Positions 1-64,000 of a stretch of DNA of 64,000 nucleotides are shown in pieces. The position numbers and the translations under genes were made by a program. Every line of letters begins with the position of its first letter. Position 1 is the stretch's first letter. Under the pieces are notes generated by a model. It was not told the DNA's origin. It saw nothing but the letters and a program-made list of their open reading frames with translations, and did not search any database. The stretch is from Gammaproteobacteria bacterium (GTDB taxonomy: Bacteria; Pseudomonadota; Gammaproteobacteria; Arenicellales; UBA868), in assembly GCA_022451485.1 (NCBI GenBank), contig JAKUQS010000014.1, positions 1-64,000 on the forward strand. The letters are read 5' to 3'.

Positions 1-60
1 CGGATACCCTTAGGTAAAGACATGGCTGATTGGGAGGAGATGGGTGAGTTCGATGGCTAA
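1..60 (+). CDS. 3' end of an unidentified upstream gene (partial)
   Basis: Frame 1 is open from the window edge to a TAA at 58-60 and reads as a plausible acidic C-terminal tail ending in GEFDG. Only 19 codons are visible, so the family cannot be named. It could also be chance; extending the contig leftwards would settle it. Confidence 0.3.
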   Translation, partial: RIPLGKDMADWEEMGEFDG

Positions 61-305
61 TGAATTATACGACTGACCTTTAAACGTCGAATGGTCTACG
101 CTGATGAGGCCAGGCGACTGTACTTTGATTTCCCGCATTAGAAGTGTCGGAAAGACTTGTTCTTGATTCACCGCCACACTATGCTGATAACGTCAATAGA
201 GAGGATGTATGCCAACATAGGGATTGGTTGTGTCTTTCACTTTAGATCGAGGTGATGACATGGTCCATTGTCTCTGTCCGCATTTAACCCACAGGTACTG
301 CAATT
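61..305. other. Leader region before the aldolase-family gene
   Basis: I see no credible coding frame, strong hairpin or clear sigma-70 box pair here. It presumably carries the promoter of the gene starting at 306. Only a weak AGG lies near 292 in front of the GTG start. Confidence 0.3.
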
Positions 306-1082
306 GTGAATTACGGAATCGAACAAGCGCGACTCGATATTGCTGCCGCACACCGTCTCGGTGCGCGATTTCAATTCAATGAAGGATTTAACGGCGGTCA
401 CTTCACGCTGATGGCGCCAGGTTACAGCGACCGAATACTCACTATTCCGAACGGTCTTCATTGGGAAGAAGTCCGTCCGGACGCGCTGATTCTCATTGAC
501 CTTGCAGGTGACACCGTAGAGGGCGAAGGTGGCGTTGAACGGTCTGCATTTCACATTCATTCCGCATTGCATTTGCGGCGCCCCGATTTGCGGTGTTTTT
601 TACATGCGCATATGCCTTATGCAACGGCGCTAAGCATGCTCAAGGACAATCGCCTTCGACCCTACGGCCAGCAGGCGCTGCGCTTTCACACGAAATGTGC
701 TTATTACGACCATTACAATGCGCTGGCGCATGAGCAGGATGAAGGCGAACGGATGGCTGAAGCCCTTGCTGACCGATCAGTACTGTTTCTTGGACAGCAC
801 GGTGTAATCGTCGGTGGGCCAACAGTGGGGCAGACCTTTCACGACCTTTACTATCTGGAGCGGGCCTGTATGAATCAGGTCATGGCCTTGTGGACTGGAC
901 AGGAGCTTCGCGTTATCCCAGATGAAGAAGGTCGAAAAGCAGAGGCGCAATACGATGGACAGCGCGGCGAGGCGGAATTGCACTTTGCATCGTTAAAGCG
1001 CGTTCTGGCGAAGGAAGATTCGGCGTTTAAGGACATTCGGGCACCTGCCAAGGTAAAAGCCGTATCAAGAACGGCGTCCTGA
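306..1082 (+). CDS. Class II aldolase/adducin family protein
   Basis: A 258-residue protein of the class II aldolase (fuculose-1-phosphate aldolase/adducin) family, cytoplasmic. The family uses a divalent metal held by histidines. The expected ligands are visible as H100 and H102 in LHAHMPYA and H165 in GQHGVIVGG. An acidic catalytic position is less clear, so the substrate and even aldolase activity are not certain; many relatives are decarboxylases or uncharacterised. The start is GTG at 306. The stop overlaps the ATG of the cupin gene by one base, so the two are probably translated together and act on the same small hydroxy or keto acid (inference). Confidence 0.85.
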   Translation: MNYGIEQARLDIAAAHRLGARFQFNEGFNGGHFTLMAPGYSDRILTIPNGLHWEEVRPDALILIDLAGDTVEGEGGVERSAFHIHSALHLRRPDLRCFLHAHMPYATALSMLKDNRLRPYGQQALRFHTKCAYYDHYNALAHEQDEGERMAEALADRSVLFLGQHGVIVGGPTVGQTFHDLYYLERACMNQVMALWTGQELRVIPDEEGRKAEAQYDGQRGEAELHFASLKRVLAKEDSAFKDIRAPAKVKAVSRTAS

Positions 1083-1621
1083 TGGAGGCGATGATGATGG
1101 GCAGAAAAAATGCAGATGGGGCGGTGGTGGTTGGACCTGACGTGTCACCCAGTTATTGGCAACCGGTGCCGGCAAATGGCTTTGCGGAAGTGCGTGTTTC
1201 ACGTAACAACGGTCAGGGAGTGGCTTTTTCGTCGGGAATTCAGTGTATTGCGCCGGGGAGTTACATTCGTGAGCACTGGCACGATCACAACGAAGAACTG
1301 CTGTTTTTTTATGAGGGGACGGGTTGCGCCATTGTCGATGGGATAAAGCATCCGATCGTGCCCGGTACAACGATCTACTTGCCGCCGTTAGCAAAGCATC
1401 GGTTGATTAACGAAGGCGAGGATAATTTAATGATGATGTGGACGTTACTCCCCGGCGGTCTTGAAGACTTCTTCGCTGCTATCGGTCGCCCGCGGACAGT
1501 GGGGGAGTCGGCTCCGGTACCGTTCGAGCGGCCAGCAAACGTGGCTGAGATTGAGCGCGATACGGTCTTCGGCGGAGCGGTCCAACGGTCCACAGCGCGT
1601 GATGAGACTAACACCGACTAA
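1082..1621 (+). CDS. Cupin-domain protein
   Basis: A 179-residue single-domain cupin. The first cupin motif is plain at residues 65-72 (HWHDHNEE), giving the metal-binding His/His/Glu set. The second motif lies around the PGTTIYLPPLAKHRL stretch, with its histidine. The domain covers roughly residues 45-130, followed by a Pro-rich tail. It starts in TGATG overlap with the aldolase-family gene, so it is probably an isomerase, dioxygenase or sugar-acid-handling partner in the same pathway; the substrate is unknown. Its last four bases overlap the end of the convergent dehydrogenase gene. Confidence 0.85.
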   Translation: MEAMMMGRKNADGAVVVGPDVSPSYWQPVPANGFAEVRVSRNNGQGVAFSSGIQCIAPGSYIREHWHDHNEELLFFYEGTGCAIVDGIKHPIVPGTTIYLPPLAKHRLINEGEDNLMMMWTLLPGGLEDFFAAIGRPRTVGESAPVPFERPANVAEIERDTVFGGAVQRSTARDETNTD

Positions 1622-2520
1622 TCTCCGGTATTGGATTCACCCCGCCGTGCGCCTCGTTGGCGTTCCATCAGGCTGCACCAATCCCAACGTTTGCCGCCGA
1701 GGGCTTCTACATCGGACAGAAATTGGTCGACCAATGCGGTAACCGGCAGACCTACACCGCTACGGCGAGCTTCGGCCAGGCACAGACCGATATCCTTACG
1801 CATGAGCTCTGTGGCAAAGCCAAATTCATAATCCGAGTTCGCCATTGCCTGCCAACGGTTGTCCATTTGCCACGATGCTGAGGCGCCGGACAGCATCACT
1901 CCCACTACCTTTTCAAGATCAAGCCCGGCTGTTTCGGCAAAGTCGAGGCCCTCGGCCAGTGCTTGACCGATACCAACGACGCAGATCTGATTGGTCATCT
2001 TGGTCAGTTGGCCAGTACCTGCATCGCCCATGTGGCTGATGCGCTTGGCGTAGCACTCAAGCAGCGGGCGTACTCTATCGATATCGGTTGTCGTGCCTCC
2101 TGCCATGATGGCGAGGGTCCCGCGGGTTGCACCGTCGACGCCGCCAGAAACGGGCGCATCGATGAAGCCGAGATCACGGGTACTAGCGTCACGGGCCAGC
2201 GTGCGTGAGATTTGGACCGAGGCGGTGGTGTGATCTACCCATACGCCACTACTTGGCAGATGATCAAGAATGCCCTCGGCGACTGCCTGCAATTGTGCAT
2301 CGGCTGGCAGTGAGGTAATCACGACCTCGGCGTCACTGGCAGCGGCCCCCGCTGATGGAGCAGAGGTTCCCTCGTGGTTTTGGCACCAGCGGCTTAGCGT
2401 GTCGAGGTTGGGTTCAACGACGGTCACGTTGTGCCCTGCGGCCGCCAGGTGTCCAGCTATTGGGCCACCCATGCGGCCAAGTCCAATGAATGCGATTTTC
2501 ATCTGTGCTTTCTCCGTCAT
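1618..2520 (-). CDS. NAD(P)-dependent oxidoreductase, 3-hydroxyisobutyrate dehydrogenase family
   Basis: A beta-hydroxyacid dehydrogenase of about 300 residues. The Rossmann motif GLGRMGGPIAGHL follows the start, the substrate-binding segment DAPVSGGVDGATRGTLA lies near residue 120, and the catalytic lysine sits in GTGQLTKMTNQ. A longer frame runs upstream to 2616. I chose ATG 2520 because it sits directly before the Rossmann strand and overlaps the ogt stop as ATGA. It probably reduces or oxidises a short 3-hydroxy or 2-hydroxymethyl acid, perhaps tied to the convergent aldolase/cupin pair. The exact substrate cannot be read from sequence. Confidence 0.88.
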   Translation of the reverse strand: MTEKAQMKIAFIGLGRMGGPIAGHLAAAGHNVTVVEPNLDTLSRWCQNHEGTSAPSAGAAASDAEVVITSLPADAQLQAVAEGILDHLPSSGVWVDHTTASVQISRTLARDASTRDLGFIDAPVSGGVDGATRGTLAIMAGGTTTDIDRVRPLLECYAKRISHMGDAGTGQLTKMTNQICVVGIGQALAEGLDFAETAGLDLEKVVGVMLSGASASWQMDNRWQAMANSDYEFGFATELMRKDIGLCLAEARRSGVGLPVTALVDQFLSDVEALGGKRWDWCSLMERQRGARRGESNTGD

Positions 2521-3029
2521 GCCCTGCCCCGCTCTAGCTCGAGCAAGGCCTTTTTGTAGTGCAAACCACCGGCATAGCCTGTAAGTTGACCGTTGGCACC
2601 GATCACGCGGTGACATGGAATTACGATGGCAATGGGGTTTTTCCCGTTGGCACCACCTACGGCGCGAACGGCTTTCGCGTTGCCAACCGCTGTAGCGATG
2701 TCGCGATAACTTCTGGTTTCACCGTAAGGAATCTTAAGAAGCGCGTCCCAGACGCGGCGCTGGAACGGCGTACCTTGGGGCGCGAGGTCGAGGGAAAACG
2801 ATTGGCGTTTGCCTTCAAAGTACTCGTCCAGCTGTCGTGCGCAGTCGTTGTATGCGGTTTTGCTGTGTGTCCATTGAGGCAGTGGCCAGTCAGTCGGTCG
2901 CTGTGTTGGCAAAGTCAGTGAATGCAGCTGCTCGTTATGGCCCACAAGTAGAATGTGCCCTAACGGTGACTTGTAGTTTTGGTAGTGCATGATGAGACGA
3001 TTATGGTGACAGTTCAGTCCAGGTGCCAC
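2517..3029 (-). CDS. ogt: Methylated-DNA-protein-cysteine S-methyltransferase
   Basis: Ogt/AGT suicide enzyme that moves an alkyl group from O6-alkylguanine in DNA to its own cysteine. The active-site motif IPCHRVIG and the downstream GYAGGLHYKKALL segment are intact, as is the helix-turn-helix part (TPFQRRVWDALLKIPYGET). Two starts are possible: GTG at 3029, which overlaps the glycosylase stop, and ATG at 2990, which gives the usual short N-terminus beginning MHYQNYKSP. With the AlkA-like gene upstream it forms a small alkylation-repair operon. No Ada regulatory domain is present. Confidence 0.93.
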   Translation of the reverse strand: MAPGLNCHHNRLIMHYQNYKSPLGHILLVGHNEQLHSLTLPTQRPTDWPLPQWTHSKTAYNDCARQLDEYFEGKRQSFSLDLAPQGTPFQRRVWDALLKIPYGETRSYRDIATAVGNAKAVRAVGGANGKNPIAIVIPCHRVIGANGQLTGYAGGLHYKKALLELERGRA

Positions 3030-3820
3030 AACTGAAATGTCAGGTAACTTCCCCAGGGATGTCGCAGTGTTGGATCGATGTCCAGTTCAAGTGCTGCCAG
3101 TTTGCGTTTTACACCCAGATCGCCGGACAGGAAAATATCTTCGGCACCTTCGCCGCGAAGCCTGGCGTAGTCGATCGTCCATGGCCCAATACCCTTTAAC
3201 TTTAGCCATTGTTCCGGCTTTGCTTGGGGTTGGCCCAGGCAGAAGGTGGCAAGACGCGCGAGCGTGGCTTTGCGTTGGTGTGGCATTCTTAGTTCATCGA
3301 ACAATTGTCCCGACAGTTGACTTGGGGAGGGGAACAGTCGCGCAGTGCGATAGCGAGCACCGTAGTGTTGTACGAGTTCTCGCGTGAGGTGGGTCGCCGC
3401 GCTGACGCTGACCTGTTGTCCGAGGACTGCGCGCACTCCGGCTTCGAATACATTCCAACACCGGGGAATTCGAAGTCCAGGAATAAAATGGTTAGCGAAG
3501 CGATAGTTTGTACGTAAGTGTTCGTCAATGGCAGCACTGTTGGCATCGAGATCGAGGACTCGTCGGATAGTGGCAATCAGATCACCCGGGCATGCGGGAC
3601 CAGCTTTAGTTTCGATCTGCACGTGAAAGGTGTTCTCCCGAGGGCGATGGGTGGCAGTAAACGAACCCGATATCCCGCAGGTGGTGAAGGTGCGTCCATA
3701 GCTGCTCTCATCCAGCCATTCAACGTCGGTGATTAGTCGCTTTTTGATGAACGCATGGACCCGTTCCCAGTCGTATGGTGGGGTGTAATCAAGCGCCAAC
3801 TCACGGGTAGTGGTTGCCAT
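3014..3820 (-). CDS. DNA-3-methyladenine glycosylase, AlkA type
   Basis: A base-excision glycosylase of 268 residues. The N-terminal AlkA_N domain (about 1-115) is followed by the HhH-GPD domain. The helix-hairpin-helix reads LKGIGPWTIDYA, and the catalytic aspartate lies a little further on in SGDLGVK. The segment AVRAVLGQQVSVSAA is typical of AlkA. It removes 3-methyladenine and related alkylated bases, leaving an abasic site. It precedes ogt with overlap or near contact, so the two repair genes are coexpressed. There is no Ada-like Zn-finger or AraC domain, so this is the glycosylase alone. Confidence 0.9.
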   Translation of the reverse strand: MATTTRELALDYTPPYDWERVHAFIKKRLITDVEWLDESSYGRTFTTCGISGSFTATHRPRENTFHVQIETKAGPACPGDLIATIRRVLDLDANSAAIDEHLRTNYRFANHFIPGLRIPRCWNVFEAGVRAVLGQQVSVSAATHLTRELVQHYGARYRTARLFPSPSQLSGQLFDELRMPHQRKATLARLATFCLGQPQAKPEQWLKLKGIGPWTIDYARLRGEGAEDIFLSGDLGVKRKLAALELDIDPTLRHPWGSYLTFQLWHLD

Positions 3821-3883
3821 GTTGGCCCTTCAGGTATTGAGACGTTGATCCCGCTGCCTCTTTGGTCAAATCAATCGCCAGTG

Positions 3884-5293
3884 CTAAATCAGCCCCTTGG
3901 GTTGCCGCTTTTCTTCTATCGTTGCCTGTTCAAGTGCCCAGCCAATTCGGAGGACGGTTGCCTCGGCGAAAGGATGCCCATGAATACATAGTGATATGGG
4001 TAGACCATCTGGTCCGTAACCGTTCGGTAGGGCGAGTGCGCAGAGTTCAAGAAAATTAGTCGCTCGAGTGTAGTAAGCCGGGATCACCGTTTCATCGACC
4101 TCCGATGCAGGGATAGCTGTGGTAAAGCCGGTCGGCGTCAGCAAAGCATCAATTTCTTTCATGAGGTCCCGAAAAGTGCTCCGCCACGCGTTCATCTCCC
4201 GCATCCCATGAAGGTATTCTTTCGCGGTAACGTCGCGACCTGCGAGCATGCGTTGACGAACATGTTGATCCAGAGGAATATCTTCTTGATCCATCAGCTC
4301 GCAGGTTGTGGCATAGCCTTCAGCGCTTGCGACAGCAGACACGGCATTTCGAAAATCGCCGAACGAGCAGGGAAGTTCAACATTGACGAGGACAGCGCCA
4401 AGGGACTGCAGCACTCTGAGAGATTCATCGTAAGCAGCCAACACCGGGGCGGTAGCGTGAGTGCGTTCCGCTTCCGGCATGATGGCAAGACGCATCCCAT
4501 CAATTCCTTTCTTCAAGGTGGGCATCGGATCAACGGCCGTATGAAGGGTGGTTACTGGATCGTTTGGATCGGTACCTTGCATCAAGTTATAGATCAGTGC
4601 GGCGTCTTCCACGCAACGAACGAGAGGGCCAACGCTATCTAGGGTAGTGGATAATGGCATCACTCCGTGATTTGAGACTCGGCCAAAGGTTGGCTTCAGG
4701 CCAACCAGTCCACAGAAGCCGGAGGGTAAACGAACTGAGCCGCCAGTATCAGTCCCTAGTGTAAAGCCGGCGAGTCCTGCGGCACTTGCAACACCGGAGC
4801 CGCTGCTTGAACCGCCTGGAATTCGGTGAGTGGTTAGATCCCAGGGGTTCCAGGGTGTGCCTCGATGTTCGTTTGTCCCCCAACCGCCTAAAGCAAATTC
4901 CACTGTCTGAGTTTTTCCGATCACGATGGCGCCCGCCGCCTCAAGTTTGGCTATCACAGTCGCCGTATGATCAGAAATTCGGCCTTCAAGGGCCATTGAA
5001 CCCCACGTCGTTTGGTGGCCACTATATTCGATGATGTCTTTGACTCCGAACGGGATCCCGTGGAGTGGTCCACGCCAACGACCTTCTTCGGCGTCACGGT
5101 CAGCACTTTGCGCCGCTGCGCGGGAATGATCAGCTAGGACACTGACATAAGCATTCAACTTCGCGTCAAAGCGATCGATTCTCTCAAGGTAGAGATTCGT
5201 TAGTTGCAGCGCGGTCAGTTCACGAGCGCGCAACTTGCGGGCCAGTTCGTGAACGGGCGCAAAGGCGATGGATTGGGGGAGGTCTGTGCTCAT
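3884..5293 (-). CDS. Amidase-signature hydrolase
   Basis: An amidase-signature enzyme of about 469 residues, cytoplasmic. The Ser-cisSer-Lys catalytic machinery is visible: lysine in IPFGVKDII, the serine-rich loop GGSSSGSGVASAAG, and TDTGGSVRLPSGFCG with the nucleophile. The frame is open to 5353, but ATG 5293 (MSTDLPQS) gives the normal N-terminus. GatB or GatC neighbours are absent, so it is a catabolic amidase rather than the tRNA amidotransferase subunit. The substrate is unknown; allophanate, aryl or aliphatic amides are all possible for the family. Confidence 0.9.
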   Translation of the reverse strand: MSTDLPQSIAFAPVHELARKLRARELTALQLTNLYLERIDRFDAKLNAYVSVLADHSRAAAQSADRDAEEGRWRGPLHGIPFGVKDIIEYSGHQTTWGSMALEGRISDHTATVIAKLEAAGAIVIGKTQTVEFALGGWGTNEHRGTPWNPWDLTTHRIPGGSSSGSGVASAAGLAGFTLGTDTGGSVRLPSGFCGLVGLKPTFGRVSNHGVMPLSTTLDSVGPLVRCVEDAALIYNLMQGTDPNDPVTTLHTAVDPMPTLKKGIDGMRLAIMPEAERTHATAPVLAAYDESLRVLQSLGAVLVNVELPCSFGDFRNAVSAVASAEGYATTCELMDQEDIPLDQHVRQRMLAGRDVTAKEYLHGMREMNAWRSTFRDLMKEIDALLTPTGFTTAIPASEVDETVIPAYYTRATNFLELCALALPNGYGPDGLPISLCIHGHPFAEATVLRIGWALEQATIEEKRQPKGLI

Positions 5294-5534
5294 CGGCGTT
5301 ACAGTCAACAGTTTAAAGTGACGTTCAACATAGCATAGTTTGCTATTAGCCAATTTGCTTCGGCGTGGAGACTGCCCGTAGATGGATTAGGGCCGCCGAC
5401 TGTGAGCTTATGCCTGAATCAAAACAACCGTCAGCTGGATCGTGGCTAGAAAATCGAACTTCTATTAGCTGAGTTTCTGTGACGCTATTTAATCGTTCTG
5501 TTCTGGAAAAGGAGACAGGATAGGTAAAAAATTG

Positions 5535-5822
5535 TCAGTGCAACAGTAGTGGTTTAGGCTGACTACTAGATGCATCAGCTTCTGCGGGTTCCATCCAGTG
5601 ATACTTCAGTAGTTTTTCTAAAGTTGCAGCCAGCATTGGGAGCTCACGAATGCTAGTGCACGAATGAAGAATACGTAGGTGATTATGAATGGCGCGCGCT
5701 AATTGAGGGTCGGGGTCGGTGTCGGTGTTGCGGCGATGAGCATAAGATGAAAGCATATACAACAAGGCGGAGATTACCCCTTCGACACTTCCTGCCATCG
5801 GAAGACTGCCTGACTTACTCAT
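5535..5822 (-). CDS. Small conserved-type protein in the iron/peroxide operon, function unknown
   Basis: A 95-residue soluble protein with no recognised motif, signal peptide or membrane segment. The middle is helical, with two Leu-rich stretches (ARAIHNHLRILHS and ATLEKLLKYHW). It is the last gene of the leftward run that begins with fbpA, 38 bases after the peroxiredoxin. I recall small proteins of this size beside peroxiredoxin/DUF2325 genes in other proteobacteria, but I cannot verify homology here. A role in iron or peroxide handling is inferred from position only. Confidence 0.65.
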   Translation of the reverse strand: MSKSGSLPMAGSVEGVISALLYMLSSYAHRRNTDTDPDPQLARAIHNHLRILHSCTSIRELPMLAATLEKLLKYHWMEPAEADASSSQPKPLLLH

Positions 5823-5860
5823 ATGATGAAGCTTGTTATGTGTTTCTTGCGCACGATCAG

Positions 5861-6508
5861 CTACCTTGGGAGTCTGAGTAAAAGTCGCTCAGCATGTGTC
5901 TTTAAGTAGTCAGCGACTCCTGAAGGGGTATTGATCATTCCAGGGTCTCCCTGATTCCAGCCCGCCGGGCACACCTGTCCATTTTCTTCAAAAAATTGTA
6001 GTCCTTCGATGATTCGCAGGAATTCATCAATATTCCGTCCAATGGGTTCATCGTTTATCGATTGATGGCGTATGACCTGATTTTTGTCAATTACAAAGGT
6101 TCCACGCATGGCTGTCCCGGTTTCGTAATGTGACGCGTTAGACGGTGCGCGTAATCCATAATTGGATAGGATGGTTCCATCAAGATCGCTTGCCATCGTG
6201 AACGACACGGGCCCGATACCCCCAGAATCGAGCGATGTGTTACGCCACGCGTTGTGAGTAAAGTGTGAGTCGCCGGATAGAGCGACTACCTCTGTGTCTA
6301 ACTCACGGAAGCGATCCATGCGGTGATTTAGCGCGATGAGTTCTGAAGGGCAGACAAAAGTGAAATCGAGTGGATAAAAGAAAAGCAATGCGTATTTGTC
6401 CCTGATGCGTGTGTGCAAATTGAAATTATCGATGATTCCACCGTCGCTTTGAACGGCGCTACAGGTAAAGTCTGGCGCGATTTCTCCTATGAGTGGGCTG
6501 CTCATCAT
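5861..6508 (-). CDS. Typical 2-Cys peroxiredoxin (AhpC/TSA family)
   Basis: A thiol peroxidase of about 215 residues that reduces hydrogen peroxide and organic hydroperoxides. The peroxidatic cysteine is in DFTFVCPSEL near residue 53 and the resolving cysteine is in QVCPAGW near residue 180, which is the typical 2-Cys arrangement. I chose ATG 6508 because a good AAGGAC ribosome site precedes it and it lies one base after the upstream stop; a second ATG follows at once. No AhpF-like reductase is in the window. Linkage to fbpA and the DUF2325 gene suggests it is made under iron limitation or oxidative stress. Confidence 0.93.
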   Translation of the reverse strand: MMSSPLIGEIAPDFTCSAVQSDGGIIDNFNLHTRIRDKYALLFFYPLDFTFVCPSELIALNHRMDRFRELDTEVVALSGDSHFTHNAWRNTSLDSGGIGPVSFTMASDLDGTILSNYGLRAPSNASHYETGTAMRGTFVIDKNQVIRHQSINDEPIGRNIDEFLRIIEGLQFFEENGQVCPAGWNQGDPGMINTPSGVADYLKTHAERLLLRLPR

Positions 6509-6509
6509 T

Positions 6510-6878
6510 TTATTTGTCCTTTGCAAGTACGTAATCGATTGTGATGTCCGACGATGTCGGCTGCTGTTTAGATTTTGGTTGCGGGTTAGAAAGAGCTTGT
6601 TTGAACGCTTCCCATAAAATTAGTTTGGCTTCTGCGTTTGTTGGTGAAACATCCGTAAGCGAGACCTGTGACTCATGCACTAGTCGAGACAAGATATCGG
6701 GACAGATTGTTATTTCGACATGATGTGCATTCCAACGGGCCTTGGAACTGAGAGGCGAATTCCGAGAGCACTCCGTAACCATGACTCGCCCCATAAATTG
6801 ATCGTCTTGTGCCGCCAAAGTTGCATTAGGCGATTGCTTTTCTGGGTAGGAATGATCGACTGAGATGGTATGAGGCAT
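6510..6878 (-). CDS. Hypothetical protein between DUF2325 and peroxiredoxin genes
   Basis: A soluble protein of about 122 residues that I do not recognise. The N-terminal third is polar. The C-terminal half has a plausible helical pattern (ITICPDILSRLV, then AKLILWEAFKQAL), with two cysteines in the protein. ATG 6878 comes one base after the DUF2325 stop, and the gene's own stop lies one base before the peroxiredoxin ATG, so all three are tightly coupled. A longer frame goes up to 6932, but that would overlap the preceding gene. Function is unknown; position suggests the same iron/peroxide response. Confidence 0.6.
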   Translation of the reverse strand: MPHTISVDHSYPEKQSPNATLAAQDDQFMGRVMVTECSRNSPLSSKARWNAHHVEITICPDILSRLVHESQVSLTDVSPTNAEAKLILWEAFKQALSNPQPKSKQQPTSSDITIDYVLAKDK

Positions 6879-6879
6879 T

Positions 6880-8262
6880 TCAGTTGGCAGTCGATGATTG
6901 CTGTGCATCAGTCTGAGATTGAACGAGAGCATCAGAAAATGCAGCCAGACTGGACCTTCGCAACAGAAGGCAGTCTTTTGCTAGTCGTTTGCAGTGACGC
7001 TTGACTCTGTTCACCGCCTCATGACTTACGGAATCAATCGGACAACAGATAACGTCCGCTCGATGAAGCAGAGACTCCAATCGTTGGGAGCCATCCTCAA
7101 GTCCCCCGTCATGGTAATGAAAGTGGCCGTTAAAACGTTCTACTAGCGATCGGAAGAAACGCTGACGCCCAGTCTGACCGCCGACGTAGAGAATTGATTG
7201 GCCAGATAAATCTATAGCGGGATTCTGATCATCAGTTTCGTTAGATTCAGAATTGTTGTGCAGGCTAGTAATCAGGAGCGCCTGCATCGACCCATGTTCT
7301 CTTTCAGCGCAGCGTAGCTGGTCCCGTAAGTGTTGTATCTGACTTTTCAGAGCGCTTTCAGTTGAGCGTAATTCGAGATTTTCTGCGCGATTTCGCTCGT
7401 TATCCAGCCGCAGGGTAGCGAGGCTGCGGGCGAGTCGGTTTTTTTTATTTTTAAGGTCCGTAATTTCGGCTTGTGGTTCGCCAGCGCGATATCGGTCACA
7501 AATCTTCTGTAATTCGCGATTTTTTGCGTTAGTAATATTTACTTTATGGCTCAGGTGGGTGACAGCATGGCGTTGCTCTTCTTTGCTTTGTTCCAAGCAG
7601 CGCAACTGTTCTTTTAGTTGTCTATTGTGATCGCGGATTTCATCAGCTTGTTTCTGAGTTATGCGGATTGATGCGCCATTCAGGTGCGACATCATGTGAA
7701 TATCGCCAAGTGCTTCTTCTAGCAGTTTTTGTGTGGTGTGCGGGTTTGTCAGGAGCGCCCAGTACGCTCCGGCTGCGTCCCCAGATTTGACAGCCTGTCG
7801 CCATAATTTTGACTGTGTTTCGTGTTTCGTAGTATGAAAGCGCTGCGCGACCGATGCATACTTTTTTTCCAAATGTTTTTGAAGGAGCCGAATGTGGTGA
7901 TCTGTTTTGATGGCCCCATTGACAAACGTACTGTGCAGATGAAAGTCGCCAAGCTGACTAAAATTTGTGGACCCGCATTTTTTTGCAATCTTACGTAAAT
8001 CGGCAATTGAGACGCAGGTCCCGATCAGACTGCAGTGGTACTTTGCATCGATATGCCAGAGTTTCTTCTTTTGATGATTGGGTAATGGATTACGTAGCGC
8101 CGCCGAGTATGTTGGCAGCGCAGTGGTTTCGCAAGAATTGTTATCGATTGCTTTGTTTGTAGATTGGTTGAACATTTTTTTGGCAAGACTGTGTAAAAAA
8201 AGCGCACCGTTTCCCTCCACCTGGGAGTTAAGAGGACGGACGGTGCCACTCCGGGTCACCAT
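6880..8262 (-). CDS. DUF2325 domain-containing coiled-coil protein
   Basis: A 460-residue cytoplasmic protein with three parts. Residues about 65-200 hold a Cys/His-rich module beginning LWHIDAKYHCSLIGTC. A long coiled coil fills about 205-330. The C-terminal DUF2325 domain (about 355-445) has a Rossmann-like start, ILYVGGQTGRQRFF. Proteins of this build commonly sit in iron- or haem-related clusters of proteobacteria, but no biochemical role is established to my knowledge. It begins 9 bases after the fbpA stop and has no clear ribosome site; ATG 8175 is a possible shorter start. A sensor or scaffold role in iron/peroxide stress is inference. Confidence 0.8.
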   Translation of the reverse strand: MVTRSGTVRPLNSQVEGNGALFLHSLAKKMFNQSTNKAIDNNSCETTALPTYSAALRNPLPNHQKKKLWHIDAKYHCSLIGTCVSIADLRKIAKKCGSTNFSQLGDFHLHSTFVNGAIKTDHHIRLLQKHLEKKYASVAQRFHTTKHETQSKLWRQAVKSGDAAGAYWALLTNPHTTQKLLEEALGDIHMMSHLNGASIRITQKQADEIRDHNRQLKEQLRCLEQSKEEQRHAVTHLSHKVNITNAKNRELQKICDRYRAGEPQAEITDLKNKKNRLARSLATLRLDNERNRAENLELRSTESALKSQIQHLRDQLRCAEREHGSMQALLITSLHNNSESNETDDQNPAIDLSGQSILYVGGQTGRQRFFRSLVERFNGHFHYHDGGLEDGSQRLESLLHRADVICCPIDSVSHEAVNRVKRHCKRLAKDCLLLRRSSLAAFSDALVQSQTDAQQSSTAN

Positions 8263-8271
8263 TTAGCTTGG

Positions 8272-9309
8272 TTATTTGTTGTAACCGACCTCATCCGCCA
8301 TACGGATAGCAGCAGCTCGGTTGTCGGCGATGTCTGCCAGTGCAAGGTCATCTTGTTTGAACGGCCCCCAGGACTTCTGAAGATCGTTCCAGGCGATGCC
8401 AGGAGTGACTGGGTACTCGCCGTTTTTCTGGGCGTACATGCCCTGACCTTCAGCGCTTGCAAGAAATTCCATTAAGGCAATGGCACCTTCTCGGTTTGGA
8501 GCGTGTTTAGTCAATGCCACACCGCTAATATTCATGTGCGCACCGCGGTGGTAGAGGGGTCGTAAGTCCTTCTGGTTGGGGAAAATCACGCGAACAGCAT
8601 TAGCCCAGGGAACCTGCTTTGGATCTTTGAGCATTTTCGACATGTAATAGTGGTTAATGATTGCGACATCGCAAACACCTTCCTTGATGGCTTTTACTTG
8701 CGCCCGATCATTCCCCTGTGGTTTGCGGGCTAGATTGGCTTTTAATCCACTGAGCCATGCTTTTGCGTTAGCTGAGCCGTGATGGACAATCATGCTCGCC
8801 GTCAGCGCCACCATGTACGGGTGCTTACCTGATCGTGTGCAGATGCGCCCCTTCCACCGCGAGTTAGTTAAATCTTCATAACTCGTGATGTCACTTGCCC
8901 CGACACGGTCTTTCGAACTCACAATGATTCTCGCCCGAGAGGTCAGACCGAACCAGTGTCCATTAGGCTCTCTAAATTGCGCAGGGATATCCCGCGCGAG
9001 CGCATCGGACTGCACTGCTTGTGTAAGACCGGCATTTTGAATGTCCTTGAGACGTCCAATATCCACTGTGAATACGAGGTCAGCTGGACTATTACTGCCC
9101 TCTTGTTGAAGTCGCTCCAGCATGCCTTTCTTGGCATAGACTGAATTCACCTTGATCCCGGTTTTCTGAGTAAACACGGCAAACATGGGATCGATCAGCT
9201 TCGGCTTTCGATAACTGTAAACATTCACGTCACCCGCTGAGACAGTGCCCGCGAGTACTGACAGTCCGACTGCCATTGCGATTAATGAGAAAAATCTACT
9301 GCGTTTCAT
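8272..9309 (-). CDS. fbpA: Periplasmic Fe(3+)-binding protein of the Fbp ABC importer
   Basis: An iron-binding extracellular solute-binding protein of 345 residues. A Sec signal peptide (residues 1-25, basic MKRSRF then a hydrophobic stretch ending TVSA) is followed by the diagnostic mature start GDVNVYSYRKP. YSYRKPKL near the N-terminus and the pair of tyrosines in NHYYMSK fit the FutA/FbpA type, in which tyrosines bind ferric iron. It is divergent from fbpB and fbpC across a 197-base region with two Fur-like boxes, and it leads the operon containing the DUF2325 protein and peroxiredoxin. Confidence 0.93.
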   Translation of the reverse strand: MKRSRFFSLIAMAVGLSVLAGTVSAGDVNVYSYRKPKLIDPMFAVFTQKTGIKVNSVYAKKGMLERLQQEGSNSPADLVFTVDIGRLKDIQNAGLTQAVQSDALARDIPAQFREPNGHWFGLTSRARIIVSSKDRVGASDITSYEDLTNSRWKGRICTRSGKHPYMVALTASMIVHHGSANAKAWLSGLKANLARKPQGNDRAQVKAIKEGVCDVAIINHYYMSKMLKDPKQVPWANAVRVIFPNQKDLRPLYHRGAHMNISGVALTKHAPNREGAIALMEFLASAEGQGMYAQKNGEYPVTPGIAWNDLQKSWGPFKQDDLALADIADNRAAAIRMADEVGYNK

Positions 9310-9343
9310 TACTTTGGTCCTTTAATTAATTGATATGGTGAGA

Positions 9344-9376
9344 TGCGAATGATAATGGGAATGAGAATGATTCGCA
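9344..9376. promoter_or_regulatory. Fur-like operator 1
   Basis: The site holds hexamers GATAAT-GGGAAT-GAGAAT-GATTCG from 9351, matching 13 of 19 positions of the classical Fur box. It is framed by the inverted repeat TGCGAAT (9344-9350) and ATTCGCA (9370-9376). It lies 35-67 bases upstream of the fbpA start, where Fur with iron would repress the leftward operon. Confidence 0.75.
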
Positions 9377-9474
9377 ATAGCATTTGTGCAGTGGCAATTG
9401 TCTTTAAGTTCGAATCGACCGGGGAAGAACCTGCATGGATGTCACGCCACTTGAATATATGTGGACAACTAATT

Positions 9475-9493
9475 GATAATAAGAACGATTCGC
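9475..9493. promoter_or_regulatory. Fur-like operator 2
   Basis: GATAATAAGAACGATTCGC matches 13 of 19 positions of the Fur consensus and shares the GATAAT and GATTCG ends with operator 1. It ends 13 bases before the fbpB ATG, which suits repression of the rightward fbpBC transcript. Confidence 0.65.
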
Positions 9494-9506
9494 AGTAACA
9501 ATTGAG

Positions 9507-11243
9507 ATGATAGGTGTCATGGGGGAAATCACTGCCGAGTCGCTTTCCAAGATACGCCGTATCTCATTTTTGATTGACCGTTGGACCATGAGCAGTATGT
9601 TGCTCGCAGGCTTTGTGGCCTTGCCGGTCTTGACGGTGTTTGCTCTGGCATTCGGGTCAACGAGCGATATTTGGCAGCATTTGTTATCCACATCGCTACC
9701 CCACTACTTGCGAAACACGCTCTACTTGATGGCCGGAGTGGGAGTCGCTGTTTGTGTGCTGGGAATCTCTACCGCCTGGCTGGTGACCATGTGCCGTTTC
9801 CCTGGGCGAAAAGTGTTTGAGTGGTTGTTGTTGCTGCCGCTTGCGATGCCGGCCTATGTCATCGCCTATGCTTATACCGATTTTCTTGAATACGCTGGGG
9901 TTGTTCAGGGACTTTTACGTGATCTTTTTGGTTGGCAAAGCGCGCGGGACTACTGGTTTCCTGAAGTACGTAGCTTGGGCGGGGCGATTGTGTTCATGGG
10001 CTTTGTTCTCTACCCATATGTGTACTTGCTCACGCGCACCGCATTTCTCGAACAATCCGTCAACATGATCGAAGTCAGTCGAGTATTGGGTCGGGGTGCG
10101 TGGGGTACGTTTTTTAGTGTGTCATTGCCCTCTGCGCGCCCGGCCATTGCAGTTGGTCTTGCGCTCGCGTTGATGGAAACGCTGAATGATTTTGGTACCG
10201 TGGACTATTTCGCGGTTGAGACACTCACAGTTGGAGTTTTCGATGTGTGGCTGGGTATGGGAAATTTGGCCGGGGGCGCACAGATTGCGGTGGTGATGAT
10301 GCTGTTCGTCGTAGCACTGATAACACTAGAGCACATTAGTCGTCGACACCAACGTTATTACCAGCCCGCCTCAAGCCGCTTGAAAACGTTGCCAACTTAC
10401 AGATTGGTCGGTTGGAAACGAATCGCGGCAATCGGAGTTTGTGTTACCCCGGTGCTGTGTGGGTTTTTGGTGCCGGTTTTGGTTTTGGGTGAACTGACCT
10501 GGGCTTATTTCGACGAGTCTTGGACACCGGAATTTCGTACCTATGTATTCAATAGTTGTCTTTTATCCGGCGTGGCCGCTTTAATTGCGTTGTTAGTAGC
10601 AATTGTTATCGCCTATGGTCGACGGCTTCAGGGAGGACGCTTGCTGATGTTCGCGGCTCGCATTGCCTCTTTAGGTTATGCCTTGCCTGGCGCCGTGCTA
10701 GCGGTCGGCATTATCGTCCCGTTTGCTGCCTTTGATAACGCGTTTGATGCATGGATGCGGGCTCATCTCGGAATTTCGACAGGTCTTATACTCAGCGGGA
10801 CGGTGACCGCAGTTGTTTTCGGCTACGTCGTGCGATTTCTAGCGATCGCGTTGGGTCAGGTCGAAGCGAGTCTAGAGAAAGTCTCACCTTCGATGGATAT
10901 GGCGGCTAGGACCCTTGGTTATCGCGCGGGTGAAACATTTGTTCGTTATCACGCGCCGCTCATTCGTGGTGGTCTTTTCACGGCACTCATGATTGTATTT
11001 GTCGATTGCATGAAGGAACTTCCTGCCACTTTGATTCTAAGGCCGTTTAATTTTGATACCTTGGCGACGCACGTGTATGAATTTGCATCGGATGAGATGC
11101 TAGGAGAAGCTGCGTTGGGGTCATTGACCATTGTCACCGTAGGCTTGGTCCCCGTCTTATTATTGACTCGAATGATTAGTAATAGCCGGGAACATAGGAT
11201 CCAACGAACTAAGCGGTTTCAAATATCAGAGGCCACCACGTGA
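9507..11243 (+). CDS. fbpB: Fe(3+) ABC transporter permease, double-length
   Basis: A 578-residue inner-membrane permease made of two homologous halves, as usual for FbpB/SfuB. Each half has about six membrane segments and an EAA-type cytoplasmic loop: VSRVLGRGAWGTFFSVSLPSARPA in outline near residue 190 and MAARTLGYRAG near 470. It forms the channel for ferric iron delivered by FbpA. ATG 9507 directly follows Fur-like operator 2. The stop overlaps the GTG of fbpC as GTGA, so permease and ATPase are translationally coupled. Confidence 0.93.
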   Translation: MIGVMGEITAESLSKIRRISFLIDRWTMSSMLLAGFVALPVLTVFALAFGSTSDIWQHLLSTSLPHYLRNTLYLMAGVGVAVCVLGISTAWLVTMCRFPGRKVFEWLLLLPLAMPAYVIAYAYTDFLEYAGVVQGLLRDLFGWQSARDYWFPEVRSLGGAIVFMGFVLYPYVYLLTRTAFLEQSVNMIEVSRVLGRGAWGTFFSVSLPSARPAIAVGLALALMETLNDFGTVDYFAVETLTVGVFDVWLGMGNLAGGAQIAVVMMLFVVALITLEHISRRHQRYYQPASSRLKTLPTYRLVGWKRIAAIGVCVTPVLCGFLVPVLVLGELTWAYFDESWTPEFRTYVFNSCLLSGVAALIALLVAIVIAYGRRLQGGRLLMFAARIASLGYALPGAVLAVGIIVPFAAFDNAFDAWMRAHLGISTGLILSGTVTAVVFGYVVRFLAIALGQVEASLEKVSPSMDMAARTLGYRAGETFVRYHAPLIRGGLFTALMIVFVDCMKELPATLILRPFNFDTLATHVYEFASDEMLGEAALGSLTIVTVGLVPVLLLTRMISNSREHRIQRTKRFQISEATT

Positions 11244-12328
11244 GCATCGAATACTTGCTTGAGGTGGACAACATTACCTGCCGCTATGGTCAAGATCGGG
11301 CCGTGGACGGCCTTAATTTTGATGTCCGGCCCGGATCAGTCACGTGTCTGCTTGGGCCAAGTGGTTGCGGTAAGACAACCGCACTCAGGGCAATAGCTGG
11401 CTTTCAGGCTTTGGCAAAAGGCGAAATTCGGATTGAAGGCGAACCCGTGTCCACGCCTTTGCAATTGGTGCCACCAGAGCGCCGGCAATTGGGTATGGTG
11501 TTTCAGGATCACGCACTATTTCCGCACCTTAAGGTCGCTGATAACGTCGCTGCTGGACTCAGACACCAAGATGAAAGCCTGCGACGTCAGACAGTAAACG
11601 GCTTGCTCGAACGCATGGACTTAAATGCACTGGGCGATCGTTTCCCGCATGAATTATCCGGTGGGCAACAGCAGCGTGTTGCGCTGGCTCGTGCTTTGGC
11701 GCCGCGCCCGCGACTGTTATTGATGGATGAACCATTCTCAAATCTTGATCTTGATCTTCGCGAACGTCTTGGAGTCGAGGTTCACGATCTACTGAAAGAA
11801 CACGGAATAACCGCCGTGATGGTGACCCATGACCAATACGATGCGTTTGTCCTGGGCGATGAAGTCGGGATTATGTCCCAAGGTAACATTTTGCAATGGG
11901 ATACGCCGTACAATGTTTATCATGAACCGACGTCACGATTTGTGGCAGATTTTATTGGGAACGGTGTGTTTATACGCGGTACGAGAACCGGTGACCGCAC
12001 GGTCGATACCGAATTGGGTGTTATTGAAGGTACACTCGATCGTCCTGCGCTGACGTCAGCGTTGGTCGACGTATTGATCCGCCCCGACGATGTTTTGCCT
12101 GATCCGGATGGAGCGATCAGCGCTCGGGTCTCGAGAAAAGCATTCAAGGGCGCGGATATTTTGTATACCTTAACGTTACCCAGTGGAACTACCTTGCTGT
12201 CATTGTTTCCCAGTCACGACAATTTCTCAGTAGGAGATCATGTGCGGGTGCGTCTGAATGTTGATCACCTAGTGGTTTTCCCTATAGGGAAAACAGTAGC
12301 CGAATCGATGGCTAGCGCAACGGCTTGA
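11240..12328 (+). CDS. fbpC: Fe(3+) ABC transporter ATP-binding protein
   Basis: The ATPase of the ferric importer, 362 residues. Walker A is GPSGCGKTT near residue 40, the signature is LSGGQQQR, Walker B is LLLMDEPFSNLD, and the switch histidine is in VTHDQ. The C-terminal third (about 240-350) is a TOBE-type regulatory domain as in FbpC/PotA. The start is GTG at 11240 inside the fbpB stop. A 7-base inverted repeat (12319-12325 with 12329-12335) flanks the stop codon but lacks a T-run, so termination there is doubtful. Confidence 0.93.
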   Translation: MSIEYLLEVDNITCRYGQDRAVDGLNFDVRPGSVTCLLGPSGCGKTTALRAIAGFQALAKGEIRIEGEPVSTPLQLVPPERRQLGMVFQDHALFPHLKVADNVAAGLRHQDESLRRQTVNGLLERMDLNALGDRFPHELSGGQQQRVALARALAPRPRLLLMDEPFSNLDLDLRERLGVEVHDLLKEHGITAVMVTHDQYDAFVLGDEVGIMSQGNILQWDTPYNVYHEPTSRFVADFIGNGVFIRGTRTGDRTVDTELGVIEGTLDRPALTSALVDVLIRPDDVLPDPDGAISARVSRKAFKGADILYTLTLPSGTTLLSLFPSHDNFSVGDHVRVRLNVDHLVVFPIGKTVAESMASATA

Positions 12329-12410
12329 AGCCGTTAGTGGTTTGTAGCGATGGTTCGTATAAGCTGTTAATGGATGTTCGTTATGGAGCCCACGTCCTGG
12401 ATATCTTCAT

Positions 12411-13292
12411 TTGTCATTGCTTTATAGTCTAAGAGGCCTGCCGCGGTCGTTACAGGCAGCTGTTTTTATGGCGCTCGCCATGCTGTTTTTTACATCAATG
12501 GGAATTTTTATTCGCTTGGCGGCGGAAGAGTTGCATTCCTTGGAGATAGTATTCTTCCGAAATTTCCTGGCGTTTCTGTTGATGGCGCCGTGGATTCTCC
12601 GACAGGGTATTCACGTCATGTATACGCGTCGACTGGGCCTGTATTCTTTTCGGGCATTGGTTAATCTAGTCGGGATGGCGGCTGGATTTACCGCTATCAC
12701 GATGATGCCGCTAGCAGAATTTACTGCGCTTAGTTTTACGGCACCGTTGTGGGTTACGTTGGGGGCCTGGTTTTTCTTGCGTGAAACGGTTCGGGGCTAC
12801 CGACTGGTAGCCATAATCGTAGGTTTTTTCGGTGTGATGGTGGTTCTTCAGCCGGGGTTTACCGCCATCTCGATCGCATCGGGGCTCGCATTGGTTCACG
12901 CCAGCTTGATTGCTGGGACCACGCTGATTGTGAAGCGATTGACTGTGACTGAACGCCCTGAGGCCATAGTCACTTACATGGTGCTCTTGCAGGCGCCACT
13001 GGCACTGATTCCTGCTTTGTTTGTTTGGCAGTGGCCGACGTTTATGGGCTGGGTGTGGCTATGGGCCCTAGCAGGAGGAGCCACATTAGGACACATTTTC
13101 TGGACACGGGCAGTACGAATAGCCGAAGTCACACAACTACAGCCACTCGAATTCATTCGCCTGCCAGTCGCAGGTTTATTTGCTTTCATGTTGTTTGCCG
13201 AAGTGCCAACCATATGGACTTGGATCGGCGGGGCGGTCATCTTTATTGCGACTGCGCTAGTAACTCGTGCGGAGGTTGCAGCGAGTCGTTAA
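12411..13292 (+). CDS. EamA/DMT-family transporter
   Basis: A ten-helix drug/metabolite transporter of 293 residues. Two EamA repeats are visible, roughly residues 15-150 and 160-290. Conserved features include GIFIRLAAEELHSLEIVFFRN near the start of repeat 1 and the E-rich ends of helices typical of the RhaT/EamA fold. The only in-frame upstream start is TTG 12411; an ATG at 12468 would remove part of helix 1. It probably exports a metabolite or amino acid. The substrate is unknown and it stands alone between fbpC and ettA. Confidence 0.88.
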   Translation: MSLLYSLRGLPRSLQAAVFMALAMLFFTSMGIFIRLAAEELHSLEIVFFRNFLAFLLMAPWILRQGIHVMYTRRLGLYSFRALVNLVGMAAGFTAITMMPLAEFTALSFTAPLWVTLGAWFFLRETVRGYRLVAIIVGFFGVMVVLQPGFTAISIASGLALVHASLIAGTTLIVKRLTVTERPEAIVTYMVLLQAPLALIPALFVWQWPTFMGWVWLWALAGGATLGHIFWTRAVRIAEVTQLQPLEFIRLPVAGLFAFMLFAEVPTIWTWIGGAVIFIATALVTRAEVAASR

Positions 13293-13401
13293 TAATTCAG
13301 GGTTAATCAATCTAACTGGTTTACCATAGACCCTCATCACACTTTGCGGTCGATCAGTTGTTGGGTTCGATGCACTTTTCAGTACAGGTTACAAAAGCAC
13401 T

Positions 13402-15078
13402 ATGGCCCAATATGTTTACAGCATGATCGGAGTGGGTAAAACCGTTCCGCCTCGTAAGCAAATCCTACGAGATATCTCTTTAAGTTTTTTTCCTGGTGCG
13501 AAGATTGGTGTTTTGGGATTGAATGGCTCGGGAAAATCAACCCTGCTTAGGATCATGGCAGGGATCGATGCGGAAATAGACGGCGAAGCCATTCCTCAGA
13601 AAAACCTCAAGATTGGTTATTTAGCTCAAGAGCCACACCTGAACGAAACTCTTGATGTGCGTGGCAACGTAGAGCAGGGCGTTGGTGAAGCAAAAGCACT
13701 GTTGGATCGATTTAATGAGGTAAGTCTTCGATTTGGGGAGGAATTGAATGACGACGAGATGAATGCACTGATCGAGGAACAAGGAGACCTGCAGACTCGT
13801 ATCGATGCGCTTGGGGCATGGGAACTGGACAGAAAACTTGACATCGCAGCCGATGCCTTACGATTACCTTCATGGAATGCGTCGGTTCAACACCTCTCCG
13901 GTGGTGAGCGTCGTCGCGTTGCGTTGTGTCAGCTGCTGTTGGCAGAGCCTGAAATGTTGTTATTGGACGAGCCCACTAACCATCTTGATGCTGAGTCGGT
14001 CGCCTGGCTTGAACGTTACCTTGAACAGTATCCAGGTACTGTTGTTGCCGTTACGCATGATCGTTATTTTCTGGATAACGTTGCAGGCTGGATACTCGAA
14101 TTGGATCGTGGCTACGGCATTCCTTGGGAGGGAAATTATTCCTCGTGGTTGGAGCAAAAGGATCAACGCCTCGAGATTGAAGAGAAAACGCAATCGGCAC
14201 GGCGAAAATCGATCGCAGTCGAATTGGAATGGGTTAGAGCTAACCCGCGGGCTAGGCAGGCAAAAAGTAAGGCACGCCTGCAGCGATTTAATGAATTAGT
14301 GGACACTGAATTTCAGGCACGTAACGAAACCAACGAGATTTACATTCCGCCCGGCCCACGGCTAGGGGACAAAGTGATCGAGGTCGAGGGATTAACCAAG
14401 GGTTTTGACGATCGATTATTGATCGACGGGCTTTCATTTAGTTTGCCACCTGGCGGAATCGTTGGAATCATTGGTCCAAATGGTGCTGGAAAAACGACAC
14501 TCTTTCGCATGCTCGTTGGTAACGAGGCAGTGGATGGGGGAGTGATCGATATCGGAGAAACGGTCAAGATTGCCTATGTTGATCAGAGCCGGGATGCATT
14601 GGATGATGGCCATACGGTGTGGGAGGAGATTTCTGACGGATTAGACGTCATTCAGGTTGATAAATATCAGACACCCTCACGGGCCTACGTGGGCCGGTTC
14701 AACTTCAAAGGTTCTGATCAACAGAAAAGGATAGGCGATTTGTCAGGTGGAGAACGAAATCGAGTGCATCTTGCTAAGGTGTTACGGCAGGGCGGCAATT
14801 TATTGTTGTTAGATGAGCCCACGAATGATCTCGATGTCGAGACGCTGCGTGCGCTAGAGCAGGCTCTGGTCAATTTTCCTGGTTGTGCGGTGGTCATTTC
14901 TCACGATCGCTGGTTTTTGAATCGAATCGCTACACACATTTTGGCCTTTGAAGGTGATAGTGAGGTCGTTTGGTTTTCTGGGAATTTCGAAGAATACGAG
15001 GCTGACCGTCGGCGGCGCACGGGCGATAACGCTGATCAGCCCAAACGTCTACAGTACAAGCCCATTAAGCGGGATTGA
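13402..15078 (+). CDS. ettA: Energy-dependent translational throttle protein EttA (ABC-F)
   Basis: An ABC-F ATPase of 558 residues with no membrane domain. It binds the ribosomal E site and gates the first peptide bond according to ATP/ADP level. Two ABC domains are complete: Walker [10 protein letters not shown] and GPNGAGKTT, signatures LSGGERRR and LSGGERNR, and Walker [12 protein letters not shown] and [11 protein letters not shown]. The Arm inside domain 1 and the charged P-site linker (about 245-320) are present. Length and the starting sequence [13 protein letters not shown] match EttA rather than Uup or YheS. It has its own leader region of 109 bases. Confidence 0.96.
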
Positions 15079-15110
15079 GGGATATCGGCGTTTAGTGCGC
15101 CCTGCACGGG

Positions 15111-16025
15111 ATGATGGAAGATGTTTGGATTCCTATTGTTCTTGTTGCTGCGGCGCTGCAGACAGCGCGTAACGCGGGACAAAAACACCTGAGTAGCCGG
15201 GTTTCGCCGTGGCTGGCGGCCTGGGTTCGTTTTGGATTCGGATTGCCCATCGCATTCATCTATCTCGTTCTTGTTCTAGCCTGGTTTAACCTTCCTTTCC
15301 CGCCACTCACGGGATCATTTCTTGTCCCCGCATTGTTAGCATCCGTGATGCAGATTGCGGGTACGGTATTTCTGATTCGGCTTTTCCGTCTAAGAAACTT
15401 TGCCATTGGCTCTACATTCGTTCGTACGGAAGCGATTATCGCTGCCGTATTGGGAAGCGTGGTGTTCGCAGAATCCATCGATCTGTGGGGCTGGTTGGCC
15501 ATTGTGATATCGGTGACCGGTGTGGTTCTGATCAGTGTGGTTCGATCAACGATACCGCGTCAGTTACCGCTCGGTTCAATCTTCAATCCGTCAGCCGGTC
15601 TTGGTCTGTTGGCTGGCCTTGGGTTCGCCCTTGCGTCATTTTTTATTCGCGAGGCGAGTTTGTCTTTTGCCGACGATAACTTTGTTTATACCGCTGCGGT
15701 GACATTCATCGTGGTCATAGGTCTACAGACGCTGATGTTGGGCCTTTTCATTGGGGTTTTTGAGCGACGGGAGTTTGGGAAATTAATAGGCGTATGGCAG
15801 CCAAGTCTATTTGTAGGTGTGGCCAGCGCTCTTGGTTCCATTGGGTGGTTTACAGCGATGACTATCGAGCGAGTGTCTTTTGTTAAAGCATTGGCGCAGG
15901 TTGAGTTCATTTTCGCGCTTTTTGTCTCTATCGTTGTATTTAAAGAACGCCCGACTCGAGTCGAGATTCTGGGGATGGTTTTGATCGCAGCGGGTATTGT
16001 CGTGCTGTTATTATTTGCTCGCTAG
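15111..16025 (+). CDS. EamA/DMT-family membrane transporter
   Basis: A second EamA-type protein, 304 residues and about ten hydrophobic helices. It starts with VWIPIVLVAAALQTARNAGQK, a signature of a proteobacterial subgroup that begins with an Arg-Asn pair in helix 1. Two repeats span about 5-145 and 160-300. The substrate is unknown. It begins 32 bases after ettA, so it may share that transcript. It is only distantly similar to the transporter at 12411, so it is not a recent duplicate. Confidence 0.85.
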   Translation: MMEDVWIPIVLVAAALQTARNAGQKHLSSRVSPWLAAWVRFGFGLPIAFIYLVLVLAWFNLPFPPLTGSFLVPALLASVMQIAGTVFLIRLFRLRNFAIGSTFVRTEAIIAAVLGSVVFAESIDLWGWLAIVISVTGVVLISVVRSTIPRQLPLGSIFNPSAGLGLLAGLGFALASFFIREASLSFADDNFVYTAAVTFIVVIGLQTLMLGLFIGVFERREFGKLIGVWQPSLFVGVASALGSIGWFTAMTIERVSFVKALAQVEFIFALFVSIVVFKERPTRVEILGMVLIAAGIVVLLLFAR

Positions 16026-16087
16026 CCTCAGAATTTCTAGGATCCTTCTTACTGGAATACTTCAGGGTCGAACAGGAGTCAATCATT

Positions 16088-17509
16088 ATGGATCACGCTG
16101 TTGCCACCGAACTGATCGAAAGCACCTGGGATAAGTCAATCACGCCGTCCCTCATCGATTACATTCGCATTCCAAATAAGTCGCCGGCCTTTGATCCTGA
16201 CTGGAAAAAGAATGGTTATATGGATGAGGCCGTGACCCTGATCTCAGACTGGTGTCGTGCGAATGCAATCGATGACATGGCGTTGGAGGTAATTCAACTT
16301 GAAGGCCGCACACCGCTGATCTATATCGACGTTCCGGGCGTTGGTGAGGACTGTGTCGTTCTTTATGGTCATCTTGATAAGCAGCCGGAGATGGTCGGTT
16401 GGCACGAAGGCTTGGGTCCGTGGAGCCCAGTTCTTGATGGAGATCGCCTTTATGGCCGTGGCGGTGCGGACGATGGCTACTCGGCTTTTGCTTCACTCAC
16501 GGCTATTCGTGCGGTGCGCGCTGCGGGTGGGCAACATGCCCGTTGTGTTGTCATCATCGAAGCCTGCGAGGAATCCGGCAGCTTTGACCTGCCGCATTAC
16601 ATTGATTATTTACAGGACCGGATTGGCACGCCGAGTCTCGTGATTTGCCTGGATTCAGGCTGCGGTAATTACGATCAGTTATGGTGTACGACATCCCTGC
16701 GTGGAATTGTGGCCGGTAATCTTGAGGTTCGAGTGCTTGATGAGGGTGTCCACTCTGGGGACGCATCGGGCATCGTGCCGTCATCTTTTCGTATTCTTCG
16801 CCAATTGCTTGATCGCATTGACGATTCGACAACTGGGACGATTTTGCTGGATGCGCTGCAAGTAGCAATACCGTCGCAGCGCTTAAGGCAGGCGGAGGTC
16901 GTTGCTCAAGTGTTGGGCGAGGCAGTACACGACAAGTTTCCTTGGCGTGGTGATATGCGTCCCGCCGCAACAGGCACTGAGGCCGTCCTTAATCGAAGTT
17001 GGCGCCCGGCGTTATCTGTGATTGGCATGGAGGGCTTGCCCGCTTTGCAGGACGCAGGAAATGTACTACGGCCGATGACAACAATTAAGCTGTCTCTGCG
17101 TATTCCACCGATGGTGGATGCCGAGGTTGCGAGTCAAGCCCTGAAGTCGGCACTTGAACACGATCCGCCATCCGGTGCTGACGTGCGTTTTGTTGCCGAG
17201 AAGGGTGCTGCAGGTTGGAACGCCCCACCTCTGGAGGCCTGGCTAGAGGAGGCGTGCGAAAGTGCGTCTAATACGCACTTTGGAAAAGGTGCGGTGTGGA
17301 TGGGTGAGGGCGGAACGATTCCATTTATGGGCATGCTAGGAGAGAAGTTTCCACAGGCACAGTTTATGGTGACGGGGGTATTGGGCCCTGCGTCTAACGC
17401 GCATGGCCCGAACGAGTTTCTCCATATCCCCTGTGCTAAGCGGCTGACAGCTTGTGTGGCACAGGTCCTTGACGCCCATTATCGGCATGGTGTCACAGCG
17501 GGCCGGTAA
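16088..17509 (+). CDS. M20-family metallopeptidase (dipeptidase-like)
   Basis: A 473-residue di-zinc peptidase of the M20 family, cytoplasmic. Metal ligands are visible in order: His/Asp in LYGHLDKQPE, the bridging Asp in GRGGADDGYS, the catalytic Glu pair in EACEESGS, Asp in CLDSGCG, and the late His in GPNEFLHIP. The dimerisation domain lies at about 210-380. Length and spacing resemble the CNDP-like dipeptidases more than carboxypeptidase G2. A strong AGGAG ribosome site precedes ATG 16088. It probably cleaves small peptides taken up from outside; specificity is unknown. Confidence 0.92.
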   Translation: MDHAVATELIESTWDKSITPSLIDYIRIPNKSPAFDPDWKKNGYMDEAVTLISDWCRANAIDDMALEVIQLEGRTPLIYIDVPGVGEDCVVLYGHLDKQPEMVGWHEGLGPWSPVLDGDRLYGRGGADDGYSAFASLTAIRAVRAAGGQHARCVVIIEACEESGSFDLPHYIDYLQDRIGTPSLVICLDSGCGNYDQLWCTTSLRGIVAGNLEVRVLDEGVHSGDASGIVPSSFRILRQLLDRIDDSTTGTILLDALQVAIPSQRLRQAEVVAQVLGEAVHDKFPWRGDMRPAATGTEAVLNRSWRPALSVIGMEGLPALQDAGNVLRPMTTIKLSLRIPPMVDAEVASQALKSALEHDPPSGADVRFVAEKGAAGWNAPPLEAWLEEACESASNTHFGKGAVWMGEGGTIPFMGMLGEKFPQAQFMVTGVLGPASNAHGPNEFLHIPCAKRLTACVAQVLDAHYRHGVTAGR

Positions 17510-17588
17510 TGGAGTGATGCTGCAAGTGTTGGTATCTAAGGATTCGGCTTCCTCGGCGCATCGCTAGGAAAGATCGAATAACGGTGCA

Positions 17589-18569
17589 ATGCGTTGTTCC
17601 TGGCTGATCCCTGTCCACAATGGTGGGTCCTGGTTGGCGGAAGCCGTCGCCTCTGCCTATGCTGAGTGTGGCCCCTCGGATGAGGTAGTGGTCGTTGATG
17701 ATGGCAGTACCGATAACGCAGTAGCGCAGCTTCAATCACGCGCTCGGCTACGAGTGATTCATAAATCTCGGTCCGGCCTGGTGGCGGCGCTGGAGGCAGG
17801 GCGTGCCGCCTGTTTGGGAACGTATATCGCGCGCCTCGACGCAGACGATAGAGCCCTCCCGGGGCGATTGGCTTGCCAACTGACCGCCTTGGAGCGGGAC
17901 CAGACATTGGCCGCGGTGGGTGGTAAGGCCCGTCTTTTTATTGATGAAGGCAAGGTTCCCGAGGGTATGGCCAAGTATGTGGCATGGGTCAACGGCCTGG
18001 AAGACCCACATCGGGAACTATTAGTAGAAAGCCCAATGCTGCATCCTGCCGTTACCTTTCGCGCATCGGCAGTGGAGGCTATTGGCGGTTACCGCACCGG
18101 TGATATGCCGGAAGACTATGATCTGTGGTTGCGGCTGGTGCTTGCGGGTTATCGCATCGACAATGTTAGAGAGACAGTGGTGGAAATCCGAGATCACCGT
18201 GAACGTTTGACACGGACAGATTCCCGTTACCGGCAGGTGGCCTTTGACCGTTGTCGGCGTCATTTCCTGAAAGACCGTGTCTTGCCACACCCGACACGGG
18301 TGGTGCTTTGGGCAGGTCGTCGGGGGGGGAGACCTTGGTTACGTTGGCTGCAGCAACAGGGGCACGCACTGCCGGCGGTTATTGATATCACGCAATCGAC
18401 TGTGCGGGCGGAGGTCCCTGTGATGCCCCCAGCAGCTCTCCAACACCTTGATTTTGATCGCTTGTTGGTGTCGGTCGGTACTCGTGGCGCTCGGGAAGAT
18501 ATTCGAGCCGATATCAGCCGGTTACGGCCCGAACTGATCGAAGGCCAGGACTGGTGGGCGCTACGCTGA
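17589..18569 (+). CDS. Family 2 glycosyltransferase with C-terminal extension
   Basis: A GT-A fold glycosyltransferase of 326 residues. The N-terminus shows SWLIPVHNGGSWL, then VVVVDDGSTD and the DxD-type motif ARLDADD near residue 87. PEDYDLWLRL near residue 180 is typical of the acceptor side. After about residue 230 comes an extra domain of some 95 residues (WAGRRGGRPWLRWLQ onward) that looks like a small Rossmann-like segment. There is no polysaccharide cluster around it, so its acceptor is unknown. It is convergent with the PHP phosphatase gene, 9 bases away. Confidence 0.88.
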   Translation: MRCSWLIPVHNGGSWLAEAVASAYAECGPSDEVVVVDDGSTDNAVAQLQSRARLRVIHKSRSGLVAALEAGRAACLGTYIARLDADDRALPGRLACQLTALERDQTLAAVGGKARLFIDEGKVPEGMAKYVAWVNGLEDPHRELLVESPMLHPAVTFRASAVEAIGGYRTGDMPEDYDLWLRLVLAGYRIDNVRETVVEIRDHRERLTRTDSRYRQVAFDRCRRHFLKDRVLPHPTRVVLWAGRRGGRPWLRWLQQQGHALPAVIDITQSTVRAEVPVMPPAALQHLDFDRLLVSVGTRGAREDIRADISRLRPELIEGQDWWALR

Positions 18570-18578
18570 TCGATAGAC

Positions 18579-19472
18579 CTACGCCCGCATAATCGAATCC
18601 AGTCCAAGGTCAGCGGCTTCGGCCAGGGTCAGCCCGTGGAACGCAGCCAGGTCATATGCCTGATCGAGATTAGCCAGCGCATCGTCGGGGCGGTGGGCAT
18701 CGGAATTACACACTACCTTTATGCAATATTCGCTGGCTAGCTCCCAGAAAGGGGACCATGGGTATTGCGGGCGCGACCCTTGTGGTGTTTGGCGTTGGGA
18801 TTTTCGAAAGCCCCCGGCATTGATTTCCAGTGGCACTTTCGTCACGGCTGCTGCCGCTAGGATATCGCGGGAGCACTCGGTCAGATTTTGATTCCACTGC
18901 GTGACCGAGCAACCAAAGATGTCGGGATGGGCAATAAAAGCATACAAGCCGGTTTCCATCATTGCGCACAGGTGGTTACTGTAGGCGTGAAGAAAGCGGA
19001 CATTGTTCATACCGACATAAGAGTTGTGCCACGCACCTTCGAACGGGGTGTAGTGTGCGGCACCCACCAGGTAGTCAAATTTCCGTCGACCGAGGATCTC
19101 ATCCCGGTAGAAAGCCCGGTTTTCCGGAAAATCTTCACATTCGAGGGCCAGTAACACGGTTATCTCCGGAAACGCACTCCGTGCATCACGGACTGCTTGT
19201 TCGTATCCGTCAAGTTCATCCATATCCATACGTACGTTGCTGTGTCGACCATCGGGCATGGGTGCGTGATCAGAGATGCCGTAAACCTCCGCACCGCCCG
19301 CATGGGCTACTCGCACGTAGTCGACAGCATCGCCGCTGGCGTGTTTACAGCGATAGGTATGGGAGTGAAGGTTGGTTAGTGTCGGTCGAGGGTGGTTCAC
19401 GGGGTAATGGGGGTGAGTTGTGTGCCGCGCACTATGCACCAAATTGATGACAAATTGGTAACCATTGTCCAT
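18579..19472 (-). CDS. PHP-domain histidinol-phosphatase-like protein (HisK type)
   Basis: A PHP-fold metallophosphoesterase of about 300 residues. The metal motifs are NLHSHTYRCKHA near the N-terminus, GISDHAPMPDG, LECEDF, FIAHPD and CNSDAHRP. This set fits the HisJ/HisK histidinol-phosphatases, but other PHP phosphoesterases share it and no his genes are nearby. The start is unclear: TTG 19493, ATG 19472 and GTG 19400 are all in frame without a good ribosome site. GTG 19400 would begin just before the PHP domain. It is divergent from the SDR gene at 19512. Confidence 0.8.
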   Translation of the reverse strand: MDNGYQFVINLVHSARHTTHPHYPVNHPRPTLTNLHSHTYRCKHASGDAVDYVRVAHAGGAEVYGISDHAPMPDGRHSNVRMDMDELDGYEQAVRDARSAFPEITVLLALECEDFPENRAFYRDEILGRRKFDYLVGAAHYTPFEGAWHNSYVGMNNVRFLHAYSNHLCAMMETGLYAFIAHPDIFGCSVTQWNQNLTECSRDILAAAAVTKVPLEINAGGFRKSQRQTPQGSRPQYPWSPFWELASEYCIKVVCNSDAHRPDDALANLDQAYDLAAFHGLTLAEAADLGLDSIMRA

Positions 19473-19511
19473 CCGAGTAGACTGTTCAAACAAAGAGCAC
19501 GGAGAGAGACG

Positions 19512-20303
19512 ATGGATCTGAAACTTAAGGGCAAGGTTGCGGTCATTACTGGAGGCAGCGACGGCATTGGTAAAGCGGCGGCGCTGTCGCTATCGCGCGA
19601 GGGTGCACGGGTCGCGATTGCAGCACGCACCGAGGCAACACTCGCTAACGCGGCAAAAGAAATCATTGATGAAACAGGTAATGAAGTGATCGGAATTCCC
19701 ACCGATGTCACTGACGAGGACCAAGTTGAGGCATTGATCAACGAGGTTGTTTCTAAATGGGGCGTCATTGACATCCTGGTCAATAATGCCGGCACGTCGT
19801 CGGTTGCACGTTTGCAGGATCTCAGCAATGAACAGATGATGGAAGATGTTCAGCTCAAGGTTTACGGAGCAATCTATTGTGCGCGACACGCACTTGAGCA
19901 TCTTAAGCGATCGGAGTCCGCTGTCATTATTAATACAACGACCCCGGGGGGTAAGGCGCCTGCCGCGGGAACCCAGCCAACGGCGATGTCGCGTGCGGCT
20001 GGTATCTCGCTTACCAAGACCTGGTCGAAGGAACTTGCGGAATTCGACATACGAGTGAACACGATTTGTATTGGTCTAATCAAGAGCGGACAACATCGGA
20101 GCAAGTGGTCGGTCATTAATGAGAAGGACGCGTCGTATTCTCTCGACGATCACTGGCAGGCGCTGGCCAAGAGCGTGCCCCTGGGTAGGGTTGGCGAGGC
20201 CAGCGAAGCGGGTGACGTGATCTGTTTTCTGGCATCTCCCAGAGCGAGTTATGTTACTGGGACTGCGGTCAATATAGATGGGGGGATTTCGCCGGTGGTG
20301 TAG
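19512..20303 (+). CDS. SDR-family oxidoreductase
   Basis: A short-chain dehydrogenase of 263 residues. The cofactor motif is TGGSDGIGKAAAL and the structural motif is NNAG. The usual YxxxK catalytic pair is not in standard form: the expected region reads AMSRAAGISLTKTW, with no Tyr four residues before a Lys. I therefore hold the catalytic type open. The start at 19512 follows a GGAGAGAG ribosome site; a longer open frame to 19392 overlaps the divergent gene and is unlikely. The C-terminal segment GTAVNIDGGISP is typical of the family. Confidence 0.87.
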   Translation: MDLKLKGKVAVITGGSDGIGKAAALSLSREGARVAIAARTEATLANAAKEIIDETGNEVIGIPTDVTDEDQVEALINEVVSKWGVIDILVNNAGTSSVARLQDLSNEQMMEDVQLKVYGAIYCARHALEHLKRSESAVIINTTTPGGKAPAAGTQPTAMSRAAGISLTKTWSKELAEFDIRVNTICIGLIKSGQHRSKWSVINEKDASYSLDDHWQALAKSVPLGRVGEASEAGDVICFLASPRASYVTGTAVNIDGGISPVV

Positions 20304-20365
20304 GCGCCAAATTGCACGAATAGTGTGTTGGGCAGAAGCGAGTGTGCTCCAGACTGATGATGGGT

Positions 20366-21610
20366 TTAGGACGTGACTGGATCGGTGTGTAGTGGCAGAC
20401 GCGGCAGTAACACGGCGCCTATGGCTGCAAGGACTGCGCCGCCTGCGAGTAGTAAATAAATCACCGTGAAATTGCCGTCTTGGTCATATAGATCACCAGC
20501 TAGGCGCACGGTGAGGCCCCCGACGCCTAATGCCAGTACGAACCGCGCACCATAGGCAAGTGACCGCCATTTGAAGGGCGTGTAACGTGCCACCAGAATA
20601 TTTTCCGCGGCGGCAAAAGTTACGTTAAACGACATTGCAAGCAGTACTACCGCCAGCAGGGTCATACCGTTGGTGGACGTGACAAATAAGAGCGGGGGGA
20701 TCGTGAGTGTCCAGAAGATTAGGTAGATGCGTTTCGCTGAGTAACGATCGGCCAGCCAGCCGCCGAACATACTGCACAAAGATGAGAGACCGATTACAGC
20801 ACCGACCAAAAGCCCGAGGTCAGTATAGCTTCCTGTCTCAATCCCCAGCGTGACAAAGATATGCGTGGTTGACGACAGTACATCACCGAGGCCGGATTCG
20901 AAAACCTTGGGTATGGTGTGCAGCATGCCGGTGTAAACCAGTCCATTGCAGGCCATGGTGACGATCAAGATAAAGAACACACGTCGATAGGTCGACGGAT
21001 CAGGCGGAGGGGCTGGCGCCCGGTCGGCACGTAGGTCGGCTACCCATCCGCGCCACCAGGAAAACAACAGACCAAGCCCGATGGCGACAGCGAGTATCCC
21101 TGGAATCACAAATGCTGCGCGCCATGACACGTGATCCACCATGATGCCGACGAACACCGGTGCAATCGCACTGCCGAGGCCACCGAAGACCGCGTTGATC
21201 CCTAGCGACATACCTTGTTTTCGAGCGCAGGCGACTAGCCAAGCAATGCCGACGGGGTGGTAAATCGAAGCGAAAAGACCGACAAGAGACAGCCCGATAA
21301 AAAGTGCCGGAACGCTCTTTGAGGTCCCAATCACAATAGCTGACGCGCCAGCGCCCAGGAAGAAGATAACGATCATGCCGACTTGGCTCCATCGATCGCC
21401 GATCCAACCGGCCGGTAGACTGCCAACGCCAAATAAGATCAGGCCAATACTCGACAGGCCCAGCATTTCACCATATGGGAGACCAAACTCCTGAGGTAGG
21501 TACAGTACTGCTGTGGCATAGAGAATGGTTAAGGCGTGGGTGAACACGTGTGCCACATTCGAAAATGCGATCGATAGGGTTGGTTCCGGAGGAGGCGACG
21601 AAGTAGTCAT
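20366..21610 (-). CDS. MFS transporter
   Basis: A twelve-helix major facilitator permease of about 414 residues. The loop motif after helix 2 reads GSLPAGWIGDRWSQ, and a second copy, GGWLADRYSAKR, follows helix 8, as expected for the two halves of the fold. I set the start at ATG 21610, before a Ser/Pro-rich N-terminal tail; 21637 is also open. The substrate is unknown. It ends near the SDR gene on the opposite strand and starts divergently from the RidA gene. Confidence 0.87.
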   Translation of the reverse strand: MTTSSPPPEPTLSIAFSNVAHVFTHALTILYATAVLYLPQEFGLPYGEMLGLSSIGLILFGVGSLPAGWIGDRWSQVGMIVIFFLGAGASAIVIGTSKSVPALFIGLSLVGLFASIYHPVGIAWLVACARKQGMSLGINAVFGGLGSAIAPVFVGIMVDHVSWRAAFVIPGILAVAIGLGLLFSWWRGWVADLRADRAPAPPPDPSTYRRVFFILIVTMACNGLVYTGMLHTIPKVFESGLGDVLSSTTHIFVTLGIETGSYTDLGLLVGAVIGLSSLCSMFGGWLADRYSAKRIYLIFWTLTIPPLLFVTSTNGMTLLAVVLLAMSFNVTFAAAENILVARYTPFKWRSLAYGARFVLALGVGGLTVRLAGDLYDQDGNFTVIYLLLAGGAVLAAIGAVLLPRLPLHTDPVTS

Positions 21611-21761
21611 GGGTACGCATGATGTCATTTGAAGCACGACATTATGCCTAATCGCAAGTCAACTTGACGACAAATCGACTTTGCGGGAGGCATTGCGCCG
21701 CTCTACGAAGCGGGCCTACAGTCAGACTTATTCATTGGAAAGATAAAAGGAGTACATCAGT

Positions 21762-22109
21762 ATGGATATCATTCGCGCGACAGGTTCTGCGGTGGGTCGT
21801 TGCCCTTCGGTAATAGCTAACGGGTTGATCTGGACTGTGGCAACGGCAGGGGGAGAGGGGAGCACTGTGACTGATCAAACTCGCGTTACGCTGGCGCGAC
21901 TTGACTCGCTGCTGGCAGCGGCCGGGACCAATAAACACCGTATTGTTGAGGCGGTTATTTATTTGACTGAGATGTCAACCAAAGATGAAATGGATGCTGT
22001 TTGGTGTGAATGGATTCCAAGTGACGGTTGGCCGTGCCGTGCTTGTGTTGGTGTCGATCTTGCTCCAGGGGACTTGGTTGAGATCAAGGCGACCGCCCTG
22101 GTCGGTTGA
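21762..22109 (+). CDS. RidA/YjgF-family protein
   Basis: A 115-residue Rid-family protein. Classical RidA hydrolyses reactive enamine/imine intermediates released by PLP enzymes, using an arginine. Here the arginine is in PCRACVGVDLAPGDLVEI, followed by the expected glutamate. The N-terminal part (GSAVGRCPSVIANGLIWT) departs from the archetypal GPYSQAV segment, so it belongs to one of the divergent Rid subgroups. The preceding sequence AAAAGGAGTACATCAGT gives a good ribosome site. It opens the block containing the duplicated-domain protein and TPP enzymes. Confidence 0.88.
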   Translation: MDIIRATGSAVGRCPSVIANGLIWTVATAGGEGSTVTDQTRVTLARLDSLLAAAGTNKHRIVEAVIYLTEMSTKDEMDAVWCEWIPSDGWPCRACVGVDLAPGDLVEIKATALVG

Positions 22110-22265
22110 AATCATGCGCGGTGAGGAAGAGGATTGCTTATACGGACGACTACGTTCCAAGAATGTAGTGAGTTGACTATTTTTCGGGCTTACCTGCGCG
22201 CAATGGTATTGTGCTGTGTGGTAAGAGTCGCGGATGAAGGGCAATAGCGGTATATCGGTACGACA

Positions 22266-23102
22266 ATGGCCAACACGATTATTGCGGTAGACAGCATGAC
22301 CAAACTTCCCGATGCGATTGTCGGTCGAGTGCTGGTGTCAGGCAGCCATGGTGGCCTCTACCCCGCTTATTTGGCAGCGAAGAGCCAAGTCCGTGGGATT
22401 ATTCTTAATGATGCGGGCGGTGGAAAGGATGATGCTGGTTTTGCCTCCTTGGATTACCTTCAAACGCTGGGAATCCCAGCCGCCACCTGCGGTCATTTGA
22501 GCGCTCGTATCGGCGATGGCGAGGACATGTTGATGCGAGGCAAGATCAGTCGTGTTAATAGGGTTGCTGCGCGAGTTGGTTGTTCGGTGGATCAGGATGT
22601 AGGGCAAGCTGCGGAATTGATGAACTCAGCAGACTGGGTCGAGGTTGAAGCGCCGGTTTATGAAGAGTCTCGGTTTTGTTTGTCAATGAGTGATGGGGGC
22701 CCCATTGTTTGGGGTATTGATTCTGCGTCATTGGTGCGTCCCGAAGATGAAGGACAAATTATCGTCACCGGTAGTCATGGCGGATTGCTTGGTGGCGATA
22801 TTGCGGCGGCAATTCGTGTGCCTGCGGCCGCCTGTGCATTTAACGATGCTGGTGTCGGTGCAGATGGTGTCGGAATTACTCGCCTGGCGGCGCTTGATAC
22901 TCGGGGGATTGCGGCGGTGACGGTTGATTGCATGAGTGCTTGCATCGGTGATGCTCGTTCTATGTGGGATAGTGGAGAAATCAGTTACGTCAATGAAAAG
23001 GCAAAGGCCTGTGGAATTAACCCGGGGCAGACTTTGCAGACATTTGCCGCCTTGATGAGGCAAGTCATAAAAAAACGCTCGGCAGGTGTGGTGAAGATTT
23101 AA
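22266..23102 (+). CDS. Internally duplicated protein of unknown function
   Basis: A 278-residue soluble protein that I do not recognise. It consists of two copies of one domain, residues about 19-119 and 162-264. Each copy has (S/T)GSHGGL, then NDAGxGxD, then GIxAxT, then an AxIGD...M...G.IS.VN segment and a final A.LM. The Gly-rich GSHGG after a beta strand looks like a nucleotide- or phosphate-binding loop (inference). It stops 12 bases before the E1 alpha GTG, with that gene's ribosome site right after its stop, so it belongs to the TPP-enzyme operon and may act on the same substrate. Confidence 0.8.
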   Translation: MANTIIAVDSMTKLPDAIVGRVLVSGSHGGLYPAYLAAKSQVRGIILNDAGGGKDDAGFASLDYLQTLGIPAATCGHLSARIGDGEDMLMRGKISRVNRVAARVGCSVDQDVGQAAELMNSADWVEVEAPVYEESRFCLSMSDGGPIVWGIDSASLVRPEDEGQIIVTGSHGGLLGGDIAAAIRVPAAACAFNDAGVGADGVGITRLAALDTRGIAAVTVDCMSACIGDARSMWDSGEISYVNEKAKACGINPGQTLQTFAALMRQVIKKRSAGVVKI

Positions 23103-23114
23103 GGAGAAGTATGG

Positions 23115-24116
23115 GTGGTTTCACATAAGACAGCGAATATAGACATTGAGCGATTATTGAAACATCACGCGTTGATGTGGAGGATTCGTGCGTTTGAGGA
23201 AGCGGCGTTGCAGGCGCACACTGAAAAATTGGTCCTAGGCGCGATTCATCCATCCATTGGTCAAGAAGCCATTGCTGCCGGGGTCTGTCTTAATCTACGG
23301 TCCGACGATCTATTGACGTCAACCCACCGCGGCCATGGCCACACATTGGCAAAAGGGGCTGACCCCAACCAGATGATGCGTGAACTGTTAGGCCGGGAAG
23401 GTGGTAACAGCCACGGTAAAGGCGGTTCAATGCACATCGCGGACTTCAGCGTGGGAATGCTCGGTGCAAACGGTGTGGTGGGCGCTAACATCCACATTAC
23501 CGCCGGTGCCGCGCATGCGATTAAGCTATTGAAAAGTGACAGGATCGTGTGCTCGATTTTCGGCGACGGAGCGATCAATCGGGGACCGTTTCTTGAAGGA
23601 TTGAACTGGGCAGTTGTTTTCAATCTGCCTGCTTTGTTCGTTTGTGAAGACAATGGATTTGCATCAACCACGTCGACGTCATCTGTCACTGGCGGTAAAG
23701 GAGCGGCCGCTCGGGCCGAGGCTTTAGGCATTCCATCACTTACGGTAGATGGTAACGATTTGATCAGTATCGATGACGCCGTTCAGTCGGCCATTTCATC
23801 CATTAGGGCGGGTAATGGACCGCGCCTTTTAGTGGCAAAAACGTACCGTTTGTCGGGGCACACGGCTTCGGATCCAGACAACTATCGACTTCGGAGTGAG
23901 GTTGAAAAAGCATGGGAGTCCGATCCAATCGCTAATCTTGGCGGCGTTCTTCGACGAGCCAAGGTCGATGCCCTGATTTTGGATAAGCATGAGTCGAATG
24001 CTCGAATAGAGATGGCTGCTGTTTTTTCTGGCGCCAAGGCTGCTTCCTGGCCGCCGCTGTCCCGGGCTTTCGAGGATGTGCAGGATATTGGCGACCCGCG
24101 ACAGGAGGCATTCTGA
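23115..24116 (+). CDS. 2-oxoacid dehydrogenase-type E1 component, alpha subunit
   Basis: Thiamine-diphosphate-dependent E1 alpha of 333 residues, like those of acetoin, pyruvate or branched-chain dehydrogenases. The TPP motif GDGAINRGPFLEGLNWA begins near residue 150. HRGHGHTLAKG and GRxGGNSHGKGGSMH precede it as in the acetoin/pyruvate type. The start is GTG 23115, since the earlier ATG at 23111 is in another frame and stops quickly; AAGGAG lies at 23101-23106. It overlaps the beta subunit by one base. No E2 or E3 gene is in the window. Confidence 0.93.
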   Translation: MVSHKTANIDIERLLKHHALMWRIRAFEEAALQAHTEKLVLGAIHPSIGQEAIAAGVCLNLRSDDLLTSTHRGHGHTLAKGADPNQMMRELLGREGGNSHGKGGSMHIADFSVGMLGANGVVGANIHITAGAAHAIKLLKSDRIVCSIFGDGAINRGPFLEGLNWAVVFNLPALFVCEDNGFASTTSTSSVTGGKGAAARAEALGIPSLTVDGNDLISIDDAVQSAISSIRAGNGPRLLVAKTYRLSGHTASDPDNYRLRSEVEKAWESDPIANLGGVLRRAKVDALILDKHESNARIEMAAVFSGAKAASWPPLSRAFEDVQDIGDPRQEAF

Positions 24117-25084
24117 TGGCAACGATGACCTATGCCGATGCGGCAAAACAAGCGCTGGCCGAAGAGATGCGACGAGATCCCACTATCTGGGCTTTGGGGG
24201 AAGATCTCGGGCGAGGCGGGGTTTTTGGGCAATATCAGGGAATGGCAGAGGAGTTTGGTCCGGAGCGCATCGCCGACACGCCCATCTCTGAAGCGGCTAT
24301 TCTTGGGGCTGCTGTTGGGGCCGCGATGAGTGGTACGCGTCCGGTGGTTGAAATGCGATTCGCTGACTTTGCCTTATGCGCGGTAGACGAGTTAGTGAAT
24401 CAGGCTGCCAAGGCGCGTTATATGTTTGGGGGTCAGACAAAAGTACCGCTGGTTGTGCGCGAACCGATGGGCATGTGGCGTTCATCTGCCGCGCAGCATT
24501 CGCAGTCGCTTGAAAGTTGGTACACCCATATCCCTGGACTTGTTGTGGTCTGTCCTTCGACGCCGCATGACAATCTGGGATTATTAAAAAGTTCCATCCG
24601 TTGTGATGATCCAGTTGTCTATATGGAGCATAAAAATCTGTGGGGATTCGAAGGTGAGGTGCCGGATGACGACCCAATTCCACTCGGCGTGGCGCGAATT
24701 GCACGCACGGGACGGGATCTGACCATCGTCTCGTGGTCATCAACTTGTCACAAGGTGATGCTCGCGGCCGTTACGTTGGAGGACGAGGGGTTAGAAGCCG
24801 AAGTGATTGACTTACGTACACTTTGGCCTTGGGATAAAAGTACTGTGCTTGACAGTGTTGAGAAAACCGGTCGCCTGCTCGTTGCTCACGAAGCCGTCCA
24901 GGTTGGTGGCTTCGGCGCAGAAGTGGCCGCGACGGTAGCAGATCGGGCGTTTTCTTCACTCCGGGCGCCGATAAAGCGAATTGGTGCGCCCCGCGTGCCC
25001 ATTCCATACGCGCCGCCCCTTGAGGATTTGCTGAGAGTTACTCCTGAGAGAATTGCCGCCGTCGCACGGGAGTTAATGGGATAG
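24116..25084 (+). CDS. 2-oxoacid dehydrogenase-type E1 component, beta subunit
   Basis: The 322-residue beta subunit forms the heterotetramer with the gene upstream. Pyrimidine-binding residues lie in LGEDLGRGGVFGQYQG and ISEAAILGAAVGAAMSG. The C-terminal transketolase-C domain (about 200-320) includes GFGAEVAA and the closing RIGAPRVPIPYAPPLED. ATG 24116 lies inside the alpha stop (TGATG), with AGGAGG ahead of it. The family passes an acyl group to a lipoyl E2; with none here, either E2 is elsewhere on the chromosome or another acceptor is used. Confidence 0.93.
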   Translation: MATMTYADAAKQALAEEMRRDPTIWALGEDLGRGGVFGQYQGMAEEFGPERIADTPISEAAILGAAVGAAMSGTRPVVEMRFADFALCAVDELVNQAAKARYMFGGQTKVPLVVREPMGMWRSSAAQHSQSLESWYTHIPGLVVVCPSTPHDNLGLLKSSIRCDDPVVYMEHKNLWGFEGEVPDDDPIPLGVARIARTGRDLTIVSWSSTCHKVMLAAVTLEDEGLEAEVIDLRTLWPWDKSTVLDSVEKTGRLLVAHEAVQVGGFGAEVAATVADRAFSSLRAPIKRIGAPRVPIPYAPPLEDLLRVTPERIAAVARELMG

Positions 25085-25089
25085 AGTGC

Positions 25090-25114
25090 GGGCGATTAAT
25101 AAAAGACATCGCCC
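25090..25114 (+). terminator. Possible terminator or processing hairpin after the E1 beta gene
   Basis: A perfect 7-base stem, GGGCGAT paired with ATCGCCC, encloses an 11-base loop, just after the E1 beta stop. Only TTCT follows, so it may be a weak terminator or an mRNA end rather than a full stop. Confidence 0.35.
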
Positions 25115-25177
25115 TTCTGGATAAGTAGTAAGCGTGACGTTGCAAAACCATGGTTGATTCCAAGATGGAGTTGTTAG

Positions 25178-26911
25178 ATGAAGGCAAATGAAATGACGGG
25201 CGGCGAAGCGTTGGCGCATATGTTGTTGGCGCATGAAGCGGGGCCGATATTTGGAATGGGGGGTTTTCAGTTGCTCCCGTTCTATGATGGGGCGCGACGG
25301 CTTGGGTTGCAGCATCATCTAATTAACGATGAACGATGTGGCGCTTTTGCGGCTGATGCCTATGCCAAGGTGACGGGGTGTGTTGGCCTTTGTGACGCAA
25401 CACTTGGTCCGGGCGCGACCAATCTTGTGACCGCGCTTATTGAGAGTTTGAACGCTGGGGTTCCAATTGTTGCGTTGGTGGGTAACACGCATCGATTGCA
25501 TTCTTGGAAGAACATGACTCAAGAAAGCAGGCAAGTCGAGATTCTGCGTCCTGCTGTTAAGGAAATTATCCGCATCGATCATATTGAGAGAATTCCCGAA
25601 CTCATTCGGCGAGCATTTGTTGTCGCAACAACCGGTCGCCCTGGGCCAGTGGTTGTCGACATACCCGAGGACATTGCACACGCGACATACCCCTTTGACG
25701 AGAGCTGGTTTGAAGTAGATCCCACTTATACGACGGCCCCTGCGCTGCGCACCAGACCGGCTGCTGAGAACCTTGCGGCTGCCGTCGAGTTACTCGTGGA
25801 AGCTGAGCGGCCGATCATGTTATGTGGTGGTGGTGTGCATATCAGTGGGGCAGCACAAATGATCACTCGGTTTGCCGAAGCTATCAATATGCCAGTTGCA
25901 CATACTATGAGTGGCAAGGGATCAATCGCTTGTACCAGCGTGCTCAACGCCGGTATTTTTGGCCGTTACGATCGAATCGCGAATCGACTGATTGACGAGT
26001 CAGATGTGCTGCTGGTGGTGGGTTGCAAGTTAGGAGAAATAGCGACCAAACGCTACACCTTGCCTGAGCCTGGAAAGAAGATCATCCATCTTGACATCGT
26101 GGCCGAAGAAATTGGCCGTACGGTCATTCCAAGCGTTAGCTTGTGGAGCGATGCTCGGGAAGGTATGGCAGATTTACTTAAAATGCTTCCACAAGATGTA
26201 CTCAAGGAAAGGCTTGCCGGATGGGCAGAAACTGTCGCGTCGCGAATGCAGCAGTGGCGTGCGGACGTCGCACCTAGGCTAACTTCCGCTGAAGTGCCCA
26301 TTAACATGGCGCGCTTGCTGCATGAGTTGAACCTGAACTTGCCAGACGATGCGAGTCTTGTCGCCGACGGTGGATTTGCTGCTCACTGGGCGGGGCTGCT
26401 GTATGACACGAAACGTGCCGGGCGTGGCTTTGTCCCCGATCGTGGGTTTGCCTCCATTGGTTATGGTGTGCCCGGTGGGATTGGAGCCACATTGGGCGCG
26501 GCGCAGCGTGGTCTGGGACCTGTTATCGCGTTGACTGGCGATGGTGGTTTCAACATGGTGCTCGGTGAACTCGAAACGGCTCGGCGTTTGAAATTAGCGT
26601 TTACCGTCATTGTGGTTAACAACGCGGCTTCCGGCTATGTGAAAGCATTGCAGCATCTGATGTATGGAAAGGATGCGTATCACGCATCTGAACTGTCTGA
26701 GACCAACTATGCCGATGTGGCTGAGGCGTTGGGTTGTCGGGGCATTCGTGTGGAATCGCCTGACGACGTTGGCGCGTCATTGCGAAGCGCAATGCAAGAA
26801 AAAGACCGACCAACAGTTTTGGATGTTGTTGTCACTCGGGATCCAGCGAGCATGTTGCCTGGTGTGGATAATCGAACTGCCAAGGTCAAGAAGGGCGATC
26901 GTGTGGCGTAA
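25178..26911 (+). CDS. TPP-dependent enzyme, acetolactate-synthase-like
   Basis: A 577-residue member of the acetolactate synthase/benzoylformate decarboxylase family with N-terminal pyrimidine-binding, central and C-terminal TPP domains. The catalytic glutamate is in NDERCGAFAADAYAK near residue 49. The TPP/Mg motif GDGGFNMVLGELETARRL begins near residue 450. The central domain carries a CGGGVHISGA segment. No regulatory small subunit is nearby, so biosynthetic acetolactate synthase is unlikely; a decarboxylase or carboligase in the same catabolic block is more plausible. The substrate is unknown. Confidence 0.88.
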   Translation: MKANEMTGGEALAHMLLAHEAGPIFGMGGFQLLPFYDGARRLGLQHHLINDERCGAFAADAYAKVTGCVGLCDATLGPGATNLVTALIESLNAGVPIVALVGNTHRLHSWKNMTQESRQVEILRPAVKEIIRIDHIERIPELIRRAFVVATTGRPGPVVVDIPEDIAHATYPFDESWFEVDPTYTTAPALRTRPAAENLAAAVELLVEAERPIMLCGGGVHISGAAQMITRFAEAINMPVAHTMSGKGSIACTSVLNAGIFGRYDRIANRLIDESDVLLVVGCKLGEIATKRYTLPEPGKKIIHLDIVAEEIGRTVIPSVSLWSDAREGMADLLKMLPQDVLKERLAGWAETVASRMQQWRADVAPRLTSAEVPINMARLLHELNLNLPDDASLVADGGFAAHWAGLLYDTKRAGRGFVPDRGFASIGYGVPGGIGATLGAAQRGLGPVIALTGDGGFNMVLGELETARRLKLAFTVIVVNNAASGYVKALQHLMYGKDAYHASELSETNYADVAEALGCRGIRVESPDDVGASLRSAMQEKDRPTVLDVVVTRDPASMLPGVDNRTAKVKKGDRVA

Positions 26912-26966
26912 ATCACGAAGGGACACTCGTCAGCCGTTCACAGATCAGGACTGACTCTCTCTTGCT

Positions 26967-28388
26967 TCAGTCAGCCTGTGGATGGATGGGCACATGCGAG
27001 GTGAGGTTGAAGATGCTTTCCATATGATGACATGCGCGCAGCAGATCACCTTCACCTCGGGCACGACCGATGACCTGCAGGCCGACCGGCAGGCCGCTTG
27101 CTGTCACTCCAACGGGTAGGCTCAACGCAGGACATCCGGTCATCGTGATCGCAAAGGTGATGGCGATCCAGTCGATGTAAGTATCGGTCGCTTGACCTGC
27201 AATCTCTTCTACGTATCGCAACTCGCGTGGAAAAGGCGGCACGGATACGGTTGGGCACAGTAGTAAGTCGTACTGCTCGAAAAATGTTGCCATCTGCTGG
27301 GTAATGCGTGTTCGCACCCGTTCGGCATCGCGTACATTGGCGGCGCTCAGTGCAAGGCCCTTTTCAATGTTCCAGATGATCTCCGGTGCGATCAGCTTTC
27401 GATGAGTTTTAAGCAAGGGCTCCATCATGCCGGCAAACAGATGGGCGCGCAGGGTTTGAAAGGCATCGATCACACCGGAGAAATCTGGGCTTACCGAGTG
27501 GACATCGGCACCAAGTTCAGTGAAACGTTGCGCGGCATTGGCGCAGATCGTGGCAATTTCTGGCTCCATCGGCACGGCACCGAGATCGGGGCTGAAGGCA
27601 ACCCGTTTGGGTAGCCCCGTATCACCCAGTTGTTCACGGAAACTGCGATGAGGGGAATCAAAAGACAACGGATCATCTGGGTGCTGGCCGGCTCCTCCAT
27701 CTAACATCAGTGCCACGTCTTCGACACAGCGACCCATGGGACCTTCCACCCATAGCGTGTCAAAAGAAGGGAGGCGTTGGCCGCGGGGCACGCGCCCAGG
27801 ACTGGGCCTTAGGCCGACAACGCCGTTGAAACTGGCCGGCACACGTAGGCTGCCACCCAGGTCGTTACCGGTTGCTAGGAAAACCATGCCGGTTGCCAGT
27901 GCGACCGCTGAGCCGCCGGAGGAACCGCCGGCACTCATGTTGCGATTCCATGGGTTCAGCGTATGACCAAAAACCGGGTTAAACGTGTGTGCACCCGCCC
28001 ATTCCGGCACGTTGGCTTTGCCGATAGGAATAGCGCCAGCCGCTTCGAGCTGTGCGACGGTGGCATCAGAGATGTTCGGCACGTTGGTAGCAAAAATTGG
28101 AGAGCCATAGGTTGTTTTGACACCGGCCAGGTCGTTGTAATCTTTCACCGCTAGGGGCAATCCCCAGAGTGCTCCCCGTTTGGCCACGGGTACCTGGTCT
28201 TTTGTCAGTTGCGCAGCCCGATCATGAGCGGCTTCCAAGCACAGGGTCGGCAGTGCATTAACGATCGGATTCACCGCAGCGATTCTCTCCGCAACGGCAT
28301 TGAATACATCGAGCGGAGAAAGATCACCCCGGTCCAATTGGCGGCGGACTTCGCTGGCGCTGAGCGCAATGAGTTCGTTGTTGTTCAC
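26967..28388 (-). CDS. Amidase-signature hydrolase
   Basis: A second amidase-signature enzyme, about 470-500 residues. Catalytic Lys is in LPLAVKDYND, the Ser loop is AGGSSGGSAVALATG, and the nucleophile region is GNDLGGSLRVPASF. It differs clearly from the amidase at 3884, so the two are not recent copies. The frame is open to 28478, but the first 30 residues look unlike the family; GTG 28388 (VNNNELIALSA) gives a normal start. It is divergent from the N-carbamoyl hydrolase-like gene, which suggests amide or ureide breakdown. Confidence 0.88.
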   Translation of the reverse strand: MNNNELIALSASEVRRQLDRGDLSPLDVFNAVAERIAAVNPIVNALPTLCLEAAHDRAAQLTKDQVPVAKRGALWGLPLAVKDYNDLAGVKTTYGSPIFATNVPNISDATVAQLEAAGAIPIGKANVPEWAGAHTFNPVFGHTLNPWNRNMSAGGSSGGSAVALATGMVFLATGNDLGGSLRVPASFNGVVGLRPSPGRVPRGQRLPSFDTLWVEGPMGRCVEDVALMLDGGAGQHPDDPLSFDSPHRSFREQLGDTGLPKRVAFSPDLGAVPMEPEIATICANAAQRFTELGADVHSVSPDFSGVIDAFQTLRAHLFAGMMEPLLKTHRKLIAPEIIWNIEKGLALSAANVRDAERVRTRITQQMATFFEQYDLLLCPTVSVPPFPRELRYVEEIAGQATDTYIDWIAITFAITMTGCPALSLPVGVTASGLPVGLQVIGRARGEGDLLRACHHMESIFNLTSHVPIHPQAD

Positions 28389-28555
28389 AGTGTGGTTATT
28401 CCAGACTAGTTCAGTGCAGACAATGCGACTGCTGTGATGTTGTAATCCCGATGGTATAGTGTTTTTTGCAGATACCACAGTAGTGACGGGTGCGCGAGCC
28501 TTGGTGTGATCCCGTTAGCGGCTGATTAATCTCTGAAACTGCGGATGGGTTCAAT

Positions 28556-29782
28556 ATGCCTTTGATCAATAGTGAGCGCTTGTTATCGGATCTTCGTCAC
28601 CTGCGTACGATCGGTGCGGTGGGCCCGGGGGTGGTACGCCCCGCATTTTCTGCCGCTGATATGGCGGCTCGTGACTGGCTCCGCTCGCAGTTTGGGGAGG
28701 CGGGTCTCACTACCGCGATCGATGGGGTTGGAAATGTCATAGGAAAGTCTGCCAACACGGGTCCTGCAATGCTGATCGGTTCACACTCCGATACGCAGCC
28801 AACGGGAGGTTGGTTGGATGGTGCATTGGGAGTGATTTACGGTCTCGAAGTCGCCCGCGCCTTGGCCGAGGATGCCTCAACCCGCCATCTTGCGGTGGAT
28901 GTGGTTTCCCTTCAGGACGAGGAATCCAGATTCTATGGGTGCCTTGGCAGCCGTTCGTTATGTGGATTGCTACCACCCGACGCCATCAGTCAGGCGGTGG
29001 ATAAGGACGGCGTTAAATTGCCAGACGCACTTCGTGATGCCGGTCTTGAAAACGTGCCACATGAAGCCTTAGATGTCAGCCGTTACCGGGGATTTCTTGA
29101 AGCACACATTGAACAGGGTCCACATTTAGAGGCTGCCGGCAACCGCGTCGGCGTGGTCGACTCGATCGTTGGTCTTGGGGGTCGACACTTTCGTTTCATC
29201 GGACAGCAGAATCACGCAGGGACCACGATGATGTCGATTCGAAAAGATGCGGCCACCGCACTTTTTGCGCTCGCCCAGGGCATCAACGATGCATTTGCTG
29301 GCATCGCAGGGCCGCGTTCTGTGTGGACCATGGGCCGGGTCGAGGTGCGACCCGGCGCTGCTTCCATCGTGCCGGGGTATGCCGAATTGGAACTCCAATA
29401 CCGTGACCCATCGATGACCATGCTGGATGCGTTTGAAGCTGAAGTGGACCGGCTGGTGAATGAGATTCGCTCCCGAGACCAGGCGATGGTCGAGATGTCA
29501 CCGTCACGCGAACGTGTCGTCCCGGTCACGATGGACGCAACACTGCGTGTGCATCTTGCGTCGGCGGCCCAAAATCATACGCCCGGGCAGTGGGTTGAGA
29601 TGCCCAGCGGTGCGTACCACGATGCCGGTGTCATGGCAGCATTACTGCCTACGGCCATGTTATTTATTCCGTCGATAGGTGGAGTCAGCCATGATTTTTC
29701 AGAGAACAGTCACGATGAGGATATTGTTATTGGCTGTCAGGTCTTGGCAGATGCGACTGCTGCGATGCTGTTGGATAACTAG
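28556..29782 (+). CDS. M20 Zn-dependent hydrolase (N-carbamoyl-amino acid hydrolase/allantoate amidohydrolase type)
   Basis: A 408-residue hydrolase of the hydantoinase/carbamoylase subfamily of M20. Ligands are His in GSHSDTQP, Asp in GGWLDGALGV, the Glu pair in QDEESRF, His in EAHIEQGPHLE and the late His in GGVSHDFSE. The substrate-binding segment AGTTMMSIRKDA is present. These enzymes split N-carbamoyl amino acids, ureidoglycolate-type ureides or N-acyl amino acids to amine and acid. The divergent amidase next door fits a shared route. The exact substrate cannot be decided. Confidence 0.92.
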   Translation: MPLINSERLLSDLRHLRTIGAVGPGVVRPAFSAADMAARDWLRSQFGEAGLTTAIDGVGNVIGKSANTGPAMLIGSHSDTQPTGGWLDGALGVIYGLEVARALAEDASTRHLAVDVVSLQDEESRFYGCLGSRSLCGLLPPDAISQAVDKDGVKLPDALRDAGLENVPHEALDVSRYRGFLEAHIEQGPHLEAAGNRVGVVDSIVGLGGRHFRFIGQQNHAGTTMMSIRKDAATALFALAQGINDAFAGIAGPRSVWTMGRVEVRPGAASIVPGYAELELQYRDPSMTMLDAFEAEVDRLVNEIRSRDQAMVEMSPSRERVVPVTMDATLRVHLASAAQNHTPGQWVEMPSGAYHDAGVMAALLPTAMLFIPSIGGVSHDFSENSHDEDIVIGCQVLADATAAMLLDN

Positions 29783-29834
29783 CGGAAAGTCGCACCCATG
29801 CATCTAACTGCACAACGGTTGGCATCTTTAGTGA

Positions 29835-30440
29835 GTGATGCCGGTCAGCGGTTTTGAGTCTCACGCGATGCCTGCAGAACTGCCGCCACTAGTTACGCTT
29901 GGAAATCCTCGCTTGTCGCAGCCGTCGATGCCTGTGGCGGTGAATCAGATAGTCAATGATGATTTTCAATCGCGATTGAGGACATTGCGTTTAGGCCTGG
30001 AGCATCATGGCGCTAATGGCATCGCTGCGCCTCAGCTGGGATGGTTCGAGCGTTATTTGCTGATGCGTGATCCATCTAATGGGGGTGATCTGATCTACTG
30101 GATCAATCCACAGCTAAAAATTCTTAGCGCGGATCTTGTGTGGTATTGGGAAGGATGTCTCTCGGTGCCGGGCATTAAGGCTTACGTCGGTCGGCCATCA
30201 GCGGTTTCGGTCGCTGGTTTTGATGAGAACGGCGAGGTAATCGAGCGATTTTTCGACGGTTGGGAGGCGCACCTTTTTCAGCACGAGTTTGACCATCTTG
30301 ACGGTATCCTGTTCCCTTATCGGGTGGCTGATCCGCGACACATGGTGAGCGCAACGGAATTCGACCGGCGTGGCGATTGGCCCGAGGATTGGCCCTTGCC
30401 CGGGGCGAAGCATGCACCGGTTCGAATAGTGAATGACTGA
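29835..30440 (+). CDS. Peptide deformylase-family protein (divergent)
   Basis: A 201-residue metallohydrolase with all three deformylase motifs: GIAAPQLGW near residue 58, EGCLSVPG near 113 and QHEFDHLDG near 152. The Cys and two His metal ligands and the catalytic Glu are therefore present. It is longer than standard Def at the N-terminus and is not beside fmt, so it is likely a second isoform rather than the housekeeping enzyme. Starts at GTG 29835, ATG 29838 or ATG 29868 are possible. Its last 8 bases overlap the cupin gene. Confidence 0.88.
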   Translation: MMPVSGFESHAMPAELPPLVTLGNPRLSQPSMPVAVNQIVNDDFQSRLRTLRLGLEHHGANGIAAPQLGWFERYLLMRDPSNGGDLIYWINPQLKILSADLVWYWEGCLSVPGIKAYVGRPSAVSVAGFDENGEVIERFFDGWEAHLFQHEFDHLDGILFPYRVADPRHMVSATEFDRRGDWPEDWPLPGAKHAPVRIVND

Positions 30441-30981
30441 TACAAACACAACCCGCTCTTTTCTCAGAGGGGTTGCCAGTGCGATGGTCTTTTGTGCGGA
30501 ACATCCAGAGCCTCTTGAGGGGGCGCAGCGGTTCCTTACGCAGGTTGTCGATGTGCCGCTGTTAGCGTTCGATGCCAGTCACCTTGGGGTGTTGGATTCC
30601 CTGTCGCAGGTGTCAGATACCGGACTCGCCAGGCGCTTTCAGAATATTGCGTTGACTTTGCCGTGGGTCGAGTCGCACCGAATGCCGGGCATGGGAGACA
30701 AAGCGGCGCTGTGTGATCTTAATGCCGTGTTTCAATTCAAGGGGATTACGGTGGGTTTGTTGTATCTCAACAAGAATGTTGAATATCCACAACACGATCA
30801 TGCCCCGCAAGAACTGTACTTGGTATTGTCGGGTACTGCCGCTTGGCGCTATGGTGGTAACGAAGATTATAAAACCGTGCCGCCAGGTAATCTTATCTAC
30901 AATCAGCCGTTCGATTTGCACGGAGTGCGTAATGGTGGCACGCCGCTGGTGGCACTATATGTCTTGTGGGGTTTTGACTGA
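30433..30981 (+). CDS. DMSP-lyase-like cupin (DddL/DddQ type)
   Basis: A 182-residue protein whose C-terminal half is a cupin resembling dimethylsulfoniopropionate lyases. Motif 1 is YPQHDHAPQELYLVLSG, which fits HxHx3Ex6G, with the Tyr after Glu that DddQ/DddL use. Motif 2 has PPGN, then QPFDLHGVRN with the third His, and LVALYVLWG follows. Residues 1-90 are the helical N-terminal part also seen in that family. DMSP lyases form acrylate and dimethylsulfide. No other ddd gene is visible, so the activity is a prediction. It is translationally coupled to the deformylase-like gene. Confidence 0.7.
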   Translation: MTDTNTTRSFLRGVASAMVFCAEHPEPLEGAQRFLTQVVDVPLLAFDASHLGVLDSLSQVSDTGLARRFQNIALTLPWVESHRMPGMGDKAALCDLNAVFQFKGITVGLLYLNKNVEYPQHDHAPQELYLVLSGTAAWRYGGNEDYKTVPPGNLIYNQPFDLHGVRNGGTPLVALYVLWGFD

Positions 30982-30996
30982 TTATTTAATGCCACT

Positions 30997-31386
30997 ATGA
31001 ACCGATTACCCCCTGCCAGGATTTCGCTTTGGCTATTAATCGGATTGACTGCGTTTGCATTTTGCGCAGCAGGGTTTCTTAAACTACTTGGCGATGAGAT
31101 GTACAGTAATTCGCTTAATGTCATGGGGTTGCCCGATATATTTGGCGATGTGATTGGTTGTTGCGAGATTGCTGGTGCCATCGGTCTTTTTGTTCGTCGC
31201 CTGAGAGCGGTCGCGGCTGCCGGCTTGGCTAGCATCATGGTCGGTGCTGTTGGGTATCATTTGCATTATGAGTCGCTGGCAGAAGCGGTGCCGGCAGTGA
31301 TTTTGTTGGTCTTCTCGGTGATCATCGTCTTTGCCTGTCGGCGGGACAACATTCTGTATCGGACCGACTCAACGGACACGGCCTGA
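30997..31386 (+). CDS. DoxX-like membrane protein
   Basis: A 129-residue inner-membrane protein with four hydrophobic helices. It has the DoxX-type features FLKLLGDEMYSN and DVIGCCEIAGAIGLFVRRLR. DoxX-family proteins are often linked to quinone or oxidoreductase chemistry, but this one has no specific partner. It begins 15 bases after the DMSP-lyase-like cupin, so it may share its transcript. The last 18 bases overlap the 3' end of the convergent YczE-type gene. Confidence 0.8.
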   Translation: MNRLPPARISLWLLIGLTAFAFCAAGFLKLLGDEMYSNSLNVMGLPDIFGDVIGCCEIAGAIGLFVRRLRAVAAAGLASIMVGAVGYHLHYESLAEAVPAVILLVFSVIIVFACRRDNILYRTDSTDTA

Positions 31387-31998
31387 CGCGCTTCGCTTGC
31401 AGATACCTTGATCAAGGCGGGTGACCCATGACAGGCAAACGGCCAACACAGGACCGATGCCAAAGGCAAACAGTAATGTGCCGATGCCAACGACGCCGCC
31501 CAATAACCAACCCGCGACCAGGACACTGATTTCAAGACAGGTGCGGACGCGAGCAATTGGGATCCGTGTGATGCGTTGCAAACCGGTCATTAGTCCATCG
31601 CGGGGTCCTGGACCGAGGTTGCCAGTTAGGTAGAAGGCACAGCCGATGCCGTTGAGAATGATTCCCGCAATAACCTGAACAATCCCAAGTAGTTGATTCT
31701 GTGGTGTTGGCAGGTATGGGAGCATGACATCGATGGCGACGGATACGATGACAACATTGAACAGGGTGCCAAGTCCTGGACGTTCGCGCAGCGGTATCCA
31801 CAGTGCGAGCACAACAAGACCAAGGACCAGCACCGCGGTACCGATGGACCAGTGTGTTTGCAGTGCAATTCCCTGGGCCAGCGTTGTCCATGGACTGACG
31901 CCTAGCCCTGACGCGATGGCCAGTGCGTGCCCGGTTCCAAACACCCAGTTGCCTGCCAAGACGATCATTAGGGTACGCATACTGGGCCGTAAGACCAT
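31369..31998 (-). CDS. YczE/YitT-type multi-spanning membrane protein
   Basis: About 210 residues with five or six membrane helices. The family hallmarks are LGVSPWTTLAQGI in the first loop and GPGPRDGLMTGLQRITRIPIARVR in the middle. Members are of unknown function and are often next to regulators. The frame is open to 32082, but the first 28 residues are Ser/Pro-rich and unlike the family, so ATG 31998 or 31980 is more likely. It overlaps the DoxX-like gene at the 3' end. Confidence 0.82.
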   Translation of the reverse strand: MVLRPSMRTLMIVLAGNWVFGTGHALAIASGLGVSPWTTLAQGIALQTHWSIGTAVLVLGLVVLALWIPLRERPGLGTLFNVVIVSVAIDVMLPYLPTPQNQLLGIVQVIAGIILNGIGCAFYLTGNLGPGPRDGLMTGLQRITRIPIARVRTCLEISVLVAGWLLGGVVGIGTLLFAFGIGPVLAVCLSWVTRLDQGICKRSASGRVR

Positions 31999-32082
31999 TG
32001 GATGCGGTGCGCTCCACGAAGTGGTCGGCAGTGAGTGGGCGGGGCGTAGCAACGAGCGCCAGTTGAGGTTTGGGAAGTTCAA

Positions 32083-32406
32083 GGCACTGTTTAGTGATGG
32101 GTGCCGCTTAAAGTGGGAACGTCATGTTAGGGTTTTCACCTGTAGACGACTTAGCATTATCGTCGGTTTATTCGGGCGCCCAGTGGTTGGAGCACTCGTT
32201 GATGGCATCTGCTTTGTTACGATCTGGCGCCGGGCATTATTACTCGGATTTCTTCGAATTCATCCGTCAATGGGGAAACCGGACGCTATCCTCGGGTAGG
32301 GTGGAAGTCAAACTATGGATTGCGCTGCGCGATACCATGAGGGAAGGCAGAGCACATCTGTTACTGTCAACATGACACAACAGACAATGCAGGAGCACGA
32401 AAGCGC
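32083..32406. other. Intergenic region with one doubtful small frame
   Basis: The region between divergent genes presumably holds both promoters. A plus-strand frame of 83 codons (32124-32375) is open with ordinary codon use but lacks a ribosome site and any motif I know. AGGAG at about 32390 serves the phosphoesterase start. Confidence 0.3.
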
Positions 32407-33492
32407 ATGACAGGACAGTCGGTATCACGGTGGAAACGCGTGGTTGTATTCTGGCTGTTTGTTCTAGTGGCCGCTTACGCGGCTTATGTCTATCCGGTGG
32501 TTTCGATCAGTCGTTGGTTAGGTTACCCGCAATGGGTGTCATGGCCAGTCACGATCGGGCTGTGGGGGTTGGTTGTCCTGGGGTTGTGGTGCTCATTTCG
32601 CGGCCACCTGCGCATGATCAAATCCCTGTGGGTTCACTGGATGGGAATTGGATTTGTTTTCTTTTCAGTTTGTGTCGTTTACCAACTGCTTTGCCTACTA
32701 TTGCCTATCGATAATCGCCTGGGTGTGGTGGGCGTGATATCCATTGGTGTTTTGTTGTCATTGCTGTCGTTGTTTAATGGACAGCGCATCGTGGTCAAGA
32801 GAAATTATTGTGTTTCTCCTAAATTGACCCGTCCTTTTCGACTGGTTCAGTTGAGTGATGTGCATATAGGTTCTCGCAGTGGCCGTTATCTGGCTCGTGT
32901 GGTTGACCGAGTCAACGCGCTGGGGCCTGACGCCGTTGCGATCACCGGAGACCTGGTTGATACGGAGACGGTGGGGGAGACCGAACTCGCTGCTCTTAAA
33001 AAGGTTGGCGCACCGACTTTCCTATCTATTGGCAATCATGAACGGTATGTCGGCCTTGACGCATTGCAACCCCTGGTAGAGTCGCTGGGGGTAACGGTGT
33101 TGCGCCAAGGCAGCCAAGTGATCGGTGAGATACAGTTGATCGGTATTGATGATGCAGAGTCATCGGACCAGGTTGCAGTGCAATTGCCTTTGATCGAGCG
33201 TTGCGGTGGAAAGTACAACGTATTGCTCTACCACCGACCACTTGGGTGGCTGGATGCTTTTGCGGGGGGCATCGACCTGATGTTGTCGGGTCACACTCAC
33301 AATGGACAGATTTCCCCCTTCAACTGGTTGGTACGCGCGCAGTTCAGTCGTATTCATGGTTTCTATCCTGCGAGCAGCGGGACAGGCCAACATTACGTTT
33401 CGCCGGGTACGGGCACTTGGGGACCAGTGATGCGTCTGGGTTCACACAACGAGATTACGGTTTTTGATTTGGGGCCGACCGGGGATGCTTAA
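32407..33492 (+). CDS. Membrane-anchored metallophosphoesterase
   Basis: A 361-residue calcineurin-like phosphoesterase. Four hydrophobic helices occupy about residues 10-125, followed by the catalytic domain. The metal motifs are LSDVHIG, ITGDLVD, IGNHE and SGHTHNGQ. This layout matches the YkuE/YaeI-like group, some of which act on lipid-linked phosphates such as UDP-diacylglucosamine; that activity is only a guess here. Its stop overlaps the ATG (33485) of the interrupted DUF167 gene. Confidence 0.9.
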   Translation: MTGQSVSRWKRVVVFWLFVLVAAYAAYVYPVVSISRWLGYPQWVSWPVTIGLWGLVVLGLWCSFRGHLRMIKSLWVHWMGIGFVFFSVCVVYQLLCLLLPIDNRLGVVGVISIGVLLSLLSLFNGQRIVVKRNYCVSPKLTRPFRLVQLSDVHIGSRSGRYLARVVDRVNALGPDAVAITGDLVDTETVGETELAALKKVGAPTFLSIGNHERYVGLDALQPLVESLGVTVLRQGSQVIGEIQLIGIDDAESSDQVAVQLPLIERCGGKYNVLLYHRPLGWLDAFAGGIDLMLSGHTHNGQISPFNWLVRAQFSRIHGFYPASSGTGQHYVSPGTGTWGPVMRLGSHNEITVFDLGPTGDA

Positions 33493-33787
33493 ACAGGTTG
33501 AGGAAGCGCGCTGCTGTTGTCGAGGCGATAGCAATGTGATTGAGTTGCGAATCAGAGTAATCCCAAGGGCTCATCAGGCTGCTTGGGGGTCGGCACGTGG
33601 AGATTGACTGGTCATTCGGATTAACAGTCCGCCAACGCAGGGTAAGGCAAACGCGCGGCCGCGACACTTTCTCGCTGCCGCATTTGCTTTTCGACAAAGG
33701 GATGTGGCGTTAGTCAACGGAGAACATCACCAGGACAAGGTGATCCGTATTCATGGAGCCCGTATGATTCCCGCGGCATTGTCGTGA
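33485..33787 (+). pseudogene. yggU: DUF167/YggU-family gene interrupted by an in-frame TGA
   Basis: ATG 33485 overlaps the phosphoesterase stop and opens a 100-codon frame that ends at TGA 33785-33787, but codon 41 is TGA (33605-33607). The translation before it ends VIPRAHQAAWGSARGD. After it comes LVIRINSPPTQGKANA, then VALVNGEHHQDKVIRIHG. This is the whole DUF167 fold in one frame, including the hallmark PPxxGKAN. Family members usually have GDRL at the interruption, so one C-to-T change of CGA explains it. It is a fresh pseudogene, a recoded gene or a sequence error. Confidence 0.75.
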
Positions 33788-33862
33788 ATCAAACAAGTGA
33801 TGAAGTGGCTGCTAGACTGCGGCGAGGCCAGAAGATGTATCTCGGGGACAGCGAGTGAAGCA

Positions 33863-34828
33863 ATGTTGACATTGACGCCGGACGATCTCACTTTCATTGG
33901 GCATGATCTGGTGCGTCCGGAGTGTGTTCTAGCGACTCGAGCCGGCGTACTCTATGCGAGTCATGGTGAAGGCGGTATCAGTTGTCTCTTTAAGGATGGC
34001 GGTAGCGAACTTATCCGTGCAACATCCGGTGATGTGCCGAAAGATTTTATTCCAAACGGGTACTCGCTGATGCCTGATGGCCGTTTCCTGATTGCCAATG
34101 TTGGCGCATCGGGGGGTGTCTTTATCCTGGCCAGAGATGGCTCGCTAACGTGTTTCCTTGACGAAATCGACGGCCAACGGTTACCGGCAACGAACTTTGC
34201 TAACTATGATGCTCAAGGGCGTGTCTGGATCTCTGTCAGCACTACGGCGACGGATCGTGACCGCGCCTTTAACAAGAACATCGCCAATGGGTACGTGATC
34301 TTAGTAGACGAGCACGGTGCGAGGATTGTTGTTGATGATATCTGCTTTGCGAATGAGAACAAGGTCGACCCTTCTGGCGAATGGCTGTATGTGCATGAAA
34401 CCATGGGGCGGGCGCTGATTCGTTTTCCCATTACAGATGACAACAGACTCGGCCCTCGTCAGACGGTTGCCGAATATGAATCAGGTATTTTCCCTGATGG
34501 TTTCGAGTTTGATGCCCACGGCGGTATCTGGTGTACGAGTGTGGTCAGTAACCGGGTCGTTCGGATTGATGCAGACGGTAGTCAGCACACCGTGTTAGAT
34601 GCCGGCGACCCGGAGCTCGTGGCCCGCGCAGAACGGGCGTACCAATGTGGCGAGTTTTCGCGTGAGTTGCTCAACGGTGGTCGCGATAGTGTCCTCGGTA
34701 ATTGCGCCAGCATCGGGTTTGGCGGAGATGATCTCAAGACGGCGTTTCTCGGCTCGTTGCAAGCTGATCGCATCAGCAGTTTCCGGGTTCCCGTGGCAGG
34801 GGCGGTACCCCCACACTGGCATTTCTGA
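33863..34828 (+). CDS. SMP-30/gluconolactonase-family protein
   Basis: A six-bladed beta-propeller hydrolase of about 321 residues. Probable metal ligands are Glu in RPECV near the start, Asn in FANENKVDPSGEWLYVHE, and Asp in DGFEFDAHGGIW. These fit lactonases of the SMP-30/LRE type, which open sugar or organic-acid lactones. The open frame reaches 33797, but the first 22 residues are atypical; ATG 33863 begins right before the propeller. The substrate is unknown. HMG-CoA lyase and CoA-transferase genes follow. Confidence 0.87.
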   Translation: MLTLTPDDLTFIGHDLVRPECVLATRAGVLYASHGEGGISCLFKDGGSELIRATSGDVPKDFIPNGYSLMPDGRFLIANVGASGGVFILARDGSLTCFLDEIDGQRLPATNFANYDAQGRVWISVSTTATDRDRAFNKNIANGYVILVDEHGARIVVDDICFANENKVDPSGEWLYVHETMGRALIRFPITDDNRLGPRQTVAEYESGIFPDGFEFDAHGGIWCTSVVSNRVVRIDADGSQHTVLDAGDPELVARAERAYQCGEFSRELLNGGRDSVLGNCASIGFGGDDLKTAFLGSLQADRISSFRVPVAGAVPPHWHF

Positions 34829-34926
34829 GTAGTATTGCGTCTGGAGAGGCTTTGGCTGACGTTGTGTCTGATTTTTAACAAAATAGCTCCGTTAACACAT
34901 GAGCGATCCAACATGATTAAGCAACA

Positions 34927-35880
34927 GTGAGTGACATCATTATGAATAGACCCAGCAGGGTAGAGATAACCGAAGTTGGTCCGCGAGATGGACTACAGGC
35001 AGAACCCGCATTTGTGCCGACCGCAACCAAGATCGATTTGATCAACAATCTGATAGCCGCCGGTGTGCCACGGATAGAATTTTCTTCGTTCGTTTCGCCC
35101 CGTGCTGTACCGCAACTAGTTGATGTGGTCGATGTATTTCAACAACTGGATCGCTCAACTGACACAGTATTGGCTGCGCTGGTCCCGAACGCAAAAGGTG
35201 CGGTTAGAGCGGCCGAATGCCAGGTTGACGAGATTATTGTTTTTCTTTCTGCATCTGAAAGTCATAACCTTAAGAACGTCAACCGATCTGTTGAAGAATC
35301 GCTGTCGGGGTTTGAGCATGTTTCGAAGATTGCAGACCACGCCGGAATTCCCGTTAATGGTGCGATCGCAACGGCTTTCGGATGCCCGTTCGAAGGGGAT
35401 GTATCCGTTAAACAACTGGCAGCGATTGCTCGTCGTTACCAGGAGTATGGATTCTCAGGAGTGACTTTAGGCGACACCACTGGGATGGCAACGCCACCGA
35501 TTGTGCAGCGGGCTGTGCGCCACTTAAAGGAACATGTACCCGAACTGCCAATTGGGTTGCACTTCCATAATACCCGGGGCATTGGGTTGGTCAATGTGAT
35601 TGCCGGGTTGGATGAAGGGATCGATCGATATGATTCGTCCTTTGGCGGGATCGGTGGTTGCCCCTTTGCTCCTAAGGCGACAGGAAATATCTGTACTGAA
35701 GATCTTATTTACTTGATGCACGAAATGGGGATCGAAACGGGTATTGATCTGGAGCGGTTGTCTGCCGTTGCGTGTAATGTCGAAAGTGTTATTGGGCGAG
35801 ATCTCCCGGGCCAGGTTATGAAGGCTGGACCTAGACTGAAATTGCACCCGATGGCAGATGTTGCCACCGCGGTGGGCTGA
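34927..35880 (+). CDS. Hydroxymethylglutaryl-CoA lyase-family enzyme
   Basis: A TIM-barrel lyase of the HMGL-like family, 317 residues, that cleaves HMG-CoA to acetyl-CoA and acetoacetate in leucine breakdown. The catalytic Arg is in EVGPRDGLQ, metal His residues are in GLHFHNTRG, and the mobile-loop Cys is in GGCPFAPKATGN. The start is GTG 34927; ATG 34942 is also in frame. It is followed by a class III CoA-transferase, a pairing that could make it a lyase for a different 3-hydroxy-3-methylacyl-CoA such as citramalyl-CoA-like substrates (inference). Confidence 0.92.
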   Translation: MSDIIMNRPSRVEITEVGPRDGLQAEPAFVPTATKIDLINNLIAAGVPRIEFSSFVSPRAVPQLVDVVDVFQQLDRSTDTVLAALVPNAKGAVRAAECQVDEIIVFLSASESHNLKNVNRSVEESLSGFEHVSKIADHAGIPVNGAIATAFGCPFEGDVSVKQLAAIARRYQEYGFSGVTLGDTTGMATPPIVQRAVRHLKEHVPELPIGLHFHNTRGIGLVNVIAGLDEGIDRYDSSFGGIGGCPFAPKATGNICTEDLIYLMHEMGIETGIDLERLSAVACNVESVIGRDLPGQVMKAGPRLKLHPMADVATAVG

Positions 35881-35903
35881 GACACTTCGCAGGCGCCGTC
35901 GCG

Positions 35904-37046
35904 ATGGCATTATCTGGGATCCGTGTCGTTGATCTGACACGGATACTGGCGGGTCCTTTTTGTACCTTGATGCTCGCCGATATGGGCGCGGAGGTTATCA
36001 AGGTTGAAAGCCCCGATGGCGGTGATCCCGTGCGTAGACAAGGCGCCATTAAGGACGGCATCAGTTGGTACTTTGCGCAGTTCAATCGTAACAAGAAATC
36101 GGTGGTTCTGGATCTTTACTCCGATGAAGGAAAAAAGACCCTAACAAAATTGCTATCCACTGCAGACGTGCTGGTGGACAACTATCGTCCCGGCGTCCTT
36201 ACCAAGATGGGCTTTTCTGAAGAGCGCCTTGAGGAAATCAATCCGCGCCTGATTCAGGCCAGTGTTAACGGTTACGGTTCTTCGGGCCCCTACGTTCATA
36301 GGCCATCTTTTGACTTTATTGCTCAGGCCATGAGCGGGTTCATGAGCGTTAACGGCAGCCCAGGCAGTGATCCCCAGCGGGCGGCTCCGCCCATGAGCGA
36401 TCTGATCGCCGGGCTTTACTGTGCGTTTGGCGTGGTGACGGCGTTACAGGCTAGAGAGCGCACCGGTCGTGGTCAGCGAGTGGAGTCGAGTCTGACCGGT
36501 GGACTCGTTAGTATGATGGCTTACCTTTCTGCTGAGTATTTCGCAACAGGCGAGATTCCCCAACGGACGGGCAATTACCATCCGATTGCTTCCCCATATG
36601 GCTTATTTCGGGCTAACGATGGCATGGTCGCTGTCGCACCGTCAAATGATACTTTTGTTCGGCGCTTTCTCTCCGCATTGATGCTTGAGCACTTACTCGA
36701 TGATGTTCGTTTTCAAACTAATGAGGATCGCATGATCAACCGGGACGTCCTGGCGGACATAATCAACGACGTGACATCACTTCGAACAGTTGATCACTGG
36801 ATCGAGGTGATTAACGATGCCGGTTGTCCTTGTGGGAGAGTCATGGATTTAGCAGAGGTCTTTTCTGATCCACAGGTCCTGTCACAGGAGATGGTCCTGG
36901 ATCAGGTGCACCCGGGCCACGGCACTGTGCGGATGACTGGGTTTCCGGTTAAGTTATCGCACACGCCAGCCAAATTGCGCAGGCCAGCGCCCGATCTTGG
37001 CGCTGATACCGAGTCAATCCTAGCTACCCTCGATGACAGTGACTGA
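35904..37046 (+). CDS. CaiB/BaiF class III CoA-transferase
   Basis: A 380-residue family III CoA-transferase that moves CoA between acids. The N-terminus LSGIRVVDLTRILAGPFCTLMLADMGAEVIKVE is diagnostic, although I cite only its start. The catalytic aspartate is in PPMSDLIAG near residue 165. It begins 23 bases after the HMG-CoA lyase stop. Together they would activate and cleave a branched hydroxy-dicarboxylic acid or handle its CoA ester; the donor and acceptor are unknown. Confidence 0.92.
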   Translation: MALSGIRVVDLTRILAGPFCTLMLADMGAEVIKVESPDGGDPVRRQGAIKDGISWYFAQFNRNKKSVVLDLYSDEGKKTLTKLLSTADVLVDNYRPGVLTKMGFSEERLEEINPRLIQASVNGYGSSGPYVHRPSFDFIAQAMSGFMSVNGSPGSDPQRAAPPMSDLIAGLYCAFGVVTALQARERTGRGQRVESSLTGGLVSMMAYLSAEYFATGEIPQRTGNYHPIASPYGLFRANDGMVAVAPSNDTFVRRFLSALMLEHLLDDVRFQTNEDRMINRDVLADIINDVTSLRTVDHWIEVINDAGCPCGRVMDLAEVFSDPQVLSQEMVLDQVHPGHGTVRMTGFPVKLSHTPAKLRRPAPDLGADTESILATLDDSD

Positions 37047-37087
37047 TGGTGTGTTTATGAGGGTAGATGATCGTTTTCATCACCAGG

Positions 37088-38458
37088 TTATGATCCCCAG
37101 GGTTGGATCGCTGACTTCAGTTGTTCATAGCCTTCGACAAAACCTGGTCGTGTGTCTGCATAAATTCGATCGAAGATAGAGAGCGATTCATCCAACCATT
37201 TGTGCAATTTCGTATGATTCGGGTTGGCATCGCGATAGGCGTCACGGATCAACACGAAATGGATGCGAGGATCATAGGGCCGTTTGGTTCCACCCATCGA
37301 TTCGTCCCCGTCTAGTAAGCGTAACAGCATGGCATCCGCAGACCCCAGCGTTTGCTCGTGGATGGGGGGGCCGTCCATGCGATACATGACAGATGTCATA
37401 TCCCGGCCGTTGCCTGTGGTGTAGCCCATTTCATCCCATACGTCTGCCATTCGTCGGTCTGAGCCGACTGCTCCGATCACGAGTTGGCCAAATGCACGTA
37501 AGGGGTCAGACACATCTGCTAACAGATCAGTCAGCCGATCGCCGTCAAGATCGGTTGCCAGTACGACCACATCACGTTTTTCGATTAGGTCCCATAAAAG
37601 TAGGCCATAGTTGGTGTCTGCGATATGCATTTCGATCTGACCACCCCAGTTCTCCATGCCGGCCTTGAAATCATCAGGTAACAGGGCAACGATGCGATCG
37701 ACCCGTTCGCGGTGTTCGACATAACCGTCTACGGCATATTGGCGTCCAATATTGAATTGAGTGCCTTGTAACAACCACGACAGCAGGCCCGCGTTGATGC
37801 CATCTTCCATCGCCTGGGTTGGTTTCATGGCGACACGACCCAGCTTGCCTGTTTCGTGAACCATTTGCAGAAAGCGTCGGTTGGCGTAAGCCATCTGAAT
37901 AGCCGGTGTGTTCATTTCTGAATGAATCACACCGGTTTGTGCGTCGACATCGAAGACTGACCGATCCTGGGAATAGGGCAGGCAGGGCATGCATCGAACC
38001 ACCGTAATGCAACCATAAGGCCGTACGTTGCAGTAGACGCCGGCCTGTGTTCGTAATGGCGCATTACCAGATTTCCCCAATACAACAACCTTACGCCCTG
38101 TTCCGTCGTTAACGTAAGCATCGCCAGCAGTTGACCATTTGATGGAAGCGCAGGGCATGTTTCCAAACCAGCTTAGAGGCTCGAGCTTGAGATCGTGTCG
38201 GTACTGCGCCCACATGGGTACAGCAAAAAAAGGCAGGCCAAGTACGTCAATCGCTGCAATCGTCCCCAGCAACGCATAGGCGTCGGTAAGTGAGTGCGCT
38301 ACTGGATTGACATCGCCGTCGTGGTGGCCACCCTGCCAGATAATGGCATCGGGATAACCCTTGGGTTTGATTTCGCTGTTAACAAATAAATTGCTCAGTA
38401 ATCCAAAAAGGTTTTCGCCGGAGGCTTCTGTGCGCGCGATCTTGAGAAGGTCCAGCAT
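37088..38458 (-). CDS. Large uncharacterised protein
   Basis: A 456-residue protein I cannot assign. There is no signal peptide or membrane helix. It has a Gly/His-rich WQGGHHDGD near residue 42, a Cys cluster VVRCMPCLPYSQD near 155, an Asp-rich segment DLDGDRLTDLL near 305 and an aromatic C-terminus. GGAG ten bases before ATG 38458 supports the start. Length, open frame and codon use argue that it is real. It is convergent with the CoA-transferase and lies downstream of the uracil-DNA glycosylase gene, which does not hint at function. Confidence 0.75.
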   Translation of the reverse strand: MLDLLKIARTEASGENLFGLLSNLFVNSEIKPKGYPDAIIWQGGHHDGDVNPVAHSLTDAYALLGTIAAIDVLGLPFFAVPMWAQYRHDLKLEPLSWFGNMPCASIKWSTAGDAYVNDGTGRKVVVLGKSGNAPLRTQAGVYCNVRPYGCITVVRCMPCLPYSQDRSVFDVDAQTGVIHSEMNTPAIQMAYANRRFLQMVHETGKLGRVAMKPTQAMEDGINAGLLSWLLQGTQFNIGRQYAVDGYVEHRERVDRIVALLPDDFKAGMENWGGQIEMHIADTNYGLLLWDLIEKRDVVVLATDLDGDRLTDLLADVSDPLRAFGQLVIGAVGSDRRMADVWDEMGYTTGNGRDMTSVMYRMDGPPIHEQTLGSADAMLLRLLDGDESMGGTKRPYDPRIHFVLIRDAYRDANPNHTKLHKWLDESLSIFDRIYADTRPGFVEGYEQLKSAIQPWGS

Positions 38459-38530
38459 GTTTGATGTCTCCAGTGTGTAGGCGAGGTGTTCAGGGTAGGG
38501 TATACCCTGTGTTTGGGCGAAGAATCAACT

Positions 38531-39274
38531 CTACAAAGGCATCTTAGTCGATGACCTATCGGCAAGTTCAGACGCATTACGAAAGTGGGTGGTCAGATCG
38601 CTTAGCCGACTGTGGGCATTGAGTCCGCTGGTGTGAGGCATAACATAAACGGGTCGGCCGCCGACGGTGCGCTCCTGTAAGCCTGCCGTGGCGCCCCGAT
38701 CAACTACCTGCCGCCAGCCACCCAGTCCAACAAAACACACAGTGTTGGGTTGCAGCCATTGCACCAGTCGTTCAACTCGCTCAAAGCCTTGATGGAACTC
38801 TGTAGCGGTAACCTGGTCGGCCCGCGCAGTTGTGCGGCGCACGAGATCGGTCATGCCAATCCCGTGCTGTTGGACAGCGTGGAGAGGATCACGATCAATA
38901 CTGACGATCCCTGCGGCCAACGCAGCGGGCCAGAAGCGGTTGCCGGGTCGGGCATAACCGATTGAGTGGTCAGCTGAGTAGGGGCTGGGATTCAGTCCCA
39001 CAACGAGTATGCGCATAGCGGGTGCAACCGTGTCAGATAGGCTGCGGATTCGGGTCAGATTCATGCGTAGGTTTCCACTTTGCCATGTTGGTGGGGCGTT
39101 GACGGTGAAGCCGGCACCAATCGCGAGGTCGATCGAGCGTTCAATCGTCCAGTCCTGTGTTGAGTGGGGGGCTAAACAGCATTCGATCGTATCCCCATCT
39201 AAGAGGGTGTGACGCAGTTCGGCCAGCAATAACGGCAGTGCGTTGACCGGCTGATCAGTTCCAAGATGGATCAA
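38531..39274 (-). CDS. Mug/TDG-type uracil-DNA glycosylase
   Basis: A 247-residue glycosylase of the mismatch-specific (Mug/TDG) family of uracil-DNA glycosylases. Motif 1 is VGLNPSPYSADHSIGYARPG, with the Asn-Pro that positions the water, then NRFWPA. Motif 2 is MPHTSGLNAHSRL. The catalytic domain occupies residues 85-235. The first 84 residues have no recognised domain and look like a separate small fold. It would remove uracil, ethenocytosine or thymine opposite G. It probably has its own promoter. Confidence 0.87.
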   Translation of the reverse strand: MIHLGTDQPVNALPLLLAELRHTLLDGDTIECCLAPHSTQDWTIERSIDLAIGAGFTVNAPPTWQSGNLRMNLTRIRSLSDTVAPAMRILVVGLNPSPYSADHSIGYARPGNRFWPAALAAGIVSIDRDPLHAVQQHGIGMTDLVRRTTARADQVTATEFHQGFERVERLVQWLQPNTVCFVGLGGWRQVVDRGATAGLQERTVGGRPVYVMPHTSGLNAHSRLSDLTTHFRNASELADRSSTKMPL

Positions 39275-39478
39275 GGGCGAGAGCGATGGAGAGTTTGTCG
39301 GCGGACTGTCTCAGTTCACCTATTTGCTGACTATTCAGGTGGATGAGGGTGTTGGCAGCCGTGTTGATCGGCAACGCTTTCCAAGTGGCAGGGCTGTCGA
39401 TCGCTGGTGTGAGGTGCTCGGGCATCCGGTTGAATAATCCGCTTCGATGTTAGCGCCATCGGCGAGGTGGGCATGGGG

Positions 39479-40036
39479 TCACGGCTTCTTAGATTTACAC
39501 CAGAAAGATCGATCATCACCATACTCTATGGCGAAGTATCGATAAAGCAGTTCCTGACCCACGCTGAGGCCATCGGCATAGATAACCGCGTGCGTGCCAG
39601 CCTCACCCTCTATTTCTTTAATATCAAGCTGAATACGTTTGGCGGATTCAAGTAACTGACGTACGAATTGTTCTGCCTGATGGGATTGCTCGACTTCGGC
39701 CACACAGCCAGGTGAATGATCTTCGACAGTGGTTTTTGCTGGGACGTGGATTCCCCACAGGTGAACCCGGGTTTTCTTTCCTTGGATGTCAAACCAGGCA
39801 GTTTGTGCATCAATAACTTTGATTAAGGTGGCAGGCGTGTAGTTGCACGGGCACCCGGCCAGTATCGAGTCACTCAACGTGAGTGAAACAACACCGGTGA
39901 GTAGCCAGGGAGCCAGCGCGCGAATGAGGGTCGTTCGGGTCATTCGACGAAGGAGTTCGCCACGCAGGGCCGTGCGCGATCCTGTTGTCGTCACGATTGG
40001 CACGTCATTTTGTGTGGGCTCGGATTGAAGGGACAA
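39479..40036 (-). CDS. Staphylococcal-nuclease-fold protein without catalytic residues
   Basis: A 185-residue exported or membrane-tethered protein. A hydrophobic segment near residues 38-60 ends LAGCPC, possibly a lipobox-like or Sec signal. The SNase-like domain follows: VIDAQTAWFDIQGKK, HLWGIHVPA and AVIYADGLSVGQELL. The key nuclease residues of the family (Arg35, Asp40, Glu43, Arg87 in SNase numbering) appear as His, His, Ala and His. It is thus probably a pseudoenzyme used for binding. Start choice is uncertain, since basic residues precede the hydrophobic part by about 30 positions. Confidence 0.7.
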   Translation of the reverse strand: MSLQSEPTQNDVPIVTTTGSRTALRGELLRRMTRTTLIRALAPWLLTGVVSLTLSDSILAGCPCNYTPATLIKVIDAQTAWFDIQGKKTRVHLWGIHVPAKTTVEDHSPGCVAEVEQSHQAEQFVRQLLESAKRIQLDIKEIEGEAGTHAVIYADGLSVGQELLYRYFAIEYGDDRSFWCKSKKP

Positions 40037-40428
40037 AGGGTCTAGACCGCCTTTAGTGCGTGGTGTGTTGCTTGGTGGGACCGATAAGGGTCACGTCATC
40101 ATATGCCGGAAACAAGGGGTTTCAATTATGACCTAGCCACGTCCGGGCGCAGTTTGGTAGCTATTTATTCGTCACTAAAGGTTATGCAGGTGAGTTAACC
40201 CGCACTAAAACCGTATGAAATCAGGGGTATCGGTGCCGACGGTTGACAAGGCAGTAACCGGCATGTTTCGCTGTTGGTAGAAGTATGGAAAAAAGTTTCG
40301 GGTTTGCGCGGAAAAGCAACGCAACGACAGGGTGGTAGGTAGGACGAACTGCCAGAGTTGGGTCGTGAATAACGGGGTTTTAGCGCCAAATCCTACGAAA
40401 TAGTGTCCACTAATTGAGAGGGGGAGTA
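40037..40428. other. Long leader region of the ABC importer operon
   Basis: 392 bases without a credible gene on either strand. TTGACA occurs at 40243-40248 but no good -10 box follows at normal spacing. The strong GAGAGGGGGAG ribosome site is just before ATG 40429. Regulatory sites are likely but I cannot name one. Confidence 0.35.
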
Positions 40429-42012
40429 ATGAAAGAAGTCAAAGTTTTTCAGCAAATGTACCGGGACAGCCAAGTGACCCGTCGCGAATTTCTCTCGGCG
40501 ATGGGTGCGTTAGGTTTGTCAGCCACCGCCGCTGGCAGTTTCCTGGCCTCATCGAGTGCACTGGCGGCAACGCCAAACCGAGGTGGATCCGTGATATGCG
40601 CCTCCAATCTGCACGGGCCGGACGATACCTTGGACCCCATAGTGTGTACATCAACTATCGACTACAAGCGGCAGTGTACCAGTCATAACGGCCTCATCCA
40701 GATTTGGGACAACATGAGCCTGCATCCTGAGCTGGCTGAAGAGTGGTCAGTCAATAGTAATGCGACCGAGTACACCTTCAAGCTCCGCAAGGGTGTGACC
40801 TTTCATGATGGGTCGGCATTTTCAGCAGACGACGTTATCTGGAGTATGAACCGTCACCTGGGTAAAGATTCACCTTCGTCCATCAAGGCTTTTTTCGCTT
40901 CTGTTGTGGAATGGAAAAAAATCGACAGTCATACGGTGAAACTAACCTTGTCTTCTCCTGATGCCGACATGCCGATCAAGTTGACTCAGTTTCAGGCAAA
41001 AATCGTCAAAAAAGACACGACTGACTTCAGCAAAGGTGCGGGCACGGGCCCCTACTTGGTTGAGTCTTTCCAGCCTGGTGTGAAGTCGGTACATGTTCGA
41101 AACCCGAATTATTGGCGTGATACGGGACAGTACCTTGATGCGATTGAAATCACGGCAATTACCGATCCCAACGCACGTTTGAATGCGTTGCTCGCCGGCG
41201 ATGTTGACATGATGACCGTACTCAATGCCAAGTCGATTAAGCAGGTTGAAAAGACGGACGGAGTGGAAGTAATGTCGGTGCCCGCGGGGCTTTACGGGGG
41301 CATTTGCTGTCTTAAGAACACAATGCCAGGCCAAGATGATGATTTCGTAATGGGCATGCGGATGATTCAGGATCGCGAGAAGATCGTCAGGTCATTCCTA
41401 AAAGGACACGGTCAAGTCGGTAACGATCACCCGATCTCGCCTGCCTACGGAGCAGATCATTGTCATGAGTTGCCCCAGCGGACTTATGATCCGGATAAGG
41501 CCAAATGGCATCTCAACAAATCCGGCATTTCATCTGCTGAATTGTTTGTTGCGCCAGTGCAAGGCGGCATCGAGGAGACTTGCCTTCTGATGCAGCAGAA
41601 TCTCAAAAAGATTGGTTTTGATCTCAAGTTAAAGAAAGTACCTACCGACGGTTATTGGGGTGCGGTATGGATGAAAGAGCCGTTGAATGTCGTGACTTGG
41701 AACATGCGACCGACGGCTAACGCGATGATGTCAATTCAGTTTGGTCCTGGTGGTAACTGGAATGACACCTTCTGGAACAGTGATCGAATGGGCGAATTGT
41801 TGAAGATGTCTCTGGCTGAGACCGATCCCGCGAAGCGCCATGAGATGCATTGCGAAATGCAGACGCTGGTGCATAACGACGCCGGTATGGTGATTCCTTA
41901 TCACACCAACGTCTTGGATGCGAAGAGTACTAAAGTGCATGGTTTTTCCAATGTCCCGTTGGGCCAACTGGGTGGCAACGGTTGGGCTGAGTTCGTTTGG
42001 AAAGACGCGTAA
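40429..42012 (+). CDS. Family-5 ABC transporter substrate-binding protein (Tat-exported)
   Basis: A periplasmic peptide/opine/nickel-type binding protein of about 527 residues. The N-terminus has a twin-arginine motif, TRREFLSAMG, followed by a hydrophobic stretch ending SSALAA, so Tat export is likely. The SBP_bac_5 pattern is clear: AEEWSVN, YTFKLRKGVTFHDG and ADDVIWSMNR. A second start at 40414 is less likely because GAGGGGGAG directly precedes ATG 40429. Its permeases and fused ATPase follow. The ligand is unknown; small peptides are the default guess. Confidence 0.93.
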   Translation: MKEVKVFQQMYRDSQVTRREFLSAMGALGLSATAAGSFLASSSALAATPNRGGSVICASNLHGPDDTLDPIVCTSTIDYKRQCTSHNGLIQIWDNMSLHPELAEEWSVNSNATEYTFKLRKGVTFHDGSAFSADDVIWSMNRHLGKDSPSSIKAFFASVVEWKKIDSHTVKLTLSSPDADMPIKLTQFQAKIVKKDTTDFSKGAGTGPYLVESFQPGVKSVHVRNPNYWRDTGQYLDAIEITAITDPNARLNALLAGDVDMMTVLNAKSIKQVEKTDGVEVMSVPAGLYGGICCLKNTMPGQDDDFVMGMRMIQDREKIVRSFLKGHGQVGNDHPISPAYGADHCHELPQRTYDPDKAKWHLNKSGISSAELFVAPVQGGIEETCLLMQQNLKKIGFDLKLKKVPTDGYWGAVWMKEPLNVVTWNMRPTANAMMSIQFGPGGNWNDTFWNSDRMGELLKMSLAETDPAKRHEMHCEMQTLVHNDAGMVIPYHTNVLDAKSTKVHGFSNVPLGQLGGNGWAEFVWKDA

Positions 42013-42038
42013 ACGCGCATCGGAAGTTTGTTTAGACA

Positions 42039-42070
42039 GGGGCTGCACGGAATTTTTTTCGTGCAGCCCC
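42039..42070 (+). terminator. Strong hairpin between binding protein and permease genes
   Basis: A perfect 11-base stem (GGGGCTGCACG with CGTGCAGCCCC) with a 10-base loop. CTTGTTTC follows. Such hairpins after the binding-protein gene usually cause partial termination and stabilise its mRNA, giving more binding protein than permease. Confidence 0.75.
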
Positions 42071-42119
42071 CTTGTTTCATCGTGACCATCACGACAAGTA
42101 GGCTGTTAGACCCCCAGCT

Positions 42120-43085
42120 ATGATTTGGCGCGCGCTACTTGCTCGGTTGTGTATTAGTGTTGTTACGCTGTTTGTCGTTTCGGTGTTGATTTTCATTGGC
42201 ACTAATCTGCTGCCCGGTGATGTGGCCCAGATTCTCCTGGGCCAGATGGCGACTCCTGAAAGCCTCGCGGCGTTACAGGCCAAACTGGGAATGGACCAAC
42301 CTGGTTATGTGCGGTACTTCATGTGGCTACGTGATGTGGCCACCGGTGACATGGGGTATTCAAAAGCTGGTCTGGGTGCGGGTAATGCAACACCGATCGT
42401 ACAGATTATCGAGCCGCGTATCTCCAACACACTACAGCTTACCGGTATGGTGGCAATCATTGCCATTCCCTTCGCTTTGTTTCTCGGATTGCTTGCCGCC
42501 ATGCGTCCCGGCACTCGACTCGATCGCTCGGTTACGTTTTCTACGTTGAGCCTGATTTCTGTGCCTGATTTTCTGGTGGCGACATTTCTCGTCCTGGTTT
42601 TTTCGGTTTATCTAGGGTGGTTGCCATCCATTGCCTATTTGAAGGGAGACGAGGCTGGGTGGGATTTAATTAAGGCATTGGCTATGCCCGCACTTACGCT
42701 AATTATTGTTGTCTCTGCACAGATCATTCGAATGACGCGAGCCACGGTGCTCAATGTGATGAGTTCACCCTATATTGAAATGGCAATACTCAAAGGTGTA
42801 CCGAGAAAGCGAATCATACTGCGACACGCACTGCTCAATGCCATTGGCCCAATCGTTAACGTGATTGCGCTGAACCTTGCCTGGCTTGTCGGCGGTGTTG
42901 TTATTGTCGAGCAGATTTTTGCGTATCCGGGACTCGCTAAATTGATGATTGATGCGGTACTTGTTAGGGATCTGCCATTAGTTCAAGCGTGTGCAATGAT
43001 TTTTTGTGCGAGTTACATCGTACTCATTTTTATTGCCGATATGGCGTCTATTCTTTCCAATCCCCGGTTGCGTCATCCCAAGTAG
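42120..43085 (+). CDS. ABC transporter permease, DppB type
   Basis: Inner-membrane permease of 321 residues with six predicted helices and the binding-protein-dependent transport signature (ILKGVPRKRIILRHALLNAIGP around residue 220). The N-terminal helix is followed by a long periplasmic loop, as usual for DppB/OppB. It pairs with the DppC-type permease that follows 13 bases after its stop, and imports the substrate bound by the Tat-exported protein. Confidence 0.92.
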   Translation: MIWRALLARLCISVVTLFVVSVLIFIGTNLLPGDVAQILLGQMATPESLAALQAKLGMDQPGYVRYFMWLRDVATGDMGYSKAGLGAGNATPIVQIIEPRISNTLQLTGMVAIIAIPFALFLGLLAAMRPGTRLDRSVTFSTLSLISVPDFLVATFLVLVFSVYLGWLPSIAYLKGDEAGWDLIKALAMPALTLIIVVSAQIIRMTRATVLNVMSSPYIEMAILKGVPRKRIILRHALLNAIGPIVNVIALNLAWLVGGVVIVEQIFAYPGLAKLMIDAVLVRDLPLVQACAMIFCASYIVLIFIADMASILSNPRLRHPK

Positions 43086-43098
43086 AAGATTCATCGCA

Positions 43099-44037
43099 AT
43101 GTCAGAAATACCACAAAGCACGACTACGAGCAGGCAGTTTGATGAGTTACCTGATGCGCCGCCTAAGCGAAAAATTAGGCTCAGTTGGTCAGGTAAACTG
43201 GGTATCGCGGTATTGGTTTTCTGGGCCACCATTGTTGCCATCGGTCCTTACATTGCTCCTTACGATGAGGCGGAATTCCTCGACGAGTCCTTGTTCATTG
43301 TGCCGGGCAGCGATGAGAAGTATCCGGATACTGATTTTCAGCCGCCCAGCCGAGTGGTTTTACTGGGAAGTGACTATATGGGCCGGGATACGTTATCGCG
43401 AATTCTTTTCGGCGCGAGGACGACGATTGGAATCTCGTTTATTGCCACAATTCTTGCTTACTTAATTGGTGTCACGCTCGGTATTGCGGCAGCGGTGGGC
43501 AGTCGTTTTCTTGATATGGTATTGAGTCGTGTGAACGATGCGTTGCTATCGATACCATCAATTATGTTAGGGCTTGTCATGATTGCCGCGTTGGGGAGCA
43601 CTATCCCATTATTAATTGTGCTGACGGGTATCATTTATGCCGCCAGCGTATTTCGTATTGCACGGTCTCTCGGCCAGGAGGTGATGGTTAGCGATTTTGT
43701 TGAGGCAGCGCGTGTGCGAGGTGAGGGCCTCTGGTGGATTATTACTAGGGAGATACTACCTAACGTCGCCATGCCGCTGGCGACGGATTTCGGATTACGA
43801 TTTGTTTGGGTTATTTTATTTATTTCTGCATTAAGTTTTCTTGGTCTGGGTGTGCAGCCTCCGATGTCAGATTGGGGCAGTATGGTGAAAGAAAATCTTC
43901 CGGGATTGATCTATGGTTCAGTAGCGCCTTTGGTTCCGTCGTTGGCCATCGCCACGCTCACGATATCAGTCAATATGATTGTAGACGACGTCTCGGCTCA
44001 GACGGGTGGAAAATTGGCCAAGAGGATGATCTCGTGA
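43099..44037 (+). CDS. ABC transporter permease, DppC type
   Basis: The second permease, about 312 residues. A cytoplasmic N-terminal tail of some 40 residues rich in Pro/Lys precedes the first helix, as usual in the DppC/OppC group. GSDYMGRDTLSRILFGAR and VEAARVRGEGLWWIITREILPN are diagnostic. The open frame reaches back to 43006, but ATG 43099 (MSEIPQST) begins after the DppB-type stop and is the natural start. The stop overlaps the GTG of the ATPase gene. Confidence 0.92.
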   Translation: MSEIPQSTTTSRQFDELPDAPPKRKIRLSWSGKLGIAVLVFWATIVAIGPYIAPYDEAEFLDESLFIVPGSDEKYPDTDFQPPSRVVLLGSDYMGRDTLSRILFGARTTIGISFIATILAYLIGVTLGIAAAVGSRFLDMVLSRVNDALLSIPSIMLGLVMIAALGSTIPLLIVLTGIIYAASVFRIARSLGQEVMVSDFVEAARVRGEGLWWIITREILPNVAMPLATDFGLRFVWVILFISALSFLGLGVQPPMSDWGSMVKENLPGLIYGSVAPLVPSLAIATLTISVNMIVDDVSAQTGGKLAKRMIS

Positions 44038-45848
44038 GTCCATTGCTCGCTGTCGATGACCTGAAGATCAGTGCTCGAAAGGATGACGGAGACTTGACGC
44101 CTATCGTCAAGGGGGTCACTTTCAACGTCGCTCGTGGTGAGGTGGTAGCGTTGATTGGCGAGTCAGGTTCAGGTAAGACGACCATTGCGCTTTCCGCGTT
44201 GGGGTATACCAAGCCCGGGTTGGAGTTTGTGGGGGGTGAAGTCCGTTTGGAAGGAGAGGACGTCATTACAATGGTTCCTGATCAGCAACGTGCGCTGCGT
44301 GGCCAAAGGGTCGCTTATCTGGCCCAGAGCGCCGCGGCGACATTTAACCCTGCGCTAACCATTGGGGAACAGGTGACCGAGTCCAGCGTGCTGCACGGTA
44401 TTTTGAGCAAAGAGCAAGCACATGAGCGGGCGAAAGTGCTTTACCAGGCGTTGGAGTTACCAGACCCGGAACTGCTCGGTCGACGTTACCCACATCAAGT
44501 TTCCGGTGGACAGTTACAGCGACTCATGGCGGCGATGGCGCTTTGCGGTAAGCCAGACTTGTTGGTTTTAGATGAGCCGACAACGGCGCTCGATGTCACG
44601 ACTCAGATAGAAGTTCTCAAGGCGTTTAAGTCGGTGATTAAGCAGGAAGGGTCATCAGCGATCTATGTTACCCACGATCTTTCTGTTGTAGCGCAGATTG
44701 CAGACCACATCGTTGTGCTGTACGCGGGTGAGACTCAGGAGTATGGAACGGCCGAGCAAGTCGTTAATCGCCCGACGCATGACTACACCCGTCGATTGAT
44801 GCATGCAGTTCGGCCTCCTCCTGCCGCAGGCCAGGGAGATGCGACGTCTGGTGAGCATAAACGAGATGCGCCGGCTCTAGAGGTTAGCAATATCACTGCA
44901 GGTTATGGGAAAAAGAGCGACGGTAAGCCTACGATAACTGTTTTACGAGACGTCAGTGTTGCTATTGAACGGGGTCAGAGTATCGGTGTGATCGGAGAAT
45001 CAGGCTGTGGGAAATCGACGCTTGCACGAGTGATGGCTGGTTTATTACCTGCTACAGAGGGCCAGGTTCTGTTGGGTGGACAGGAACTGAAATCGACACT
45101 TGTTCAGCGAAGTCGGGACGAGTTACAGAAGGTCCAATTCGTTTTTCAGATGGCGGATACTGCCCTGAATCCGAAACAGCGTATCGATCATATACTCGGA
45201 AGACCGTTAGAATTTTATCTGGGGTTAAAGGGCAAAGAGAAACGCAAGCGTGTGGGTGAGCTGCTCGAAATGGTCGAATTACCCCAGGATTTCGCGGGGC
45301 GTTATCCAGAAGAACTCTCCGGAGGGCAGAAACAGCGCGTGAATCTCGCTCGTGCATTAGCCGCCTCTCCAGAGGTGTTACTGTGTGATGAGGTCATATC
45401 CGCGCTGGATTCGATTGTCGGTGCTAATGTGATCGATTTGCTCAGGAGACTACGTCAACAGACCGGTGTGTCGTTCGTTTTCATTAGTCACGATCTATCG
45501 ACGGTTGCCTCTTTTGCGGATGAGATCGTGGTGCTTTATGCAGGTAGGGTAGTTGAGAAGGGCAGCACAGATAGGGTTCTGTCACCGCCTTACCATCCTT
45601 ATACGCGGTTGCTGATCAGTTCTGTTCCAGAATTGCGTGTGGGTTGGTTGGAAGAGGCTGTGCAGACTCAAGAAGCCCAAGCGGGTATTGACCGGTTGGT
45701 GACGTTGACAGAGACAGGATGCCCATTTTTTGATCGGTGTCCGTTGGCTATAGAGGATACCTGTGATCAGGAAACTCCTCCGATTCGTGATCTAGGTGAA
45801 GGACATCTCATCAGCTGCCATCGGTCCGAATCTGAATTCCGCCACTGA
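44034..45848 (+). CDS. Fused double ABC ATPase (DppD-DppF type)
   Basis: A 604-residue fusion of the two ATPases that normally energise peptide importers. Domain 1 (about 5-260) has GESGSGKTT, VSGGQLQR and LLVLDEPTTALD. Domain 2 (about 280-540) has GESGCGKST, LSGGQKQR and VLLCDEVISALD. A C-terminal oligopeptide-transporter tail with Cys residues (CPFFDRCPLA) closes the protein; it may bind an iron-sulfur cluster as in DppD/DppF. GTG 44034 overlaps the permease stop (GTGA). An open frame continues upstream to 43806 but lies inside the permease gene. Confidence 0.93.
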   Translation: MSPLLAVDDLKISARKDDGDLTPIVKGVTFNVARGEVVALIGESGSGKTTIALSALGYTKPGLEFVGGEVRLEGEDVITMVPDQQRALRGQRVAYLAQSAAATFNPALTIGEQVTESSVLHGILSKEQAHERAKVLYQALELPDPELLGRRYPHQVSGGQLQRLMAAMALCGKPDLLVLDEPTTALDVTTQIEVLKAFKSVIKQEGSSAIYVTHDLSVVAQIADHIVVLYAGETQEYGTAEQVVNRPTHDYTRRLMHAVRPPPAAGQGDATSGEHKRDAPALEVSNITAGYGKKSDGKPTITVLRDVSVAIERGQSIGVIGESGCGKSTLARVMAGLLPATEGQVLLGGQELKSTLVQRSRDELQKVQFVFQMADTALNPKQRIDHILGRPLEFYLGLKGKEKRKRVGELLEMVELPQDFAGRYPEELSGGQKQRVNLARALAASPEVLLCDEVISALDSIVGANVIDLLRRLRQQTGVSFVFISHDLSTVASFADEIVVLYAGRVVEKGSTDRVLSPPYHPYTRLLISSVPELRVGWLEEAVQTQEAQAGIDRLVTLTETGCPFFDRCPLAIEDTCDQETPPIRDLGEGHLISCHRSESEFRH

Positions 45849-45870
45849 TCAGTTATGATCGAGTCTGATT

Positions 45871-45890
45871 CGACCCTAATTTGAGGGTCG
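45871..45890 (+). terminator. Rho-independent-like terminator after the ABC importer operon
   Basis: CGACCCT and AGGGTCG form a 7-base stem with a 6-base loop, 23 bases after the ATPase stop. A GT-rich stretch including TTGTTTATT follows, so it is a plausible though not ideal terminator. Confidence 0.6.
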
Positions 45891-46016
45891 GGTTGGGTTG
45901 TTTATTGTCCTATTTTGGTTGCCGTCAGAGTTCTGTAGGACGCATGGGAGTTTTTTCATCGCAACACGAGCGGGAATAGATCGCGAGCATTCGGCCGCCC
46001 TAGGCTGGGTAATCGT

Positions 46017-47357
46017 ATGACGAAGTCAGCACCACCCGTTGGGTCCAGTGTCCTACAACGCGTGAATCGGGCACTATGTCCACAGGGCCATGTATTTCGC
46101 GGTTGGTGGGTGGTGGGTTCTGGGGGTCTAGCAAATTTCTTTGGCGCAATCCTGTTTATGCAGGCTTTTGGCGCCTATGTTTTGTTGATCGAGGACGAAT
46201 TTGGCTGGAGCAAGGCGGCTCTCGCGGGCGCATTTGCACTGGCGCGGCTGGAAAGCGGACTCCTGGGACCGCTCCAGGGTTGGATGATTGATCGGTTTGG
46301 GCCACGCGTGATCATGCGCTGCGGCCTTATCATCTTTGGTGTAGGCATGATCGCGTTGAGCCAGATTGTCTCGATCTGGGATTTCTACATCGTTGTTTTT
46401 GCCATCGCACTGGGCAGCAGTCTTGGTGGGTTCTTATCGGTGACGGTTGCATTGGTGAATTGGTTTAACCGTCACCGCGCAAAGGCGCTAGCGCTTGCCC
46501 AACTGGGTTTTTCTCTCGGCGGGGTACTGGTTCCAATCACCATCTTTGCAATGGAAACCGTTGGCTGGCGCGCGACTGCAATTGCTTCTGGAATAATCAT
46601 TCTGTTGGTGACATGGCCGGTCACTCAGGTAATGCACCATCGACCTGACGAATTGGGAGAGACTCGGGACGGACTTCCAGATGTCGAGTTTGGAGCTCGA
46701 AGTGATGCAGGGGCCCAAGTACAGCGGCCCATCGATCGTAGTTGGGAGTTCACGGCGCGAGAAGCATTGCGAACGAGCAGTTTCTGGTGGATTTCCCTCG
46801 GGCATGCAACTTCGCTCCTAGTTGTTGGTGCCGTCATGGTCCATTTGGTGCTGCACGTACATGGGAGCCTGGGTTATTCCTTGGGCACTGCAGGATTGAT
46901 TGTCGCGCTGGTTACTTTGATGCAGATTGTTGGCCAGGTGGGTATCACAATCGTCGGAGATCGAGTCAACAAACAGATTACCGTTGTGATTTGCATGGGA
47001 GTGCATGCGGCCGGTTTATTACTGTTGGCCTATGCCCAGAACATGGCGATGGTCATCAGCTTTGCCGTTTTGCATGGTATCGCGTGGGGTGTACGCGGTC
47101 CGCTGATGCAGGCACTTAGGGCAGACTATTTCGGCACGGCCAGTTTTGGAACTATTATGGGTTGGTCATCGTTAGTCGTAATGGCGGGTATGTCCATCGG
47201 CCCGATTTTCGCTGGCTGGATGGCCGACCAGACCGGCAGCTATACGGCTGGTTTTGCCGTGCTGTCAGCCGCTGCGTTGTTTGGTTCGGTATTTTTTGTT
47301 CTCGCGAAAAAGCCGATGTTGCCTGACCGAGGGACTGTGCCTGACCAAAAGGCGTAG
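46017..47357 (+). CDS. MFS transporter (oxalate/formate-antiporter-like)
   Basis: A 446-residue twelve-helix permease. The loop motif GWMIDRFGPRVIMR follows helix 2, and AGWMADQTGSY lies in the second half. The N-terminus FRGWWVVGSGGLANFFGA is typical of the OFA/monocarboxylate type of MFS. It probably carries a carboxylate. It is 12 bases ahead of the glycosyltransferase gene and so may share the following transcript, although its function does not obviously connect. Confidence 0.88.
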   Translation: MTKSAPPVGSSVLQRVNRALCPQGHVFRGWWVVGSGGLANFFGAILFMQAFGAYVLLIEDEFGWSKAALAGAFALARLESGLLGPLQGWMIDRFGPRVIMRCGLIIFGVGMIALSQIVSIWDFYIVVFAIALGSSLGGFLSVTVALVNWFNRHRAKALALAQLGFSLGGVLVPITIFAMETVGWRATAIASGIIILLVTWPVTQVMHHRPDELGETRDGLPDVEFGARSDAGAQVQRPIDRSWEFTAREALRTSSFWWISLGHATSLLVVGAVMVHLVLHVHGSLGYSLGTAGLIVALVTLMQIVGQVGITIVGDRVNKQITVVICMGVHAAGLLLLAYAQNMAMVISFAVLHGIAWGVRGPLMQALRADYFGTASFGTIMGWSSLVVMAGMSIGPIFAGWMADQTGSYTAGFAVLSAAALFGSVFFVLAKKPMLPDRGTVPDQKA

Positions 47358-47369
47358 TATCGGATTCAA

Positions 47370-48260
47370 ATGAGTAAGGTCTCAGTGATCATTCCGACCT
47401 ATAACCGCGGGGCTGTGGTGCTGCGCGCGTTACGTTCGGTTTTCGCACAAGACCATGCAGTTGATCAGGTGATTGTTGTTGATGACGGCTCTACCGATGA
47501 CACTATCGAGCAAGTCGAACGTAATTTCCCCGGGGTCGAGTTGATAGCACAAACTAACCACGGGGTTAGCCATGCTCGCAATCGCGGCATAGAGCGAGCC
47601 CGCAACGAGTGGTTAGCTTTCCTTGATTCTGATGACGAATGGTTACCGGGAAAGATCACTGCACAATTAGCAGCAATTATGTCTGACGGAATATCGTGTG
47701 TCTGTCACAGCGATGAAATCTGGATTCGTAATGGTCGACGGGTTAATCCAATGAATAAGCATCGCAAGTACGGTGGAGACATTTTTTTGCACTGCCTGCC
47801 GCGCTGTGTGATGTCACCGTCGTCGGTTGTATTGCACCGATCGCTGTTCGACGAAGTGGGGATGTTTGATGAGACGCTACCGGTGTGTGAGGATTATGAT
47901 TTATGGCTACGGATCGCATCCCAAACAAGAGTGCTCTATGTTCCAGAGAAGCTTGTGATCAAATATGGTGGCCACAAAGATCAATTGTCTCGGTCGTCGT
48001 GGGGCATGGATCGTTACCGCATTCAGGCGCTTGAAAAACTGCTCTTATCGGAAGTGCTATCAGAAGCGCAGTACCGCGAGACCGTCGCAGAGATGGTGCG
48101 CAAGATTGACATCTATGTCGCCGGTGCTCGTCGACGAGAACGATGGCAGGAGGTGCAGCGTTATACCCAGAAACGGATCCACTATGAGAGCACCATCGCG
48201 GTGTCCTCGCGTCTTGGGCAGCGCAGTGAGGCAATGGAGTCGTGGTCATGTTTCTGGTAG
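47370..48260 (+). CDS. Family 2 glycosyltransferase
   Basis: A 296-residue GT-A glycosyltransferase. It has VSVIIPTYNRGAVVLRAL at the start, VVDDGSTDDT, the Asp-rich DSDDEWLPGK near residue 90, and ETLPVCEDYDLWLRIA near 170. The donor and acceptor are unknown. Its end overlaps the start of the nucleoside-phosphorylase-like gene by 13-19 bases. Close neighbours are a spore-photoproduct-lyase-like enzyme and an SDR rather than sugar-polymer genes, which is unusual. Confidence 0.88.
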   Translation: MSKVSVIIPTYNRGAVVLRALRSVFAQDHAVDQVIVVDDGSTDDTIEQVERNFPGVELIAQTNHGVSHARNRGIERARNEWLAFLDSDDEWLPGKITAQLAAIMSDGISCVCHSDEIWIRNGRRVNPMNKHRKYGGDIFLHCLPRCVMSPSSVVLHRSLFDEVGMFDETLPVCEDYDLWLRIASQTRVLYVPEKLVIKYGGHKDQLSRSSWGMDRYRIQALEKLLLSEVLSEAQYRETVAEMVRKIDIYVAGARRRERWQEVQRYTQKRIHYESTIAVSSRLGQRSEAMESWSCFW

Positions 48261-49108
48261 TGGCACTGCAGGCGGAAGCTCAGCCGTTAATCACACATTT
48301 TGGTCTCAGATGCGAGCCCCCAACGGGTATGTTTCGTATCTATCGAAGCGACGCCATGGCGCTCGTCATCTCGGGAGTTGGCAAATCATTATCAGCCGCG
48401 GCAACCGGCTACCTTTGTGGGTGCAGCCATGGGTGGCGGAATGCACCATGGATTAATGTTGGTGTTGCCGGTCACCGGGATGCAGATGTCGGTGAGTTAA
48501 TCGTGGCTAACAAGATCATCGATCAATCCACGGCCCATAGTTGGTATCCACCACAGCTTGTTTCGAGCGTAGTGAATTCGACATTGATTACCGTCGATGA
48601 ACCGGAAGAAATTTATCGAGAAGGCGCAGCCTATGACATGGAGGCAGCGGGGTTTTTCCCTTCAGCTACTCGATGCAGCAGTAGTGAATTGGTCCAGAGT
48701 ATTAAAGTTATCTCTGACAATCCACACCAGTCGATCGCGTCGGTGAATGCTCGATTGATAGAGGAATTAATAACAAAAAATCTGAGTAAAATAGAACAGT
48801 TCATCAATCGATTGAGCGAACTCTCCATTGAAGTCAAAGTGTTGCCAGCCAGTGGAAGCCTTCCGGAGTCATGGGCGAACCGTTGGTCCTTTAGCGTGAC
48901 GCAGGGTCATCGTTTGCGCCGATTGCTACAGCGATGGAGGGCCTTGATTGACGATGGAGAAACCCTTGATTCTGTTTTGGTTGCCTGCAAAGATGGCGCG
49001 GCGGTATTAACGGCGCTTGAAGCGCGTTTGAGTGCTGAGAAACCCACCTACGGCCGGTCTTCGCTGGCCGGGCCTCGGGTCAGTACTAAGCCCGAAGTGC
49101 ATTCGTAA
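48248..49108 (+). CDS. Nucleoside-phosphorylase-like protein
   Basis: A protein of about 286 residues. Residues 1-180 resemble the MTA/SAH nucleosidase/phosphorylase fold: FLVVALQAEAQPL at the start, INVGVAGHRDADVGELIVA in the middle, and YDMEAAGFF, the segment carrying the catalytic-type glutamate. The remaining 100 residues are a helical extension with no recognised motif. GTG 48242 is an alternative start. TAATG overlap couples it to the SPL-like gene. It may process a nucleoside product linked to that enzyme (inference). Confidence 0.75.
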   Translation: MFLVVALQAEAQPLITHFGLRCEPPTGMFRIYRSDAMALVISGVGKSLSAAATGYLCGCSHGWRNAPWINVGVAGHRDADVGELIVANKIIDQSTAHSWYPPQLVSSVVNSTLITVDEPEEIYREGAAYDMEAAGFFPSATRCSSSELVQSIKVISDNPHQSIASVNARLIEELITKNLSKIEQFINRLSELSIEVKVLPASGSLPESWANRWSFSVTQGHRLRRLLQRWRALIDDGETLDSVLVACKDGAAVLTALEARLSAEKPTYGRSSLAGPRVSTKPEVHS

Positions 49109-50166
49109 TGATCGAAACGCTTTATATCGAACAGGCGATTGCAACGCACTCTCGAGTGCGTGAGATTAGCGCTCGATTTCCGCATGCCAATCAAGTGATG
49201 TGCGAGCGCTACGGTGCAGTGTTCAATCGAAAGAGTCAGAACTTCCGGCTGCAGAAAAAGAGCCCCTCGCTGATTCTTGCCCGTAAACATGACAATCATG
49301 TTTTGGCGACACCAGAGGGTTATGGGATAGGAGGGAGCAATAACTACTACTTCTCTCATATGCTCAACTGTATTTATGATTGCCGTTACTGCTTTTTGCA
49401 GGGGATGTATCGTTCTGCGCATTACGTGTTGTTTGTTAACTACGATGATTTTTTTAGTGCGATGGATGCGAAGTTAATGACCCACGAAGGAGAGGATGTC
49501 TGGTTTTTCTCTGGTTATGATTGTGACAGCTTGGCACTTGATCCGTTGACTGGCTTCGCACAGCATTTGCTGTCGTATCTTGAGACGAGACCGCATGCAA
49601 TGGTTGAGTTGCGAACCAAGAGCACACAGATTCGGGCATTGCTTGGACAAGCACCGTTGTCCAATGTGATCGTTGCCTTCAGCCTTACACCCGAGCCCGC
49701 CGCAGTTGCGCTTGAACATAAGACGCCAAGTGTCGCCAAACGACTCAGCGCGATGACGCAGTTAGCTGAAAACGGCTGGCGTCTGGGATTGCGTTTTGAC
49801 CCCTTGCTCGACGATGTTCGTTTTGAAGACCACTACCAAGCGCTGTTTCGAGATATTTTTGATCGCATTGATCCGACTTGTATTCACTCAGTCACCATCG
49901 GGCCTTTTAGAATGCCAGATCCCTTTTTTAGTAACGTTGTCCGTCTTTATCCTGATGAGCCTTTGTTCGCGGGTTCGTTCGCCAATCGTGAAGGCTTGGT
50001 CACTTATCCCAAGGCGCGTGAGGCGGCGATGTTGGAGTTCTGCCTTGACGCGCTCCAGGATCACGTGTCAGGCGACAAGATCTTTAGCTGTGCTATCGAT
50101 AGCCGGGAAACAGTGCGCCCAGATACCGAATCGACCGACCCTAACCTGCTTGCGAGTTCGCATTGA
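49108..50166 (+). CDS. splB: Spore-photoproduct-lyase-like radical SAM protein
   Basis: A 352-residue radical SAM enzyme of the SplB family, which reverses the UV lesion spore photoproduct in spore formers. The cluster-binding cysteines are C88, C92 and C95 in CIYDCRYC. C139 in GYDCDSLALDPLTG lies where SplB has its hydrogen-donor cysteine (C141 in Bacillus). The organism gives no sign of sporulation, so the substrate is probably another DNA lesion or nucleotide. Start and stop overlap the neighbours by one base on both sides. Confidence 0.85.
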   Translation: MIETLYIEQAIATHSRVREISARFPHANQVMCERYGAVFNRKSQNFRLQKKSPSLILARKHDNHVLATPEGYGIGGSNNYYFSHMLNCIYDCRYCFLQGMYRSAHYVLFVNYDDFFSAMDAKLMTHEGEDVWFFSGYDCDSLALDPLTGFAQHLLSYLETRPHAMVELRTKSTQIRALLGQAPLSNVIVAFSLTPEPAAVALEHKTPSVAKRLSAMTQLAENGWRLGLRFDPLLDDVRFEDHYQALFRDIFDRIDPTCIHSVTIGPFRMPDPFFSNVVRLYPDEPLFAGSFANREGLVTYPKAREAAMLEFCLDALQDHVSGDKIFSCAIDSRETVRPDTESTDPNLLASSH

Positions 50167-50891
50167 TGAGTGTGAAAAGAAAAATTCTTCTGGCCGGTGC
50201 AGGCGGCGGTATCGGACGCAGTATTGCCACCTTGTTGCTATCCAGTGATTGGCGAATAGTCGGCTTAGGGCGAGATTTAGTCCGACCCGAATTTAGCCAG
50301 AAGGATTTTGCTCAGGCGACGATTGATCTGTCTGACCTCGAGCATTTGCCTGAACAATTAGGATTAGTGGCGAGCGAACACGGTGACATCGACGGCGTTG
50401 TCTGTGCCGCGGGGATTGGTCGATTTGGCTCGTTGGAAGAATTCTCTTACGCACAAATTCGTGAGTTAATCGACATTAATTTAACCAGCCAGGTTTATGT
50501 GGTACGAGCGTTTCTACCGCTGCTGAAACGTCGTGGCAGGGGAGACGTAGTCTTGATCGGTTCAGAGGCCGCATTGGCGGGAGGCGCGCGGGGCGCTGTA
50601 TATAGCGCCACCAAATTCGCCTTACGTGGGTTTTGTCAATCGTTACGACAGGAATCTGCGGCTGCCGGTGTCCGAGTAACCCTCATTAATCCGGGTATGG
50701 TGCGCACAGGATTTTTTGACCATCTTGACTTTCAACCAGGCGAAGACCTAGCTAATGCTATTGTCCCCGAAGATATTGCGATTGCCGTAAAAATGGTGCT
50801 CAGCGCGCGACCGGAAACAGTATTTGACGAGATTAACCTCTCGCCATTGAAAAAGGTGGTAAGGCGAAAAAACAGGGCGTCCCTGCCCTGA
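50166..50891 (+). CDS. SDR-family oxidoreductase
   Basis: A short-chain dehydrogenase of 241 residues. The cofactor loop is GAGGGIGRSIA, the segment AAGIG replaces the usual NNAG, and the catalytic YSATKFALRGF supplies Tyr and Lys. A serine lies about 13 residues earlier in LIGSEAA. ATG 50166 overlaps the SPL-like stop. It is the last gene of the coupled cassette; the substrate is unknown. Its 3' end contains a terminator that works for the opposite strand. Confidence 0.9.
   Translation: MSVKRKILLAGAGGGIGRSIATLLLSSDWRIVGLGRDLVRPEFSQKDFAQATIDLSDLEHLPEQLGLVASEHGDIDGVVCAAGIGRFGSLEEFSYAQIRELIDINLTSQVYVVRAFLPLLKRRGRGDVVLIGSEAALAGGARGAVYSATKFALRGFCQSLRQESAAAGVRVTLINPGMVRTGFFDHLDFQPGEDLANAIVPEDIAIAVKMVLSARPETVFDEINLSPLKKVVRRKNRASLP
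50867..50890 (-). terminator. Rho-independent terminator for the Bcr/CflA gene
   Basis: Read on the minus strand, CAGGGC and GCCCTG form a stem with a 6-base loop, followed by six T residues (complement of 50867-50872). It lies 37 bases beyond the stop of the carrier gene and inside the SDR coding sequence. Confidence 0.7.
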
Positions 50892-50926
50892 CAGCGGTAG
50901 TTGCTTGATGGTGACTTGTTCTTCGA

Positions 50927-52132
50927 TTACTCAGTCCCTTTCCGTGGCGCTCTGATCAAGCTGAAACAAAGGCTAAGAGCAGTCAGTGCCATTACTGCAA
51001 TAACAAGGCACATGGGTCGTGCAGAACCGTCATGGAGCAGGCCCACCGCAGTACCGACGAGTGCCCCGATCAGCATCTGGATAAACCCGAAGGTCGCCGC
51101 CGCCGTCCCGGCGATCTCTGAAAATGGTTGTAATGTGCAGCTGATCGCATTGGCGCCAATGATACCGATGCTGCCCACAACGAAAAAAAGCGGCACGACG
51201 ACGTGCCACAATTGACCTGGTGTTGAGGCAGACCACAGCAGAACGATAGCTGCCAGTGCCATGACACACACGCCAATCCGCAGCATTAAAAGGGGTCCGG
51301 CGTGGAGCACAACACGACTGTTGATGAAAGCAGCAATCATGATGCCAACAATGTTGGCACTGAAGAAATAGCCGTAACGCTCAGCGGGCACCGCGTAAAT
51401 TTCGATAAAAACAAAGGGTGAGCCGGCAAGGTACGCAAAAAATGCACCGAAGGCGAACGCTCCGGTCAGGATACAGCCCAGACTGTATTGATTGCCGAGT
51501 ACGCGTGCGTACCCGCCCAGCAATGTTGCCAGATGGATCGTGGATCGCTTTTGTGGTGGCAGTGATTCATTGACTTTGAAAAAAGTGAGCGCGATGCAAG
51601 TGACACCGAATAAGGCGAGAACGAGAAAGATGCTTTGCCAGTGAAAGCGGGTGAGTAGCTGGCCGCCAATGATCGGAGCCAAAAGCGGGGTGACTAGCAT
51701 GGCCAGGTTAATCAGAGATTGTGCGCTGGCAGCCTGATTGCCACTGTACAGGTCACGCACGATAGCCCGGGCGACGACCCCCCCTACGCCAGCGCCCAGC
51801 GCTTGGAGCACTCGTAATCCGATGAGCTGGGGGATTGATTCGGCCATGGCGCAAGCCAGACTGGCAAGAACAAACACTAGCAGGCCACCCAGAAGGACCG
51901 TTCGCCGCCCCATCGCGTCTGATAAGGGGCCATAGACCAGCTGGCTGAAGGCCATGCCGAGGAAAAATGCGCTAAGCGTGAACTGCGCGCCGCCGGCAGG
52001 GCCTGGTAGCTCTTCCGCTAGGGAAGGCAGCGCGGGAAGATACATGTCGATGGATGCCGCCCCTAAAGCGCACAGTGCGCCCAGCGTAAGGATCAGCGCG
52101 CGCCGGTCGGATAGGACCGGTTTAATCGTCAA
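50927..52132 (-). CDS. Bcr/CflA-family MFS drug efflux carrier
   Basis: A 401-residue multidrug efflux permease of the Bcr/CflA group. IDMYLPALPSLAEELPGPAGG in helix 1, YGPLSDAMGRRTVLLGG in the loop after helix 2 and GGVVARAIVRDLYSG near helix 4 are typical. The start is TTG 52132, overlapping the LysR stop. Export of drugs such as bicyclomycin or sulfonamide, or of amino acids such as cysteine, is known for the family. It is coexpressed with the LysR regulator. Confidence 0.9.
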   Translation of the reverse strand: MTIKPVLSDRRALILTLGALCALGAASIDMYLPALPSLAEELPGPAGGAQFTLSAFFLGMAFSQLVYGPLSDAMGRRTVLLGGLLVFVLASLACAMAESIPQLIGLRVLQALGAGVGGVVARAIVRDLYSGNQAASAQSLINLAMLVTPLLAPIIGGQLLTRFHWQSIFLVLALFGVTCIALTFFKVNESLPPQKRSTIHLATLLGGYARVLGNQYSLGCILTGAFAFGAFFAYLAGSPFVFIEIYAVPAERYGYFFSANIVGIMIAAFINSRVVLHAGPLLMLRIGVCVMALAAIVLLWSASTPGQLWHVVVPLFFVVGSIGIIGANAISCTLQPFSEIAGTAAATFGFIQMLIGALVGTAVGLLHDGSARPMCLVIAVMALTALSLCFSLIRAPRKGTE

Positions 52133-53037
52133 CCTTTGTTTGCCTCTGCAATTAACCAGCGCCGAAAAGCAGCGACCGGCGGCTCTTCGAGACGGTCACG
52201 TCGTGTCAGGGCGTAATAGCTGAATTGCCCTGGGTAGGGTAGCGAAAATGGTTGAATTAATCGGCCATTGGCGAGTTCCTCCTCCACCACTAACGTTGGC
52301 ATTAATGCCACGCCCTGTCCTGCAAGTACGGCCTGCATGGTGAAGTTCGGTGAGGTGAAGTGGGGGCCACGGTGCGGATTGATCTGCGTGATCCCGCTGG
52401 CTAGCAGCCATTCCTCCCAAGTTGGCCAGTCAGGATCCTCCGATGGGGAATCGAAGTGAATGAGGGTGTGTCGAATGAGTTGGCCGGTCGATTTGAGTGG
52501 AGGGTCGCTTTCCAGCAGCGCGGGGCTGCAGACAGGGATTACCTGTTGCGCCAGCAAGTGATCAACTTGAAGTCCTGGATAGTTACCTTGGCCAAATCGT
52601 ATGGCCACTTCTACGGCTTCTTTAGCGGGGTCGACCGCCTCCAACGATGGATCGATACGGACTTGTATGCCAGGGTGCTCGTTTCTGAAGTCAACGATGC
52701 GTGGGATTAGCCACTTGGCCCCGAACGCAGGCGGAGCGCTGATCGTGAGGCTTTCCCAATCAGACTGAGACTGAACCCGCTCGACGGCAGTGCTCAGGTG
52801 GGCAAATCCCCGCTGGAGACCAGGTAACAGGGTTTGACCAGCCTCGGTTAATTGCAGCGACCGGTTCAGGCGGTGAAACAGTTTTACACCCAGTGCTTCC
52901 TCCAGTGATTTGATCTGGTGAGAAATAGCGGCGGGTGTTACATGCAGTTCGCCGGCTGCTTTAGAGAAGTTGAGGGCTCGTCCTGCAACCTCAAAAGCCC
53001 GCAGCGCGTTGAGTGGTGGCATTCGTGATTGAGTCAT
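52129..53037 (-). CDS. LysR-family transcriptional regulator (GcvA-like)
   Basis: A 302-residue LysR regulator. The winged helix-turn-helix covers residues 1-65 (PPLNALRAFEVAGRALNFSKAAGELHVTPAAISHQ in outline) and the effector domain runs from about 90 to 295. The N-terminus matches the GcvA subgroup. It ends in a 4-base overlap with the efflux gene, so it may control that gene or the divergent DUF1127 gene, with which it shares an AT-rich 116-base region. Confidence 0.92.
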   Translation of the reverse strand: MTQSRMPPLNALRAFEVAGRALNFSKAAGELHVTPAAISHQIKSLEEALGVKLFHRLNRSLQLTEAGQTLLPGLQRGFAHLSTAVERVQSQSDWESLTISAPPAFGAKWLIPRIVDFRNEHPGIQVRIDPSLEAVDPAKEAVEVAIRFGQGNYPGLQVDHLLAQQVIPVCSPALLESDPPLKSTGQLIRHTLIHFDSPSEDPDWPTWEEWLLASGITQINPHRGPHFTSPNFTMQAVLAGQGVALMPTLVVEEELANGRLIQPFSLPYPGQFSYYALTRRDRLEEPPVAAFRRWLIAEANKG

Positions 53038-53153
53038 AGATTAGAAATTATAAACTGAAATCAAAAAGATATCGTTTGATATAAAAAAAATAAGCCATAT
53101 ATTACATCGGGTTCCATAAACAATTTACTAAAGTATAGAAAAGGAAAACTAAT
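53038..53153. promoter_or_regulatory. AT-rich divergent promoter region
   Basis: Strikingly AT-rich compared with the rest of the window, with poly-A and ATAT runs, between lysR and the DUF1127 gene. It probably carries both promoters and the LysR site. AAAAGGAAA supplies the ribosome site for ATG 53154. Confidence 0.5.
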
Positions 53154-53582
53154 ATGACATCTCAGCCGCCACTATTTCCGCATTTGGTCGCTGCGAAGTG
53201 GATGCACGACGAGCCGACTTCTGTGTCGGTCGCCGCGCGTGATTTACCCCACCTTAGGCCGGTATCCATCGATCCCACAGACTATGAGCATTACCTCGCC
53301 CACGGTCGGAAACTGCGCGCTCAAGCTGCCGGCCGGTTGGCTGGTGTCTTTTCGACGATGCTAAGACAAGCGCTTGATTCCCTTGGGGCTACAGTTTCAC
53401 GCATGTTCCAGCGTGCAGGCACGCGTCATCAACGACAGAAAACAGCAGCAGCACTTTCACATTTGTCACCGCACATGCTCAGAGACATTGGGCTGGTTCC
53501 TGCAGACGTCGCATTGCTGACAAACGGCCGAGTTACCGTGACTGAATTGGTGCGGGTGCGTCATTCTGGCTGGGCGCATTAA
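53154..53582 (+). CDS. DUF1127 (YjiS-like) protein
   Basis: A 142-residue protein whose last 50 residues form a DUF1127 domain, with the pattern LSHLSPHMLRDIGLVPADV near residues 99-117. Short DUF1127 proteins bind RNA or tune phosphate/carbon metabolism in some alphaproteobacteria. This one has an extra N-terminal half of about 80 residues with no recognised motif, so the role is open. It is divergent from the LysR gene. Confidence 0.75.
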   Translation: MTSQPPLFPHLVAAKWMHDEPTSVSVAARDLPHLRPVSIDPTDYEHYLAHGRKLRAQAAGRLAGVFSTMLRQALDSLGATVSRMFQRAGTRHQRQKTAAALSHLSPHMLRDIGLVPADVALLTNGRVTVTELVRVRHSGWAH

Positions 53583-53906
53583 AACAGCTTCTTGGAGTCA
53601 GTGTATCGAACGAGGTCAGTACGGTTTTTTGCTACGGCGAGAAGATTGCTAACTCTAGGGGTTCTCGAACTAGGGCAGTAGATTTCTGGAGCCCCCCCGC
53701 GGCTATCCGCAGGGGGAATCCATGGCAAGTCGTGAGGAGGAACACGACCCGCGCTACAGAACCAGAGCACACAGCGCGTAATAGCAATTGGTTGGGTGCT
53801 AGGCCTAACTTACGGCGGGCGCAATAGTAGTCGATGTCACTACTAGCGAGTTGTCAAAATCCGTCGCCAAATGTTTGGTAAGCGAAATTATCGGCATCGC
53901 GAGGGG
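53583..53906. other. Intergenic region between DUF1127 gene and acyl-CoA dehydrogenase
   Basis: 324 bases with no gene I can support. A GC-rich hairpin (CCCCCGCGG with CCGCAGGGGG, about 53692-53716) lacks a T-run and may end the DUF1127 transcript. One plus frame is open for about 60 codons but has no motif. Confidence 0.3.
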
Positions 53907-55067
53907 TTAAAGTGGCCGGTAAGTATCGTGCAGTGTGGCGGCGATTCGTTCGTTCTGAATTTCGGTTGTACCATCAACAAAATGTGCGATCTTGGCGCAA
54001 GCCAGGTGGCGTCCCAGCGGAATCTCATCGAGTAAGCCATTAGCCCCCATTGCCTGAATGCAGTCGGCCAGTCGGGTAACGGCAGTTCGGGTGGCAAATT
54101 TTTTCGCGTGGGCAGCGGCGAGGACGGCGTATTCTCCTGTCTCGATCGCAACGGTAGCGCGCTCGGTGAGTGCCCGGGCCGCTTCGTAATCAGTCGCAAC
54201 ATCCGCCAGTAACCAGTTGAGGCCCTGTCGGCTACTCAGTAGTTGGCCGAATGTGCGGCGCTGTGAGCCGTACTCGAGAGCCAATTCCAGGCCGGTGTAG
54301 AGCATCCCACAACACATAGCAGCCACGTAGGTGCGGGCCCCGTTGATGCTATTTAATGCGGATTTGAAGGCTGAACCGGGTGGGTAGAGCAGGTCGCTGT
54401 CGTCAACGTGATAGTCATGAAGACGAAAGCCTGACACGCCCATCGCGTGACCTCCAAGCAATGAATAGGCCGCATGGCGATGGAAACCATGGCGCTTGGC
54501 ATCGACGATAAAGCAACCGATCCCCGCCGTGGCTGAGTTCGGCTCGGTTTGAGCATAAACAAGAAATATATCGGCAACCGTTGCATTGGTAATCCATGCT
54601 TTGTCTCCATTGAGGAGCCAGCCATCGTTTACTCGTTGTGCTGACGTAGCAATGGCAGAGAGATCACTTCCCGTGCCGGGTTCGGTGAGGGCTGTTGCCG
54701 CAATACGTTCGCCAGCAAGTAGTCCTGGTAAATATTTTTCGGCCTGTGTGCTTGAGCCATGGTGGGCAATTTTGGCCGCCACGTTGTGTGTATTGACGAG
54801 ACTGAAAGCGAATGCCATACAGGTACGGGACAGTTCTTCAACCAGGCGCAGTTTTGCTCTATAGCCCAGGTCTAGGCCGCCGTGGGCCAAAGGTACTTCG
54901 ACTCCAGTGAATCCGTGTCCAGCGGCAAGTCGCAGGACTTCCAACGGCACTTGTCGGTCGTTTTCCCATTGCGCTGCCTGTTCATTGCTTAGGTGCCGTC
55001 GCCGGAAGCTTCTCGCCGCATCAATCAGGGAATCGGCATTCGGGTATCGTGTTGTGGGTTGAGGCAT
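53907..55067 (-). CDS. Acyl-CoA dehydrogenase-family protein
   Basis: An FAD flavoenzyme of about 386 residues with the three acyl-CoA dehydrogenase domains. ATALTEPGTGSDLSAIAT, DKAWITNATVADIF and IQAMGANGLLDEIP are family signatures. At the position of the usual catalytic Glu (the YEGT motif of MCAD) this protein has VDGT, so the base is Asp or lies elsewhere. Substrate is unknown. I chose ATG 55067 (MPQPTTR), since the ten residues before it look unlike the family. Confidence 0.9.
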   Translation of the reverse strand: MPQPTTRYPNADSLIDAARSFRRRHLSNEQAAQWENDRQVPLEVLRLAAGHGFTGVEVPLAHGGLDLGYRAKLRLVEELSRTCMAFAFSLVNTHNVAAKIAHHGSSTQAEKYLPGLLAGERIAATALTEPGTGSDLSAIATSAQRVNDGWLLNGDKAWITNATVADIFLVYAQTEPNSATAGIGCFIVDAKRHGFHRHAAYSLLGGHAMGVSGFRLHDYHVDDSDLLYPPGSAFKSALNSINGARTYVAAMCCGMLYTGLELALEYGSQRRTFGQLLSSRQGLNWLLADVATDYEAARALTERATVAIETGEYAVLAAAHAKKFATRTAVTRLADCIQAMGANGLLDEIPLGRHLACAKIAHFVDGTTEIQNERIAATLHDTYRPL

Positions 55068-55156
55068 CACGTGTGCAAAGGTAGGGTACAAACCCAACGG
55101 TTTGTCGGATTTAAAGCATCATATCGTGCCTGAGCGGTACAGCCTTCGAGGATTTC

Positions 55157-55486
55157 TCAGTTAGTGATTTGGTTACGCGGCACGTAACGTCCTGACTCCA
55201 GGCTAATGAATAACTCGCTGACCTGTGGGTGATTGACCGCACCGCCGTCCTCGTCATCAAGTAAATTCTGTTCAGAAACGTAGGCGATATAGCTGGTCTG
55301 TTCGTTTTCCGCGAGCAGATGATAGAACGGTTGATCTTTGGTTGGACGCACATCCTCAGGAATCGAGGTCCACCATTCATCGGTGTTGGAAAAAGTCGGA
55401 TCGACGTCAAAAACGATTCCACGGAATGGATAAACACGGTGGCGAACGATGGCACCGATTGGGAACTTGGCTACTCGTATTGTCAT
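55157..55486 (-). CDS. hspQ: Heat shock protein HspQ
   Basis: A 109-residue HspQ/YccV protein. Typical features are KFPIGAIVRHRVYPFRGIVFDVDP, then TDEWW, and QPFYHLLAENEQTSYIAYVSEQNLL in outline. In E. coli HspQ binds hemimethylated DNA and acts as a specificity factor for Lon protease. It is a monocistronic gene, lying between the acyl-CoA dehydrogenase and the divergent transglutaminase-like gene. The start ATG 55486 gives the usual length. Confidence 0.93.
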   Translation of the reverse strand: MTIRVAKFPIGAIVRHRVYPFRGIVFDVDPTFSNTDEWWTSIPEDVRPTKDQPFYHLLAENEQTSYIAYVSEQNLLDDEDGGAVNHPQVSELFISLESGRYVPRNQITN

Positions 55487-55689
55487 CGCGTTGTCGATCT
55501 CGGCTGAAAATTAAAATCAGCAGAAGACTAACACATAGATTCCTGAGGTCGATCGTTAAAACAGCTGCTAATCGCAGATCAGGCACACTATACTTCGATT
55601 TTCCCCAACTCGGATAACAGGTCATCACTCATCACGACTACACTGCCGACCTGGCACCAGGCCCCACCGTTGAGTCGACTGACCCGCGG

Positions 55690-56307
55690 GTGATGAGTTA
55701 TGTCGAAGATGTAGTGGCCGGTGTCGAGGAAGACACCAAACGGGCGGTTGCTGTCTACTACGCGATTAGAGACGGCATTCTTTATGATCCTTATTCTGCC
55801 GATATCTCGGTGGCAGGACTGAAGGCGACCACGGTTCTCGAAGAAAAGCGTGGTTGGTGTGTTTCCAAAGCAATCCTTCTTGCAGCGTGTTGCCGGGCGC
55901 TTGGGATTCCAGCACGCCTGGGTTATGCCGACGTGCTCAATCACCTTTCTACCGAAAAGCTGCGCCAGCGCATGAAGACGAACGTCTTCTACTGGCATGG
56001 TTATACCGCCTTATACCTTGATGATCGATGGGTAAAGGCGACGCCGGCATTTAATATCGAATTGTGTGAGAAATTCGGTCTCAAGCCATTAGAGTTCAAC
56101 GGGCGGGATGATTCGATCTATCATGCGTTTGACCAGGCGGGGAATCGACACATGGAGTATCTCCATGACCGTGGCCAGTTTCTCGAGCCTCCGATCGAAG
56201 CAATGCGCCGCACGTTCGATGAATATTATCCCGGTTGGCCCGACATAAGTGATGCCACGGAGGCGGATTTCGGTGGTGAAGTCGCTGATGAGACGGCAAC
56301 TCGGTGA
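55690..56307 (+). CDS. Transglutaminase-like domain protein
   Basis: A papain-fold protein of about 205 residues. The catalytic Cys is in RGWCVSKAILLAACCRA, the His in YWHGYTALYLD and the Asp-equivalent region in VKATPAFN. PARLGYADVLNHL is typical of the bacterial subgroup. The usual family N-terminus appears to continue upstream of GTG 55690 for about 24 codons, although only non-standard start codons (ATC 55624, CTG 55651) are available before a TAA. Function is probably an amide-bond hydrolase or transferase; no partner gene is clear. Confidence 0.83.
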   Translation: MMSYVEDVVAGVEEDTKRAVAVYYAIRDGILYDPYSADISVAGLKATTVLEEKRGWCVSKAILLAACCRALGIPARLGYADVLNHLSTEKLRQRMKTNVFYWHGYTALYLDDRWVKATPAFNIELCEKFGLKPLEFNGRDDSIYHAFDQAGNRHMEYLHDRGQFLEPPIEAMRRTFDEYYPGWPDISDATEADFGGEVADETATR

Positions 56308-56371
56308 GCGGGCGAAATGCTTAGTTCATATGGCCTGGAGCGTAGGGTGACTGCATAATTTTGTCGACCTC

Positions 56372-57130
56372 CTAGCGAAAATCGAAACCGAGGGTTTGCA
56401 GTTCCTCACGCAACTGATCACGCAATTGCGGCACGAATTTTTTGTCCATGTCGTGGCTCCATGAGTCGTCGGTCGTGGTTTTCCCTATCCCCCGGTAGTG
56501 TTTTGCCAGCTGGTTGTCATATGACTCCACTGAGTGCTTGATTGGGTCGCCATCCAATGTGATTCCATAGCGTTCCCCGTGCACGATTGTGTTGAAGGGC
56601 ATACGCGGTTTTTGTGGGGGACTTTCTGAGGGCCAGCCGAGGCACATACCGTAGACACAGTAGACTCGATGGGGTAGGCCAAGAATACGAGCCGTTTCAA
56701 GCGCGTTGTTGCGGACAGCACCGATCATCACGCCACGCAGCCCAGTCGATTCGGCTGCAAGATAAGCCGACATTCCAACCAGCGCTGCATCGAGGCTCGA
56801 TACGAGCCCGATCTCAAGGTTGTTATTCTCTATGTTGTGCCCGTTTTTCTTTGTTGCGTGCTCAATGCGAGTGAGGTCCGCACAAAACGCCAAAAAGACC
56901 GGGGCGTGCAGCACGTGTTGTTGATTTCCGGTAACGGCTCTAAGCGAGGCTTTGGTGTCGGGATTCCGCACGACGATAACGCTATAGGCTTGAATGTTAG
57001 AGGAAGTGGGTGCACGAAAAGCGGCATGTAAAACTGTATCAATAATATGGGGCTCGACAGGTTTGTCAGAGAAACGTCGAATGCTGACTCGGTTTTCGAG
57101 CAGGCGAATGGTTTCATTGGCTATAGACAT
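56372..57130 (-). CDS. Nitroreductase-family oxidoreductase
   Basis: A 252-residue FMN-dependent oxidoreductase of the NfsA/FRP kind. The FMN-binding segment RVSIRRFSDKPVEPHIID is at the start, with FRAPTSSNIQAYSVIVVR next, and GLPHRVYCVYGMCLGWP near residue 160. Members reduce nitroaromatics, quinones or flavins with NAD(P)H. It begins divergently from the DsrE pair. Its length (250) is closer to NfsA than to NfsB. Confidence 0.9.
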   Translation of the reverse strand: MSIANETIRLLENRVSIRRFSDKPVEPHIIDTVLHAAFRAPTSSNIQAYSVIVVRNPDTKASLRAVTGNQQHVLHAPVFLAFCADLTRIEHATKKNGHNIENNNLEIGLVSSLDAALVGMSAYLAAESTGLRGVMIGAVRNNALETARILGLPHRVYCVYGMCLGWPSESPPQKPRMPFNTIVHGERYGITLDGDPIKHSVESYDNQLAKHYRGIGKTTTDDSWSHDMDKKFVPQLRDQLREELQTLGFDFR

Positions 57131-57262
57131 AGGCGGTCATTTATCATGGTAAAGGTAGAGTATGAGTGTCGGCTGTTGTGCCAGAAGAACTCCAGTTAGA
57201 CTGTACTTGTATTTGCAGCCGTTAGTTAAATTGCAGGACTGTAGTGGATATAGAACAAAGGT

Positions 57263-57757
57263 ATGCACGAAAAAATGTTCAGGTCCAAGAAATTTCTGCT
57301 ACTAAAGTTACTTTTTTGTGTGACTGTTGGTTGGCCTACTTGATTGGCGGGTGACGATGGTACATCACAGAAGGTGGTTTACCATGTGAATTTCGATGAT
57401 TCGCAGGAACAGCAGCAGACGTTGCGTTACATCAAGAATCATCTTAATGCTGTCGGTGAAGATAAATTGGACCTTAGAGTCATTCTACATGGAGATGGTT
57501 TGACCTTATTGCTGGAGCCAGATATGGCGGACAACACATTATTCAAGAGCGGTTATGCTACAGATGAATTGACGGCGAGCGTCGCGGCGTTGAAAGATCG
57601 CGGCGTTCGTTTTTTGGTGTGCGCCAACACCTTACGGGGGAAGAAGGTCGATCATGAAAATGATCTCTATGATGTTGCTGGAGAGGATATTGTTGTTAGC
57701 GGAGTGGCTGAAATTGCGCGCCTTCAGGGGCAGGGATTTGCCTATATCCGGCCCTGA
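57263..57757 (+). pseudogene. Exported DsrE-family protein, signal peptide cut by in-frame TGA
   Basis: From ATG 57263 the frame codes for a basic start (MHEKMFRSKK) and hydrophobic core (FLLLKLLFCVTVGWPT), then TGA at 57341-57343, then the full DsrE domain to 57757. Without the first 26 codons the gene would begin at TTG 57344, with no ribosome site and no export signal. The DsrE domain has its cysteine in FLVCANTLRG. The paralogue downstream has a signal peptide at the same place. This is a recent nonsense mutation, a readthrough case, or a sequence error. Confidence 0.7.
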
Positions 57758-57794
57758 CGCTAGGTCGTGGGGACACCGTTTACGGCGGTTCAGC

Positions 57795-58241
57795 ATGGGT
57801 TTATCCATTGCGTTCGCGCTTAATGTGGGGTGGTTGAATCCGGCCATCGCGCATCATACGGATGCGCACTTTGGGCAATCTACGACCTATCAGGTCGTGT
57901 ATCAGTTCAATGGATCTGATGCGTCCTACCATCGAAGTGTCTTGTTCTCCATTGGTGAATTGATCCGAAAATACGGTGAAGACATTGAAATTGTTGTGAT
58001 TGCGATTGGACCAGGGCTGCATATTTTGGGACGATCACCCCAGAGACCGGTAGAGCCTACGATCAAAGAAAAAGTACAGTCGCTTGCCGATTATGGTGTC
58101 CGTTTTGGCGCGTGCGGGAACACGATGAAAAGCTTAAATTGGTCGGAAAACGATCTCTTCGATTTTGTCGAAGTGGTGCCGGTCGGGGTTGAAGCTTTGA
58201 TTGATTTTCAGGCCCGTGGGTTTGCTTATATCAGCTGGTAA
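57795..58241 (+). CDS. Exported DsrE-family protein
   Basis: A 148-residue DsrE/DsrF-like protein with a short hydrophobic signal (residues 1-19, ending NPAIA). The domain has one conserved-position cysteine in FGACGNTMKSLNW. DsrE-like proteins carry sulfur as persulfide or sulfane in sulfur oxidation and tRNA thiolation; exported ones are less studied. TTG 57738, inside the previous gene, would add a basic RR-containing N-region and may be the real start. It is followed by the double-thioredoxin gene. Confidence 0.75.
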   Translation: MGLSIAFALNVGWLNPAIAHHTDAHFGQSTTYQVVYQFNGSDASYHRSVLFSIGELIRKYGEDIEIVVIAIGPGLHILGRSPQRPVEPTIKEKVQSLADYGVRFGACGNTMKSLNWSENDLFDFVEVVPVGVEALIDFQARGFAYISW

Positions 58242-58249
58242 CCCCGTCA

Positions 58250-59416
58250 ATGAGAACAATAGTTAGTGAATACTTCAATGCAATGACTGTCTTCTGCAGA
58301 TCGGTTGTCACCTGTTATTTCGCGGTCGCTCTTTTTGTCTTGATACCTTCAAGCAGTGCTTCAGAAACATCATCTGGAGACTTTCACGGCGCGGTGGAAG
58401 CTCCGCATCCGGGCTGGTTCAAAGAAAGTTTTCTCGATTTTAGGGAAGATATTGCCGAGGCAAGTGTCGAGGGCAAGCGTCTGTTGCTTTACTTTTGGCA
58501 ACGCGGCTGTCCCTACTGTAATCAATTAGTCACGGACAATCTCGCAGACCCTGATATAGCTCAAACAGTGCGGGCCCATTTTGATCTTATTGCGATCAAC
58601 ATGTGGGGTGATCGCGAGGTGGTTCGCGTCGATGGGAAAATGTTTTCTGAGAAAACATTGGCTGCAGCATTAGGAGTTCAGTTTACGCCAACCCTACTGT
58701 TTTTTGATGAGCGTGGTGGAGTTGCCCTGCGACTGGATGGCTATCACCCGCCGACAGATTTTATGAAGGCACTGGAGTACGTTTACCTTCGGCGCGAAAA
58801 CGAAGGCAGTTTTCACAATTTCTTAATGACAGCTCAAGGTAGGGAGATACGAGAGAACAGGGAAGTAGAGGACTTCTTCATGCAGCCACCCTATCGCCTT
58901 AATGGTCAAACAAATCGCGGCGACCGGCCACTAGCTGTCTTTTTTGAACGTGCCGCATGCAGTCAGTGCGATATCCTTCATCGGCAGGTGATGCGCGAAT
59001 CGTTGACTCGTCAATTGATCAAGCAATTCGATAACGTCTTGTTGGATGCTGCTAGTCAGGCATCGGTGATTACGCCATCGGGTAAAAAGACGACTGCTGC
59101 GCTTTGGGCAGAAGAGCTCGAGGTCAACTACTTTCCGACAATCGTATTGTTTGACATAAATGGAAGAGAAATTGTACGGGCAGCATCTGCGTTTCGAACA
59201 TTTCATATCCAGTCATTGTTTGATTACGTGTTGACCGGTGCCTATCGGATGCAGCCAAGCTTGCAACGTTACTTGTCGACTCGCAGTGAGCAGTTGATGG
59301 AAGCAGGCTATGATGTCGACATCTGGAGTTATGATCTGCCAATCTCATTTGATGGCCAACCGGTGTCGTTTGAGAAATTTCAAGCGGTGACTGGAGGAAT
59401 TTCGAGAGGTGGTTGA
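58250..59416 (+). CDS. Exported double-thioredoxin-domain protein (SoxW-like)
   Basis: A 388-residue periplasmic protein. A signal sequence (hydrophobic about 15-35, ending SSSAS) precedes two thioredoxin-like domains: the first with C87-P-Y-C90 and cis-Pro FTPTLL, the second with C237-S-Q-C240 and cis-Pro YFPTIV. The first domain resembles SoxW/DUF255-type thioredoxins that reduce periplasmic sulfur-carrier or cytochrome-maturation proteins. The two DsrE-type proteins upstream make a sulfur-relay role likely (inference). Its last 37 bases overlap the end of iorB on the other strand. Confidence 0.85.
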   Translation: MRTIVSEYFNAMTVFCRSVVTCYFAVALFVLIPSSSASETSSGDFHGAVEAPHPGWFKESFLDFREDIAEASVEGKRLLLYFWQRGCPYCNQLVTDNLADPDIAQTVRAHFDLIAINMWGDREVVRVDGKMFSEKTLAAALGVQFTPTLLFFDERGGVALRLDGYHPPTDFMKALEYVYLRRENEGSFHNFLMTAQGREIRENREVEDFFMQPPYRLNGQTNRGDRPLAVFFERAACSQCDILHRQVMRESLTRQLIKQFDNVLLDAASQASVITPSGKKTTAALWAEELEVNYFPTIVLFDINGREIVRAASAFRTFHIQSLFDYVLTGAYRMQPSLQRYLSTRSEQLMEAGYDVDIWSYDLPISFDGQPVSFEKFQAVTGGISRGG

Positions 59417-60963
59417 TTAACTGTGGTGGCTTCGATGGGTGGACCCTGATCGAGGACGTCTTTTAGTTTCCTACCCTCGTCATCAGAAAGTGCCGCGGTG
59501 CAGCCATTCTTGAGCCATGTGGTTGCTGCGGCCGGCGCCAACTTGCCGTTGAGTGCAGGAGTGACAATGCGCTCGAATAGCTGGTCAAAATGACGATTTG
59601 CCCGCTCGCGGGTATCGCTGTACCCCTTGATCAAACGCGCGCAGCAGATGACTTCAAATGCGAAGTTCAGGTCAATCTTGGCAGCCTGAATGGCGGTGCC
59701 AAGCCAGTGTTCTATCATGGCTTGCTCTAATACATATCGATAACTGTTACGCCGACGAACACTGAGCCAAGCCAGGAAACGCAGTCGAACCATTCCCCAA
59801 ATGGTGTCTGAACGCACGTGCATGGGCAGATGGAGGCGATGCGTAATGCCTCGGTTGTCGGCCCAACGCATAAGACTGCGACCGATACTGGCCGGTAAGA
59901 GAGTGGCGAATTCCTCGATGCCAGGGTTAAGGAACTCGGTGATGCGGACCGGTTCATTGGGTGTGGCACCTGATTCCTGACGAACTCGTGTGATTCGTTT
60001 GCGGCGTGACTTAAGATCAGCGACTCGCATCACGTCTTCGTAGGACATCCATAAGGCGAGGTGTCGTGCCGCTTCACGGGTCAGGGTCGTGTTGTCTGGT
60101 TGCTTGGTTTCCTGGTCTGTCGCTGCTATACGCTCGAGTCGATCAAGATAAAGAGCCGCATACTCTGTGTCCTGGTAGTCAATCAGACGGGCAATACCAG
60201 ACTCTATGACATCCAGCGCAGCAGCAGGAAGGCTCTGTCTGGCACGTGTGATTAACGGATGAGCAACGTGCCCGGTAAGCGACGAAGCGTTATTGAGATC
60301 GACTGATTTTTTGGTTACTGATTGTGTGTTGACTAGTTCTAGGCCCGCATGAAAGCCGTCAAGATTCGATGCGACGGAAACGCCCCGAGTGGTGATTGCT
60401 GTTTCCAGCGCAGTATTCGGAAATGGGAATAGTTTTGTGCCGGCAATGGCCCCCAGAATGATGGCGTTAAGCGCCGTGTTTCGTCTGCGTGCCAGCTCGA
60501 CCAGATCATCCATTACGAGACGGTGCGAAAGTTTACGGGCCGCAGTCATAATACCCTGTGTATCGAAACTGCCGTCTCCCAATGCGGTTCGCTCGGCCAT
60601 TGCATAAATGCGGTGGGTTGAGGCAATGAGCGTGGTTCTGTCCGGACTTACCAGTCCGTTTTCAAGTAACCGGCCGGCTTCGACTAACTCGGAGGCAACC
60701 GCAATGTCTATATATCCCGGGGCCGGATAGAGGCCAAAGACGGGATCGATGGCATGACTCTCGGGAGCGTGCATCATTTCAAGATAATACGCAGTGGCGC
60801 CAGTGCGCTGTGCGACGCCAGGAATGGATGTTGATTGAATCAGGATACCGGAATGTTTGGCACCTTCAACGATCCAGTCCGCGAGCAGGCCACCACCCTC
60901 CCCACCCATCGCCGCGATGACGATGGTTAGGGGGCGGTCAATGCCAGGCTTCGAGGAACTCAT
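59380..60963 (-). CDS. iorB: Indolepyruvate oxidoreductase subunit beta, long form
   Basis: A 527-residue beta/gamma-type subunit. The start VIAAMGGEGGGLLADWIV is the hallmark of the IorB domain (about 10-200), which helps decarboxylate aryl-pyruvate to aryl-acetyl-CoA. The second half (200-520) is the long proteobacterial extension seen in fused-type IorB. It overlaps iorA by four bases (ATGA). Together with the alpha subunit it forms an oxygen-sensitive or, in aerobes, more tolerant pyruvate:ferredoxin-type oxidoreductase for aromatic amino-acid breakdown. Confidence 0.88.
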   Translation of the reverse strand: MSSSKPGIDRPLTIVIAAMGGEGGGLLADWIVEGAKHSGILIQSTSIPGVAQRTGATAYYLEMMHAPESHAIDPVFGLYPAPGYIDIAVASELVEAGRLLENGLVSPDRTTLIASTHRIYAMAERTALGDGSFDTQGIMTAARKLSHRLVMDDLVELARRRNTALNAIILGAIAGTKLFPFPNTALETAITTRGVSVASNLDGFHAGLELVNTQSVTKKSVDLNNASSLTGHVAHPLITRARQSLPAAALDVIESGIARLIDYQDTEYAALYLDRLERIAATDQETKQPDNTTLTREAARHLALWMSYEDVMRVADLKSRRKRITRVRQESGATPNEPVRITEFLNPGIEEFATLLPASIGRSLMRWADNRGITHRLHLPMHVRSDTIWGMVRLRFLAWLSVRRRNSYRYVLEQAMIEHWLGTAIQAAKIDLNFAFEVICCARLIKGYSDTRERANRHFDQLFERIVTPALNGKLAPAAATTWLKNGCTAALSDDEGRKLKDVLDQGPPIEATTVNQPPLEIPPVTA

Positions 60964-63095
60964 ATCGGGAGAGCATCTTTACCGCTCAAATGATGGGTGA
61001 CTGTGCGCCGGACTCGATGAAGTGCGGACTCGAACCTTCCTGGATTGCGAATGCGTTCCGCACGGTAGAATGATGGACACAGGATGGCGGCGTGCGAGAC
61101 TTCGCCACAAAGACCGCAGCCAACACAACTATCAATCACGGTTGCGATCGGGTCTTCCCGCAGCACATCTGGATTGGGTCTAATGGTCAGTGACGGGCAT
61201 CCGGAAAGGCGAATACACGAATGATCTCCCGTGCAGGTTTCAGGATCGATACCGAAGCGCGGTGTGACTACCTTCTTTCCCGCCGCCAGTTGTTCCCGAA
61301 TCTGCGGACGAAGACGCCGCTGCAGGGCCAGCTGGCACTCGCTTTCTGCGATGATGACTTTCAGGCCACCGGTCGTTGTGGTGAGTGCGTCGCGGAGGGT
61401 TTTCACCATATGGGCAACTTTGTATGTCACACGGGTTTTTATCCACTGCACCCCGACACCTTGCAGAGCGGCCTTGATGTGGTGGCCAGTGCGGACTCGT
61501 GTGGAGGGATGCTTTGTAGAAGGAAGATATTGCTGTCCGGTAGCAGACGAGTAGCCATTGTTCATGATGACAAGAACCGAATCTGTCCGGTTGAACACAG
61601 CACCTGAGATACCGCTGGACAGGCCGTTATGCCAGAAACCACCATCACCCATAATGGAGAGTGTGCGTCGTTTCATGGCGGGGTCGACCGCAGCGGAACT
61701 CGCCAGACCCAGCCCATAGCCGAGTACCGAATTGCCAAGGTTGAACGGCGCTAGGGTCGAGAACGTGTGGCATCCGATGTCGGCGGCAATATGGACATTG
61801 CCAAGTTCGCGTTGCACAAGTTTGATAGCGGTAAATACGGGTCTTTCGGGGCAACCTGTGCAGAACGTCGGTGGCCTCGGCGGCACGGGGGCGCCGAGTT
61901 GAGTGCTCGCGCTGGATTTCAGATCATCGATGCGCGCGACGATTCCACCTCCGCGATCTGCTGTTATGCCTGGCGCATTGTTCTCAAGAAAAGTGGCAAT
62001 GCCTTTTAGCAGTACCTCGGCGACATATTCGCCTGCCATGGGGAGAACATCTTTTCCAAAGACGACAGTTTGTATGTCGCCTTTGCGCAGAATGCTCTCG
62101 ATGGCTTGCTCAAGAAATGCGGGTTGGCCCTCTTCGACGATCAGTACCGATCGTTTCGATGCGCAGAACCGAGTAATCTCGTCTGGTACCAACGGATAGG
62201 CGACGTTAAGGATAGCAAGTGGTATGCACGATTCGCCATAGGTGTCGGCGAGCTCGAGTTGCTGTAGTGCCCGCACTACTGAGTTGAATAACCCACCTTG
62301 CATGATGATGCCAATATCGGACCGCGAGCCTTCATAGTATTCATTCAGTTTGTGTTCGGTAATAAATTGAATCGCAGCCGGGTAGCGTTGTTCAATCTTC
62401 TGCTTTTCCTGCGCGTATGTAGCAGGCGGCAAGCAGATTCGACTGTAGTCAAAGTCTGGTTCCTCCAGTACTTGGCGACGAGAGAATTCAGGTCTACGAT
62501 TATCTCTGGCAACGAACCGACCGTGCATGTGACATGCACGGATACGAAATTCAATCATGACCGGAGTGTTAGATGCTTCGGAAAGATCGAATGCTTTTTC
62601 TACTAGATCGACTACAGTCGGTAAATGCGGGCGGGGATCAAGGAGCCATAACTGTGATTTCATGGCAAATGCATGGGAGCGCTCCTGAATGATGCTCGCA
62701 CCTTCGCCGTAGTCTTCGCCAAGCACAATCACGGCGCCGCCCTTAACGCCGGCTGACCCAAGGTTTGACAAGGCATCGGATGCCACGTTGGTTCCAACAA
62801 CCGATTTCCACACCGCCGCACCACGCAACGGGTAGTTGATTGACGCACCCAGCATGGCTGCCGCTGCTGCTTCGTTGGCACAGGTCTCAAAGTGCACACC
62901 GAGTTCATCGAGAATTTCGTGCGCGTCACCCAAGACGTCCATCAGATGAGAAACGGGTGCTCCTTGATACCCGCCCACATAGGAGACGCCTGCCTGCAGC
63001 AGAGCCTTGGTGATCGCTAGAATACCTTCCCCATGAAAGGTCTCTCCATCACCTAGCTGAAGGTCTTGTACTTCTTTTGTAAAAGATCGTTCCAA
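60960..63095 (-). CDS. iorA: Indolepyruvate:ferredoxin oxidoreductase subunit alpha
   Basis: A 711-residue TPP- and iron-sulfur-containing subunit. The N-terminal pyrimidine domain starts GYQGAPVSHLMD, the TPP motif is GDGGFWHNGLSSGISG near residue 465, and the C-terminal ferredoxin-like part has CTGDHSCIRLSGCPS and CVGCGLCGEVSHAAILCP. It converts indolepyruvate, phenylpyruvate or related keto acids to acyl-CoA, passing electrons to ferredoxin. A long intergenic region upstream (63096-63335) carries the promoter. Confidence 0.93.
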   Translation of the reverse strand: MERSFTKEVQDLQLGDGETFHGEGILAITKALLQAGVSYVGGYQGAPVSHLMDVLGDAHEILDELGVHFETCANEAAAAAMLGASINYPLRGAAVWKSVVGTNVASDALSNLGSAGVKGGAVIVLGEDYGEGASIIQERSHAFAMKSQLWLLDPRPHLPTVVDLVEKAFDLSEASNTPVMIEFRIRACHMHGRFVARDNRRPEFSRRQVLEEPDFDYSRICLPPATYAQEKQKIEQRYPAAIQFITEHKLNEYYEGSRSDIGIIMQGGLFNSVVRALQQLELADTYGESCIPLAILNVAYPLVPDEITRFCASKRSVLIVEEGQPAFLEQAIESILRKGDIQTVVFGKDVLPMAGEYVAEVLLKGIATFLENNAPGITADRGGGIVARIDDLKSSASTQLGAPVPPRPPTFCTGCPERPVFTAIKLVQRELGNVHIAADIGCHTFSTLAPFNLGNSVLGYGLGLASSAAVDPAMKRRTLSIMGDGGFWHNGLSSGISGAVFNRTDSVLVIMNNGYSSATGQQYLPSTKHPSTRVRTGHHIKAALQGVGVQWIKTRVTYKVAHMVKTLRDALTTTTGGLKVIIAESECQLALQRRLRPQIREQLAAGKKVVTPRFGIDPETCTGDHSCIRLSGCPSLTIRPNPDVLREDPIATVIDSCVGCGLCGEVSHAAILCPSFYRAERIRNPGRFESALHRVRRTVTHHLSGKDALPI

Positions 63096-63335
63096 TAATC
63101 GATTCTCTGGTTACTGTGGGGTGTGCATCGTACGAGACAGATTACCAACCAGCTTGCATGCGTCGCCCCTGACTTTCGTGATATTAACCCGATGACGGGG
63201 TATTCAGGGTAAGTTCGGCCACAGAGCGCTCCCCGAACGCCGGCTTTGAACTAAGATTGGGAATTGATTGAAAAGGTATGTGACCTCTATGACGGTACGA
63301 TTAACATAAAGATAGGTAAGAGGATCGATTAATTA

Positions 63336-64000
63336 TGAAAATTGAGACGCTGCTGCCATTGGGGAAACTCGATCCTGGAGTTAGGGCGGCGGATAAGCCT
63401 ATGGATGTCTGTGCGATTGGCACTGATGCGAAAGAATTGGAGATGCTTGGATACGATGGCCTGGTGGTAGAGGAGACTAAAGAGGATCCCTACGTTGTGA
63501 TAGCACTTGCTGCCCAAGCGACTCGTACCTTGGGCCTTGCGACCTCGGTCGCCCTGGCTTTTCCGCGCAGTCCCACTGTCACCGCAATGACAGCCTGGAC
63601 TTTGCAAAAATTGTCTCAGGGCCGTTTTGTGCTGGGATTAGGTTCTCAGGTCAGAGGTCATATTCGACGTCGTTTCGGGTTGGAATATCATCCTCCGGGG
63701 CCGTGGATGAGGGAATATGTTGTCGCAGTTCGCTGCATATGGGATTGTTGGCAGCACGGCACCGCGTTGGATCATCACGGTGATCGTTACCAACTCAACC
63801 TGATGGTACCGTTGTTTAATCCGGGCCCGATTGACCACCCCATTATTCCTATACACGTTGCAGCTGTGAATCCGTACATGTGCCGAGTTGCAGGCGAAGT
63901 CGCTGATGGAGTTCGAGCCCATCCGGTATGTACACCGAAATACATTGCAGAAGTAATGTTGCCGGCTGTCGCCGATGGAGCGGCCCGTCAGAACCGAGAC
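63336..64000 (+). CDS. Luciferase-like (LLM) flavin/F420-type oxidoreductase, truncated by the window edge
   Basis: ATG 63336 opens a frame that runs off the window, so only the first 221 codons are visible. They match the LLM class subgroup that begins MKIETLLPLGKLDPG, with YDGLVVEETKEDP, LAFPRSPTVTAM, GLGSQVRGHIRRRFG and HVAAVNPYMC. These TIM-barrel enzymes use FMN or F420; the homologous group is often called F420-dependent by annotation, but the cofactor of this one is unproven. It is divergent from iorAB. Confidence 0.9.

What the first reader, a model, noticed from the sequence alone, without database searches (positions are those of the whole stretch)
48248..50891. Coupled phosphorylase-like, SPL-like and SDR genes in a presumed non-sporulating bacterium
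Three genes overlap by one base each: a nucleoside-phosphorylase-like protein with an extra C-terminal domain, a radical SAM SplB relative that keeps C88/C92/C95 and a Cys at the donor position (C139), and an SDR. This looks like a small pathway acting on a nucleoside or photoproduct, perhaps excising or reversing DNA or nucleotide damage, distinct from spore repair.
Basis: partly seen in the sequence, partly recalled or inferred. Interest (0 to 1): 0.63.

Follow-up and report, generated by a model that had tools for sequence, protein, structure and literature searches.

The report
Unstudied radical-SAM and nucleosidase gene module
Four neighbouring genes (a sugar transferase, an enzyme that should clip the base off a nucleoside, a radical enzyme resembling a spore DNA-repair protein, and a reductase) are inherited together in many uncultured, largely marine bacteria, and they look like an unknown biosynthetic pathway rather than DNA repair.

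Summary
In detail: the three genes exist at the stated coordinates and overlap by one base each. GT2, the MTAN-like nucleosidase, the SplB-like radical SAM (rSAM) protein and the SDR form a real module. All 26 distant genomes checked that carry the rSAM also carry one nucleosidase, 17 carry one GT2, and genes unlinked in some genomes are still retained. Among 100 relatives, GT2 and the nucleosidase coincide in 66, with one exception at a contig end. Relatives lacking this rSAM nearly all have a second, longer SPL-family rSAM instead (22 of 23). The nucleosidase's extra C-terminal domain tracks the short rSAM gene. DNA repair is not supported: C139 is near-invariant but lies two residues past the SplB donor cysteine (Tyr here), the SplB relay tyrosine is Phe, and a glycosyltransferase belongs to the set. 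Best mechanism (inferred): 5'-deoxyadenosyl transfer to an unknown acceptor, adenine removal, reduction, glycosylation, paralleling HpnH/HpnG/HpnI hopanoid chemistry. The main rival is a radical reaction whose by-product 5'-deoxyadenosine is cleared by a dedicated nucleosidase. No paper on this module was found in the open-access library searched.

The parts
47370..48260 (+).
   Evidence: Pfam Glycos_transf_2 8e-33; invariant D86-S87-D88, C142-L-P-x-C146, E174-D175 in the family; co-occurs with the nucleosidase in 66/100 relatives; nearest solved relative by profile is the chondroitin synthase GT domain
48248..49108 (+). MTAN/futalosine-hydrolase-like nucleosidase, 286 aa; ATG start by homology
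   Evidence: PNP_UDP_1 4.6e-05; fut_nucase 4.2e-06, below cut-off; invariant E10, M131-E132, S156-D157; model residues 1-196 match MTAN, Z 22.7
48836..49105 (+). extra C-terminal helical extension of the nucleosidase (about residues 197-286)
   Evidence: outside the MTAN match; present with the short SplB-like gene in 40/41 genomes (the exception is a contig break) and in only 2/25 without an intact one, both with gene remnants
49108..50166 (+). SplB-like radical SAM protein, 352 aa (short SPL-like family)
   Evidence: Pfam SPL 4.2e-17; AlphaFold model pLDDT 87.6; best PDB match spore photoproduct lyase 4fhc Z 33.6 over 316 residues, next family Z 15.5
49369..49392 (+). CxxxCxxC radical SAM motif, C88 I Y D C92 R Y C95; followed by F96 where SplB has its relay Tyr
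   Evidence: Cys invariant in 56/56, position 96 Phe in 53/56
49522..49524 (+). C139 in the conserved motif G-Y-D-C-D-S-L-A; two residues after the SplB donor-Cys column
   Evidence: C in 55/56; alignment to Gt SPL
50166..50891 (+). SDR oxidoreductase, 241 aa (ATG 50166); R37 after beta-2 suggests NADP(H)
   Evidence: adh_short 4.2e-39; N106, S134, Y147, K151 and R37 (numbered from the TTG at 50163, one residue ahead of the ATG) invariant in the family alignment
46017..47357 (+). MFS transporter ending 12 bases before GT2; adjacent in some family members only
   Evidence: MFS_1 1e-38; same gene family beside or near the cassette in L103, L105, L106

Best explanation
A four-gene biosynthetic module. 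SHOWN: GT2, MTAN-type nucleosidase, SPL-fold radical SAM enzyme and SDR are inherited together, and all four keep their catalytic motifs. INFERRED: the radical SAM enzyme cleaves SAM to the 5'-deoxyadenosyl radical and attaches it to an unsaturated small-molecule or lipid acceptor, with C139 probably quenching the adduct radical. SAM is probably not regenerated, because the SplB relay tyrosine is Phe. The nucleosidase then hydrolyses the N-glycosidic bond and releases adenine, exposing a 5-deoxyribose attached to the acceptor. The SDR reduces that sugar aldehyde (or a keto group) and GT2 adds a sugar. The chemical logic is that of HpnH-HpnG-(reductase)-HpnI in bacteriohopanepolyol synthesis. 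The acceptor is unknown.
For: Co-inheritance: 26/26 rSAM-bearing genomes have one nucleosidase and 17/26 one GT2, also where the genes are unlinked. In 100 relatives GT2 and nucleosidase match in 66, with one GT2-only genome where the gene runs off a contig end. The nucleosidase is present where a short or long SPL-family rSAM is: 65 both, 1 nucleosidase only, 4 rSAM only, 30 neither. Phylum-wide, rSAM and nucleosidase each ring in only the window's own genome of 398. The nucleosidase C-terminal extension tracks the short rSAM. Catalytic residues are invariant: MTAN-type E10, E132, D157, SDR Y147/K151, CxxxCxxC, and near-invariant C139. In SplB, mutating the relay Tyr to Phe abolishes SAM regeneration (PMC3742179); this family has Phe there. 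HpnH has a Cys at position 106 that controls product stereochemistry, HpnG removes adenine, HpnI glycosylates (PMC12583986). The own genome has a separate MTA phosphorylase, so the nucleosidase is not the housekeeping enzyme.
Against: No substrate or product is known, and nothing here shows adenosyl transfer rather than simple hydrogen abstraction. GT2 plus nucleosidase persist in some lineages without the short rSAM and SDR beside them, and the longer SPL paralog there is unlinked and lacks C139. GT2 is missing in 9 of 26 genomes, some of them incomplete. The association statistics are not corrected for phylogeny.
Confidence: 0.4

Rival explanations
1. Radical SAM hydrogen abstraction plus dedicated by-product removal: the SPL-like enzyme oxidises or rearranges a substrate (for example a sugar or nucleotide), releasing 5'-deoxyadenosine stoichiometrically. 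The nucleosidase cleaves 5'-deoxyadenosine to relieve product inhibition, and SDR and GT2 act on the substrate itself.
For: Tyr-to-Phe at the relay position predicts no SAM regeneration. 5'-deoxyadenosine inhibits radical SAM enzymes and must be removed (PMC8102628). The nucleosidase has MTAN fold and residues.
Against: Most relatives, with or without the cassette, already have an MTAP-family enzyme that could do this job, and a dedicated nucleosidase with its own C-terminal domain tied to one rSAM is more than by-product disposal needs. One family with the cassette (f10) has only weak MTAP matches, which fits this rival.
Confidence: 0.27
2. One reading: reversal or excision of a UV photoproduct or damaged nucleotide, with the SPL-like enzyme as a non-spore photoproduct lyase.
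For: The SPL fold is by far the best structural match (Z 33.6 against 15.5 for the next family); CxxxCxxC and a nearby conserved Cys are present.
Against: Donor-Cys column is Tyr and relay Tyr is Phe; scores are far below the curated SPL cut-offs, 71.5 of 400 and 59.9 of 437.55 bits; glycosyltransferase and SDR partners; no DNA-repair gene recurs among the neighbours of the short-rSAM cassette.
Confidence: 0.06
3. GT2 plus nucleosidase form one old pathway, for example trimming and glycosylation of a nucleoside-derived compound made by another enzyme. The SplB-like gene and SDR are later add-ons that tailor the same product, and the apparent swap with the long SPL paralog is a lineage coincidence.
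For: GT2-nucleosidase is the tightest pair and exists without rSAM or SDR neighbours in two families. Intact rSAM has decayed in three genomes while GT2 and nucleosidase remain.
Against: 22 of 23 genomes with the pair but without the short rSAM carry a long SPL-family rSAM, against 3 of 34 genomes without the nucleosidase.
Confidence: 0.2

Closest known systems
Spore photoproduct lyase SplB (TIGR04070, PDB 4fhc)
   Same: Whole-length fold (Z 33.6, 316 residues, 17% identity), CxxxCxxC, conserved Lys/Ser positions along the barrel
   Different: Donor Cys column is Tyr (a Cys lies two residues later), relay Tyr is Phe, score far below the equivalog cut-off, non-spore context with GT2/nucleosidase/SDR
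HpnH-HpnG-HpnI bacteriohopanepolyol pathway
   Same: Pathway logic: radical SAM with a key Cys, adenine-removing nucleosidase/phosphorylase, glycosyltransferase, and a need for a reductase (PMC12583986)
   Different: The rSAM is SPL-family, not HpnH; no HpnH found in 100 relatives, though the control genomes were also silent
Futalosine menaquinone pathway, MqnE with futalosine hydrolase/MTAN
   Same: Radical SAM adenosylation followed by an MTAN-type nucleosidase (established knowledge); futalosine hydrolase is the nearest curated nucleosidase family
   Different: The rSAM is closest to SPL, not MqnE (Z 13.6 against 33.6); no menaquinone gene was recognised beside the cassette
Arsenosugar pathway with ArsS (TIGR04167) and GT TIGR04283
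   Same: rSAM adenosyl transfer plus a GT2; the window GT2 scores 77 bits to TIGR04283
   Different: Below the cut-off of 182 bits; ArsS-family genes lie elsewhere, and four cassette genomes of the same family had no ArsS match

Membership tests
Spore photoproduct lyase (SplB) | CxxxCxxC [4Fe-4S] motif | tested here: met
   C88, C92, C95 invariant in 56/56
Spore photoproduct lyase (SplB) | SPL fold over the whole protein | tested here: met
   4fhc Z 33.6, rmsd 2.3 over 316 residues
Spore photoproduct lyase (SplB) | Donor cysteine (Bs C141 / Gt C140) | tested here: not met
   Y137 at that column; C139 aligns with Gt S142
Spore photoproduct lyase (SplB) | Relay tyrosine Bs Y99 / Gt Y98 | tested here: not met
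   Phe in 53/56 members, F96 in the window
Spore photoproduct lyase (SplB) | Curated equivalog cut-off TIGR04070 | tested here: not met
   71.5 bits against 400
Spore photoproduct lyase (SplB) | Repairs spore photoproduct in vitro | not testable with these tools
   needs a radical SAM assay
SPL family protein TIGR03886 | Curated cut-off 437.55 bits | tested here: not met
   59.9 bits
MTA/SAH nucleosidase / futalosine hydrolase superfamily | MTAN fold | tested here: met
   Z 22.7 to 2h8g over 191 residues, model residues 1-196
MTA/SAH nucleosidase / futalosine hydrolase superfamily | Catalytic Glu, Met-Glu and Ser-Asp positions | tested here: met
   E10, M131-E132, S156-D157 invariant; M131-E132 and S156-D157 align with the MTAN ME and SD motifs in the profile alignment
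MTA/SAH nucleosidase / futalosine hydrolase superfamily | Curated equivalog cut-offs | tested here: not met
   futalosine hydrolase 26.6 against 124.7 bits; NF004079 18.4 against 169
HpnH/HpnG hopanoid pathway | rSAM belongs to HpnH (TIGR03470) | tested here: not met
   TIGR03470 not among families with E up to 1 for the window rSAM
HpnH/HpnG hopanoid pathway | HpnH elsewhere in the genome | tested here: inconclusive
   no match in 100 relatives, but no control genome rang either
Arsenosugar biosynthesis | rSAM belongs to ArsS (TIGR04167) | tested here: not met
   TIGR04167 not among families with E up to 1 for the window rSAM; the genome's TIGR04167 gene is on contig C70
Classical SDR | Glycine motif, N-S-Y-K catalytic set | tested here: met
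   N106, S134, Y147, K151 invariant
GT2 glycosyltransferase | GT2 family match and DxD-type motif | tested here: met
   Glycos_transf_2 8e-33, D86-S87-D88 invariant

The most novel reading that the evidence does not exclude
An undescribed pathway in which an SPL-fold radical SAM enzyme, repurposed from photoproduct repair chemistry, installs a 5'-deoxyadenosyl group on an unknown acceptor. A co-evolved nucleosidase then removes adenine, and an SDR and a GT2 finish a new ribose-derived glycolipid or metabolite; a second SPL paralog has displaced the first in sister lineages.
Probability: 0.3. Interest if true: 0.75.

Novelty: new variant of a known kind. Interest (0 to 1): 0.55.

Why it matters
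SPL-family radical SAM proteins tend to be annotated as photoproduct lyases. Here a whole subfamily lacks the SplB radical relay and is tied to a nucleosidase, a glycosyltransferase and a reductase, which points to metabolism instead of DNA repair. If the adenosyl-transfer reading is right, it adds another pathway to the few known ones that use SAM as a source of ribose carbon (hopanoids, futalosine, arsenosugars), with an enzyme family not known for it, in widespread uncultured bacteria.

Tried and rejected
Photoproduct repair: rejected on donor and relay residues and partners. Known anti-phage defence: no PADLOC match for any of the four proteins. Nucleosidase as the housekeeping MTAN: rejected for the window genome, since a true MTAP above cut-off sits on contig C53. 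Arsenosugar pathway: ArsS presence did not track the cassette within families, and the window genome's ArsS-family gene is on another contig beside other genes. Hopanoids: no HpnH found, but the control was silent, so this is not excluded. Extra conserved neighbours: the neighbours differ between lineages (malate dehydrogenase, ProC/YggT, a secreted methyltransferase, a NUDIX protein, cysteine synthase), and none travels with the cassette across all lineages. Distance correlation between the protein families was high (r 0.92-0.97) but is confounded by species relatedness, so it is not used as evidence. Literature searches found no paper on the module; the library holds open-licence PMC papers only. 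A residue-level superposition of the model on 4fhd could not be made because coordinates are not provided.
Full report
WHAT IS THERE. The three genes of the finding exist as described: nucleosidase-like 48248-49108, SplB-like 49108-50166, SDR 50166-50891, joined by TAATG and TGATG overlaps of one base each. An MFS transporter ends 12 bases before GT2. A transporter of the same family sits beside or near the cassette in three loci from the same bacterial family (L103, L105, L106), so it is local and not core.

FAMILIES. Pfam and NCBIfam place the rSAM in the SPL family but far below the curated SPL cut-offs (71.5 of 400 and 59.9 of 437.55 bits). The nucleosidase is nearest to futalosine hydrolase and MTA/SAH nucleosidase, also below cut-off. 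The SDR and GT2 are generic members of their superfamilies. The AlphaFold model of the rSAM (pLDDT 87.6) matches spore photoproduct lyase over nearly its whole length (4fhc, Z 33.6, 316 residues, rmsd 2.3), well above the next families at Z 15.5. The nucleosidase model (pLDDT 88) matches MTAN over residues 1-196 (Z 22.7); about 90 C-terminal residues lie outside it.

DISTRIBUTION. A genome scan gave 43 further loci, titled Gammaproteobacteria (including Methylococcales and Granulosicoccaceae) and Alphaproteobacteria single-cell genomes, with single MAGs labelled Waddliaceae and Rickettsiales. Among 100 relatives of the window genome, 40 have the short SPL-like gene. In an even sample of 398 genomes of the phylum only the window's own genome has it, and the same is true of the nucleosidase. 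The module is therefore restricted to particular lineages.

CO-INHERITANCE. In most loci the order is GT2, nucleosidase, rSAM, SDR, in whole or in part. Where the neighbourhood differs, the partners are usually still in the genome. All 26 genomes tested have exactly one nucleosidase of this family, although in Methylococcales the rSAM and SDR lie apart from it. 17 of 26 have exactly one GT2 of this family, in Granulosicoccaceae some 25-35 kb away on the same contig or on another contig. In the 100 relatives, nucleosidase and GT2 agree in 66 present and 33 absent; the one disagreement (G034) has GT2 cut by a contig end. One genome (G082) has an intact rSAM with neither partner found.

TWO ALTERNATIVE SPL-FAMILY ENZYMES. 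Twenty-three relatives have GT2 plus nucleosidase but no match to the short rSAM in the genome search. Twenty-two of these carry a longer SPL-family protein of about 430-450 residues; only 3 of the 34 genomes without the nucleosidase carry it, and only 3 genomes have both the short gene (or a fragment of it) and the long one. Counting either enzyme, the nucleosidase co-occurs in 65, with 1 and 4 exceptions and 30 double absences; the association holds separately inside the window's family and outside it. Three genomes of one family (G033, G051, G069) carry only decayed pieces of the short gene beside GT2 and nucleosidase; the pieces in G051 were found by a closer look. The nucleosidase's C-terminal extension is present in 40 of 41 genomes with the short rSAM, the exception being a gene cut by a contig break, and in only 2 of 25 without an intact one, both of which have rSAM remnants. 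This suggests that the extension serves the short rSAM, for example as a docking or channelling part (inference). These tests are not corrected for phylogeny.

ACTIVE SITES. Across 56 short rSAM sequences C88, C92 and C95 are invariant, and C139 is conserved in 55 within the motif GYDCDSLA. Single-sequence and profile alignments to Geobacillus SPL, without gaps nearby, place Y137 at the hydrogen-donor cysteine (Gt C140) and C139 at Gt S142. The SplB relay tyrosine (Gt Y98, Bs Y99) is Phe in 53 of 56. In SplB the Tyr-to-Phe change stops SAM regeneration, so SAM is consumed once per turnover (PMC3742179). The long SPL paralogs have neither the Cys nor the Tyr (motif GQSSDSL). The nucleosidase keeps the MTAN catalytic positions (E10, M131-E132, S156-D157), invariant across the 21 aligned members. 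The SDR keeps N106, S134, Y147 and K151 and an invariant R37 that suggests NADP(H) (the cofactor inference is from general SDR knowledge).

MECHANISM. A radical SAM enzyme that probably consumes SAM, paired with an MTAN-type nucleosidase, fits two schemes. In the first, which I favour at about 0.4, the 5'-deoxyadenosyl group is added to an acceptor, the nucleosidase removes adenine, the SDR reduces the exposed sugar and GT2 glycosylates. This is the order of events in bacteriohopanepolyol synthesis: HpnH adds the adenosyl radical and has a cysteine at position 106 that matters for its product, HpnG removes adenine, an unidentified enzyme converts ribosylhopane to bacteriohopanetetrol, and HpnI adds a sugar (PMC12583986). 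In the second, the radical reaction releases free 5'-deoxyadenosine, an inhibitor of radical SAM enzymes (PMC8102628), and the nucleosidase disposes of it; that most relatives already have an MTAP-family enzyme makes this less needed but does not exclude it. A third possibility is that GT2 and nucleosidase are the old core and the rSAM and SDR are later tailoring steps.

VERDICT. The DNA-damage reading is not supported. The rSAM is an SPL-fold protein but not a spore photoproduct lyase by the residues that define one. The module looks like an undescribed metabolic pathway of a known general kind; its substrate and product are unknown.

Noticed in passing
L128-L147 (e.g. L136:5025-6326, L128:5039-6349): A longer SPL-family radical SAM protein (about 430-450 aa) with an extra conserved cysteine-rich stretch (CPVAS..RCCNL) before the CxxxCxxC motif. 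It is nearly exclusive with the short one; in one family it sits near RnfB, endonuclease III and an ArsS-family rSAM.
   Followed up: partly
L126 near 7600-7860, L127 near 2130-2376, L153 near 5205-5374: Decayed remnants of the short SplB-like gene beside intact GT2 and nucleosidase genes in three related genomes.
   Followed up: yes
L149, L150 and L152 (G038, G055, G044): A TIGR04167 (ArsS-family) radical SAM gene next to what look like a DUF692 (MNIO) protein, a DUF2063 protein and a DoxX-like protein (named from memory), i.e. probably a peptide-modification setting and not arsenosugars; L151 and L154 show the usual arsenosugar neighbours.
   Followed up: no
L037 (PAQS01000018.1): The cassette in a MAG labelled Waddliaceae (Chlamydiota): transfer or a binning error.
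   Followed up: no
window 43006-45848: ABC importer permease followed by a fused double-ATPase gene (DppD/DppF-like) just upstream of the MFS gene and the cassette; similar ABC genes precede it in L103.
   Followed up: no
L056:4409-5209, L044:4574-5383, L022:8252-9229: A putative secreted class I methyltransferase lies next to or near the nucleosidase or rSAM in some Alphaproteobacteria and Methylococcales.
   Followed up: partly
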